This document shows positions 1 through 34,945 of a DNA stretch of 34,945 nt, in pieces (the first letter of the stretch is position 1; every line of letters begins with the position of its first letter). The notes beneath the pieces were generated by a model, which saw only the letters and a list, made by a program, of their open reading frames with translations, did no database searches and was not told the DNA's origin. The DNA comes from Hymenobacter sp. (GTDB lineage: Bacteria; Bacteroidota; Bacteroidia; Cytophagales; Hymenobacteraceae), in NCBI GenBank assembly GCA_025353905.1, contig JANXNW010000065.1, positions 1 to 34,945 of the forward strand. Direction: 5' to 3'. Made by a program: the position numbers and the translations under genes.

Positions 1-1
1 G

Positions 2-631
2 AGCCAGGCCAAGACGGTGCTTTACGTGGCCGTGGCGGGCCAGGTAGTGGCGCTAGTGGGCGTGGCCGACACGGTGCGCGACACGTCGAAAGCCGCGATT
101 CAGCGGCTGCAACGGCTGGGCATCGAGGTGGTGATGATGACCGGCGACAACCCCCAGACAGCCGCGCAGGTGGCCGCGCAAGTGGGCATCACGCGCTACT
201 TCGCCGAAGTGCTGCCCAGCGGCAAGGCCGGCAAGGTCAAGGAGCTGCAAGCCGAGGGGCGCATCGTGGCGATGGTGGGCGATGGCATCAACGACGCGCC
301 CGCCCTGGCGCAAGCCGATATTGGCCTGGCGATGGGCGGTGGCACCGACGTGGCAATGGAAGCGGCCGGCATCACGCTCATGCGCTCGGATTTGCAGGGC
401 GTGGTGACGGCCATTGACTTGTCGCGCCAAACCATCCGCACGATTAAGCAAAACCTGTTTTTTGCCTTCATCTACAACGTGCTGGGCATTCCCATCGCGG
501 CCGGGCTACTGTACCCGGTATTCGGCTGGCTGCTTTCGCCCATGCTGGCGGCCGGAGCCATGGCGCTCAGCTCGGTGTCGGTGCTCACCAATTCGCTGCG
601 CCTGCGCGGCTTTCAGCCAGTTAAGAGTTAA
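2..631 (+). CDS. copA: Heavy-metal (Cu+) P1B-type ATPase, 3' part only
   Basis: The gene enters from the left edge; codons in frame from base 2 continue upstream of the listed ORF start, so only the C-terminal ~209 residues are present. The fragment carries the second half of the P domain: MTGDNPQTA, then the hinge motif [20 protein letters not shown], which binds Mg and nucleotide. Two final membrane helices follow. They contain YN in the seventh helix and M-x-L-S-S in the last, the residues that form the intramembrane Cu+ site in P1B-1 ATPases. The enzyme exports monovalent copper across the inner membrane using ATP. The phosphorylated Asp (DKTGT) and CPC motif lie outside the window. The cupredoxin gene downstream on the same strand supports copper as substrate. 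The stop codon lies inside a 7-bp-period repeat, which therefore encodes the last residues (VKS). Confidence 0.93.
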
Positions 632-717
632 AAGTTAAGAGTGAAAGGTATAACTGTTTTAACCTCTTGCCTCTAAATTATTAAACCCTTAACTCCTAAC
701 TCTTAACTCTTAACTCC
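620..717. repeat. Heptad-period repeat pair H1 (inverted arms)
   Basis: Left arm 620-647 runs as GTTAAGA GTTAAAA GTTAAGA GTGAAAG. Right arm 686-717 runs as CCCTTAA CTCCTAA CTCTTAA CTCTTAA. Both have a strict 7-bp period and are mutually inverted, so the spacer can fold into a long imperfect hairpin. The left arm supplies the stop codon of the ATPase gene; the right arm ends 3 bp before the cupredoxin ATG. Confidence 0.85.
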
Positions 718-720
718 AGA

Positions 721-1098
721 ATGGATGCCGCTGAAATCATCGTAACCGCCGCTGGCCTGGCATTGGCCGGCTTCGTCGTCTGGTACTTCTTCCTGGCCGC
801 GCGCGAAACGGCCGTGGCGGTTTCGACCTCGGGTGGGGTGCAGCAGGTGGACATTCACGTGAAAGGGGGCTACTCGCCCGACGTGATTGAGGTCGAGCGC
901 GGCCGGCCGGTGCAGCTCCACTTCTTCCGCGATGAGGAAAACACGTGCTCGGAAGAGTTGCTGATGCCGGATTTTAATATTCGGCGCGACCTTCCGGCCT
1001 TTCAAACGACGCTGGTTGAGCTGCTGCCCGAGCAGGCCGGCCGCTTCGAGTTCACTTGCGGAATGCACATGCTGCGCGGCAGCCTGGTGGTGAAATAA
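721..1098 (+). CDS. Membrane-anchored cupredoxin-domain protein
   Basis: A 125-aa protein with an N-terminal membrane helix (about residues 5-26) and a cupredoxin-like beta-sandwich. Candidate copper ligands are visible: a His in LHFFRDE, a Cys in NTCSEEL and a C-terminal FTCGMHM with Cys, His and Met closely spaced, as in type 1 copper proteins. The extra Cys-containing loop resembles the small cupredoxins often encoded beside copper ATPases. It probably binds copper on the outer face of the inner membrane and cooperates with the upstream Cu+ exporter, from which it is separated by 89 bp of heptad repeat. The ATG at 721 is the natural start because the helix follows directly. Whether it acts as a copper chaperone or an electron carrier cannot be told from sequence. 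Confidence 0.8.
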   Translation: MDAAEIIVTAAGLALAGFVVWYFFLAARETAVAVSTSGGVQQVDIHVKGGYSPDVIEVERGRPVQLHFFRDEENTCSEELLMPDFNIRRDLPAFQTTLVELLPEQAGRFEFTCGMHMLRGSLVVK

Positions 1099-1297
1099 TT
1101 TTGGGGTAAAGTCGTACTTCAGCCGTTGTGAACGCAGCGACTCGTCGTTCGGCGCCGCCCCAAAAGTTTGGTGGCTTACCCCGACGAGCTGCTGCCGGGT
1201 CTTGCAGGCAGGGGCGTGGCTCGAAAACTACCGGGCGGCAACCACAGGAAGCATAAAATGGCCCCGGCCCCGCGCCTGAGCCTGAATCCGCGCCGAA

Positions 1298-2296
1298 TCA
1301 ACTTCCGCCAGCCAGCGCCCCCAGCTTTGTGGCCAGCACCTCCACGTCCCCGCGTCGGGCCAGGCCCGCCAGCCACTGCTTCGGAATAGCTGCTTCTCCA
1401 TACGCCAGCCCAGCCAGGCCACCGGCTACCGCGCCGGTCGTGTCGGTGTCGTCGCCCAGGTTCACGGCCGCCAGCACGGTGGCGGCGTAGGTGTCATGGC
1501 GCAACAGGCACCACAGGGCCGCTTCGAGCGTGTGTACCACGTAGCCCGACGAAGAAATCTGGTTTTCTGCCCGCGTGGGTAAAGTCCCGTCGAGCAGGGT
1601 CGCGTAGGCCGGCCACTGCTCAAAAACCTCCGCTTTGGCCGGGGCCTGAAGCCAGGGGTTGACCGCCGCGCGCATTCGCTCGTAGGCCCCGGCCGGCGCG
1701 TGGCCGCGCAGCAGCTCGCGGGCCACCAGCAAATACAAAAAGCAGCCCAGCGACGAGCGCGGGTGGCCGTGCGTAACGCCAGCCACGGCGTGGGTCAGGG
1801 CGAAGGCGGCGTTCAGGTTTAACTCGTCGGCCTGCCAGCTTTGATGAAAGACGAGCGGCAGGATGCGCATGAGCGCGCCGTTACCGTTGGCCGTTTCGGC
1901 GGTGCTGCCGGCGGTTTCGGGCGGGCGGTGGCCCTGGCGCAGCCGGCCAATAGCGTCGCGAGTAGCTCCGCCCACGTCGAAGGTGTCGCCGTGGGCCGTC
2001 CAGTAGCCATTATCGAGCCAATTCACGCAGCGGCGACCGAAGTCGGCCAGGTCGGGCAGGCCGCTCAAGCCGCCGGGCCGGGCCAGGGTTTCAGCCAGGC
2101 AAAAGGTGAGTGAGGCATCGTCGGACCAAGTGCCGGCCGGCTGGTGATGAGTGCCGTAGGCGCGCATACCGAGCACCGGGTTGGCGCGGCGCGCGGCGCG
2201 GGGCTCGAACTCGACGGGTACGCCCAGGGCGTCGCCCACGGCCAGGCCCAGCAGGGCGGCGCGAACGGCGGATACGTTGATTGAAATAGTCTGCAT
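1298..2296 (-). CDS. ADP-ribosylglycohydrolase family protein
   Basis: A 332-aa protein of the DraG/ARH fold, which hydrolyses ADP-ribose from proteins or small molecules using two Mg ions. Visible signatures are the N-terminal GLAVGDALGVPVEF, the metal-binding TWSDDASLT near residues 57-64 (Ala replaces the more usual Thr after the Asp pair), NGALMRILPL, THGHPRSS and the C-terminal metal-binding NLGDDTDTTGAVAGGLAG. The start is set at the ATG of MQTISIN, just before the conserved first helix. The longer track ORF runs into the promoter and body of the divergent TMEM175-like gene and is rejected. The family includes ADP-ribosyl-Arg and ADP-ribosyl-Ser hydrolases as well as enzymes with unknown targets, so the substrate is open. 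It is probably monocistronic and divergent from the channel gene. Confidence 0.9.
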   Translation of the reverse strand: MQTISINVSAVRAALLGLAVGDALGVPVEFEPRAARRANPVLGMRAYGTHHQPAGTWSDDASLTFCLAETLARPGGLSGLPDLADFGRRCVNWLDNGYWTAHGDTFDVGGATRDAIGRLRQGHRPPETAGSTAETANGNGALMRILPLVFHQSWQADELNLNAAFALTHAVAGVTHGHPRSSLGCFLYLLVARELLRGHAPAGAYERMRAAVNPWLQAPAKAEVFEQWPAYATLLDGTLPTRAENQISSSGYVVHTLEAALWCLLRHDTYAATVLAAVNLGDDTDTTGAVAGGLAGLAYGEAAIPKQWLAGLARRGDVEVLATKLGALAGGS

Positions 2297-2371
2297 GATG
2301 ACTATGAATAAAATAAGCGGAACGCTGCCGGGCGGCAACCGCGCCGGATGAGCCAGAAGCGGTGAGGCACC

Positions 2372-2379
2372 TACTTTAG
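2372..2379 (+). promoter_or_regulatory. Putative -7 promoter element (TACTTTAG)
   Basis: Matches the Bacteroidota -7 consensus TAnnTTTG at 7 of 8 positions and lies 20 bp before the ATG of the TMEM175-like gene. Confidence 0.5.
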
Positions 2380-2399
2380 CTGCCGTAAAAACCCCGACC

Positions 2400-2996
2400 A
2401 TGCACAAAGGACGCGTTGAAGCTTTCAGCGACGGCGTTATCGCCATCATTCTCACCATCATGGTGCTCGAAATCAAGGTGCCCCACGGTGCCGACCTGGC
2501 CGCGCTGCGCCCACTGCTGCCCGTGGTGGGCTCCTACGTGCTGAGCTTTCTCTACATCGGCATCTACTGGAACAACCACCACATGCTGCTGGCCGCCGTG
2601 AGCCGGGTGTCGGGCGGGGTGCTCTGGGCGAATCTGCACCTGCTATTCTGGCTCTCGCTCGTGCCGGCCGTCACCAACTGGATGGGCGAGAACCACTTCC
2701 AGGGCCTCACGCTCACGCTCTACGGCGCGGTGCTGCTAATGGCCGGCTTCGCGTACTGGATTTTGCAGCGCCTCATCATCGTCGCCAACGGCCCCGACTC
2801 GGTGCTGGCCCGCGCCGTCGGGCGCGATGTCAAGGGCAAGCTCTCGGTGGCACTCTACTGCCTGGGCATCGGGCTGAGCTTCGTGAGCGCCTGGCTGGCG
2901 GGCGGCATCTACCTGGCCGTAGCCCTGATGTGGCTGCTGCCCGACCGCCGCATCGAGCGCCAGCTGGCCCAGCCGCGCGAGGCCACCGCGGCCTGA
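2400..2996 (+). CDS. TMEM175-like (DUF1211) potassium channel protein
   Basis: A 198-aa integral membrane protein beginning with GRVEAFSDGVIAI, the R-x3-FSD signature of the first pore-lining helix in TMEM175 family K+ channels. About six hydrophobic segments follow, as in the single-repeat bacterial members that assemble as tetramers, including the W-N-N-HH segment (IYWNNHHMLL) and a final helix ending in MWLLPDRR. The length is normal for a bacterial homologue. The ATG at 2400 places the signature at residue 4, as is usual. It probably conducts K+ or other monovalent cations across the inner membrane; selectivity cannot be read from sequence. The gene is divergent from the ADP-ribosylglycohydrolase and convergent with the GH1 gene, whose stop lies 42 bp away. 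Confidence 0.88.
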   Translation: MHKGRVEAFSDGVIAIILTIMVLEIKVPHGADLAALRPLLPVVGSYVLSFLYIGIYWNNHHMLLAAVSRVSGGVLWANLHLLFWLSLVPAVTNWMGENHFQGLTLTLYGAVLLMAGFAYWILQRLIIVANGPDSVLARAVGRDVKGKLSVALYCLGIGLSFVSAWLAGGIYLAVALMWLLPDRRIERQLAQPREATAA

Positions 2997-3038
2997 GCGC
3001 CACCCGGCCCGACGGCACCGAAAACCGGGCTGCGGGCG

Positions 3039-4520
3039 CTACCGCTGGGCGTAGGTCGGGCGCTGCTCCGCTCCCACCGTCACCAGCGCGCCGCCCAGAA
3101 ACTCGCCGTACCAGCGGCCCGAGTCCTTCACGACCCGCTCCTGGGTGGCGTAGTCCACGTGCACGAGGCCGAAGCGGGGACGGTAGCCTTCGGCCCACTC
3201 GAAATTGTCGGTGAAGCTCCACGGGAAGTAGCCGTTCACCCGCACCCCGGCCTGGCGGGCACGCAGCACCTGCCCGATGGCCGCCTGCAAATACGCCTGC
3301 CGGCCGGCATCGGGCACCCGCCCGCCCGCCGCCGAGGGCTGGAGCTGGTCGGGGAAGGCCGCGCCCGACTCGGTTACGACCAGCTCGGGCGCGCCGGGGT
3401 AGGCCCCAAACTGGCGCAGCATCTCGTAAATGGACTCGGGATAAACTTCCCAACCCATCTCAGAAAACGGCACGCCGCGCTCGCGGGCCGGCACCAGGGC
3501 CGCGCCGAGCAGCGGCAGCCAACTTGCGCGCCGCACTACCTCGCGGGTGTAGTTCTGCACGCCCCAAAAGTCGAAGTCGAACTTCATCCGCGCCTCGTCG
3601 CCGCTCTGATGGTAGCGGCGCAGCAGCCAGGCCAGGGTGGGCAGCTCCTGCGTCGGGAAACCGAGGCCGAGGGCGGGCTCCACGAAAAAACGGTTGAGCA
3701 GCGCATCGACCCGGCGCGTAGCGGCTTCGGTAGGCGCGTGGCCGGGGCGGTCGGGCGTGAGGTACGAGCACGAAAAACTGGTGCCGACGCGGGCCGTGGC
3801 CGGCAACACCGCCCGCAGCGCCCGCCCGCCCTCGGCCTGGGCCAACGCGGCGTGGTGGCTGGCCGCCAGAAACGCGGGCAGGCTGCGCCGGCCCGGCGCG
3901 TGGATGCCCAGCAAATGCCCGGCTCCGACGAACACCATCGGCTCATTCAGCACCAGCCAGTGCCGCACCCGGTCGCCGAGGCGGCGGGCCAGCACCTGGG
4001 CGTAGTCGGCGAGCCAGCCCACCACGGCGCGGTTCGTCCAGCCGCCTTTGGCTTGCAGCGCGGCCGGCAAATCCCAGTGATAGACCGTGAGCCAGGGCCG
4101 CAGCTCACGCTCCAGGCAGGCATCGACGAGGCGGTCGTAGTAGTCCAGGCCGCGGCGGTTTACAAGGCCGGTGCCTTCGGGCAGCACCCGCGGCCACGAC
4201 ACCGAAAAACGGAAGTCAGTCAGCCCCAGGACCTGAGCTAGATCGAGGTCGGCCTCGTAGCGGTGAAAAAAGTCGCAGCCCACCCGCGCGTGCTCGCCCC
4301 GGGCGATGGCCCCCGGCCGCCGCACGAACTCGTCCCAGATGCTCGGCCCCTTGCCCTGCTGCTGCCAGCCGCCCTCCACCTGGTACGCCGCACAGGCGGC
4401 CCCCCAGTGAAAATCAGCCCCAAAATCGGCGCGGGAAAATGAAGCGGGTGCGGATTCAGGGAAAAAAGCCGACGGCAGCGCAGCCGGGTCAGATGAGGTT
4501 AGAATAACGGAAGCGGACAT
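3039..4520 (-). CDS. Glycoside hydrolase family 1 beta-glucosidase
   Basis: A 493-aa GH1 (beta/alpha)8-barrel enzyme with retaining hydrolysis of beta-glucosides or related glycosides. N-terminal DFHWGAACAAYQVEGGW is the typical first strand and glycone-binding Gln region. The acid/base Glu is E193 in LVLNEPMVF. The nucleophile is E384 in VVTESGAAF, where Ser replaces the Asn of the common TENG motif. YFPWSFTDNFEWAEGY near the end binds the glycone. There is no signal peptide, so it is probably cytoplasmic, acting on imported disaccharides. The length matches the family apart from an extra ~30-residue N-terminal tail. Codon-rich antisense ORFs (for example 3159-4241 on +) are shadows. The gene stands alone downstream of the glycosyltransferase operon on the same strand. 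Confidence 0.95.
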   Translation of the reverse strand: MSASVILTSSDPAALPSAFFPESAPASFSRADFGADFHWGAACAAYQVEGGWQQQGKGPSIWDEFVRRPGAIARGEHARVGCDFFHRYEADLDLAQVLGLTDFRFSVSWPRVLPEGTGLVNRRGLDYYDRLVDACLERELRPWLTVYHWDLPAALQAKGGWTNRAVVGWLADYAQVLARRLGDRVRHWLVLNEPMVFVGAGHLLGIHAPGRRSLPAFLAASHHAALAQAEGGRALRAVLPATARVGTSFSCSYLTPDRPGHAPTEAATRRVDALLNRFFVEPALGLGFPTQELPTLAWLLRRYHQSGDEARMKFDFDFWGVQNYTREVVRRASWLPLLGAALVPARERGVPFSEMGWEVYPESIYEMLRQFGAYPGAPELVVTESGAAFPDQLQPSAAGGRVPDAGRQAYLQAAIGQVLRARQAGVRVNGYFPWSFTDNFEWAEGYRPRFGLVHVDYATQERVVKDSGRWYGEFLGGALVTVGAEQRPTYAQR

Positions 4521-4536
4521 TTAAATAAGATAATTT

Positions 4537-4647
4537 GCTTGTTGCTGATTGTTTGTTGTTTGAAATAACTGTCATGGCGAGCACAGCAAAAAATTGACCG
4601 ACAAGACATTAAACATTAATTACTGACCATTAACCACTAACCATTAC
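4537..4647. repeat. Heptad-period repeats H2 between the GH1 and glycosyltransferase genes
   Basis: Two tracts with 7-bp period: 4537-4563 (GCTTGTT GCTGATT GTTTGTT GTTTGAA) and 4612-4647 (around CCATTAA CCACTAA CCATTAC). The second contains the stop codon of the glycosyltransferase gene, so the final residues VMVSG are encoded by repeat units. Between them lies a single REP-like half-arm (GTCATGGCGAGCACAGC, near 4571). Confidence 0.7.
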
Positions 4648-5652
4648 CCCAAGCTGCTCGCTCAGCAACTGGTCGAGCACGGCCCCGGTGCGGTCGGGGT
4701 AGTCCACGGGCACGGGCTGGCCGGTGCGCAGCCACTCGTCCACGCCGGCCAGGTGCTTGTCGCGCAGGCCGCGCACGACGGGCACGCCCATCTTAGCCAG
4801 CGCGGCCGCGTTGCACTGCTGCTCGTACTGCTGCCTCATGGGCACCACGAGCAGCTTTTTGCCCAAAAACAACGCCTCGGCGGGGGTTTCGAAACCGGCC
4901 CCGCAGAGCACGCCCTGGGCGCTGGCCAGGCTGTGCAGGAAATCACCCCCGCCCACTGGCCAGACCCGCACGTTGTCGTACTCGGCCGGCTGCTGCGAGT
5001 GCTTGCTGAACACCTCCCAGCGCACCGTGCGGCTCAGGTAGCGCAGGCGGCTGACTAGGGTTTGCTCATCAAACGCGGGCAGATACACCGTGTAGTGGCC
5101 TTCGTCGGTGGGGGTGAGCGCGCGCACCTGCTGCCGAATGACGGGCGTACTGATGCCGGGCGCATACGCCTGAAAGTGAAAGCCGTACTGGGCCGTGCTC
5201 GGCGCGTAGTGGCGCAGTACGGCCCGGCCGGCGGGGTCTTCGCGGCCGGGGCGCGGCGCGGCCGGGTGCAGCACCGCGCTTTGGTGACTCAGGGCCACGC
5301 AGGGCTGGTGCCGAAACCGGCAGGCCCAGGCCGAGACCGGCTCGAAGTCGTTGATGACGAGCGAGTAGTCGCGCACGGGCAGGTGCTGAATGTCGCGCAC
5401 AAAGTCGGGCGCGTCGAACTGCCGGAAGGTCTTAACGAAGTTGATGCCGCCCTTCTTGCCGAATAAAAAACCCATCCCGCCCGCCCGGTAGCGCACGGCG
5501 AAGGGCAAGGATAAATCGGCCGGCGGCCCGCTGACGAGCAAGTCCAGCTCGCCGCCCAGCGCCGCCACCCGGCTCTGCAGCAGCGGCACCACGTCGAGCG
5601 CCCGGCTCAGGTGCCCGTTGCCGGTGCCCTGGATAGCGTAGAGGATTTTCAT
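4630..5652 (-). CDS. Glycosyltransferase, PF13528-like
   Basis: A 340-aa GT-B-like protein. The N terminus MKILYAIQGTGNGHLSRAL has the glycine-rich GxGHxxR loop seen in MurG and related transferases. The C-terminal half has GGGDFLHSLASAQGVLCGAGFETPAEAL, the nucleotide-sugar binding loop with a Gly-Glu acceptor region, then KKLLVVPM and QYEQQCNAAAL. This matches the uncharacterised GT family PF13528. It follows the LpxH-like phosphoesterase by 130 bp on the same strand, and this pairing is familiar in Bacteroidota, which suggests a role in cell-envelope glycolipid or lipid A-related chemistry (inference). The last five residues come from heptad repeat DNA. The start ATG is the first in frame and fits the family N terminus. 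Confidence 0.82.
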   Translation of the reverse strand: MKILYAIQGTGNGHLSRALDVVPLLQSRVAALGGELDLLVSGPPADLSLPFAVRYRAGGMGFLFGKKGGINFVKTFRQFDAPDFVRDIQHLPVRDYSLVINDFEPVSAWACRFRHQPCVALSHQSAVLHPAAPRPGREDPAGRAVLRHYAPSTAQYGFHFQAYAPGISTPVIRQQVRALTPTDEGHYTVYLPAFDEQTLVSRLRYLSRTVRWEVFSKHSQQPAEYDNVRVWPVGGGDFLHSLASAQGVLCGAGFETPAEALFLGKKLLVVPMRQQYEQQCNAAALAKMGVPVVRGLRDKHLAGVDEWLRTGQPVPVDYPDRTGAVLDQLLSEQLGVMVSG

Positions 5653-5655
5653 TTT

Positions 5656-5803
5656 GAGGATTAAGGATTGAGGATGCAGGATTAGAGATTAGGGACCTCG
5701 TATTTGCAAAGATTGGGGAGCGACCGGCAAGATTGTCCATAAACGCCCAAGTCCTCCATCCCTAATCCCTAATCCAAATACCCTAATCCTTAATCCTCAT
5801 CTC
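5656..5803. repeat. Heptad-period repeat pair H3 (inverted arms)
   Basis: Left arm 5656-5695 is built of GAGGATT-like units, right arm 5752-5803 of CTAATCC-like units, all with 7-bp spacing, and the arms are inverted relative to each other. The right arm contains the stop codon of the phosphoesterase gene and encodes its last residues (MRIKD). The left arm ends 3 bp from the ATG of the glycosyltransferase. Confidence 0.85.
5707..5714 (-). promoter_or_regulatory. Putative -7 element (AATCTTTG) for the glycosyltransferase
   Basis: On the minus strand AATCTTTG matches TAnnTTTG at 7 of 8 positions. It lies in the loop between the two H3 arms and 54 bp before the glycosyltransferase ATG, so that gene may have its own promoter in addition to readthrough from the phosphoesterase. 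Confidence 0.4.
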
Positions 5804-6775
5804 GGCCAGCAGCCCTTGCAGCAGCGCGGCGGGGGCAGCATCGGCGGCGAGGTCGTCGGCCTCGGGCGCGTCGGGCGCGTCGCCGGGTTGGGGCTGCATC
5901 CGCGGGTCGTTGGCGTAGCGGTACAGCTCCCAGCCAGCTTCGGGCGTGTATTCGAGGGCGGTCAGGTTTTCGACCCAATCGCCGGAATTTAGGTAGATAA
6001 CCTCGCCCTGGGCGGTAGGCAAGGTCTTGATTTCGGGCTGATGGATGTGGCCGCACGCCACGTAGCGGTAGCCCTGGTCGGCGGCGATGTTGGCGGCCGT
6101 TTGCTCGAAGTCGCTCATCACGTTCACGGCCGATTTCACCCGATTTTTCACCGCTTTCGACAAGGCCACTTTGGGCCGGCCTAGCTTTTGGAGCACAAAA
6201 TTGACCAGCCGATTGAGCAGGATGAGCAGGTCGTAGCCCTTGCCGCCGAGCTTGGCCAGCCAGCGCGCGTGGCGCATGGTCACGTCGAACACGTCGCCGT
6301 GAAACAGCCAGGTGCGGCCGTGGGGCAGGTCGAGCACGAGCTTGTTGTCGAGCTGAAACTGCCCGAGCTTCAAGCCGGCAAACTTGCGCAGCAGCTCGTC
6401 GTGGTTGCCGGTCAGGTAGTGAATCCGGGTGCCTTTGGCGGCCAGCCCGGCCAGGTAGCGCACCACGCGCATGTGGGCCGGCGGCCAGTAGTTTTTCGAG
6501 AACTGCCAGATGTCCACGATGTCGCCATTGAGCACGAGCACCTGCGGGCGAATGCTTCTAAGGTAGCGCAGCAGCTCTTTGGCGTGGCAGCCATAGGTGC
6601 CCAAATGCACGTCGGAGACAACGGCCACGGCGAGCCGGCGTTTTTTGGGGCGGCGGCGGGCAAGCGCCGCCGCAGCGTTGTCGGGGGCGGCGGAAACGGC
6701 GGCGGGGGGCAGCGGCAGGAGCGGCGGGAACGAAGGCGGCGGGGACGAAGGCGGCGGGAGCGCCGGACTACTCAT
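5783..6775 (-). CDS. LpxH-like calcineurin-family phosphoesterase
   Basis: A 330-aa metallophosphoesterase with all family motifs in order: DVHLGTYG (D-x-H), LNGDIVDIW (GD), TGNHDELL (GNHD), LFHGDVFD and CGHIHQPE (GHxH), which bind a dinuclear metal centre. The arrangement fits the UDP-2,3-diacylglucosamine diphosphatase-like group, which cleaves a pyrophosphate in lipid A synthesis. The body is longer than E. coli LpxH and carries a Pro/Ala-rich N-terminal leader (about 45 residues) and an acidic Ala-rich C-terminal tail, so the exact substrate is open. The ATG at 6775 overlaps the stop of the upstream small membrane protein as ATGA, which indicates translational coupling. The longer 413-aa ORF in this frame begins at a TTG and is out of frame with that upstream gene. 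It is probably cytoplasmic or associated with the inner-membrane face. Confidence 0.85.
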   Translation of the reverse strand: MSSPALPPPSSPPPSFPPLLPLPPAAVSAAPDNAAAALARRRPKKRRLAVAVVSDVHLGTYGCHAKELLRYLRSIRPQVLVLNGDIVDIWQFSKNYWPPAHMRVVRYLAGLAAKGTRIHYLTGNHDELLRKFAGLKLGQFQLDNKLVLDLPHGRTWLFHGDVFDVTMRHARWLAKLGGKGYDLLILLNRLVNFVLQKLGRPKVALSKAVKNRVKSAVNVMSDFEQTAANIAADQGYRYVACGHIHQPEIKTLPTAQGEVIYLNSGDWVENLTALEYTPEAGWELYRYANDPRMQPQPGDAPDAPEADDLAADAAPAALLQGLLAEMRIKD

Positions 6776-7017
6776 GCGGCAGCGGAATAAGGTGGGCGCG
6801 GGACGCGGCGAGCGGGGCGCGGCGCTTTGGGACGGCGCGGCCGGGTGGGTGGCCCCGCTGGCAGCCAGGTACTTACGCCACGTAAGGCCGAGCGCAAACC
6901 CCGCCGTAGCGGCAGGCCCAGCACCAGCCACCAGCCCAGCGTCAGCAGCCAGGGCAAGCCCGCCCCAGCGAGCCGCCAGCCGAGCGCCGAGCGCCAGAAA
7001 TAGGAGAGCTTTAGCAT
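6772..7017 (-). CDS. Small membrane protein, coupled to the phosphoesterase
   Basis: An 81-aa ORF, not recognised by family. The N-terminal half is plausible protein: MLKLSYFWRSALGWRLAG, then one hydrophobic segment (about residues 19-37, LPWLLTLGWWLVLGLPL) and a basic stretch. The C-terminal half is Pro/Arg-rich. Reasons to believe it: an ATG start, a -7-like element (GAGCTTTG) exactly 4 bp before that ATG, as at several other genes here, and a stop that overlaps the next start (ATGA). It would be the first gene of the operon with the phosphoesterase and glycosyltransferase and may act at the membrane with them. The competing frame (MTHAKALLFL) starts with TTG and is less convincing. Confidence 0.55.
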   Translation of the reverse strand: MLKLSYFWRSALGWRLAGAGLPWLLTLGWWLVLGLPLRRGLRSALRGVSTWLPAGPPTRPRRPKAPRPARRVPRPPYSAAA

Positions 7018-7180
7018 GAGTCAAAGCTCGCTTTCCACTATCACGGGCGCGTTACGACTGGGTTAAGTTTCGGCTAACTTATGGGCGGCCAAAGCGGGCG
7101 GCAGGTTTTCGGCGGCGGGGGCCGTTCTTTGCAAATATGGTCGGGTATTTGTCCCGGCCAGCTTTTTTTGCTTCCTGCAT

Positions 7181-7753
7181 ATGCGGTTTACCACTTTGTC
7201 GCCCGCCGTGGCGCTGCTAACCTTACTTCTGCTTGCGCTGGCTCCTGCAGCTCACGCGCAAGCGCGCAAACGGTATATGTTTGCCCAGAAAAACCCGGAG
7301 TGCCCGGCCGTGGCCAACCTCACCAAAAACACCGACGAAGATGCCGAGGTGTCGGCCTCCTACACCCACCTCTGCTACCGCTCGCCGGCCGAGCTGCTGC
7401 TCGAAATCAACGAGCTGCGCAAGATTCACGCCTGGGCTGACTCTACCTACCAGCGGCGGTTGGCCCGGCTGCCCGCCGGCGGGCTGCTCGTGCTCACTAT
7501 CCACCGCCAGGGCGCGACCAATGCCGACCCGTCGCTGCTTACGCTCAGCGCCCGCGACAAAGACGGCAAAGAGCTATTCAAAGCCACGCCCCGCCCCGGC
7601 ACCGGCCGCTTTTTTGGCCGCGACCTCTACCAGAGCAAGCAGAATATTCCGTTCGTCAAGCTTGACCCCGCGGCTGGTCCCTTCCTGCTCCTCGTGAACG
7701 ACAGTCGCCTGCGCCAGCAGTTCGAGTATCAGCTCACGCCCGGCAAGGAATAA
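7181..7753 (+). CDS. Secreted protein of unknown function
   Basis: A 190-aa protein with a clear signal peptide (MRFTTLSPAVALLTLLLLAL, cleavage likely after AHA). The mature part has two Cys residues (NPECPAV and HLCYRS) that could form a disulphide. It contains mixed beta-strand-like segments, for example GLLVLTIHRQG and PFLLLVNDSRL, and ends KE. I recognise no family. It is probably periplasmic or surface-exposed. The ATG at 7181 is chosen because it gives a standard signal peptide. The gene is alone on its strand and converges on the NUDIX gene across a REP-like palindrome that begins 5 bp after its stop. Confidence 0.75.
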   Translation: MRFTTLSPAVALLTLLLLALAPAAHAQARKRYMFAQKNPECPAVANLTKNTDEDAEVSASYTHLCYRSPAELLLEINELRKIHAWADSTYQRRLARLPAGGLLVLTIHRQGATNADPSLLTLSARDKDGKELFKATPRPGTGRFFGRDLYQSKQNIPFVKLDPAAGPFLLLVNDSRLRQQFEYQLTPGKE

Positions 7754-7757
7754 ATTA

Positions 7758-7866
7758 CCCCGTCATTGCGAGCGTAGCGAAGCAATCGCACCAGCGCGGC
7801 GTGTCAGGAAGGCACCCGAACGGGCTGAACAGGTGCGATTGCTTCGCTTTGCTCGCAATGACGGGG
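7758..7866. repeat. REP-like inverted repeat A (GTCATTGCGAGC family)
   Basis: 35-bp arms 7758-7792 and 7832-7866 pair with two mismatches; the loop is about 39 bp. The core reads GTCATTGCGAGC...AGCGAAGCAATCGCACC. It fills the gap between convergent genes, starting 5 bp after one stop and ending 3 bp before the other, and could act as a bidirectional terminator. A second full copy lies at 23529-23631. Confidence 0.9.
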
Positions 7867-7868
7867 AG

Positions 7869-8390
7869 TTACTCCTTACGTTTCAGCTGCACCCAGAGCA
7901 CCGCCAGCAGGGTTTTCGCATCCTGAAACGGATAGCTCACCAGCTTCTCGCGGCTCAGGCGCACGATTTCGATTTGTTCGTGCTCGGCGGCCAGGCCCCC
8001 ACCGGGCGCGGACTGGCGGCTGGCTTCGGCGTAGTAGACGGCGATGGTTTCGGCACTTACGCCGGGCGAGGTCCAGACGGTCGCTATCTCGGTGAGCTGG
8101 TCCAGCTCGTAGCCCAGCTCCTCCATCACCTCGCGACGCACGGCCGTTTCGGGGCTCTCGCCTTCGTCAATCATGCCGGCGGCCAGCTCCAGCAGCTCGC
8201 GCTCGGCCCCCACCCGAAACTGGCGCGTGAGCACGTACTCGCCGCGCGCAGTGTCGAAAACGAGCGCCGCCACGGCGTGGCCGGGCGCGAACTGCTCGCG
8301 GGGCAGGTGCTCGCCTCCAGGCGTGGTCAGGGTGAGTTTGTTGAGCTTGAAATGGCCGTCATAGACGCGCTCGCGCTGGGTTATTCGCAT
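7869..8390 (-). CDS. NUDIX hydrolase, ADP-ribose pyrophosphatase type
   Basis: A 173-aa protein with a complete Nudix box GMIDEGESPETAVRREVMEE followed by LGYEL (G-x5-E-x7-RE-x2-EE-x-G), which coordinates Mg for cleavage of nucleoside diphosphates linked to another group. The N-terminal strands, the Nudix box in the middle and VWTSPGVSAETIAVYYAE after it fit the ADP-ribose/NDP-sugar pyrophosphatase subgroup. The start is set at MRITQRERVYDG, matching the usual first beta-strand. An upstream in-frame ATG would add MTDAKIYTNQQPL and is possible but runs towards a mini-palindrome. It could hydrolyse ADP-ribose released by enzymes such as the ADP-ribosylglycohydrolase elsewhere in the window, but they are not adjacent. 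Confidence 0.9.
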   Translation of the reverse strand: MRITQRERVYDGHFKLNKLTLTTPGGEHLPREQFAPGHAVAALVFDTARGEYVLTRQFRVGAERELLELAAGMIDEGESPETAVRREVMEELGYELDQLTEIATVWTSPGVSAETIAVYYAEASRQSAPGGGLAAEHEQIEIVRLSREKLVSYPFQDAKTLLAVLWVQLKRKE

Positions 8391-8424
8391 GAGTGGTTGT
8401 TGATTGGTGTATATTTTCGCGTCA

Positions 8425-8458
8425 GTCATTGCGAGCATGTTACGCGTCAAGCAATGAC
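8425..8458. repeat. Mini palindrome related to the REP-like family
   Basis: Perfect 8-bp arms GTCATTGC (8425-8432) and GCAATGAC (8451-8458) with an 18-bp loop. The outer bases match the REP-like elements A and B, so this looks like an internally deleted copy between the NUDIX start and the RhlE promoter. Confidence 0.6.
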
Positions 8459-8484
8459 CGAATCAGAAACCAGAAACTAGGCGG

Positions 8485-8492
8485 TACCTTTA
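8485..8492 (+). promoter_or_regulatory. Putative -7 element (TACCTTTA) for the RhlE-type helicase
   Basis: TACCTTTA matches TAnnTTTG at 7 of 8 positions. It would produce a GC-rich 5' leader of about 190 nt before the ATG at 8688, with several potential hairpins. Confidence 0.45.
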
Positions 8493-8687
8493 CGGCCGAA
8501 GGTAGCCCGGCAAATCGGACCGGCTGCCGGCCGCCGCCCCCGGATACGGATAGTCGCGGCCAAGCGCTCAGCCGGCCGCCTCACGCGCCGACGGGCTTCA
8601 CTCCCCACCCCTTTCCTGTATTGGTGCCGGCAACCGATGGCCGGCGCATCCGCCGCCGCTCTGCTTGAGTAGGCGGCTCCCTTTCGT

Positions 8688-10130
8688 ATGACCTTCAACG
8701 ACTTAAATCTGATTGAGCCCCTGCTCCGCGCCCTGAGCGACGAGGGCTACACTACCCCCACCCCGATTCAGCAGCAGGCCATTCCGCAGGTGCTCGAAGG
8801 GCACGACCTGCTCGGCGTAGCCCAGACCGGCACCGGCAAAACGGCCGCCTTCTCGGTGCCCATCCTGCAAATCCTGCATCAGAAAGACCAGACCAGCAAA
8901 GCCGGCCAGGGGCCGCGCGGCCGCATCCGCTGCCTCGTGCTAACGCCCACCCGCGAGCTCGCCATCCAAATTGCCGAGAGCTTTAAGGCGTACGGCCGCC
9001 ACCTGCCGGGCCTGCGCTCGACCGTTATCTTTGGCGGCGTGGGCCAGGGCCCGCAAGTGTCGGCGCTGCAGCGCGGGGTCGAAATTTTGGTGGCCACGCC
9101 CGGCCGCCTGCTCGATTTGATGAACCAGGGCTATGTCCACTTGCAGCACCTCGAAGTGTTTGTGCTTGACGAAGCCGACCGGATGCTCGACATGGGCTTC
9201 ATCCACGACATCAAGCGGATTCTGCCCAAGCTGCCAGCCAGCCGCCAGAGCCTGTTTTTCTCGGCTACCATGCCGCAGGCCATTCGCGAGTTGTCGGCCA
9301 CCATCCTGCGCCCCAACCCGGTGCAGGTGGCCGTTACACCGGTGTCGAGCACGGCCGACACGGTGACGCAATCCGTGTTTCTGGTCGATAAGAACGACAA
9401 GCCGGCCCTGCTGCGCCACGTGCTGCAAGACCCCGCCATCCGGCGCGTACTCGTCTTCACCCGCACCAAGCACGGGGCTAATAAGGTGACTGAGACGCTG
9501 GAAAAAGCCAGCATCCCGGCCGAGGCCATCCACGGCAACAAGAGCCAGACCCACCGCCAGCGGGCGCTGGCCAACTTCAAGTCGGGGGCCACGCGGGTGC
9601 TCGTCGCGACCGACATCGCCGCCCGCGGCATCGACGTGGACGACCTCACGCACGTCATCAATTATGAGGTGCCCAACGAGCCCGAAACCTACGTGCACCG
9701 CATCGGCCGCACCGGACGGGCCGGCAACTTCGGCACCGCATTTACATTTGTGGAGGACGAAGAGCGTGCGTATCTACAAGATATTCAGAAGCTTATTCGC
9801 CGGCAGCTCGACGTAGACGTGGCCCACCCCTACACTACTTCCCGCGTAGCCCCCGTCTCGCTCAACGGCAACGAGCGCATCATCCGGCCCAAAGGCCCCG
9901 CGGGCCGGCCGGCCCGCGACGGGCGCGGCAGCAGCGGCCCGAGCCAGGGCCGAAGCGGCGGCGGCAACGGCAGTGGCCGGGGCGAGCATCGCAGCAGCGG
10001 CCGCCCACCGGGTGGTGAGCGCTCGGGCGCGTCGGCAGGCGGCTCGGGGGGCGGTTCGCGGAGCGGTGGCGGACGCTCGTCGTGGTCGGGCGGGCGCAGC
10101 GGCGGCGGCGATGGCGGCGGTCGTCGCTAA
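8688..10130 (+). CDS. rhlE: DEAD-box RNA helicase, RhlE type
   Basis: A 480-aa ATP-dependent RNA helicase. The motifs appear in order: Q motif with F3 and [13 protein letters not shown] at 45-52, PTRELA near 88, TPGR near 137, DEAD at 161-164, SAT at 192-194, then [11 protein letters not shown] and [10 protein letters not shown] in the second RecA domain. The core ends near residue 385 and is followed by a disordered Gly/Ser/Arg tail of about 95 residues with RGG-like patches, typical of Bacteroidota RhlE proteins and used for RNA binding. It probably remodels rRNA or mRNA structure in ribosome assembly or cold adaptation. The long predicted 5' leader would allow post-transcriptional control. 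The start is the first ATG in frame and fits the family. Confidence 0.93.
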
Positions 10131-10170
10131 GCGGTTGTTTGAATTAGCCGATTCAGCCGTTTCCAGGTGA

Positions 10171-10264
10171 GAACTTAGAGCTAAGACCTTAGAGCTTAAC
10201 TCTTACTAGCTCAAATCATCTTCCTTGTTGTGGGTCTGACATCTCAGCTCTAGGCTCTAAAACC
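10171..10264. repeat. Heptad-period repeats H4 downstream of the helicase
   Basis: 10171-10205 reads as GAACTTA GAGCTAA GACCTTA GAGCTTA ACTCTTA with 7-bp period. An inverted counterpart near 10240-10264 contains CAGCTCT AGGCTCT. The pair follows the helicase stop by about 40 bp and may end its transcript. Confidence 0.7.
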
Positions 10265-10467
10265 TATTTAAAACCTGATGGCTTCTTACGCTGCTTTAGC
10301 GCAATAGCTGGTCCCGGCTGGGGCGGGCGAGTCGGTTTCATCGGCGCGCTCGTCTTGGCCGGGACTACTTTTTTGGGCACGGGTAACAACCAGGGCAAAC
10401 AAAGGCAGGCGGCTCGCGCTTTTCTGGCTGGTTTTTGGATTCATCATCCCGTAATTTCGCTTTCGCT
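10265..10467 (+). other. Intergenic leader region before the Cys-rich unknown
   Basis: No gene seen here. The stretch holds an inverted GTCCCGGC / GCCGGGAC pair (near 10312 and 10358) followed by CTACTTTTTTG, and a TAATTTCG box 8 bp before the downstream ATG that may be its -7 element. Confidence 0.35.
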
Positions 10468-10971
10468 ATGACGTCCCGCGTTTCTTTTTCCCTCATTGAG
10501 GCCCTGCGCGACACGGCCCGCCGCCTGGCCACCGAAGCGCCCTACCAGTGGGGCCACATGGGCAGCTGCAATTGCGGCCACCTGGCCCAGACCATCACCC
10601 AGCTCAGCAAGGCGGAAATTCACGCGCAGGCCCTGCAGCGCCACGGCGACTGGGAGCGTCAGCTTGTGGACTACTGCCCCACCAGCGGCCTGCCCTTCGA
10701 CCAGACCATCGACGAGATGCTCGCCCTGGGTTTTTCGCGCGAGGACCTCACCCACCTCGAAAAACTCGGCGACCCGACCGTGCGCCAAGCCATTCCATTC
10801 GAGCGCCGCAACGCGCTGCGCCACAACCAGCGCGACGACGTGGTGCTCTACCTGCGCACCTGGGCCGCCTTACTGACGGAGCAGCTCGTGAGTACCGTAC
10901 CGCTGTCCTTACCCAGCTTCGCCAAGGCCGAAGCGACCGCGAGCCGGCACCGCGAGCTGGTCAACGCCTGA
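10468..10971 (+). CDS. Conserved Bacteroidota protein with CNCGH motif, unknown function
   Basis: A 167-aa soluble protein without signal peptide. The N-terminal third contains QWGHMGSCNCGHLAQTIT and the middle DYCPTSGLPFDQTI; further on come a helix with HLEKLGD and RRNALRHNQRDDVVLYLRTW. I recall similar small proteins with the WGHMG-CNCGHL and YC-TSG motifs across Bacteroidota, without a known function. Two clustered Cys, nearby His and a later Cys could bind a metal, though this is inference. The start at 10468 drops the poorly conserved 11-residue extension of the track ORF and sits 8 bp after a -7-like box. A perfect hairpin follows the stop. Confidence 0.8.
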   Translation: MTSRVSFSLIEALRDTARRLATEAPYQWGHMGSCNCGHLAQTITQLSKAEIHAQALQRHGDWERQLVDYCPTSGLPFDQTIDEMLALGFSREDLTHLEKLGDPTVRQAIPFERRNALRHNQRDDVVLYLRTWAALLTEQLVSTVPLSLPSFAKAEATASRHRELVNA

Positions 10972-10996
10972 CGCGGCCAGCCTGTTCACCAAAAGA

Positions 10997-11057
10997 GCGC
11001 CTCAAACCAAAGTCCCGCCCACGCCATCAGCGTGGGCGGGACTTTGGTTTGAGGCGC
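10997..11057. terminator. Perfect 28-bp hairpin, bidirectional terminator candidate
   Basis: Arms 10997-11024 and 11030-11057 are perfectly complementary over 28 bp with a 5-nt loop (CATCA). It lies between the convergent ends of the Cys-rich unknown and the 57-aa lipoprotein gene. It has no long T tract on either side, so it may also be an RNA-stabilising or protein-binding structure. Confidence 0.75.
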
Positions 11058-11096
11058 CTTGCGTTAGAATAACGACGAGCCGCGTCCGGAGCTCGA

Positions 11097-11270
11097 TTAG
11101 TAGCTCACGTTGCTTTTCTGCGCCTCACGATAGCCTTCGGTGCGATGGGCCCGCTTGTAGGCGGCATCGGCACTAGGGTCTTTTTCGGCGTCGGGGGCCT
11201 GCGAGCAGGCGCCTAGCAGCAGGGCCGCGCCAGCGGCCAGCAGGATGGAGTACGTGCGCAGGCTTTTCAT
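11097..11270 (-). CDS. Small lipoprotein (57 aa)
   Basis: This gene is below the size limit of the ORF track. Translation gives MKSLRTYSILLAAGAALLLG followed by ACSQAPDAEKD, ending KSNVSY. It has a basic N terminus, a hydrophobic h-region and a lipobox LLGAC with Cys22, so it should be lipidated and anchored in the membrane. The short mature part (about 36 residues) is charged and Ala/Lys-rich, with repeated Tyr. The start is supported by a perfect -7 box TATCTTTG exactly 4 bp before the ATG. The family is not recognised. Small lipoproteins of this form are common beside envelope genes. An ACAAWTGT site lies 170 bp upstream. Confidence 0.82.
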   Translation of the reverse strand: MKSLRTYSILLAAGAALLLGACSQAPDAEKDPSADAAYKRAHRTEGYREAQKSNVSY

Positions 11271-11274
11271 GGGT

Positions 11275-11282
11275 CAAAGATA
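11275..11282 (-). promoter_or_regulatory. -7 element TATCTTTG, leaderless start of the lipoprotein gene
   Basis: A perfect TAnnTTTG on the minus strand, 4 bp (ACCC) before the ATG at 11270. Transcription would begin at or next to the start codon. Confidence 0.6.
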
Positions 11283-12211
11283 CGGAAGCCGCCCGCAAAC
11301 GGATAAGACCACGCAGTTAGCAGTGGTCCAGAGCGCTCGCGAAGGACCCCGCTTACAATGGCCCGCCCGCACCGAACGAGACCAGCCCTGCCCAATCGGA
11401 CCCGCATCAGGCCGGCAGTTGGCCAGAGGCAGCTGATTTACATTTGTCAAGTCTATCAGGACGGTATTTATCGGCCGTTGTTTACTGATTTGGGATGCCC
11501 GGCCACATTAGCAAGCCCGCCTGGCTGACTAACGCGCTTGGCGGCATTTGGGCGCGACAGAAAAGGCCGTTTTATCCGGCCAGACGGGCTTGGCAGCGCC
11601 CGATACAGCACCTGGCTTGCGTAAGTAGTTGGCAGTCTAAATTTATACTTTACGACGCGACGCGCATGGCAACTCATTTAGTAGGCCGGCATCTGATATG
11701 AGGGCGCTAACCATATTACCACATGTTTCATTTTAAATTTATTCGGCCAACTGTGCAGAGGGCATAATTTTATTGAATCAATAGAAGACTAAAACAATTG
11801 CAAATTGTTGAAAAACAATAGATTATTAAATTTAAAAGACTGATTCTAGAACGAGCTAATGGGCTACCTACTTAGTATTACTATTCCCAGAAATAGGGCA
11901 GACCAATCTTATCGCGTTATAGAGCTCAGGAGTCGTATTTAACCGGTTGAAACCGTGCTGGGTGGGTGCCGACTTAATAAAACTTATCAGCGAATCAGCG
12001 TGGCAAAACGCATTAGCTCTCGCCCGAATTGCCCCTGACCAATGGAATAGTCCCGCAGAGCCGGACCAGCCAAGCGCATTAGTCAAGTAAAGAGCCGTAC
12101 ATACGCGGCAGTTTCAGTCTCAAAACTTTCTTTTTCAGAACGATGGCTGTTTGCTCGACAAAACTGCCGTCAGTTACCAATCAACTACCAAGTGGCAATG
12201 GGTTACCGGGA
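11283..12211. other. Gene-poor, AT-richer stretch
   Basis: No convincing gene in about 930 bp. Short ORFs on both strands (60-73 aa) have no recognisable domain. The centre (about 11700-11870) is strikingly AT-rich for this genome and contains an exact 11-bp inverted repeat TTTTAAATTTA / TAAATTTAAAA (11731-11741 and 11827-11837). The stretch may be decayed foreign DNA or a long regulatory region. A 17-bp near-identical inverted pair (TGACTAA-GCGCTTGGC near 11525 and its complement near 12065) brackets it. Confidence 0.5.
11440..11447. promoter_or_regulatory. ACAAWTGT site (reads ACATTTGT)
   Basis: One of eight intergenic ACAAATGT/ACAATTGT octamers between 11.4 and 15.4 kb. It lies upstream of the lipoprotein gene and downstream of the XRE gene. 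Candidate regulator-binding site; see findings. Confidence 0.35.
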
Positions 12212-12907
12212 CTACTGCTCGGGCAGATAGTCGGAAAAGGAGCCGTCGCGGTAAAAAATGACAATGCGCCGAATGGCTTTGCCGGGCTCGCCCAGAAAAG
12301 CCAGTGGGCTTAGGTCGGCGGGAGCTGAACCCGTGGCCATCGCCGCAGCTCCGGCCCCAATGGGAAGCGATACGGCAATCGGCGCATGGCCCGAAGCCGC
12401 CAAGGGCGACGGCGCGGAAGCCGCCAGCACGGGTGTTTCATCCGGGCGTAGCGAACGCAGAGGGTTAGCGGCCGCTGATGCGGCCGACGAAACCGCCGTC
12501 GCGGCCAGCCCTGGCCGCGGCGAAACTGGACTGGGAGCCTGACTAGGAGCCTGACTGGGGGCTGGCATGGGAGCAGCCGGAGCAACCGGAGCCCGCCCGG
12601 ACTGCGCGGGGGCTGGCTCAATGGCTGCTTTGCGCTCGCGGGGCACGGACGACCGGGCGGGAGGAGCCGCTGATGGCCCCGCAGGCGCGCCCCCGCCAGT
12701 ACCTAACATGTCGCCCGTGCCTTCCAGCAGCCATTCTAGCGAGATTTCAGGAAACGCCCGGCGGATGTGTAAAGCTACTTCCAGGCTGGGCTTGTTGCGC
12801 TCGCTCAAGATGTGGCTCACCACGGGCCGGCCCACGCCGATGCGGTCGGCGAACTGCGTGGGAGTGAGCTGACGTAGCTCCAGAAGTTGACGGATGCGCG
12901 CGACCAT
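12212..12907 (-). CDS. XRE-family helix-turn-helix regulator with Pro/Ala-rich linker
   Basis: A 231-aa protein. Residues 1-65 are a clear XRE/Cro-type HTH: TPTQFADRIGVGRPVVSHIL with the recognition helix around RPVVSHILSERNKPSLE, then EISLEWLLEGTGDML, typical of Bacteroidota XRE proteins. Residues ~70-195 are a low-complexity Pro/Ala/Ser linker. The C terminus ends in a short, apparently conserved patch, AIRRIVIFYRDGSFSDYLPE, which may be a sensor, oligomerisation or peptide-docking tail. A perfect palindrome GTGAAAT-TT-ATTTCAC sits 2 bp before the ATG and ACAAWTGT sites lie upstream, suggesting autoregulation. It may control the adjacent L,D-transpeptidase and lipoprotein genes (inference). 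The ATG at 12907 is the only sensible start. Confidence 0.85.
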   Translation of the reverse strand: MVARIRQLLELRQLTPTQFADRIGVGRPVVSHILSERNKPSLEVALHIRRAFPEISLEWLLEGTGDMLGTGGGAPAGPSAAPPARSSVPRERKAAIEPAPAQSGRAPVAPAAPMPAPSQAPSQAPSPVSPRPGLAATAVSSAASAAANPLRSLRPDETPVLAASAPSPLAASGHAPIAVSLPIGAGAAAMATGSAPADLSPLAFLGEPGKAIRRIVIFYRDGSFSDYLPEQ

Positions 12908-12909
12908 AA

Positions 12910-12925
12910 GTGAAATTTATTTCAC
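12910..12925. promoter_or_regulatory. Operator-like palindrome at the XRE gene start
   Basis: GTGAAAT-TT-ATTTCAC: perfect 7-bp arms with a 2-bp centre, starting two bases upstream of the XRE start codon. A second smaller palindrome CACA-AA-TGTG (12923-12932) overlaps its edge. The position would block transcription or translation initiation, so autorepression is likely. Confidence 0.5.
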
Positions 12926-13107
12926 AAATGTGCGAATTAATCCCCGAACCTACTCTGACCCCACCGCCGCGTTCGACACTCACTACCCCCGAAAACATAG
13001 GCACCGGATTGATACAATTGTTTGTTCTTGTCTAATTCGACAATTAAGTAATACAAATGTTACTTCACATATGGGGTTGCCCGGAAACCCCATACCAATA
13101 CAATTGT
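12924..13107. promoter_or_regulatory. Four ACAAWTGT octamers upstream of the XRE gene
   Basis: ACAAATGT at 12924-12931, ACAATTGT at 13014-13021, ACAAATGT at 13053-13060 and ACAATTGT at 13100-13107. All share the symmetric ACA-NN-TGT form and occur within 184 bp. Some could instead be parts of -7 promoter boxes. Confidence 0.45.
13070..13094. terminator. Hairpin downstream of the L,D-transpeptidase gene
   Basis: Perfect 9-bp arms TATGGGGTT (13070-13078) and AACCCCATA (13086-13094) with a 7-nt loop. It lies 89 bp after the L,D-transpeptidase stop. There is no strong T tract, so a terminator role is likely but not certain. Confidence 0.45.
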
Positions 13108-13182
13108 AATCAGTCTAATGCCTACGTCATGCCCCTTCACGCGGGTGGCCGCGCGCCCAATGAGCGGCAATTTTCCTCCAGG

Positions 13183-14970
13183 CTATCCCTTAAAATAAAC
13201 TTTGGCCAGGGTCCGGTCGTGGCCATAAATGTCATCGCGAAAGTGCGCGTGGCCGGCGGTATCGGCCCAGGCCGTGAAATAAACCAGGTAAACGGGCAGC
13301 GGCTGCCGCAGGGTAATATAGCGCTCGCGGCGCCGGGCAATAGTATCCTGAACGGCGCGCCGGCCCCAGCCGGGCGCGTCGCGCAACAGGTAAGTTGCCA
13401 GCCGGACCGGCTCTTCCAGCCGGACGCAGCCGTGGCTGAAATCGCGCCGCGACTCGGCAAAAAGCTGGCCGTGGGGCGTGTCGTGGAGGTAGATGTCGTC
13501 GGAGTTGGGGAAGATGAATTTCACGTCGCCCAGGTCGTTGCGGGGGCCGGGGCGGCGACGCAGGGTGTAGCGAAAAGTAGCCGCCGTGAGACGAGCCCAG
13601 TCGATATTGCCCGGGTCCACGACGGTGGCCCGGCGGCCCGAGCCGCGCACTACTTCCATGTCGTAGCGGGCGAGGCAGGCGCGCGGGTTGGCGATGAGCT
13701 GCGGGCGCAGCTCCTTTTCGATAATGCTAAACGGCACGTTCCAGTACGGGGCCAGCACCACGTATTCGAGCTTATCGGAAAAAACCGGGGTGGCCGTGAG
13801 CGCCTTGCCCACGATGACGCGCATGGTGAGCGCCTCGCGACCCTGCGTGAACACGCGCAGCCGAAATTCGGGGATATTGACGAGCAGGTAATCAGGCTCG
13901 AATTTCTTGGGCAGCCAGCGCCAGCGCTCCAGGTTGAGAATCACCTGGCGGATGCGCTCGTCGAGCGGCACGTTGAGCGCACGCAGGGTTTCGCCCCCCA
14001 CCACGCCGGTGGGGCGCAGGCCATAATCGGCCTGGAAGCCGCGTACCGCCGCCACCAGCTCCGCGTCGTAGGTGGCCGTGGCGACGGGATTGGCCGCGGC
14101 AATCGGACTGGCATTTGCCACATTAACCAAGCTGACTTTCAACGCGCTATCCCGGCTACTGTCGGCAGGGTGAGCGACGGCCGCAGCGCGCAGCCGCTGC
14201 CGCAACAGCGCCACCACGAGGCCATCTACCGCACCGGGCCGCAGCAGCGTCGCCGACGGCAGGCGGGGCCAGCCACCGGCGGCTTGGTGGGCCCGCAGCT
14301 CGGCCAGGGCCTTTTTGAGGTAGCCGTACTGCGGGTGCAGGGGGGAAAAATCGGCGTAGGCGTAGGAGCTGACGCGCTCGCCCAGGGTGGCGGCCAGGGC
14401 GTGGTCGAGCTTGATTTTGTTGCGCTTGACCCGCCAGGCGGTGTTGCGGGTGTCGGCCGGGTTGGCCACGCCACGATAGAAGTCGGAGGCCCAGGTAAAA
14501 TACAAGCCCGAGAGGCCCACGTCGAGGCCGCGCTCCAGGGCATTGCGGCGGGTGGTGTTGGGGCTTCCCCCGGCGGCGGCCAGCTTCTCGAAAACGCGCA
14601 GGCTGTCTTGCACGGCCCGCACAGGGTAGCGGCGCGGGTCGAGACCATCGTCGGCGGCGCGGGCCACGGTGGCGAGCAGCGTGGCGGCCGGCGGCACGAG
14701 TCGGTGCTGCCGAAACCAGGCCAGCCGGAACTGCCGCTCGCGGTAGAACTTGCGGGCCCAGCGCTCCTGCGCCCGGAAGCGCGCTTCGGCCTGCAGCGCC
14801 CGCACCACGAAGGGACTGTCGAGACGGGGGGCGGGGTCGGCGGCGGGGCTCAGCGCCGAGCCCGTCGCGGCCGTGTCCGGCGGGCGCTTACTGCCGCAGC
14901 CGGGCAGCAAGGCCAACAAGCCCAGGCTGGCCAACAGGGCCAGCAGCACGAATCGAAAACCAAGCAACAT
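13183..14970 (-). CDS. L,D-transpeptidase lipoprotein, YcbB/LdtD type
   Basis: A 595-aa protein with a lipoprotein signal (hydrophobic run, lipobox LPGC, Cys25). It is therefore anchored in a membrane facing the periplasm. Residues ~60-330 form the scaffold domain seen in LdtD/YcbB proteins, including a peptidoglycan-binding-like segment AAVRGFQADYGLRPTGVVGG. The catalytic YkuD domain follows: VNIPEFRLRVF, then IYLHDTPHGQLFAESRRDFS and HGCVRLEEP with nucleophile Cys515. It forms 3-3 crosslinks in peptidoglycan or links it to other molecules, bypassing D,D-transpeptidases. Its length is typical of the YcbB group. A TACTTTGC promoter box lies 74 bp upstream. The 700-aa ORF on the opposite strand is a GC shadow. 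The XRE gene downstream is on the same strand. Confidence 0.92.
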   Translation of the reverse strand: MLLGFRFVLLALLASLGLLALLPGCGSKRPPDTAATGSALSPAADPAPRLDSPFVVRALQAEARFRAQERWARKFYRERQFRLAWFRQHRLVPPAATLLATVARAADDGLDPRRYPVRAVQDSLRVFEKLAAAGGSPNTTRRNALERGLDVGLSGLYFTWASDFYRGVANPADTRNTAWRVKRNKIKLDHALAATLGERVSSYAYADFSPLHPQYGYLKKALAELRAHQAAGGWPRLPSATLLRPGAVDGLVVALLRQRLRAAAVAHPADSSRDSALKVSLVNVANASPIAAANPVATATYDAELVAAVRGFQADYGLRPTGVVGGETLRALNVPLDERIRQVILNLERWRWLPKKFEPDYLLVNIPEFRLRVFTQGREALTMRVIVGKALTATPVFSDKLEYVVLAPYWNVPFSIIEKELRPQLIANPRACLARYDMEVVRGSGRRATVVDPGNIDWARLTAATFRYTLRRRPGPRNDLGDVKFIFPNSDDIYLHDTPHGQLFAESRRDFSHGCVRLEEPVRLATYLLRDAPGWGRRAVQDTIARRRERYITLRQPLPVYLVYFTAWADTAGHAHFRDDIYGHDRTLAKVYFKG

Positions 14971-15043
14971 AAAAACGGAGCAAACAAGCGGCGGGCACGG
15001 CCCTCAGGGAGAAGAGGCCGGCGCGGGAGAAGGGCCGCTTTGC

Positions 15044-15051
15044 GCAAAGTA
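15044..15051 (-). promoter_or_regulatory. -7 element TACTTTGC for the L,D-transpeptidase
   Basis: On the minus strand TACTTTGC (TACTTTG core) lies 74 bp before the ATG at 14970, a normal leader length. Confidence 0.5.
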
Positions 15052-15394
15052 CGTTGCCAACCGACTGCCAGCCGCACGTTCCTCGGTCGCGCGAGTCGGC
15101 GAGTAAGGGCGCGCGGGTCGGCACGGGGGGCCCGGTTTGTGGTAGTCGCCACGGACTAGTGGCAGCGACTACCAGCTAATTAACAAATGTGTTCAGGTAC
15201 GACCTGCGCGAAAGCCAATCTGTGCTGGGGTGGTGAGCGCTAAACATGACCGTCCGGGATTTGAAATCTTTTATAACAAATGTTAATCAATGTCGCCGAA
15301 TTCAGTCGGAATGGTTATGTGAATTTAGAGTTACCGCCAGCGTTACAAATGTACCGAGTCTTACCCTGGCAGCCAGGTAGGTGCCAGCAGGGCT
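15052..15394. promoter_or_regulatory. Divergent control region with three ACAAATGT sites
   Basis: No gene is seen between the L,D-transpeptidase and cyanophycinase promoters. The region carries ACAAATGT at 15183-15190, 15276-15283 and 15345-15352. The octamers are identical to the sites near the XRE gene. On the minus strand the last one reads TACATTTG, a perfect -7 consensus, so it may be a second distal promoter for the L,D-transpeptidase. Confidence 0.4.
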
Positions 15395-15402
15395 TACTTT
15401 TG
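15395..15402 (+). promoter_or_regulatory. -7 element TACTTTTG for cyanophycinase
   Basis: Perfect TAnnTTTG match 44 bp before the GTG at 15447. It lies inside the longer track ORF and shows that the upstream GTG at 15381 cannot be the start if this promoter is used. Confidence 0.55.
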
Positions 15403-15446
15403 CCTCGTTCTCTAAAAACAACCTCACTCCCCCGTATTTGCCAGTA

Positions 15447-16346
15447 GTGAAAAATTCCCTCCCTCCTCATGGCAAGCTGCTGGCCGTGGGGGGCAACGAA
15501 GACAAGGGCACCTACCCTTCGGTGCGCTCGAAGCGCAAGTACTACCTCAACTTTTTTGAGCTGGGCATCCTCAAACGGGTCGTGTCGGAGTCGGGCCTCA
15601 CCGACCCGCGCATCGAAGTCATCACCACGGCCTCGATGATACCGCACGAGGTGGGGCCAGTGTACACGGCCGCCTTCGCCATGCTCGACTGCCACCGGGT
15701 GGGGGTGCTCGACATCGGGCAGCCGGGCCAGGCCGACCAGCCCGAGCACCTGGCCCGGCTGCGGGCCGCCGACGTAGTCATGATATCGGGCGGCAATCAG
15801 TCCCGCCTCACTCAGATGTTTGGCGGCACCGAGTTTCTGGCGGTGCTACGCCGGCGCTACCTCGCCGAGCCGAACTTCGTGGTGGCCGGCACCAGCGCCG
15901 GGGCCATGGCCATGTCGGCCCACATGATACGCGGCGGCTCGGTGCCCGACGCGCTGCTGAAAGGGGCCGTGAAGATGGGCGCGGGCCTGGGCCTGCTGCC
16001 AGGGGCCATCATAGACTCACACTTCGTCAAGCGCGGGCGCTTCGGGCGGCTCATTGAGGCCGTGGCCCTGCACCCGGCCCTTATCGGCATCGGGCTGGGC
16101 GAAGACACGGGCGTGCTCATCACCGAAGGCCGCTGGGTCGAAACGGTGGGGTCGAACCTGGTCATTATCCTCGACGGCCACTCGCTGGGCCACAACAACG
16201 CCGCCGCCGTGGGCAAGGGCAGCGCGCTTTCCATCGAAAATTTCCGGATGCACGTGCTGGCCAAAGGCAACGTGTATGATTTGCGTGAGCGCAAATTCTA
16301 CGTCAGCCACGCCCCGCTCATGCTCCCCGACCCAGCCAAGGAGTAG
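15447..16346 (+). CDS. cphB: Cyanophycinase (peptidase family S51)
   Basis: A 299-aa serine exopeptidase that degrades the storage polymer cyanophycin (multi-L-arginyl-poly-L-aspartate) to beta-Asp-Arg dipeptides. The N-terminal GKLLAVGGNEDKG is the family hallmark; ISGGNQSRL, the nucleophile Ser150 in VAGTSAGAMAMS, and IDSHFVKRGRFGRL with His192 complete the picture, followed by GLGEDTGVLI. There is no signal peptide, so the enzyme is cytosolic. The start is set at GTG 15447, which puts the first strand near residue 10 as in homologues and lies behind a perfect -7 box. Isoaspartyl peptidase, the next enzyme of the pathway, lies 0.7 kb away on the other strand. Cyanophycin synthetase is not in the window. 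Confidence 0.92.
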   Translation: MKNSLPPHGKLLAVGGNEDKGTYPSVRSKRKYYLNFFELGILKRVVSESGLTDPRIEVITTASMIPHEVGPVYTAAFAMLDCHRVGVLDIGQPGQADQPEHLARLRAADVVMISGGNQSRLTQMFGGTEFLAVLRRRYLAEPNFVVAGTSAGAMAMSAHMIRGGSVPDALLKGAVKMGAGLGLLPGAIIDSHFVKRGRFGRLIEAVALHPALIGIGLGEDTGVLITEGRWVETVGSNLVIILDGHSLGHNNAAAVGKGSALSIENFRMHVLAKGNVYDLRERKFYVSHAPLMLPDPAKE

Positions 16347-16364
16347 CGCCCACCCCGCCCGGCC

Positions 16365-16664
16365 TCAGCCCCCGGAGCGGCCGGGGTCACGGCGGGTGTC
16401 CACGACGGCGAGCACCTCGATTTCATTCTGCTCGGCGGCGTACTGGTAGTAGAGGCGCGTGGTTTTGTTGGCCAGCCACTCGCGGGTAGCCGGTCGCTGG
16501 GGTGAAAGCTTGCCCAGCTCAGGCATAACGGTCAGGGCCGCGCCCGCTTTGGCTACGTCGGCCAGGAAACTCGTTTTGGCGCTCTGCGAGAAGTGCTCTG
16601 CCAGCCAAGCGGCTTGTAATTCAATGTTGGCCAACGCTTCGGGAGAAATACTGAGTTTTGTCAT
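16365..16664 (-). CDS. ParE/RelE-like toxin of a toxin-antitoxin pair
   Basis: A 99-aa protein with the compact ParE/RelE fold pattern: an N-terminal strand (LSISPEALANIE), a helical hairpin (LQAAWLAEHFSQSAKTSFLA), MPELGKLSP, then C-terminal strands TTRLYYQYAAEQNEIEVLAV and VDTRRDP with Arg and Asp near the end. RelE members cleave mRNA on the ribosome and ParE members poison gyrase; the sequence alone does not decide which. The start ATG (16664) lies 13 bp after the stop of the upstream small gene on the same strand, the classic antitoxin-first order. The longer track ORF adds residues that overlap that gene. Confidence 0.78.
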   Translation of the reverse strand: MTKLSISPEALANIELQAAWLAEHFSQSAKTSFLADVAKAGAALTVMPELGKLSPQRPATREWLANKTTRLYYQYAAEQNEIEVLAVVDTRRDPGRSGG

Positions 16665-16677
16665 GTACCCCGACTGA

Positions 16678-16962
16678 CTACTGCTGCATAAGTTTAGCCA
16701 TCGCCTCTTCAAAAGGAATACCTTGCCCGGCGGCGAGGCTTTGCTCGCTGCGCAAAATCAGGTCCTGGGTCGCTGGGCTGAGGTCGTTCCAGAAATCTGC
16801 TTCGGCCACTGACGCTTCAGCCTGGGTTTGCAGCAGGGCCGCCACGGCTTGCAGAAACGCGGCATTGTCGACGCGCTCAGTCAAGGCGTGGACGGTTTGC
16901 CGCACGGCGGCCAAATCGGGCGCGGCGGCGGCGGCGACGGGAGCAGGAACGGTCGGGGTCAT
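16678..16962 (-). CDS. Putative antitoxin partner
   Basis: A 94-aa acidic protein with an Ala/Pro-rich N terminus (MTPTVPAPVAAAAAPDLAAV), then helices (VRQTVHALTERVDNAAFLQA) and a C-terminal stretch FWNDLSPATQDLILRSEQSL, ending GIPFEEAMAKLMQQ. The tail, with a hydrophobic helix and the PFEEAMAKL pattern, resembles antitoxin C termini that wrap around ParE/RelE toxins. No clear DNA-binding domain is visible at the N terminus, which is unusual. The ATG is supported by a TACATTTA box exactly 4 bp upstream. The longer 197-aa ORF runs into the isoaspartyl peptidase gene and is rejected. Assignment rests mainly on position and size. Confidence 0.62.
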   Translation of the reverse strand: MTPTVPAPVAAAAAPDLAAVRQTVHALTERVDNAAFLQAVAALLQTQAEASVAEADFWNDLSPATQDLILRSEQSLAAGQGIPFEEAMAKLMQQ

Positions 16963-17005
16963 AGCGTAAATGTAAAAAGCGTCTTGTAAAAAACTTCGGC
17001 CTCCG

Positions 17006-17043
17006 CGCCCTCTGCGCAACCCTCTGCGCCCTCTGCGGGCTAA
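17006..17043. repeat. CCTCTGCG direct repeat tract
   Basis: Three copies of CCCTCTGCG in 38 bp between the antitoxin and isoaspartyl peptidase genes. The same core (CCTCTGCG) recurs at the right end of the window (34850-34945), so this is a dispersed intergenic repeat. Confidence 0.6.
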
Positions 17044-17072
17044 AACAACGTTGCAACGAGCCGATACGAAAC

Positions 17073-18005
17073 CTAATAAATAGCCACCCGCTCCTCCCCC
17101 GCCGCGTCGCACCAGGCCCGATACATGCCGCCCGAATTGAAGGGCAGGGCCAGCTCGCCGGCCGCGCTCACGGCAATCAGGCCGCCCTCGCCGCCAACCG
17201 GGGCGAGCTTGTCGTGGACGACCACGCGGCAGGCTTCGGCCAGGCTCAAGCCTTTGTAGCGCATCAGGCACGAGACGTCATAGGCGGCCACGGCCCGCAT
17301 GAAGTCCTCACCGTTGCCGGTGCAGCTGATGGCCACCTCGGCGTCGGCCCAGGTGCCGGCCCCGGGCAGGGGCGTGTCGCCGATGCGCGAAAACCGCTTG
17401 TTAGTCATGCCGCCCGTACTGGTGGCGGCGGCCAGGTTGCCGTGCTGGTCGCGGGCGACGGCCCCCACGGTGCCTTTTTTCCAGTTAGCATCAACGACTG
17501 GCGCGGAGCCGGCGTGGTCGAGCTGCATTCGGCCGGCGGCGATGGCCTGCTGCAACTGGTCGAAGCGGCGCTGGGTGAAAAAATAATCGGCCGGCTGGGT
17601 GGGCAGCCCGTGCAGGCGGGCCAGCTCATCGGCCCCCGGATAGCCGAGCAGCACGTGCTCGGTGTGCTCCATGACGAGGCGGGCGGCGCGAATCGGGTTC
17701 TGGATTTCGCGCGCGCCGGCCACGGCCCCGACCCGGCCGCTGGCCCCGTCCATGAGGGCCGCGTCCAGCTCGTGGTGGCCGTCGTGGGTAAACACAGCCC
17801 CGCGCCCGGCGTTAAATAACGGATTGTCTTCGAGGCAGATGACGGCGGCCTCGACGGCGGCCAGCGCGGGCGCACCCTCGGCCAGCAGGCGGCGGCCGGC
17901 GGCCAGCGCGGCTTGCAGGCCGGCGCGGTAATCGGCTTCGAGGGCCGGGGTCAGCTCGGCGCGGGCAATGGTGCCGGCACCGCCGTGAATGGCAAGGGCG
18001 TACAT
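17073..18005 (-). CDS. iaaA: Isoaspartyl peptidase / type III-like L-asparaginase (Ntn hydrolase)
   Basis: A 310-aa protein of the plant-type asparaginase family. N-terminal ALAIHGGAGTI and NAGRGAVFTHDGHHELDA are characteristic. The autocleavage site is before Thr179 in KKGTVGAVA, giving alpha and beta subunits with Thr as nucleophile; STGGMTNKRFSRIGDTPLPG and SCTGNGEDFMR follow. The enzyme cleaves beta-Asp dipeptides, including the beta-Asp-Arg released by cyanophycinase, to free Asp and Arg. Its placement near the cyanophycinase gene supports that role; repair of isoaspartyl damage or asparagine hydrolysis are alternatives. The start at 18005 puts the first strand at residue 3. A hairpin palindrome lies 13 bp upstream. 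Confidence 0.93.
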   Translation of the reverse strand: MYALAIHGGAGTIARAELTPALEADYRAGLQAALAAGRRLLAEGAPALAAVEAAVICLEDNPLFNAGRGAVFTHDGHHELDAALMDGASGRVGAVAGAREIQNPIRAARLVMEHTEHVLLGYPGADELARLHGLPTQPADYFFTQRRFDQLQQAIAAGRMQLDHAGSAPVVDANWKKGTVGAVARDQHGNLAAATSTGGMTNKRFSRIGDTPLPGAGTWADAEVAISCTGNGEDFMRAVAAYDVSCLMRYKGLSLAEACRVVVHDKLAPVGGEGGLIAVSAAGELALPFNSGGMYRAWCDAAGEERVAIY

Positions 18006-18017
18006 GAGGAAAGTAGG

Positions 18018-18171
18018 GCGGGTCTCCGACCCGCTGATGAATGTGGGGAGCGAGCACAAAGAAACGGCCGGTTATGACCAAGCGGGCGCTGCATCGGCTT
18101 GACGGCTTTAGGCAGTTAGCTGGGGTTTCGGCAACTTTCTTTTGGAAATCAGCGGCGGGTCGGAGACCCGC
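18018..18171. repeat. Two mirrored GCGGGTC palindromes (18018-18034 and 18155-18171)
   Basis: Each copy is a perfect hairpin with 7-bp arms: GCGGGTC-TCC-GACCCGC and GCGGGTC-GGA-GACCCGC. The two are also reverse complements of each other, so the whole 160 bp can pair. They lie in the divergent region between the isoaspartyl peptidase and DUF3127 genes. A related imperfect hairpin (CGTGGACTC/GAGTCCGCG) stands at 21575-21595. Confidence 0.8.
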
Positions 18172-18198
18172 GCTACCGCTCACTACGGTTTTTTTTCG

Positions 18199-18206
18199 TA
18201 GGTTTG
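18199..18206 (+). promoter_or_regulatory. -7 element TAGGTTTG for the DUF3127 gene
   Basis: Perfect TAnnTTTG match, 35 bp before the ATG at 18242. Confidence 0.6.
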
Positions 18207-18241
18207 GGCTAAAGTTCTTTTTACCTAAAAATCCCTCCCCG

Positions 18242-18667
18242 ATGCCTTACGACGTAACCGGCCGCCTGCACGAGATATTCGACGAACAGCAGGTCAGCGA
18301 CAAATTCCGCAAGCTTGAATTCGTGCTCGAAGTGCAGGACGGGCAGTTTCCGCAGCAAATCAAGCTCCAGCTCACCCAGGACAAAACGGCACTCATCGCC
18401 CCTTACAAAGTGGGCGACGAGGTGAAAGTAACCTTCGACCTGCGCGGTCGGGGCTTCAACAAGGAAGGCAAGATGCTCTACTTCACCAACCTTGAAGCCT
18501 GGCGCATCGAAGGCGGCGCCGGCGGCGGGTCTTCGTATGGCGGCGGGCAGCAGCAACAAGCCGCGCCGCGCCCGGCCGCGCCTCAGCAAAACCAGAACCC
18601 CGGCCTACGCGCCCAGCCCACGGCTCAGCCCATCGCCGGCGACGACGACAACGACCTGCCGTTTTAG
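18242..18667 (+). CDS. DUF3127 family OB-fold protein with SSB-like acidic tip
   Basis: A 141-aa protein of the Bacteroidota DUF3127 family. Residues 1-95 form the domain (MPYDVTGRLHEIFDEQQVSD, KFRKLEFVLEVQ, VGDEVKVTFDLRGRGFNKEG, MLYFTNLEAWRIE), which resembles a small OB-fold. A Gly/Gln/Pro-rich linker follows (GGGSSYGGGQQQQ) and the protein ends DDDNDLPF. This architecture, with an OB-like domain, disordered linker and acidic tip ending in Pro-Phe, is that of single-stranded DNA-binding protein. In SSB the tip recruits repair and replication enzymes. A ssDNA or RNA role is therefore plausible but unproven. The ATG at 18242 is chosen over the long upstream extension because a promoter box lies in between. 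Confidence 0.88.
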   Translation: MPYDVTGRLHEIFDEQQVSDKFRKLEFVLEVQDGQFPQQIKLQLTQDKTALIAPYKVGDEVKVTFDLRGRGFNKEGKMLYFTNLEAWRIEGGAGGGSSYGGGQQQQAAPRPAAPQQNQNPGLRAQPTAQPIAGDDDNDLPF

Positions 18668-18670
18668 TTT

Positions 18671-18817
18671 CTGGCTGTTGGCTATCGGCTTTTAGCTGAT
18701 GGTTTTTTCGGCCTTCCAGTTGTGCCGTCTTCCGCTGGAAGGCGGCACATTTGCGTTTAAACGTCTATCCTGCGCGTCCGGCAACACCGGCAGCCCTCAG
18801 CCCTCAGCCCTCAGCCC
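18671..18817. repeat. Heptad-period repeats H5 and interlocking stems
   Basis: 18671-18702 has 7-bp units of the TTAGCTG/TTGGCTA type; 18790-18817 has CAGCCCT repeated three times, ending at the ATG of the AlbA_2 gene. Between them, GCCTTCCAG (18711-18719) pairs with CTGGAAGGC (18735-18743), while TGTGCCG inside its loop pairs with CGGCACA just downstream, giving a pseudoknot-like arrangement. Confidence 0.65.
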
Positions 18818-19453
18818 ATGAACAACCTGCGCGCCCTCATCGCCCAAGGAGAGGGCGAGCAGCTTGAATTCAAGAAGAAAACCACCCACCCGACCCGCAT
18901 CTCGCGCACGCTGACCTCGCTGGCCAACACGCGCGGCGGGCAGGTACTGGTGGGCGTCGACGACGACGGCCGCGTGGTGGGCGTACGCGACGCGGAAGAG
19001 GAAAAATTTATGCTCCGCGAAGCCGCCGCCCACTACGTGGACCCGCCGCTGACCTTGCACTTTGAAGAGGTCGAAACCGACGACGAGCGCATCGTGCTCG
19101 TGGTGCGCGTGGCCGAGAGCCAGACCAAGCCCCACCGCGCCCAGGTGGCCCCCGGCGAGTGGCTGCCCTACGTGCGCGTCCGCGACGAGAGCGTGCAGGC
19201 TAGCACCCTCACCGAGCGGCTGCTCGAACACCAGCCGCCGCCCGAAATCCGTCTCGAAAAACTGCCGCTCAACAAGGACGAGCTGCGAGTGCTCGACCAC
19301 TTGCGCGCCCGTCAGCCGCGCATCACGGTCGCCGAATTCGCCGACCTGGCAAACATCAGCCGCCGCCGCGCCTACCGCACCCTGATGAAGCTCACCCTGC
19401 ACGGGTATTTGCGGTACCACGACCGCGAAAAGGAGCCGTTTTATACGCTGTAA
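18818..19453 (+). CDS. AlbA_2 (Schlafen-like) domain protein with winged helix
   Basis: A 211-aa protein. Residues ~8-130 form an AlbA_2 domain (PF04326): GEGEQLEFKKKTTHPTRISR, then SLANTRGGQVLVGVDDDGRV and a later LVVRVAESQTKPHRAQ. The pattern E-x-KK...ANT-GG-x-LVGV is the family core, associated with nucleic-acid binding or transcription control. Residues ~150-211 form a winged-helix segment (LNKDELRVLDHLRARQPRIT, VAEFADLANISRRRAYRTLM). It probably acts as a DNA-binding regulator; its target is unknown. The start is the ATG directly after three CAGCCCT repeats. The gene is convergent with the DUF2383 gene, with a strong shared terminator. Confidence 0.85.
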   Translation: MNNLRALIAQGEGEQLEFKKKTTHPTRISRTLTSLANTRGGQVLVGVDDDGRVVGVRDAEEEKFMLREAAAHYVDPPLTLHFEEVETDDERIVLVVRVAESQTKPHRAQVAPGEWLPYVRVRDESVQASTLTERLLEHQPPPEIRLEKLPLNKDELRVLDHLRARQPRITVAEFADLANISRRRAYRTLMKLTLHGYLRYHDREKEPFYTL

Positions 19454-19457
19454 TTGT

Positions 19458-19639
19458 TTGGCTGATAGCTGTTAGCTAATGACTGGTAGCTGTTTCGTTT
19501 TGAACTGGCTGTTGAAATACAAGCTGAGCAGCATAAAAAAAGCGACCCGTTGGAGTCGCTTTTTTTCAGATACTGTGGGCATTTGTGCGCTGAAAGTCAT
19601 CAGCTAACAGCTAAAGCCATTGGCCAGACATCAGCCAAA
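19458..19639. repeat. Heptad-period repeat pair H6 around a terminator
   Basis: Left arm 19458-19495 (TGGCTGA TAGCTGT TAGCTAA...) and right arm 19596-19639 (GTCATCA GCTAACA GCTAAAG...) have 7-bp period and are inverted. The right arm reaches the base next to the DUF2383 stop codon. A perfect intrinsic terminator sits between the arms. Confidence 0.85.
19535..19566. terminator. Bidirectional intrinsic terminator
   Basis: AAAAAAAGCGAC-CCGTTGGA-GTCGCTTTTTTT: perfect 12-bp inverted arms, so a GC stem followed by a T run exists on both strands. It serves the convergent AlbA_2 and DUF2383 genes. Confidence 0.92.
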
Positions 19640-20089
19640 CTAAGCCGCGCTACGCAACGCCTTGATGGCGTCGTGGGCCTGCTTGATGCCTTGCGACTGG
19701 TGCTGGAGCACGGCTTGGACGCCGGCGGGCAGGTCCTGGGCTTTAAGGGCGGTTTCGAAGACCATCTTGGCGTGGTCTTCGCCGCGCTCGCACTCGTCAA
19801 GAATGGCGTTACGGTCGTGACCAGTAACGAGCGACTTCAGGTCGATGAAGGCGCGATGAGCGGCGGCAACTACCCCCGAGCCTTCGTCGGTATCGGGCTT
19901 GAGGTCGAGCTTGAACATCTGGTCCTCAATCTCGGTGATGTAGCCGGCGCGCTGCGCGGCGTATTTCATAAACGTGTGCTTCAGGTCGGCGTCCTTCACG
20001 TCCACCATCGCGTCAGCGTAGCCCTTCTGGCCTTCCTTGAGGGTGGTGATGACTTCGTTAAGCAGGGCTTGGGTGGCTTTGGCGTCCAT
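19640..20089 (-). CDS. DUF2383 / PA2169-type four-helix-bundle protein
   Basis: A 149-aa all-helical protein of the ferritin-like DUF2383 group. It has LNEVITTLKEGQKGYADAM, HTFMKYAAQRAGYITEIEDQ, the central GSGVVAAAHRAFIDLKSLVT and ILDECERGEDHAKMVFETAL, ending with QHQSQGIKQAHDAIKALR. Conserved Glu, His and Asp residues at ferritin-like positions (E in ECERGED, H in GEDHAK) could bind metal. The function is unknown; such proteins are often induced by stress. The start ATG gives the normal length. The stop is directly beside heptad repeat H6, and transcription ends at the shared terminator. Confidence 0.88.
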   Translation of the reverse strand: MDAKATQALLNEVITTLKEGQKGYADAMVDVKDADLKHTFMKYAAQRAGYITEIEDQMFKLDLKPDTDEGSGVVAAAHRAFIDLKSLVTGHDRNAILDECERGEDHAKMVFETALKAQDLPAGVQAVLQHQSQGIKQAHDAIKALRSAA

Positions 20090-20170
20090 GTTCGGAAAGG
20101 GTTTGGGGGTGAAACTGATACGCCTCAGTGTACTGCCCTGGTGAGGTTAAGGTTGCGTTGGGTGAGTGGT

Positions 20171-20288
20171 GGAGGGGCGTCTGTCATGCTGAGCGAAGCG
20201 AAGCATCTTGCTTGCTTCGTTGTAGACGTTTGAGTTTACTGCACCGCGCAAGATGCTTCGCTTCGCTCAGCATGACAAACGCCCCTCC
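20171..20288. repeat. REP-like inverted repeat C (GTCATGCTGAGC family)
   Basis: 41-bp arms 20171-20211 and 20248-20288 pair with a single mismatch; the loop is 36 bp. The right arm ends 1 bp before the BaiN-like stop codon. Its word (GTCATGCTGAGCGAAGCGAA) differs from elements A and B, but the design is the same. Confidence 0.9.
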
Positions 20289-20289
20289 A

Positions 20290-21549
20290 TTACCGCCCAC
20301 TCATTGCCTGCCCGGCCAAAAAGCCCGTCGTCCAGGCGGCCTGGAAATTGAAGCCGCCGGTGATGCCGTCGAGGTCGAGCACTTCGCCGGCGAAGAAAAG
20401 ACCCGGCACGAGCCGGCTCTCGAACGTGCTCAGGCTGACCTCGCTGAGCGAAATACCGCCGCAGGTCACGAACTCGTCCTTGTGGGTGGTTTTGCCGCGC
20501 ACTTCGAGCGGGGTGCGCAGCAGCAGTTCCAGCAGGCGGCCCTGGGCGCGGGCGGGCACCTCGCTCCAACGGGTGTCGGGGCCGAGGCCCGCTTCGGCCG
20601 TGAGCGTGCGCCAGAGCCGAGCCGGCAGCCCGAACGGCGGGTGGGCGGCGACTTGCTTTTTGCCGTTTTCGAGCCGGAACGCCAGCGCCCAGGCCCGAAG
20701 CGAGTCGTCGGTATGGGTGGGCAGCCAGCTGATGAGGGCCGTGCCGTGGTAGCCCAGCTCGTGGAGGCGGCGCGCGCCCCAGGCCGAAAGCTTGAGCACG
20801 GCCGGCCCGCTCACGCCCCAGTGCGTGATGAGCAGCGGGCCTTCGTAGTGCAGTTTTTCGCCCGCCAGCAGCACCCGCGCATGCGGCACGCTCACGCCCG
20901 GCAGCTCGCGCAGGGGCGAAGCCGGCACGTTGAATGTGAACAGCGACGGCACCGGCTCGGCCACACCGTGGCCCAGCGCCCGCAGCCAGTCGTAGGCACC
21001 CGACTTCGGGTTCCCGCCCGTGGCGACCAGCAGCCGCGCCGCGCGCAGCTCCTCCCCGACCGCCGTCGCGCCTTCACCGTTAATTTTCAATAAAAAACCG
21101 CCTCCGGGCAACACCATAATCTCGTCGGCGGCCGTGCGCGTGAGCACTCGTACGCCGGCCCGCCGGGCGGCCTCTTCGAGGGCGCGGGCGACGGTTTCGC
21201 TGCTGTCCGTGACGGGGAACATGCGCCCGTCGGCTTCGGTCTTGAGCGCCACGCCGCGCGCCGCGAACCAGGCCACCGTGTCGGCCACGCCGAAGCGGCG
21301 AAACGCGTCCTTGAGCTGCCGGCCGCCGCGCGGGTAGTGCTGCACGAGCTGCGCCGCCGACTCGCAGGCGTGGGTCACGTTGCAGCGCCCCCCGCCCGAA
21401 ACGCGCACCTTACCCAGCAGCTTGGGCGTTTTTTCCAGCAAAAAAACCGGCCGGCCGGGGTTGGCCTCGGCGCAAGCAATAGCCCCGAAGAAGCCCGCCG
21501 CCCCGCCGCCGAGCACCACGACGGGTAGATTTTCCAAGTCAGTTGCCAC
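20290..21549 (-). CDS. BaiN/HI0933-like FAD-dependent flavoprotein
   Basis: A 419-aa flavoprotein of the HI0933/BaiN family (NAD(P)/FAD-dependent oxidoreductase). The FAD Rossmann motif is VVVLGGGAAGFFGAI; then come LLGKVRVSGGGRCNVTH, LVATGGNPKSGAYD, ITHWGVSGPAVLKLS and the C-terminal FFAGEVLDLDGITGGFNFQ, which closes the FAD site. Members reduce C=C bonds in some substrates, but most have unknown roles. The start is ambiguous because no ATG is suitable. GTG 21549 gives a short lead to the first strand and stands 4 bp after a TACCTTTA box, fitting a leaderless transcript. The track start at 21609 overlaps the neighbouring gene. It lies just upstream of the epimerase-like gene's stop on the same strand. 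Confidence 0.88.
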   Translation of the reverse strand: MATDLENLPVVVLGGGAAGFFGAIACAEANPGRPVFLLEKTPKLLGKVRVSGGGRCNVTHACESAAQLVQHYPRGGRQLKDAFRRFGVADTVAWFAARGVALKTEADGRMFPVTDSSETVARALEEAARRAGVRVLTRTAADEIMVLPGGGFLLKINGEGATAVGEELRAARLLVATGGNPKSGAYDWLRALGHGVAEPVPSLFTFNVPASPLRELPGVSVPHARVLLAGEKLHYEGPLLITHWGVSGPAVLKLSAWGARRLHELGYHGTALISWLPTHTDDSLRAWALAFRLENGKKQVAAHPPFGLPARLWRTLTAEAGLGPDTRWSEVPARAQGRLLELLLRTPLEVRGKTTHKDEFVTCGGISLSEVSLSTFESRLVPGLFFAGEVLDLDGITGGFNFQAAWTTGFLAGQAMSGR

Positions 21550-21602
21550 CCCGTAAAGGTACGGCAGGGTGTAACGTGGACTCGCAGAGTCCGCGCTACG
21601 GC

Positions 21603-22469
21603 TCAGCAATCGGCCAGGGCGGCCAGCACGTCATCATGCTGAAATTCATACGGCACCACCGCACGTAACCGGCTGCTTTCGATGAGCTTACCACCCGCAC
21701 TGTCGGCCAGGAACGTGGGTGGCTCCAGACCCAGCAGGCGGGCAGCGGCGGGGTAAAACTCGCGGCGCGGCGGGTGGCCCTGGGCGCACACGTTGAGCGT
21801 GTGGCCCCAGATGCCGCGGCCGACGACCGTGCCGAGCACGCCTACCGCATCGGTGAGGTGCAGCAGGTTCACGGGCGCGTCGCCGAGGGGCAGCTCGCGG
21901 CGGCCAGCCAGGAAGCGCCCCGGCGCCCGGCCCGGCCCGAACAAGCCGCCCAAGCGCAGCACCGTGCTCTGCCACTGCCCGTGGCGGGGTACGAAGTGGC
22001 CTTCGGTGCGCAGCACGTCCGAGGCCGCGTCGCGGGTGCTGAGCGCGTCGGCCTCGCGCATCAGGCGCGGCTCGTCGGGATAAACGCCCGTCGTGGACAC
22101 GAACACGACCGCCCGCAGGCCGGCGGCCGCTACCGCCCGGTGCAGCGGTCGCAGCAGGCGCGGGTAGCCCCCGGCCACGGCCGCGCGCGGCGGCACGTTG
22201 ATAACCAGTACGCTGGCCTGACTGAGCCAGGCTATGAAATCGGCTTCTTCGGCTGGCTCCCAGGCCGGACCAAGCTGGAGCAGCCGCGCCTCGATGCCGG
22301 CCCGCGCGAGCGGCGGCAGCTGCTCGGGCGTGGTGGTGGTGCCCAGCACCCGGTGGCCCCGCGCCAATAAATGCCGCGCCAGCGGCAAACCCAGCCAGCC
22401 GCAGCCGACCACCGCCACGGTGGACAAGTTTTCGGACGGAAATGGCGGAAGCGTAGAATCTGATTTCAA
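21603..22469 (-). CDS. NAD(P)-binding epimerase-like protein (YeeZ type)
   Basis: A protein of up to 288 aa with an N-terminal Rossmann fold: TVAVVGCGWLGLPLARHLL, then RVLGTTTTPEQL, VLVINVPPRA, and AVVFVSTTGVYPDEPRLMRE, ending with LLHLTDAVGVLG and HTLNVCAQGHPPRREFY. The STTGVY motif corresponds to the catalytic Ser/Thr-Tyr segment of extended SDR enzymes, and overall it resembles the YeeZ group of NAD-dependent epimerase/dehydratases. The substrate is unknown. The annotated start is a TTG; TTG 22427, just before STVAVVGCG, is equally possible. The gene is divergent from the DECR gene. Confidence 0.8.
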   Translation of the reverse strand: MKSDSTLPPFPSENLSTVAVVGCGWLGLPLARHLLARGHRVLGTTTTPEQLPPLARAGIEARLLQLGPAWEPAEEADFIAWLSQASVLVINVPPRAAVAGGYPRLLRPLHRAVAAAGLRAVVFVSTTGVYPDEPRLMREADALSTRDAASDVLRTEGHFVPRHGQWQSTVLRLGGLFGPGRAPGRFLAGRRELPLGDAPVNLLHLTDAVGVLGTVVGRGIWGHTLNVCAQGHPPRREFYPAAARLLGLEPPTFLADSAGGKLIESSRLRAVVPYEFQHDDVLAALADC

Positions 22470-22619
22470 ATGCGAAAATTAAAAAGTTCAGGAGAGCGAA
22501 TGCAAATAAGAACGACGCAGCCAACGGGCAGGGCCAATTACCTTCGGCCTTTGATGGGGCTGACTATCCGCTGACCATCTTTGTAATTCACCATCTCAGC
22601 GCTTCAACCCAGACAAGCC

Positions 22620-23492
22620 ATGTCCAACCCCTACGCCCAACCCATGCTCCGCGACAACGCGCTGGCCGGCAAAACCATCATCGTAACCGGCGGCGGCACC
22701 GGCCTGGGCCGGTCCATGACTACATATTTCCTGCAATTAGGCGCCAACGTGGTCATTAGCAGCCGTAAACTCGCCGTACTGGAGCAAACCGCCGCCGAAC
22801 TACGCGAGCAGACCGGCGGCCGGGTGCTGGCCGTGGCCTGCGACGTACGCAAGTACGACGAGGTGGAAGCCATGCTGGCGCGCACCATCGCCGAGTTCGG
22901 GCGGGTGGACGTGCTGCTCAACAACGCGGCCGGCAACTTCATCAGCCCCACCGAGCGCCTGAGCCACAAAGCGTTCGATGTCATCGTGGACATCGTGCTG
23001 CGCGGCTCCTACAACTGCACCCTGGCCCTGGGCAAGCACTGGATTGCGGCCAAGCAGCCGGGCACTATTTTGAGCATCGTAACAACCTACGCATCAGTAG
23101 GTTCGGCCTACGTCGTACCCTCGGCGGCCGCCAAAGCCGGCGTACTGGCCATGACCCGCTCGCTGGCCGTGGAGTGGGCCAAGTACGGCATCCGCTCGAA
23201 TGCCATCGCCCCCGGCCCCTTCCCCACCGAGGGTGCCTGGAGCCGCCTTTTCCCCGAGCCGCTGGCTAGTAAGCTCGACCCCGCCGCCAACGTGCCGCTC
23301 AAGCGCGTCGGCGAGCATCAGGAGCTGGCCAACCTGGCCGCCTACCTCGTGTCCGACTTCTCAGCCTATGTGAACGGCGAAGTAGTCACCATCGACGGCG
23401 GCGAGTGGCTCAACGGAGCTGGCGAGTTCAACAAACTCGAAATCCTGACTCCGGAGATGTGGGACCAAATTGAGAAAACCATGCGGCGCTGA
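22620..23492 (+). CDS. 2,4-dienoyl-CoA reductase-type SDR
   Basis: A 290-aa short-chain dehydrogenase closely resembling mitochondrial/peroxisomal 2,4-dienoyl-CoA reductase. The cofactor motif is TGGGTGLG (residues 23-30); NNAAGNF is the DECR-type version of NNAG. The active site is the DECR pattern with Tyr in VTTYASVG and Ser/Lys in VPSAAAKAGVLAMTRSL, instead of the classical Y-x3-K. C-terminal GPFPTEGAWSRLFP and VTIDGGEWLNGAGEF, EMWDQIEK also match. It removes a double bond from 2,4-dienoyl-CoA using NADPH during oxidation of unsaturated fatty acids. A CATCTTTG box lies about 37 bp before the ATG. The gene is transcribed alone and converges on the next gene over REP-like element B. Confidence 0.92.
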   Translation: MSNPYAQPMLRDNALAGKTIIVTGGGTGLGRSMTTYFLQLGANVVISSRKLAVLEQTAAELREQTGGRVLAVACDVRKYDEVEAMLARTIAEFGRVDVLLNNAAGNFISPTERLSHKAFDVIVDIVLRGSYNCTLALGKHWIAAKQPGTILSIVTTYASVGSAYVVPSAAAKAGVLAMTRSLAVEWAKYGIRSNAIAPGPFPTEGAWSRLFPEPLASKLDPAANVPLKRVGEHQELANLAAYLVSDFSAYVNGEVVTIDGGEWLNGAGEFNKLEILTPEMWDQIEKTMRR

Positions 23493-23528
23493 TTTGTCGG
23501 TGATTTCTAAATGATTAATTACTCGTTC

Positions 23529-23631
23529 GTCATTGCGAGCAAAGCGAAGCAATCGCACCTGTTAAGCGCGTTAGAAAAGCCTGTCAGACGTGACCTAGCA
23601 GGTGTGATTGCTTCGCTTTGCTCGCAATGAC
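23529..23631. repeat. REP-like inverted repeat B (GTCATTGCGAGC family)
   Basis: 33-bp arms 23529-23561 and 23599-23631 pair with one mismatch. The arms are nearly identical to element A 16 kb to the left. It lies between convergent stops at 23492 and 23648. Confidence 0.9.
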
Positions 23632-23647
23632 AACGAAAAACTACCCA

Positions 23648-23947
23648 CTAATTAAGGCTGATTGCGGGGAAGCGCGCCGATGAGCTGTCAAAAATAAATA
23701 GCTCGTCAATTTCCACATCCACGTAAAACTCGAACAAGGGCAGGCGGCCAACGAGCGCCCGGACACTGGCCTCATTTTCGGCGTGAACCGTCATCCAGCC
23801 GCGGCCCCGGTCGGCGCTCACGGCGTAGGTTTCCATGACGTGCTCGGCCAGCAATTGATTGACGAAGGCACGATGGCGCGGGATGCGCGCCACAAACTCC
23901 TCATCAAGCGCGTCGGGCAGGCGTACGGAAACGACGAACGTAGGCAT
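23648..23947 (-). CDS. Small muconolactone-isomerase/YciI-like protein
   Basis: A 99-aa protein predicted to adopt the dimeric alpha/beta-barrel (ferredoxin-like) fold: MPTFVVSVRLPDALDEEFVA, helix IPRHRAFVNQLLAEHVMET, strand SADRGRGWMTVHAENEASVR, then FYVDVEIDELFIFD. The pattern with the RGRGWMTVHAE strand resembles muconolactone isomerase-like and YciI-like small proteins; no catalytic assignment is possible. The start could also be the in-frame ATG two codons upstream. It follows the YkvA gene by 33 bp on the same strand and may be co-transcribed. The repeat arm of element B ends 17 bp from its stop. Confidence 0.7.
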   Translation of the reverse strand: MPTFVVSVRLPDALDEEFVARIPRHRAFVNQLLAEHVMETYAVSADRGRGWMTVHAENEASVRALVGRLPLFEFYVDVEIDELFIFDSSSARFPAISLN

Positions 23948-23980
23948 AAGCAAACGACTGTGTGCCAGCCGGTAAATTAT

Positions 23981-24472
23981 TTAGGAATGGCCCAGCTCAG
24001 CCACGGCCGGCAATTGCCGGTCGCCGGTGGCGGGCTGTGGCGCGGGCAGCTGAACGGTGCGCGTCTCCCAATCCCGAAACTTCAGCAGCTCCTGCTGAAA
24101 CTTGCCCACGAACCAACTCACCAGGCTCAAATCGTCGAGCCAGCCCAGCACGGGGATGAAATCGGGAATCAGGTCGATGGGCGAAAGCACGTAGAGCAGT
24201 ACGGCCAATCCCGACACGATGGTGCTGGTCGGGATGGCCCGGTAGTCGCCGCTGGCGTAAGCCCGCACGAGGCGCACGAGCGTGAGCGCCGACATGAATA
24301 ATTGCTTGAACTTATGGTCTTTACTGCTAGCATCGGCCAATTTATCAGCCGTTTCGTTGAGTATCGTCAGCACCTTAAAGGGGCGACCCAGCAGGCTCGT
24401 AGCCCGGCTAACGAACATGCTAAAAAGGGCGTTTTTAGAAATTTGCAGACCGCGTTGATACAGCGTAGGCAT
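23981..24472 (-). CDS. YkvA (DUF1232) family membrane protein
   Basis: A 163-aa protein with the DUF1232 signature YVLSPIDLIPDFIPVLGWLD, preceded by a hydrophobic segment (IPTSTIVSGLAVLLYVLSPI). An N-terminal helical region contains FSMFVSRATSLLGRPFK. The C-terminal tail is polar. The family function is unknown; it is a small inner-membrane-associated protein. The start is the first ATG and fits the usual length. It lies 73 bp downstream of the permuted ATP-grasp gene on the same strand, so readthrough from the amidoligase cluster is possible, but a functional link is not evident. Confidence 0.87.
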   Translation of the reverse strand: MPTLYQRGLQISKNALFSMFVSRATSLLGRPFKVLTILNETADKLADASSKDHKFKQLFMSALTLVRLVRAYASGDYRAIPTSTIVSGLAVLLYVLSPIDLIPDFIPVLGWLDDLSLVSWFVGKFQQELLKFRDWETRTVQLPAPQPATGDRQLPAVAELGHS

Positions 24473-24545
24473 GGAACAATGGGGGAAAAGTAAAGTGCCT
24501 GATACGGCCCGTTGCGCGCCGGGTTAGCCTCGGCCGGACGGGAGC

Positions 24546-25736
24546 TTATTTTTCAAACAGTGGCGTGGTTCCGCCCACCCAATCCTTATCCTTGTTGAAG
24601 TCCACCCCAATCATCTCGCCCCGACTCAGGCGGGCCAGTCCAGTAAGCAACTTCGGCTCAGCCTGTCCGTGAGGCCAGATGTAAAGCAGGCGTATCTCGC
24701 ACTTAACCAGTCCAGTAGGCGACAGTACTACCGGCTCGTACTGCACTTTGCGCTGCAACAGGTAATTACTTTTGTCGGAGAGCGCATCCAGGTTAGCGGC
24801 GGTAATGTGCAGCTTCACACCTGCCCCGGCGAACGAGAAAAGTGGCTTCAGCACATAATTCTCCAGGTCGGCGGGGTAATTTTTTAACTCCGATAAAAAA
24901 TAACTCGGTGGCGCATACTGACTTTTGATAAATGGCAGCGTGTATTTACTCACGCGAAAAAACCAATTGGGATGACCTACCCAGGTGACATCCAAGTCAT
25001 CAATCAAGTTAAACTCGGGGTGCAAATCCGGATAGCGTACCAGCTCATCGAAAATAACACGGTTATAAATCCGTTTGATGCGAATTTCGCGACCGTCTTT
25101 TTCGTAGAATAATTCGCGGCCGCGCCGACGCACGTCGGGTAGCGATAGGGCTTGTACGCCCCAGAATTTCTCGGTCAAATAAAAATCAATGCGCGTTTTT
25201 TGCTGCTTCGGAAACAGCTCCAGCAAAATAACGTTTTCCGGGTTTTCACCCGCTAAAATCAGCTGCTTCATTTCGACGTGGTAGGCCACCGCGTCGGGCA
25301 CGTCGAGAAAAGCCGACACCGAATCAGGAATCGGGTAGTGCGCGGAAAACACCTCGGGCAGATACGACTGAAACGCGTACAGCGACGGAAATCCCTGCAT
25401 CTCAATGAGCTGTGGCTCCAGCTCGCCGTGCGCGTCGCGGCATACGGCGAAATCGAACGTCAGAAATTCAGCGTGCGCATCCTCGTTCGGCACCCGCTGC
25501 CCGGCCGGAATAGCCGCCTCGGTGAGCTGCTTAAAATCGGGACGCTGCAACACGTCAATTATGTCGCGGCCCGCCCGAATTAATTTATCCCGCAAACCGG
25601 CTGGCACGAATACCGGCGACTCGGCCACCCGAAAATCAAGCTGCCCCGGAAGCTGCTGGTCCACGTCGGCCAACATTTGCTGGTAGCTTTCGGGGCTGAA
25701 CGCGGCGTTGAACTGCTGACGAGGCGTGAGTATCAT
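24546..25736 (-). CDS. Unknown protein, probable circularly permuted ATP-grasp ligase
   Basis: A 396-aa cytosolic protein of an uncharacterised Bacteroidota family. Two ATP-grasp-like blocks are visible in reversed order. The metal-binding-like block PQLIEMQGFPSLYAFQ (108-123) comes first. The phosphate-clamp-like block NYVLKPLFSFAGAGVKL (293-309) comes near the C terminus, followed by LQRKVQYEPV and VKCEIRLLYIW, which could supply adenine- and Mg-contacting residues. This order is that of glutathionylspermidine-synthetase-like, circularly permuted ATP-grasps. It would join a carboxylate to an amine through an acyl phosphate. It is the last gene of the amidoligase cluster but is separated from it by a terminator and has its own -7-like box (AATATTTG) 4 bp before the ATG. 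The fold assignment is inference. Confidence 0.65.
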   Translation of the reverse strand: MILTPRQQFNAAFSPESYQQMLADVDQQLPGQLDFRVAESPVFVPAGLRDKLIRAGRDIIDVLQRPDFKQLTEAAIPAGQRVPNEDAHAEFLTFDFAVCRDAHGELEPQLIEMQGFPSLYAFQSYLPEVFSAHYPIPDSVSAFLDVPDAVAYHVEMKQLILAGENPENVILLELFPKQQKTRIDFYLTEKFWGVQALSLPDVRRRGRELFYEKDGREIRIKRIYNRVIFDELVRYPDLHPEFNLIDDLDVTWVGHPNWFFRVSKYTLPFIKSQYAPPSYFLSELKNYPADLENYVLKPLFSFAGAGVKLHITAANLDALSDKSNYLLQRKVQYEPVVLSPTGLVKCEIRLLYIWPHGQAEPKLLTGLARLSRGEMIGVDFNKDKDWVGGTTPLFEK

Positions 25737-25753
25737 GAGTCAAATATTACGTC

Positions 25754-25786
25754 AAAAAAAAGGCGCGAACCGGGTCGATTCGCGCC
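25754..25786 (-). terminator. Intrinsic terminator between the amidotransferase and permuted ATP-grasp genes
   Basis: Read on the minus strand: GGCGCGAA, a 9-nt loop, TTCGCGCC, then TTTTTTTT. A perfect 8-bp GC stem followed by eight T is a strong Rho-independent signal for transcripts coming from the amidotransferase gene. Confidence 0.88.
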
Positions 25787-25812
25787 ATTAAAATTAAAGT
25801 AAGCCGCAGAAT

Positions 25813-26637
25813 TTAGCCAGCGGGTACCAACTCCATAAGCCCGGCTAGCGCCTGTCGCAAAAACGTAGGCACGATAACCGCTTCGGTCGCTTCAATGGTC
25901 GTCGGGTCAGCGAGCAGGCCCACCATCTCATCGTATTTACTCGCGCCGTAGGTAGTAATAACCTGCTGCTTGCGCTCTTCAGTGCGCATATAGCGCAACA
26001 TCCCGTCGCCGTCAGCTTCAGGGTGGAATTGCGTGGCGAGCACTTCGGGCGAAATGCGTAAGGCCATCACGGCGCGAGCCAATGGGATGCGCGGGCGCTT
26101 TTTCTCCAGCACCAGCACTTCTACACCCAGCTCCGTCAGGCGCTCGGCGTGCAAGTTAGTGAGCTGATAGTCACGCGAATCGACGGCATAAAACGGGTCA
26201 GACAGCTCGCCCAGCACGGAGTCGGCCCGCCCGGCCCTGGTGAGGTGCATGGGCAGCACGCCGAAGGAAGTGGACTTGCGGCGGCTCACTTCGCCCAAGC
26301 CCAAATGCAGGGCGACGAGCTGAAACGAGTGACAAATAAGCAGCAGATGTTTTTTGCGGTCGGCCGTTTTGTTGTGCGCCAACAGCGCGTCGATAAACTT
26401 AAAATAACGTGGCTCCCAGGCCGCGCCGGATTCGAGCGGGCTGCCGGGGCCGCCGCTCGAAATATACACGTCGTGGTCCAGGCCCGGCACTTCGTTTCGG
26501 CCGCGCACGTCGAAGCTCATTACGCTAAACGTCAGCTCATTTTCTGCTTCGGCGCGGCTCAATAGTTTGCGGATACAGCGCATTCCTTCGTTGGTCACGC
26601 CATCGTACATATCCAATATGGCAACTTTAATCAACAT
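25813..26637 (-). CDS. Class I glutamine amidotransferase-like protein
   Basis: A 274-aa Triad glutamine amidotransferase (GATase1). The nucleophile is Cys102 in HLLLICHSFQLVAL, replacing the usual G-x-C-x-G-x-Q elbow with I-C-H-S-F-Q; the His-Glu pair is in ATQFHPEADG (His205, Glu207). ISSGGPGSP near residue 60 forms the oxyanion region. It releases ammonia from glutamine for a partner ligase. The start is the ATG of MLIKVAIL, the natural first strand; the track extension overlaps the promoter. Gene neighbours on the same strand are a carboxylate-amine ligase and two ATP-grasp proteins, so the ammonia or a related amine is probably used there. A perfect -7 box lies 55 bp upstream. Confidence 0.87.
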   Translation of the reverse strand: MLIKVAILDMYDGVTNEGMRCIRKLLSRAEAENELTFSVMSFDVRGRNEVPGLDHDVYISSGGPGSPLESGAAWEPRYFKFIDALLAHNKTADRKKHLLLICHSFQLVALHLGLGEVSRRKSTSFGVLPMHLTRAGRADSVLGELSDPFYAVDSRDYQLTNLHAERLTELGVEVLVLEKKRPRIPLARAVMALRISPEVLATQFHPEADGDGMLRYMRTEERKQQVITTYGASKYDEMVGLLADPTTIEATEAVIVPTFLRQALAGLMELVPAG

Positions 26638-26691
26638 AAATTTACGTAAGCTCGGCGATTGAATGAAAAATAATTTGGGCGGAGCAAGCGG

Positions 26692-26699
26692 CAAAAATA
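26692..26699 (-). promoter_or_regulatory. -7 element TATTTTTG for the amidotransferase
   Basis: Perfect TAnnTTTG on the minus strand, between the GCS2-like stop and the amidotransferase start, 55 bp from the latter. Confidence 0.55.
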
Positions 26700-26722
26700 C
26701 GTCGAATCCAGCTTTTTGTTGG

Positions 26723-27826
26723 CTACAATCCGTGGGTAGTTTCGCTCATGATGAAGTCCACGACCTTGGTCAGGTCGCCGGTTTGCTGGAATACGGCAAG
26801 CTGTCGGTCGGCTCCGGTACCCATTTCCAGCATTTGGAGCACGTATTCGGCCTCGTGGCGGCTACCCAGCTCGTCAAGCACGTCGTCCACGAAATCGAGC
26901 AATTCGAGGATGAGCTGCCGGGCGGGTTTTTCTTCCTGCGAGCCGAAATCAATCAGATTTCCCTCGATACCGTAGCGCGCGGCGCGCCATTTATTTTCCT
27001 TAATAAGCGCACTGCGGTAGAGTCTGAAATTCAGGTTTTGCTTTTTAAGCTTGTAAATTTTCGCTACCAAAGCTTGCATAACGGCGGCCACGGCGATGGT
27101 TTCGTCAGAGCGCATCATCATGTCGCAAATACGGTATTCGATGGTATCGAAAAACGGGTGCAGGCGCAAGTCCCACCATATTTTCTTGCCGTTGTCGATG
27201 CAGCCGGTTTTGATGAGCAACGCGATATACTCATCGTATTCCGACGCGCTGTTGAAATAACCCGGGATACCGGTGCGCGGAAACCGTTCGAACACTTTAG
27301 TCCTGAACGACTTATAACCCGTTTCACGCCCTTCCCAAAACGGCGAGTTGGTGCTCAGCGCAAACAAATGCGGCAGAAAATACCGGAGCGCGTTCATCAT
27401 GTACACGCCAATATCACGGTTTTCGATACCCACGTGCACGTGCATCCCAAATACGAGATTCGAGCGGGCGGCCTCCTGCAACTCCTCCACTATTTTGCTG
27501 TAGCGCGGGTCGGGCGTGATGGTCTGGTCCTGCCAGCGCGAAAACGGGTGAGTGCCGGCAGCGGCAATTTTTAGCCCCACACGGTCGGCCAATTCGATTA
27601 CCTGCCGCCGCAAATGCAATACTTCCACCCGCGCCTCGTCAATATTCTGGCAGATGTTGGTGCCGACTTCCACCACCGACTCGTGCATTTCGGCCTTCAC
27701 CTGCTCGTGGAGCGTGATTTTGCCGTCCTCCACGATTTTCGACATGTGTGAGCGCAACTCCCGCGTTTCGGGGTCAATCGTTTGAAACTCCTCCTCGATA
27801 CCGAGGGTAAACGTGGGCGTTGCCAT
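26723..27826 (-). CDS. Carboxylate-amine ligase, GCS2/YbdK family
   Basis: A 367-aa member of the glutamine-synthetase-like GCS2 family (COG2170), whose characterised relatives make gamma-glutamylcysteine with ATP. N-terminal FTLGIEEEFQTIDPETREL carries the metal-binding Glu cluster; GMHVHVGIENRD (127 onward) and WWDLRLHPFFDTIEYRICDM are the remaining active-site signatures. YbdK-type proteins have weak or unknown amine acceptors, so this is best described as an ATP-dependent ligase of a carboxylate and an amine. The length is normal. It sits between an ATP-grasp and an amidotransferase gene in the amidoligase cluster, strongly suggesting sequential amide-bond formation on a shared small molecule. 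The ATG follows heptad repeat H7. Confidence 0.92.
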   Translation of the reverse strand: MATPTFTLGIEEEFQTIDPETRELRSHMSKIVEDGKITLHEQVKAEMHESVVEVGTNICQNIDEARVEVLHLRRQVIELADRVGLKIAAAGTHPFSRWQDQTITPDPRYSKIVEELQEAARSNLVFGMHVHVGIENRDIGVYMMNALRYFLPHLFALSTNSPFWEGRETGYKSFRTKVFERFPRTGIPGYFNSASEYDEYIALLIKTGCIDNGKKIWWDLRLHPFFDTIEYRICDMMMRSDETIAVAAVMQALVAKIYKLKKQNLNFRLYRSALIKENKWRAARYGIEGNLIDFGSQEEKPARQLILELLDFVDDVLDELGSRHEAEYVLQMLEMGTGADRQLAVFQQTGDLTKVVDFIMSETTHGL

Positions 27827-27834
27827 GTTTTTAT

Positions 27835-27930
27835 TTAGCTGTTGGTTTGTAGCTGTTAGCTGATAGCCGGTTTATTATTGAAATCGATAAACTGAAAGTT
27901 ATCAGCCAACAGCCCAAAGCCAATAGCTAC
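27835..27930. repeat. Heptad-period repeat pair H7 (inverted arms)
   Basis: Left arm 27835-27870 (TAGCTGT TGGTTTG TAGCTGT TAGCTGA TAGCCGG) and right arm 27898-27930 (units such as TATCAGC CAACAGC CCAAAGC CAATAGC). The arms are inverted and the right arm contains the stop codon (TAG) of the ATP-grasp gene. Confidence 0.85.
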
Positions 27931-29057
27931 TTTTTCGGCGTGGCTTTGCGGACTTTCGCGGCTGTATCGGTGGGCTTGTCGGCGCCCTTGTCGGTGGTTT
28001 TTCTAGCGGCGGGGCGGCGCGTTTTCGGGGCAGGCGTGGTGGCCGTGCCGCCGTGCAGCTCGTGGATGGGGCCGCCCATTTGCACGTCGCCCGTGCCGAA
28101 AGCGGCCGTGCCGCGCGCCGAGCGCTGCACATAGGTGCCCCAGGTCAGATTATCCTGGCCGGGGCGCTGCACCTGCGCCCGCTCGATGGCCAGCAGCGCG
28201 GCGTGCTCGACCACCCACTCGAAGTTTTCAGCCCCAACCGAATGAATGTCGGCATCGGGCGCGGGGTTGCCGAAGTCGATGGCGATGGGCACCCCGCCGC
28301 GCACCGCAAACTCCACGGTGTTAAAATCATAGCCCAGACCCTGGCACAGCCGGAGCACGTAGTCCTTGATGGTGGCGAGCAGTTGCTTGCCGGCCTCGCC
28401 CTGGGTTTTCATCGTGGTCTGGTAACGCTCGTGCGGGGCGTTGCGCGGCTCGTAGGGCATGATGAGTACGTGCTTGCCACCGAGGCAGTAGCAGCGGAAA
28501 TAATCGTCAAAATCCACGGCTTCCTGGTAAAGCATGACGAGCTGCCCGGTTTCGTCGTAAGCCCGGAAGGCTTCGTAGGGATTGTCCACCTTGTAGACGC
28601 TCTTCCAGCCGCCGCCGGCGTGGGGCTTCATAAAGGCCGGGAAACCAATGTGTTCGAAGGCTTTGTCCCAGTCGAACATGGCCAGGTTGCGAAACGAGTT
28701 TTCGCTCGTGTCCGTGGGCCGCGCCTTGCTAGGCAGCAGCAGCGTTTTGGGCACCGGCACGCCGAGCTGCACGGCCAGCGCATTGTTGAAAAACTTCTCG
28801 TCGGCGCTCCACCAAAACGGGTTATTAATAACGGCCGTGCCCGTGAGGGCGGCGTTTTTCAAGTAAGCCCGGTAAAAGGGCACATCCTGCGAAATACGGT
28901 CGATAATAACCGCGTAATCCGTGGTCACAGCTTGCTCGACTTGTTCAATTTTGACGAACTCGGCCGTAATGCCGTCCACGTTTTTATGGTTTACGCGGTC
29001 AATGAATGCTTGCGGAAAAGTATTTTCCTGGCCGAAAAGAATGCCGATTTTTTTCAT
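27927..29057 (-). CDS. RimK-like ATP-grasp ligase
   Basis: A 376-aa protein with the ATP-grasp fold. The preATP domain begins MKKIGILFGQENTFPQAFID. The phosphate-binding loop is PAFMKPHAGGGWKSVYKV with Lys144; metal ligands are Glu249 in YDFNTVEFAV and Asp261/Asn264 in AIDFGNPAPDAD. The family joins a carboxylate, activated as acyl phosphate, to an amine, as in RimK or glutathione synthase. The C-terminal ~45 residues are a disordered Lys/Thr/Ala tail (TTDKGADKPTDTAAKVRK) not seen in the core family. The start is ATG 29057. It is co-directional with the small membrane protein upstream (55 bp) and the GCS2-like gene downstream (100 bp). The substrate is unknown. Confidence 0.88.
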   Translation of the reverse strand: MKKIGILFGQENTFPQAFIDRVNHKNVDGITAEFVKIEQVEQAVTTDYAVIIDRISQDVPFYRAYLKNAALTGTAVINNPFWWSADEKFFNNALAVQLGVPVPKTLLLPSKARPTDTSENSFRNLAMFDWDKAFEHIGFPAFMKPHAGGGWKSVYKVDNPYEAFRAYDETGQLVMLYQEAVDFDDYFRCYCLGGKHVLIMPYEPRNAPHERYQTTMKTQGEAGKQLLATIKDYVLRLCQGLGYDFNTVEFAVRGGVPIAIDFGNPAPDADIHSVGAENFEWVVEHAALLAIERAQVQRPGQDNLTWGTYVQRSARGTAAFGTGDVQMGGPIHELHGGTATTPAPKTRRPAARKTTDKGADKPTDTAAKVRKATPKK

Positions 29058-29112
29058 ATAGAGTTTGGTTTGGGGAAAATGCCGAAGACGGCAAAATAGA
29101 ACAAGTAAATGG

Positions 29113-29424
29113 TCAGCGTGAAATGGTAATTAAGGTAAAAATCAGGCTCAGCAGAGTCAGTATCAAGCCAATTAAAAAGTTAGCGTAACCAATGTCCTTC
29201 TTCTCATCATCGCCATGCTGACTTGCTCGCCGCCAGCCGAATACCGACAAAACAGTACCTGCTAAGTGGGAAGGAAATAGACTAATCAAAAATAGGTAGA
29301 CGAAGTATTCCGAAACAGAGCAGAGTGGTATAAAAACAAAAGGTATTGCGTAACAAGCCAGCGCCCAGCGATAAAGTCTCGTTACTTTTAGTCGGTAAAC
29401 GAGGTCATCGGGCGTGGTTTTCAT
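29113..29424 (-). CDS. Small membrane protein in the amidoligase cluster
   Basis: A 103-aa protein with about three predicted membrane helices: LACYAIPFVFIPLCS, YFVYLFLISLFPSHLAGTVL and NFLIGLILTLLSLIFTLIT. The polar N terminus is MKTTPDDLVYRLKVTRLYRW, and a charged loop (RRASQHGDDEKKD) separates the last two helices. I recognise no family. It starts 3 bp after the esterase stop, so the two are surely co-transcribed and probably translationally coupled. The AT-rich codon use differs from most of the window. It might anchor or export the cluster product; this is inference from position only. Confidence 0.72.
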   Translation of the reverse strand: MKTTPDDLVYRLKVTRLYRWALACYAIPFVFIPLCSVSEYFVYLFLISLFPSHLAGTVLSVFGWRRASQHGDDEKKDIGYANFLIGLILTLLSLIFTLITISR

Positions 29425-29427
29425 CTC

Positions 29428-30135
29428 TTAAAATATCGTGCTCACATACTCCGGAAACATCTCGCGCCATACCGGCCAGTCGTGGTCGCCGAAGGGCTTC
29501 ACGTCGAGGCGGTGCGGAATATTCTTGCGCGATAAAATCTCCGACATTTGAAAATTAGAGCCTTTGCAGAAGTCGTGTTCGGCGGTGCCGAGAATAATAT
29601 TCATTTTGTAAAAATATTCGCTCTGAGCGTTGGGGATAAAATCAGGCGGGTTATGGAAATACGCCTGCTCGTCGTAGTGCCCGCTCAGAAACTGCTTGAT
29701 ATCGAACGCGGCTCCCATCGTGAAGAGGTGCGCGACTTGGTCGGGGTGCCTAAATGCAAAATTAAGGGCCTGATAGCCACCGAGCGAGCAGCCGACCACG
29801 CCCACCTTATCCACCTGACACTCTTGTTGCAGGCGCGGCAGCAGCTCCTCGCTCAACATGCGGTCGTAAAGGCCGTGGTTGTGGACGCGCACGGCCGGGT
29901 GCAGATGCTTGGCGTACCAACTCCATTTGTCGCCCGAATCCACGCAAATTAATTTAATAAGTCGGTTTTCGACAAACCAGCGCACGGCCCCGACCAGGTG
30001 AAAATCTTTGGCTTCGTGGTAGCGGCCGTTGGAAGTAGGGAAAATAATAACCGGGTAGCCGTAGTCGCCCACCACGAGCAGCTCCATGTCGAGACCGAGG
30101 TGTTGGGAGTGGAAGCGGCGGTATTCTTCGTGCAC
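29428..30135 (-). CDS. COG4947-type esterase (alpha/beta hydrolase)
   Basis: A 235-aa alpha/beta hydrolase of the esterase group COG4947. The family N terminus is seen in HEEYRRFHSQHLGLDMELLV, where RDMELLV-like segments are typical, followed by FPTSNGRYHE. The nucleophile is Ser117 in VVGCSLGGYQAL and the catalytic His is probably His219 in FGDHDWPVW. The start is set at GTG 30135 because the homologous N terminus begins there and a promoter-like TTAGTTTG box covers the alternative TTG start at 30183. It is the first gene of the amidoligase cluster. It may hydrolyse, transfer or release an acyl product; COG4947 genes are commonly found with GCS2-like and ATP-grasp ligases. It is divergent from the next esterase. 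Confidence 0.85.
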   Translation of the reverse strand: MHEEYRRFHSQHLGLDMELLVVGDYGYPVIIFPTSNGRYHEAKDFHLVGAVRWFVENRLIKLICVDSGDKWSWYAKHLHPAVRVHNHGLYDRMLSEELLPRLQQECQVDKVGVVGCSLGGYQALNFAFRHPDQVAHLFTMGAAFDIKQFLSGHYDEQAYFHNPPDFIPNAQSEYFYKMNIILGTAEHDFCKGSNFQMSEILSRKNIPHRLDVKPFGDHDWPVWREMFPEYVSTIF

Positions 30136-30250
30136 GATAAAAAGGCGGCTGGGGAGAGCAGTAAGTACCCGAACCGGCTGCAAACTAAGCCGGAAAACCC
30201 GAACCGTAAGCCCGCCCGTATCGCGGCGAACCCGTTTCTTTGCGGCCTTT

Positions 30251-31903
30251 ATGAGTTTATTACGCTTTCAATCGCCGCGCGGCAAGACCGTCATCGTCCT
30301 CCGCGATGAGACGTTGCTTTCCATCGCGCTGGGCCGGCTCGTGCGCTTCGACGTGGTGCTGCCGCCTGGCCATGACCCAGCCGCTAATCTGACTACCAGA
30401 CGCGCTTATCCGGTGCTGTATCTGCAAGACGGCCAAGACCTTGACCGGCTGCGGCTGCCCGCCACGCTCAACCGCCTGTACCGGGCCGGGGCGTTGCGGC
30501 CGTTCGTGCTGGTGGCGGTGCGGGCCGCCGACCGCCTGCGCGAGTACGGCGTGGCCGCCCGGCCCGACTACCTGGGGCGCGGCGACCGGGCGGGGCAGTA
30601 CACTGAATTTATGCTCAACGAGTTGCTACCGCTGGCGCAACGCCGTTACGGCGTGAGCAACGACCCGGCCGAGGTAGCCGTGGCGGGCATGTCGCTGGGC
30701 GGCCTGACGGCTTTCGACCTGGCCTGGCACCACCCGGAAGCGTTCGGGCGGGCGGGGGCGTTCAGCGGCTCGTTCTGGTGGCGCGGGCGCGGGCTGAACG
30801 ACGGCTACACCGATGCCGACCGGCTGATGCACAGCCTGGTACGCGCCCGTCCGGTGAACCTGGGCCAGCAGTTCTGGCTGCAAACCGGCACCCTGGACGA
30901 GACCGGCGACCGCAACCACAACGGCATCATCGACGCGATTGAGGATACGCTCGACCTCATCGCGATGCTGAAGCGGCAGGGCCTGCCACCAGCCGCCGTG
31001 CGCTACCTCGAAGTGCCCGGCGGGCATCACCACCCCGATACGTGGGCGGCCGTATTGCCCGATTTTCTGCGCTGGGCTTTCGGCACTGGGCCGCTGGAGC
31101 CGGCCCCGGACGCGGCGCGGCGGCCGTTGCCGGGGCGACAGCGCGGACCGCTGGCCCGGCTGCATCGACCGCAGGGCGCGCGGCGGTGGGTGGCTCAGGC
31201 CACGCTGGCCCATTCGCGCCGGGCGGCTACCTTTACCGCCATGCCGCCTGCCCCTACTCTGACCCGGCCCACGCCCGGCGCGTACCTGCCCTTCTACCAG
31301 ACCTACCTGGACTTGGTGCCCGCCGGCGAGGACCCGCTCACGCTGCTCCAGGCGCAAGCCGCCGAGCTGAGCGCCGCGCTCGCCCCGCTAACGGAGGCTC
31401 AAACGCTGCTGCGCTACGCCCCTGGCAAGTGGACTCCGAAGGAAGTACTGCTGCATTTAATTGATGCTGAGCGCGTTTTCACGTATCGTGCCCTGCGCTT
31501 TGCCCGCGCCGACGCGCAAGACCTGCCCGGCTACGACCAGGATGCGTTCGTGGCTAACAGCGAGGCCAACCACCGCTCGCTGTCCGATTTGCTGACTGAA
31601 TACGCGGCCGTGCGCGCTGCTACCTGCGCTTTTTTTGGCAGCCTGAGCGTCGAGCAGCTCGACCGCGCCGGTCGTGCTAACGGCGGCCCGGCCACCGTCC
31701 GCGCCTGGCTCTACATCATCGTCGGCCATGAGCGCCACCACCTGAACCTGTTCAGCGAGCGCTACTGGCCGTTGCTGACGGGCGCGCTCGCCGCCACCAT
31801 AGCCACCACGACTGAACAGCAAGCCGAACACGAAGCCCAACAGCATGCCGGGCAGCAGACCGAACAGCAAACTCCACAACAAGCCCCAATCGAAGCGCGT
31901 TGA
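30251..31903 (+). CDS. Esterase (alpha/beta hydrolase) whose frame runs on into DinB
   Basis: From ATG 30251 the frame stays open for 550 codons. Residues 1-280 form a PF00756-type putative esterase: YPVLYLQDGQDLDR, FVLVAVRAADRLREYG, ELLPLAQRRYGV, nucleophile Ser148 in VAGMSLGGLTAFDLAWHHPE, and the catalytic His in EVPGGHHHPDTW. Residues ~281-330 are Arg/Pro-rich and look like translated spacer rather than protein. Residue 331 is the Met of a complete DinB protein. A TACCTTTA box 5 bp before that Met argues that DinB has its own promoter, so this may be two genes where the esterase lost its stop codon. Alternatively it is a true fusion or a sequencing frameshift near 31.1 kb. The esterase start follows a TTTCTTTG box by 8 bp. 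Confidence 0.72.
   Translation: MSLLRFQSPRGKTVIVLRDETLLSIALGRLVRFDVVLPPGHDPAANLTTRRAYPVLYLQDGQDLDRLRLPATLNRLYRAGALRPFVLVAVRAADRLREYGVAARPDYLGRGDRAGQYTEFMLNELLPLAQRRYGVSNDPAEVAVAGMSLGGLTAFDLAWHHPEAFGRAGAFSGSFWWRGRGLNDGYTDADRLMHSLVRARPVNLGQQFWLQTGTLDETGDRNHNGIIDAIEDTLDLIAMLKRQGLPPAAVRYLEVPGGHHHPDTWAAVLPDFLRWAFGTGPLEPAPDAARRPLPGRQRGPLARLHRPQGARRWVAQATLAHSRRAATFTAMPPAPTLTRPTPGAYLPFYQTYLDLVPAGEDPLTLLQAQAAELSAALAPLTEAQTLLRYAPGKWTPKEVLLHLIDAERVFTYRALRFARADAQDLPGYDQDAFVANSEANHRSLSDLLTEYAAVRAATCAFFGSLSVEQLDRAGRANGGPATVRAWLYIIVGHERHHLNLFSERYWPLLTGALAATIATTTEQQAEHEAQQHAGQQTEQQTPQQAPIEAR
31228..31235 (+). promoter_or_regulatory. -7 element TACCTTTA before DinB
   Basis: Matches TAnnTTTG at 7 of 8 positions and lies 5 bp before ATG 31241. 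Same geometry as other predicted leaderless starts in this window. Confidence 0.45.
31241..31903 (+). CDS. DinB family protein (internal start in the esterase frame)
   Basis: A 220-aa DinB-type four-helix bundle. LPFYQTYLDLVP, then KWTPKEVLLHLIDAERVFTY with the first metal-binding His, YDQDAFVANSEANHRSLSDL, and RAWLYIIVGHERHHLNLFSE with the His pair of the metal site. The fold is shared with bacillithiol transferases and mycothiol-dependent enzymes; the reaction here is unknown. The C-terminal ~30 residues are Gln/Glu/His-rich (EQQAEHEAQQHAGQQTEQQ) and probably disordered. It is in frame with the upstream esterase without an intervening stop; see that entry. The independent start at 31241 fits homologue N termini and the promoter box. 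Confidence 0.82.
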   Translation: MPPAPTLTRPTPGAYLPFYQTYLDLVPAGEDPLTLLQAQAAELSAALAPLTEAQTLLRYAPGKWTPKEVLLHLIDAERVFTYRALRFARADAQDLPGYDQDAFVANSEANHRSLSDLLTEYAAVRAATCAFFGSLSVEQLDRAGRANGGPATVRAWLYIIVGHERHHLNLFSERYWPLLTGALAATIATTTEQQAEHEAQQHAGQQTEQQTPQQAPIEAR

Positions 31904-31997
31904 GCCGAGCTGATTAAATTAATTAAAATCGACAACTCAATCAGACCAGTACTTTTACCACTCTACTCCTTCTTTTCACCTCAACCCGTTTTCACTC

Positions 31998-32114
31998 ATG
32001 GCCAAAGCTCAGGATGCCCGCAAGGAAAAGAAAAAAGAACCCGCCAAGTCGCTCAAAGAAAAGAAAGCGCTGAAGGAGGAAAAGAAAAAGACCAAAGAAA
32101 GCCGCTCCGAATAA
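31998..32114 (+). CDS. 38-aa Lys/Glu-rich basic protein
   Basis: Below the size limit of the ORF track. The frame reads MAKAQDARKEKKKEPAKSLK, then EKKALKEEKKKTKESRSE. Eighteen Lys and nine Glu make it a probable single charged helix or disordered basic peptide. Similar tiny Lys-rich proteins starting MAK/MSK with KSLKEK are, as far as I recall, annotated in related Cytophagales, without function. An RNA- or ribosome-associated role is a guess. A good ATG, plausible AT-rich upstream region (31904-31997) and a terminator 90 bp downstream support it. Its stop codon marks the exact beginning of a 3' UTR shared with the convergent helicase gene. Confidence 0.65.
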   Translation: MAKAQDARKEKKKEPAKSLKEKKALKEEKKKTKESRSE

Positions 32115-32368
32115 AGAACGCGGATTTTGCGGAAAGCTCGTCTGGTGTTGGATTCCTCGTCAAGAGTTGGATTCAGACGTGCCCTAAATTATTTTTTAAT
32201 AAAAAAGCCGCCTTATTAGGCGGCTTTTTTATTTGCAACTTTTTATTTTTCCTACGCTCGCTGCTCGACCGATTTACTCACGTGCGCAAGCAGCTTCACG
32301 TCCGAATCCAACCCTTGACGAGGAATCCAACACCAGACGAGCTTTCCGCAAAATCCGCGTTCTTATTC
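32109..32368. repeat. Long inverted repeat formed by matching 3' UTRs
   Basis: Arms 32109-32181 and 32297-32368 are reverse complements over about 72 bp with one 1-bp indel and about two substitutions. Each arm begins with GAATAA, the last Glu codon plus stop of its gene: the 38-aa gene on + and the DEAD helicase on -. The 115-bp spacer holds the terminator. Confidence 0.93.
32201..32230. terminator. Bidirectional intrinsic terminator
   Basis: AAAAAAGCCGCC-TTATTA-GGCGGCTTTTTT: perfect 12-bp arms with T tracts on both strands, between the 38-aa gene and the convergent helicase gene. Confidence 0.93.
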
Positions 32369-34516
32369 GTCGTAATTCTCGCGTTTCGCACCGTAGCCGC
32401 CGCTGCTCTCGCGCTTCGCGCCGTAGCCGCCGCTGTTGCCACCCTGACCGCCGCCGTCGCGGTTGCCCTTGTAGCCGCCGCCCTGGCCACCGCGCTGATA
32501 GCCACCGCCTTGGCCACCCTGACCGCCGTCACGGTTGTTGCCATAAGGCGGACGGCTGCTGTTGCCGTAGCTACTGCCGCCGCCTTCGCGGTTGCCCTTG
32601 TAGCCGCCGCCCTGGCCGCCGCTGTAGCCGCCTTCACGACGCTCACCGCCGCCGTAGCTGCTACCGCCGCGGTTGTTGCCGTAGAGCGGGCGGCCGCCTT
32701 CGCGGCGGTCGCCCCGGTCGCCGCCGCCGAACGCGGGGCGCTCAGGACGGTTGAAGCCTTCTTCTTTGGCGGCCGCGTCCTGCACTGGGGTGGCGATGCT
32801 GAACGTAACCGGCTGACCCTGAATGGTACTGCGACCGAGCTGACCCACTACCTCGTCGGCAAACTCGCTCGGTACTTCCACGAAGCTGAACTTGTCGTAG
32901 AGGGCGATATCGCCGACTTTGTTACCGGGCAGGTTGGTGCTCTCGCCAATCAAGTCCACGATGTCGCGCGGGTGCAGGCGGTCTTTTTTGCCCATGCTGA
33001 TGAAGATGCGCGTGTAGCCGGGGCGCGAGGCTCCTTTTTCACGGCTCGCGTCGAGGCCCTGCTCGTTGCGCTTGTCTTCCTTCATCGTCATTTTGAGCAA
33101 CGCGGCAGCGATGTCGAGCGACGTGATTTCCTCGCTTTGGTCGAGCAGGCGCTGCACCCGGCCGATGTATTTATCGAGGGTGCCTTTATCAATGACATCC
33201 TTGATTTGATTCAGGAAAAGCGTGGTTTTTACCTCCGACACATCGGCGAACGACGGCACCTGAGCCAATTTAATATTGGCTTTGGTGAAGCGCATAATAT
33301 CGCGCAATTTATAAATATCACGGCCGCTCACGAACGTAAACGCGCGGCCCGACTTACCGGCCCGGCCAGTGCGGCCGATGCGGTGCACGTAATATTCCTC
33401 GTCGGCGGGCAAGTCGTAATTAAATACGGCTTCCACGTCGTCCACGTCAATACCGCGGGCGGCGACGTCGGTAGCAACCAGAATTTCGAGCGTGTTCTTG
33501 CGGAATTTGTCGAGCGTGTTTTGGCGCTGGGCCTGGCTCATGTCGCCGTGCAGACCGTCGGCGAAATAGCCTTTGGCTTGCAAATCACCCACGATTTCGT
33601 CCACCATGCGCTTGGTATTGGCGAAAATGATGCTCGATTTGAGGCTGTACATGTCGAGCACCCGCGTGAGCACGTCCTTTTTCTGGGGACCGCGCACCTC
33701 GAAATAGCTCTGCTCGATGTTGGACACCGTCATTTCCTGGTGATTGACCTTCACTACCTGCGGGTCGCGCTGGTATTTTTTGGTCATCTCCATAATCGGC
33801 TTGCTCATCGTGGCTGAGAAAAACACCGTCTGGTGGTTCTGCGGCATCTTACTGAGCACGAACTCGATGTCCTCCCGAAAGCCCATGTCGAGCATTTCGT
33901 CGGCTTCGTCGAGGATAATTTTCGTGGCCTTGTCGAGCTTGAGCGTGCCGCGCTCGATGTGGTCCATGACGCGGCCGGGGGTACCAATCACGATTTGTAC
34001 GCCGCGCTCCAGGGCGCGGAACTGGCGGTCGTAGCTGGAGCCGCCGTAAATCGGCACCACGGCCAGGCCGCGCTTGTACTTACCGAGCTTCTGGATTTCG
34101 CCCGATACCTGCACGGCCAATTCGCGCGTGGGGCAGAGCACGATAACCTGCACGTCACGCGAATCGCCGTCCACGGCCTCGATGGCGGGAATGGCGAAAG
34201 CGGCCGTTTTGCCGGTGCCGGTTTGGGCCTGGCCGATGACATCGCGGCCGGCGAGCAGCACCGGAATGGCCGCCGCCTGAATCGGCGAGGCTTCCTCGTA
34301 GCCCATCTCGGTAATGGCGCGCTGCACTTCGGCCGATAGGTTCAACTCATCGAAGCGCACTTTGGGCTTTTCCGAATTTTTGTCGCCGCTCTTAGTAGCA
34401 GGCTTGTCCGTGCTTTTGTCGGCACCTTTGTCAGCGCCTTTCTTCGGGCTGGTTTCGGCGCTCGTATCGACCGGGCTTTCAGCGCGTTCGACGGTTTCGA
34501 ATTCTTCGTTTTCCAT
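32363..34516 (-). CDS. deaD: DEAD-box RNA helicase, CsdA/DeaD type with DbpA RNA-binding domain
   Basis: A 717-aa RNA helicase. The acidic/Lys-rich N-terminal tail (SPKKGADKGADKSTDKPATK) is disordered. The core has AQTGTGKT at 97-104, PTRELA near 129, TPGR near 179, DEAD at 203-206, [18 protein letters not shown] and [11 protein letters not shown] DbpA/CsdA-type RRM-like domain follows (YTRIFISMGKKDRLHPRDIV through KFSFVEVP). The last ~115 residues are Gly-rich repeats of the GGYKGNRDGG, GGGSSYG and GGYGAKRE types. CsdA-type helicases assist ribosome biogenesis and mRNA decay in the cold. The start ATG 34516 excludes a non-conserved extension. A perfect -7 box at 34787-34794 predicts a 5' leader of about 265 nt. 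Confidence 0.94.
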   Translation of the reverse strand: MENEEFETVERAESPVDTSAETSPKKGADKGADKSTDKPATKSGDKNSEKPKVRFDELNLSAEVQRAITEMGYEEASPIQAAAIPVLLAGRDVIGQAQTGTGKTAAFAIPAIEAVDGDSRDVQVIVLCPTRELAVQVSGEIQKLGKYKRGLAVVPIYGGSSYDRQFRALERGVQIVIGTPGRVMDHIERGTLKLDKATKIILDEADEMLDMGFREDIEFVLSKMPQNHQTVFFSATMSKPIMEMTKKYQRDPQVVKVNHQEMTVSNIEQSYFEVRGPQKKDVLTRVLDMYSLKSSIIFANTKRMVDEIVGDLQAKGYFADGLHGDMSQAQRQNTLDKFRKNTLEILVATDVAARGIDVDDVEAVFNYDLPADEEYYVHRIGRTGRAGKSGRAFTFVSGRDIYKLRDIMRFTKANIKLAQVPSFADVSEVKTTLFLNQIKDVIDKGTLDKYIGRVQRLLDQSEEITSLDIAAALLKMTMKEDKRNEQGLDASREKGASRPGYTRIFISMGKKDRLHPRDIVDLIGESTNLPGNKVGDIALYDKFSFVEVPSEFADEVVGQLGRSTIQGQPVTFSIATPVQDAAAKEEGFNRPERPAFGGGDRGDRREGGRPLYGNNRGGSSYGGGERREGGYSGGQGGGYKGNREGGGSSYGNSSRPPYGNNRDGGQGGQGGGYQRGGQGGGYKGNRDGGGQGGNSGGYGAKRESSGGYGAKRENYDE

Positions 34517-34843
34517 GTCGGAAAGGGAATGGGGTTTAGGGCCGGCGGGCTGTACACAACAGCACCAACAACCAAAAGGGGGAAAGAGACTACGCTCTGA
34601 AAACAGCCGGCTCAACAGCGGCGGCGCTTCTTCCCCCTCAACCTTCCTGACTTAACGACAAAGGCGGAAAAAATACGACCGAAACAACGGGAACTACTCG
34701 GCAGCCAACTTCTTAGGTTTTGATTTCCTGCCAAAACCCTGGGCCACCCCGGCCACTCAATTAGGGACCGTTCTCAAACGCGGGTGCAAAGATACGGATT
34801 TCCGGGGGTAATAGCTAACGAGTGGTCAGTATTTGGTCGGGAA
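34517..34843 (-). promoter_or_regulatory. Promoter and long 5' leader of the CsdA-type helicase
   Basis: On the minus strand TATCTTTG (34787-34794) is a perfect -7 consensus. The transcript would carry a leader of about 265 nt before ATG 34516, without other ORFs, comparable in principle to the long regulatory leaders of cold-shock helicase mRNAs. I see no recognisable riboswitch. Confidence 0.5.
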
Positions 34844-34945
34844 GTTCCCGCAGAGGTACGCGGTGGTAAAGCGCGGTGGTACGCGGAGAACAACGTCCGC
34901 GCTCAGCGTACCTCTGCGAGAATCACAGCGTACCTCTGCGGGAAC
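34844..34945. repeat. Intergenic inverted/direct repeat with CCTCTGCG core at the window edge
   Basis: Perfect 17-bp arms GTTCCCGCAGAGGTACG (34844-34860) and its complement (34929-34945), plus a further direct copy of GCGTACCTCTGCG at about 34916-34928. The element is cut by or ends at the window boundary. The core recurs at 17006-17043. Confidence 0.75.

Follow-up and report, generated by a model that had tools for sequence, protein, structure and literature searches.

XRE proteins that regulate their own genes through palindromic operators are an established kind. In the lambdoid repressors (P22 c2, 434 CI and Cro), several near-identical palindromic operators lie at the repressor's own promoter, and autoregulation is known in the HigA family of antitoxins. 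To our knowledge, few regulators of the phylum Bacteroidota have known operators. The main text of PMC12565409 describes 223 motif clusters of XRE regulators with palindromes upstream of their own genes, and it describes DdrO of Deinococcus as controlling a damage regulon; a word search of that main text returned no Bacteroidota example. Since nine of the ten gel shifts it reports for palindromes located upstream of other XRE genes were positive, the prior for self-binding by an XRE protein is raised.

What might account for a symmetric octamer clustered around one XRE regulator gene of Hymenobacter sp.? In the stretch of DNA analyzed here (34,945 nucleotides of contig JANXNW010000065.1, hereafter the window), the octamers are highly likely to be operators of the adjacent XRE protein through which it controls its own gene, most likely by repressing it. 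A scan of both strands for ACAAWTGT recovered all nine places named in the original prediction, eight intergenic copies and one coding copy near 9.7 kb (Table 1), and relaxing the centre to ACA-N2-TGT added only one window place, ACATGTGT at 27742. The coding copy, at 9744, is conserved at the codon level and found at the same place in the helicase gene of many relatives. There are 11 strand matches for ACAAWTGT in the window versus a mean of 0.86 in 100 dinucleotide shuffles, none of which reached 11. With each spacer shuffled at its own composition, the spacer between XRE and the L,D-transpeptidase gene (LDT) holds 4 octamers versus 0.03 expected, the LDT-cyanophycinase spacer 3 versus 0.02, and the lipoprotein-XRE spacer 1 versus 0.04 (P 0.04), or 8 versus 0.1 when the three spacers around XRE are pooled. 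Pattern searches of the organism's own genome, a 4.14-Mb draft of 435 contigs that is 82% complete, gave 44 strand matches, corresponding to approximately 36 distinct places, and no second octamer cluster of comparable kind. Because there are so few places in 4.14 Mb, the 4-kb stretch containing the octamers is exceptional in the genome, and, with no comparable cluster elsewhere, the uniform occurrence that the original prediction had named as counting against it was not found.

Table 1. Genes, protein regions and octamer copies around the XRE gene. Positions are those of the window; bit scores are from a matrix trained on relatives only.
Feature	Position	Strand	Remarks
Coding octamer, no operator	9744..9751		Inside DEAD-box helicase gene
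Small lipoprotein gene	11097..11270	-	57 aa; syntenic in relatives
Single copy	11440..11447		170 bp upstream of small lipoprotein gene; plus strand TACATTTG
XRE regulator gene	12212..12907	-	231 aa; HTH_3 domain, disordered Pro/Ala linker, conserved C-terminal hairpin
C-terminal motif IRRIVIFYRDGSFSDYLPEQ	12215..12274	-	aa 212-231; consensus kIekIviFYtDgTFxxYxP
DNA-binding domain	12719..12907	-	aa 1-63; order-wide alignments
Proximal candidate operator ACATTTGT	12924..12931	-	-24 from XRE start codon
Distal candidate operator ACAATTGT	13014..13021		-114 from XRE ATG
Distal candidate operator ACAAATGT	13053..13060		-153 from XRE ATG; sense strand ACATTTGT
Distal candidate operator ACAATTGT	13100..13107		-200 from XRE ATG
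LDT, YcbB-type L,D-transpeptidase lipoprotein gene	13183..14970	-	Pfam Scaffold, PG_binding_1, YkuD
Lineage-specific copy, LDT/cyanophycinase spacer	15183..15190		17.5 bits; no counterpart in 21 relatives
Lineage-specific copy, LDT/cyanophycinase spacer	15276..15283		TAACAAATGTTA palindrome; 21.1 bits
Lineage-specific copy, LDT/cyanophycinase spacer	15345..15352		15.5 bits; minus strand TACATTTG, possible -7 box
Cyanophycinase gene, divergent from LDT	15441..16346	+	NCBIfam TIGR02069 above cut-off

On the minus strand, the gene order is LDT, then XRE, then the small lipoprotein, and LDT is located directly upstream of XRE in the compared genomes of the genus. The original prediction spoke of an LDT/cyanophycinase divergent region, and these two genes are indeed divergent, but LDT and XRE are arranged in tandem, both on the minus strand with LDT first. 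Between the lipoprotein and XRE genes lie approximately 750 bp of AT-richer DNA (11450-12200) without convincing open reading frames, containing short ACAATTGC/CAAATTGTTG repeats near 11794. Beyond the cyanophycinase gene, at 16365-17271 on the minus strand, there is a ParE-like toxin open reading frame (Pfam PF05016, 2.1e-7) with an upstream open reading frame whose C terminus resembles its antitoxin, and this pair was not found at the same place in relatives.

The XRE protein matches Pfam HTH_3 (PF01381) at 1.4e-8 and 35.1 bits, above the gathering threshold of 23, and so possesses an XRE-type helix-turn-helix. Its AlphaFold model consists of a five-helix domain (residues 2-62, pLDDT 95+), a linker with pLDDT of about 50, and two strands, 215-218 and 224-227, with pLDDT of about 88. 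Alignments across the order show residues R27, S31, H32, R37, N38 and P40 to be invariant, the recognition-helix residues are invariant, and the C-terminal motif is kept while the linker varies in sequence and length. Of 120 genomes from the genus, 119 gave an XRE match at E<=1e-12, one of these matches possibly being a paralogue, and the best named relatives are proteins of Hymenobacter species. No curated model among Pfam and NCBIfam names the protein, a sequence search found no matching solved structure, and no paper on the motif or the protein family was found in the openly licensed literature; the family appears to be undescribed. Phage relatives were considered and discarded, there being only three weak matches that cover at most 58% of the query.

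To see how the octamers are distributed in relatives, we compared the 300-bp upstream regions of 86 XRE orthologues from the genus. ACA-N2-TGT is found 240 times in these regions versus 10.2 by dinucleotide shuffles, an approximately 24-fold enrichment, and it ranks first among 704 palindromic (inverted-repeat) patterns. Only one of the 86 regions is without any site. In 81 of them, ACATTTGT is placed at -23 to -40 from the start codon, always in the same orientation, and the aligned proximal block is GTACATTTGTAA, in which G-TACATTTGT-AA is most conserved. The commonest spacing between ACA-N2-TGT copies is 11 bp. In the window itself, the 13100 site is the top match to the relatives-only matrix, at 22.2 bits. 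When ACAWWTGT was counted in the 300 bp before each gene of 21 syntenic relatives, it reached 9.2 per kb before XRE versus 0-0.26 per kb before eight other genes of the same loci (LDT, lipoprotein, cyanophycinase, M1 peptidase, isoaspartyl peptidase, SSB, helicase, and the unnamed gene at 10435). Genus-wide, TTACAWWTGTAA outside the XRE locus is about as frequent as the reversed control pattern, and among 120 congeneric genomes the clustered pair is found at the XRE promoter in 34 of the 45 that bear a pair, the remainder being near control level. The position, symmetry, enrichment and conservation of the sites are matters of observation, as is their near-exclusive association with the XRE gene in many lineages. 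A second XRE family that is common in the genus and approximately 35% identical (L165-L184) has a recurrent upstream pattern of its own, TATACATTTG followed approximately 18 bp later by CATTTGG or CATTTGT, which is perhaps its own operator.

The association extends well beyond the genus. In 148 genomes of the order, where XRE genes were located independently of the sites, the perfect tandem TTACANNTGT-N1..6-ACANNTGTAA occurs at 11 places, and 10 of them are directly upstream of XRE. Proteins sharing this helix-turn-helix and C-terminal motif are found throughout the order and also in other classes. The ACA-N2-TGT palindrome occurs 69 times versus 5.6 expected in 25 upstream regions from Flavobacteriia, 53 versus 5.2 in 27 Bacteroidales-like regions, and 14 versus 1.1 in five from Cytophagia, and in each of the three groups it takes first or second rank among the palindrome patterns as a whole. 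For some of these sequences the C-terminal motif was not recognized, and a few may therefore be distant members. Outside the genus, the neighbours of XRE differ, and include ClpX, DapD, an S1-domain protein, a P-type ATPase and others, as named by reading their sequences rather than by family search. Because the sites persist while the neighbours change, they belong to the XRE gene and not to the envelope genes, and the self-operator wiring has very probably been kept with the XRE gene across the phylum Bacteroidota. Phylogenetic footprinting, both within the genus (86 orthologues) and in other classes, thus supports the proposal that the XRE protein controls itself. Several genomes of a single family (f25; L291-L294, L297, L299, L305) show an XRE match with one in-frame stop; this could reflect a missed frame or a start artefact, or the stop could be real.

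We infer the following mechanism, direct negative autoregulation by a dimer being the simplest interpretation. Dimers of the N-terminal helix-turn-helix domain would bind several sites in the XRE promoter, each with a full operator form close to TTTACA-NN-TGTAAA. The proximal operator would be superimposed on the -7 element, so that protein bound there would obstruct RNA polymerase and thereby repress its own gene. The distal sites, frequently paired one helical turn apart, would raise occupancy and permit cooperative binding of dimers, perhaps by way of the conserved hairpin that ends the long, flexible C-terminal linker. It is also conceivable that the distal sites serve activation instead of repression.

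The -7 consensus of Bacteroidota is TAnnTTTG at -12 to -5 (PMC9723704), and the proximal site overlaps a -7-like box at 12925-12932, which is CACATTTG in the window and TACATTTG in most relatives, in agreement with the caveat of the original prediction regarding overlap between some copies and -7 boxes. Only one element serves here to assign the putative promoter, because the box in the window reads CACATTTG instead of TANNTTTG and the aligned upstream regions showed no -33 TTG at a fixed position ahead of the proximal site. Could the copies then be merely -7 boxes together with AT-rich spacer composition? The proximal copy does fit TAnnTTTG in most orthologues, and XRE paralogues, which are about 35% identical, have the TACATTTG box in their promoters, but neither those promoters nor the other promoters of the same loci possess an array. 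Four of the five orthologues without proximal ACATTTGT retain TAGATTTG though the palindrome is broken; they read TAGATTTGT, with TAnnTTTG retained and one operator half gone, as expected if two overlapping signals are present, of which the -7 box has been kept. Given centres of AT (49), TA (27), AA (26) and TT (24), a -7 box is not a possible reading of most distal sites, in particular of the 76 of 158 with AT or TA at the centre, and shuffles that preserve dinucleotide composition do not approach the observed enrichment. We therefore regard the -7-box explanation as very unlikely. It is quite improbable that another, global regulator binds the sites and has the XRE gene under its control in every one of these lineages: the identity of a binder is not readable from sequence, which leaves room for such a protein, but strong sites and pairs occur at the XRE gene only, unlike those of a global regulator, the array follows the XRE gene when its surroundings change, the recognition residues are conserved as much as the sites, and we found no direct evidence for a global regulator.

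The original prediction went further and proposed a local envelope regulon, with the lipoprotein, LDT and cyanophycinase genes under the control of the XRE protein along with its own gene. In its favour, LDT adjoins XRE throughout the genus, and the three copies between LDT and cyanophycinase far exceed the 0.02 expected and score 15.5-21.1 bits with the relatives-only matrix. As a general property, however, the regulon lacks support, since in the 21 syntenic relatives the octamer is not above background before LDT (0.16 per kb), the lipoprotein gene (0.16) or the cyanophycinase gene (0), compared with the XRE value given above, and outside the genus XRE has other neighbours. The lipoprotein-side copy is single, with a P value of only 0.04, and is present at that position in one of 21 syntenic relatives; it may be a chance occurrence or a promoter box, which are not distinguishable here. 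The spacer between LDT and cyanophycinase (14971-15440) is itself atypical because the M1-family peptidase gene that separates the two genes in the examined relatives is missing; a search of the rest of the draft genome, which is incomplete, gave no close orthologue, the best match being 32% identical. The local envelope regulon is doubtful, though it retains some plausibility. The LDT/cyanophycinase copies are probably a lineage-specific recruitment of the XRE operator, and XRE control may have been extended recently to LDT and/or cyanophycinase in the species of the window. Two other explanations were discarded. Apparently conserved LDT/cyanophycinase operators at approximately 11 kb of the relatives' syntenic loci are actually inside the M1 peptidase coding sequence. 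As for a duplicated XRE promoter in the spacer, similarity between the two goes no further than the octamers and 7-10 bp matches. Between LDT and the operator-like copies, at 15140-15176, there is an inverted repeat, GGTAGTCGC...GCGACTACC, without a T-run.

Returning to the self-operator reading, a DNA motif can now be assigned to an unnamed regulator family of Flavobacteriia, Cytophagia and Bacteroidales, and nearby octamers should not be taken for a conserved envelope regulon. For the tandem operators, no second conserved target was found, whether in the 120 congeneric genomes or in the order-wide set of 148. We also rejected a wider regulon within the organism's own genome: the outside sites that score best with the relatives-trained matrix lie next to genes that are unrelated and share no theme, including one resembling a TonB receptor and a further XRE gene. 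A TACATTTGTA site is present approximately 80 bp upstream of a longer XRE gene at a different place in this genome (G000:C387:2335; L055:2036). Such deep conservation of self-operators without a second conserved target raises the question of what the regulator is for. One speculative answer, which we consider rather unlikely, is that the only strong chromosomal target of this Bacteroidota-wide XRE family is its own promoter, in a self-limiting circuit that stands by itself, and that its output is not a regulon but, for example, a protein partner captured by the hairpin.

The regulators described in the main text of PMC12565409 follow the logic proposed here, a palindrome before the gene's own reading frame that is bound by its product; before the XRE gene such palindromes are present and conserved, and its product is predicted to bind them. 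The HigA antitoxins share the XRE helix-turn-helix, and the NCBIfam HigA model TIGR02607 matches the XRE protein weakly (20.9 bits versus a cut-off of 47.7); there is no adjacent HigB or conserved toxin gene, the neighbours being LDT and the lipoprotein gene, and others outside the genus. DdrO is the best Foldseek match to the XRE helix-turn-helix (6jq1, 32% identity over 68 columns, E 4.4e-3). Unlike DdrO, the XRE protein has no second conserved target that we could find, and its C-terminal part is a short hairpin rather than a DdrO-type domain, the C-terminal half of the model being otherwise disordered. The lambdoid repressors have the same fold type of helix-turn-helix, with P22 c2-DNA (3jxb), 434 (2or1) and 434 Cro (2cro) among the top Foldseek matches. 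Unlike them, the XRE protein is without the S24 peptidase (LexA/CI-type) C-terminal domain, only HTH models having matched in the Pfam scan, and it is encoded by a chromosomal core gene without a divergent phage promoter, whose sites, unlike lambdoid operators, have a 2-bp centre and a Bacteroidota -7 box.
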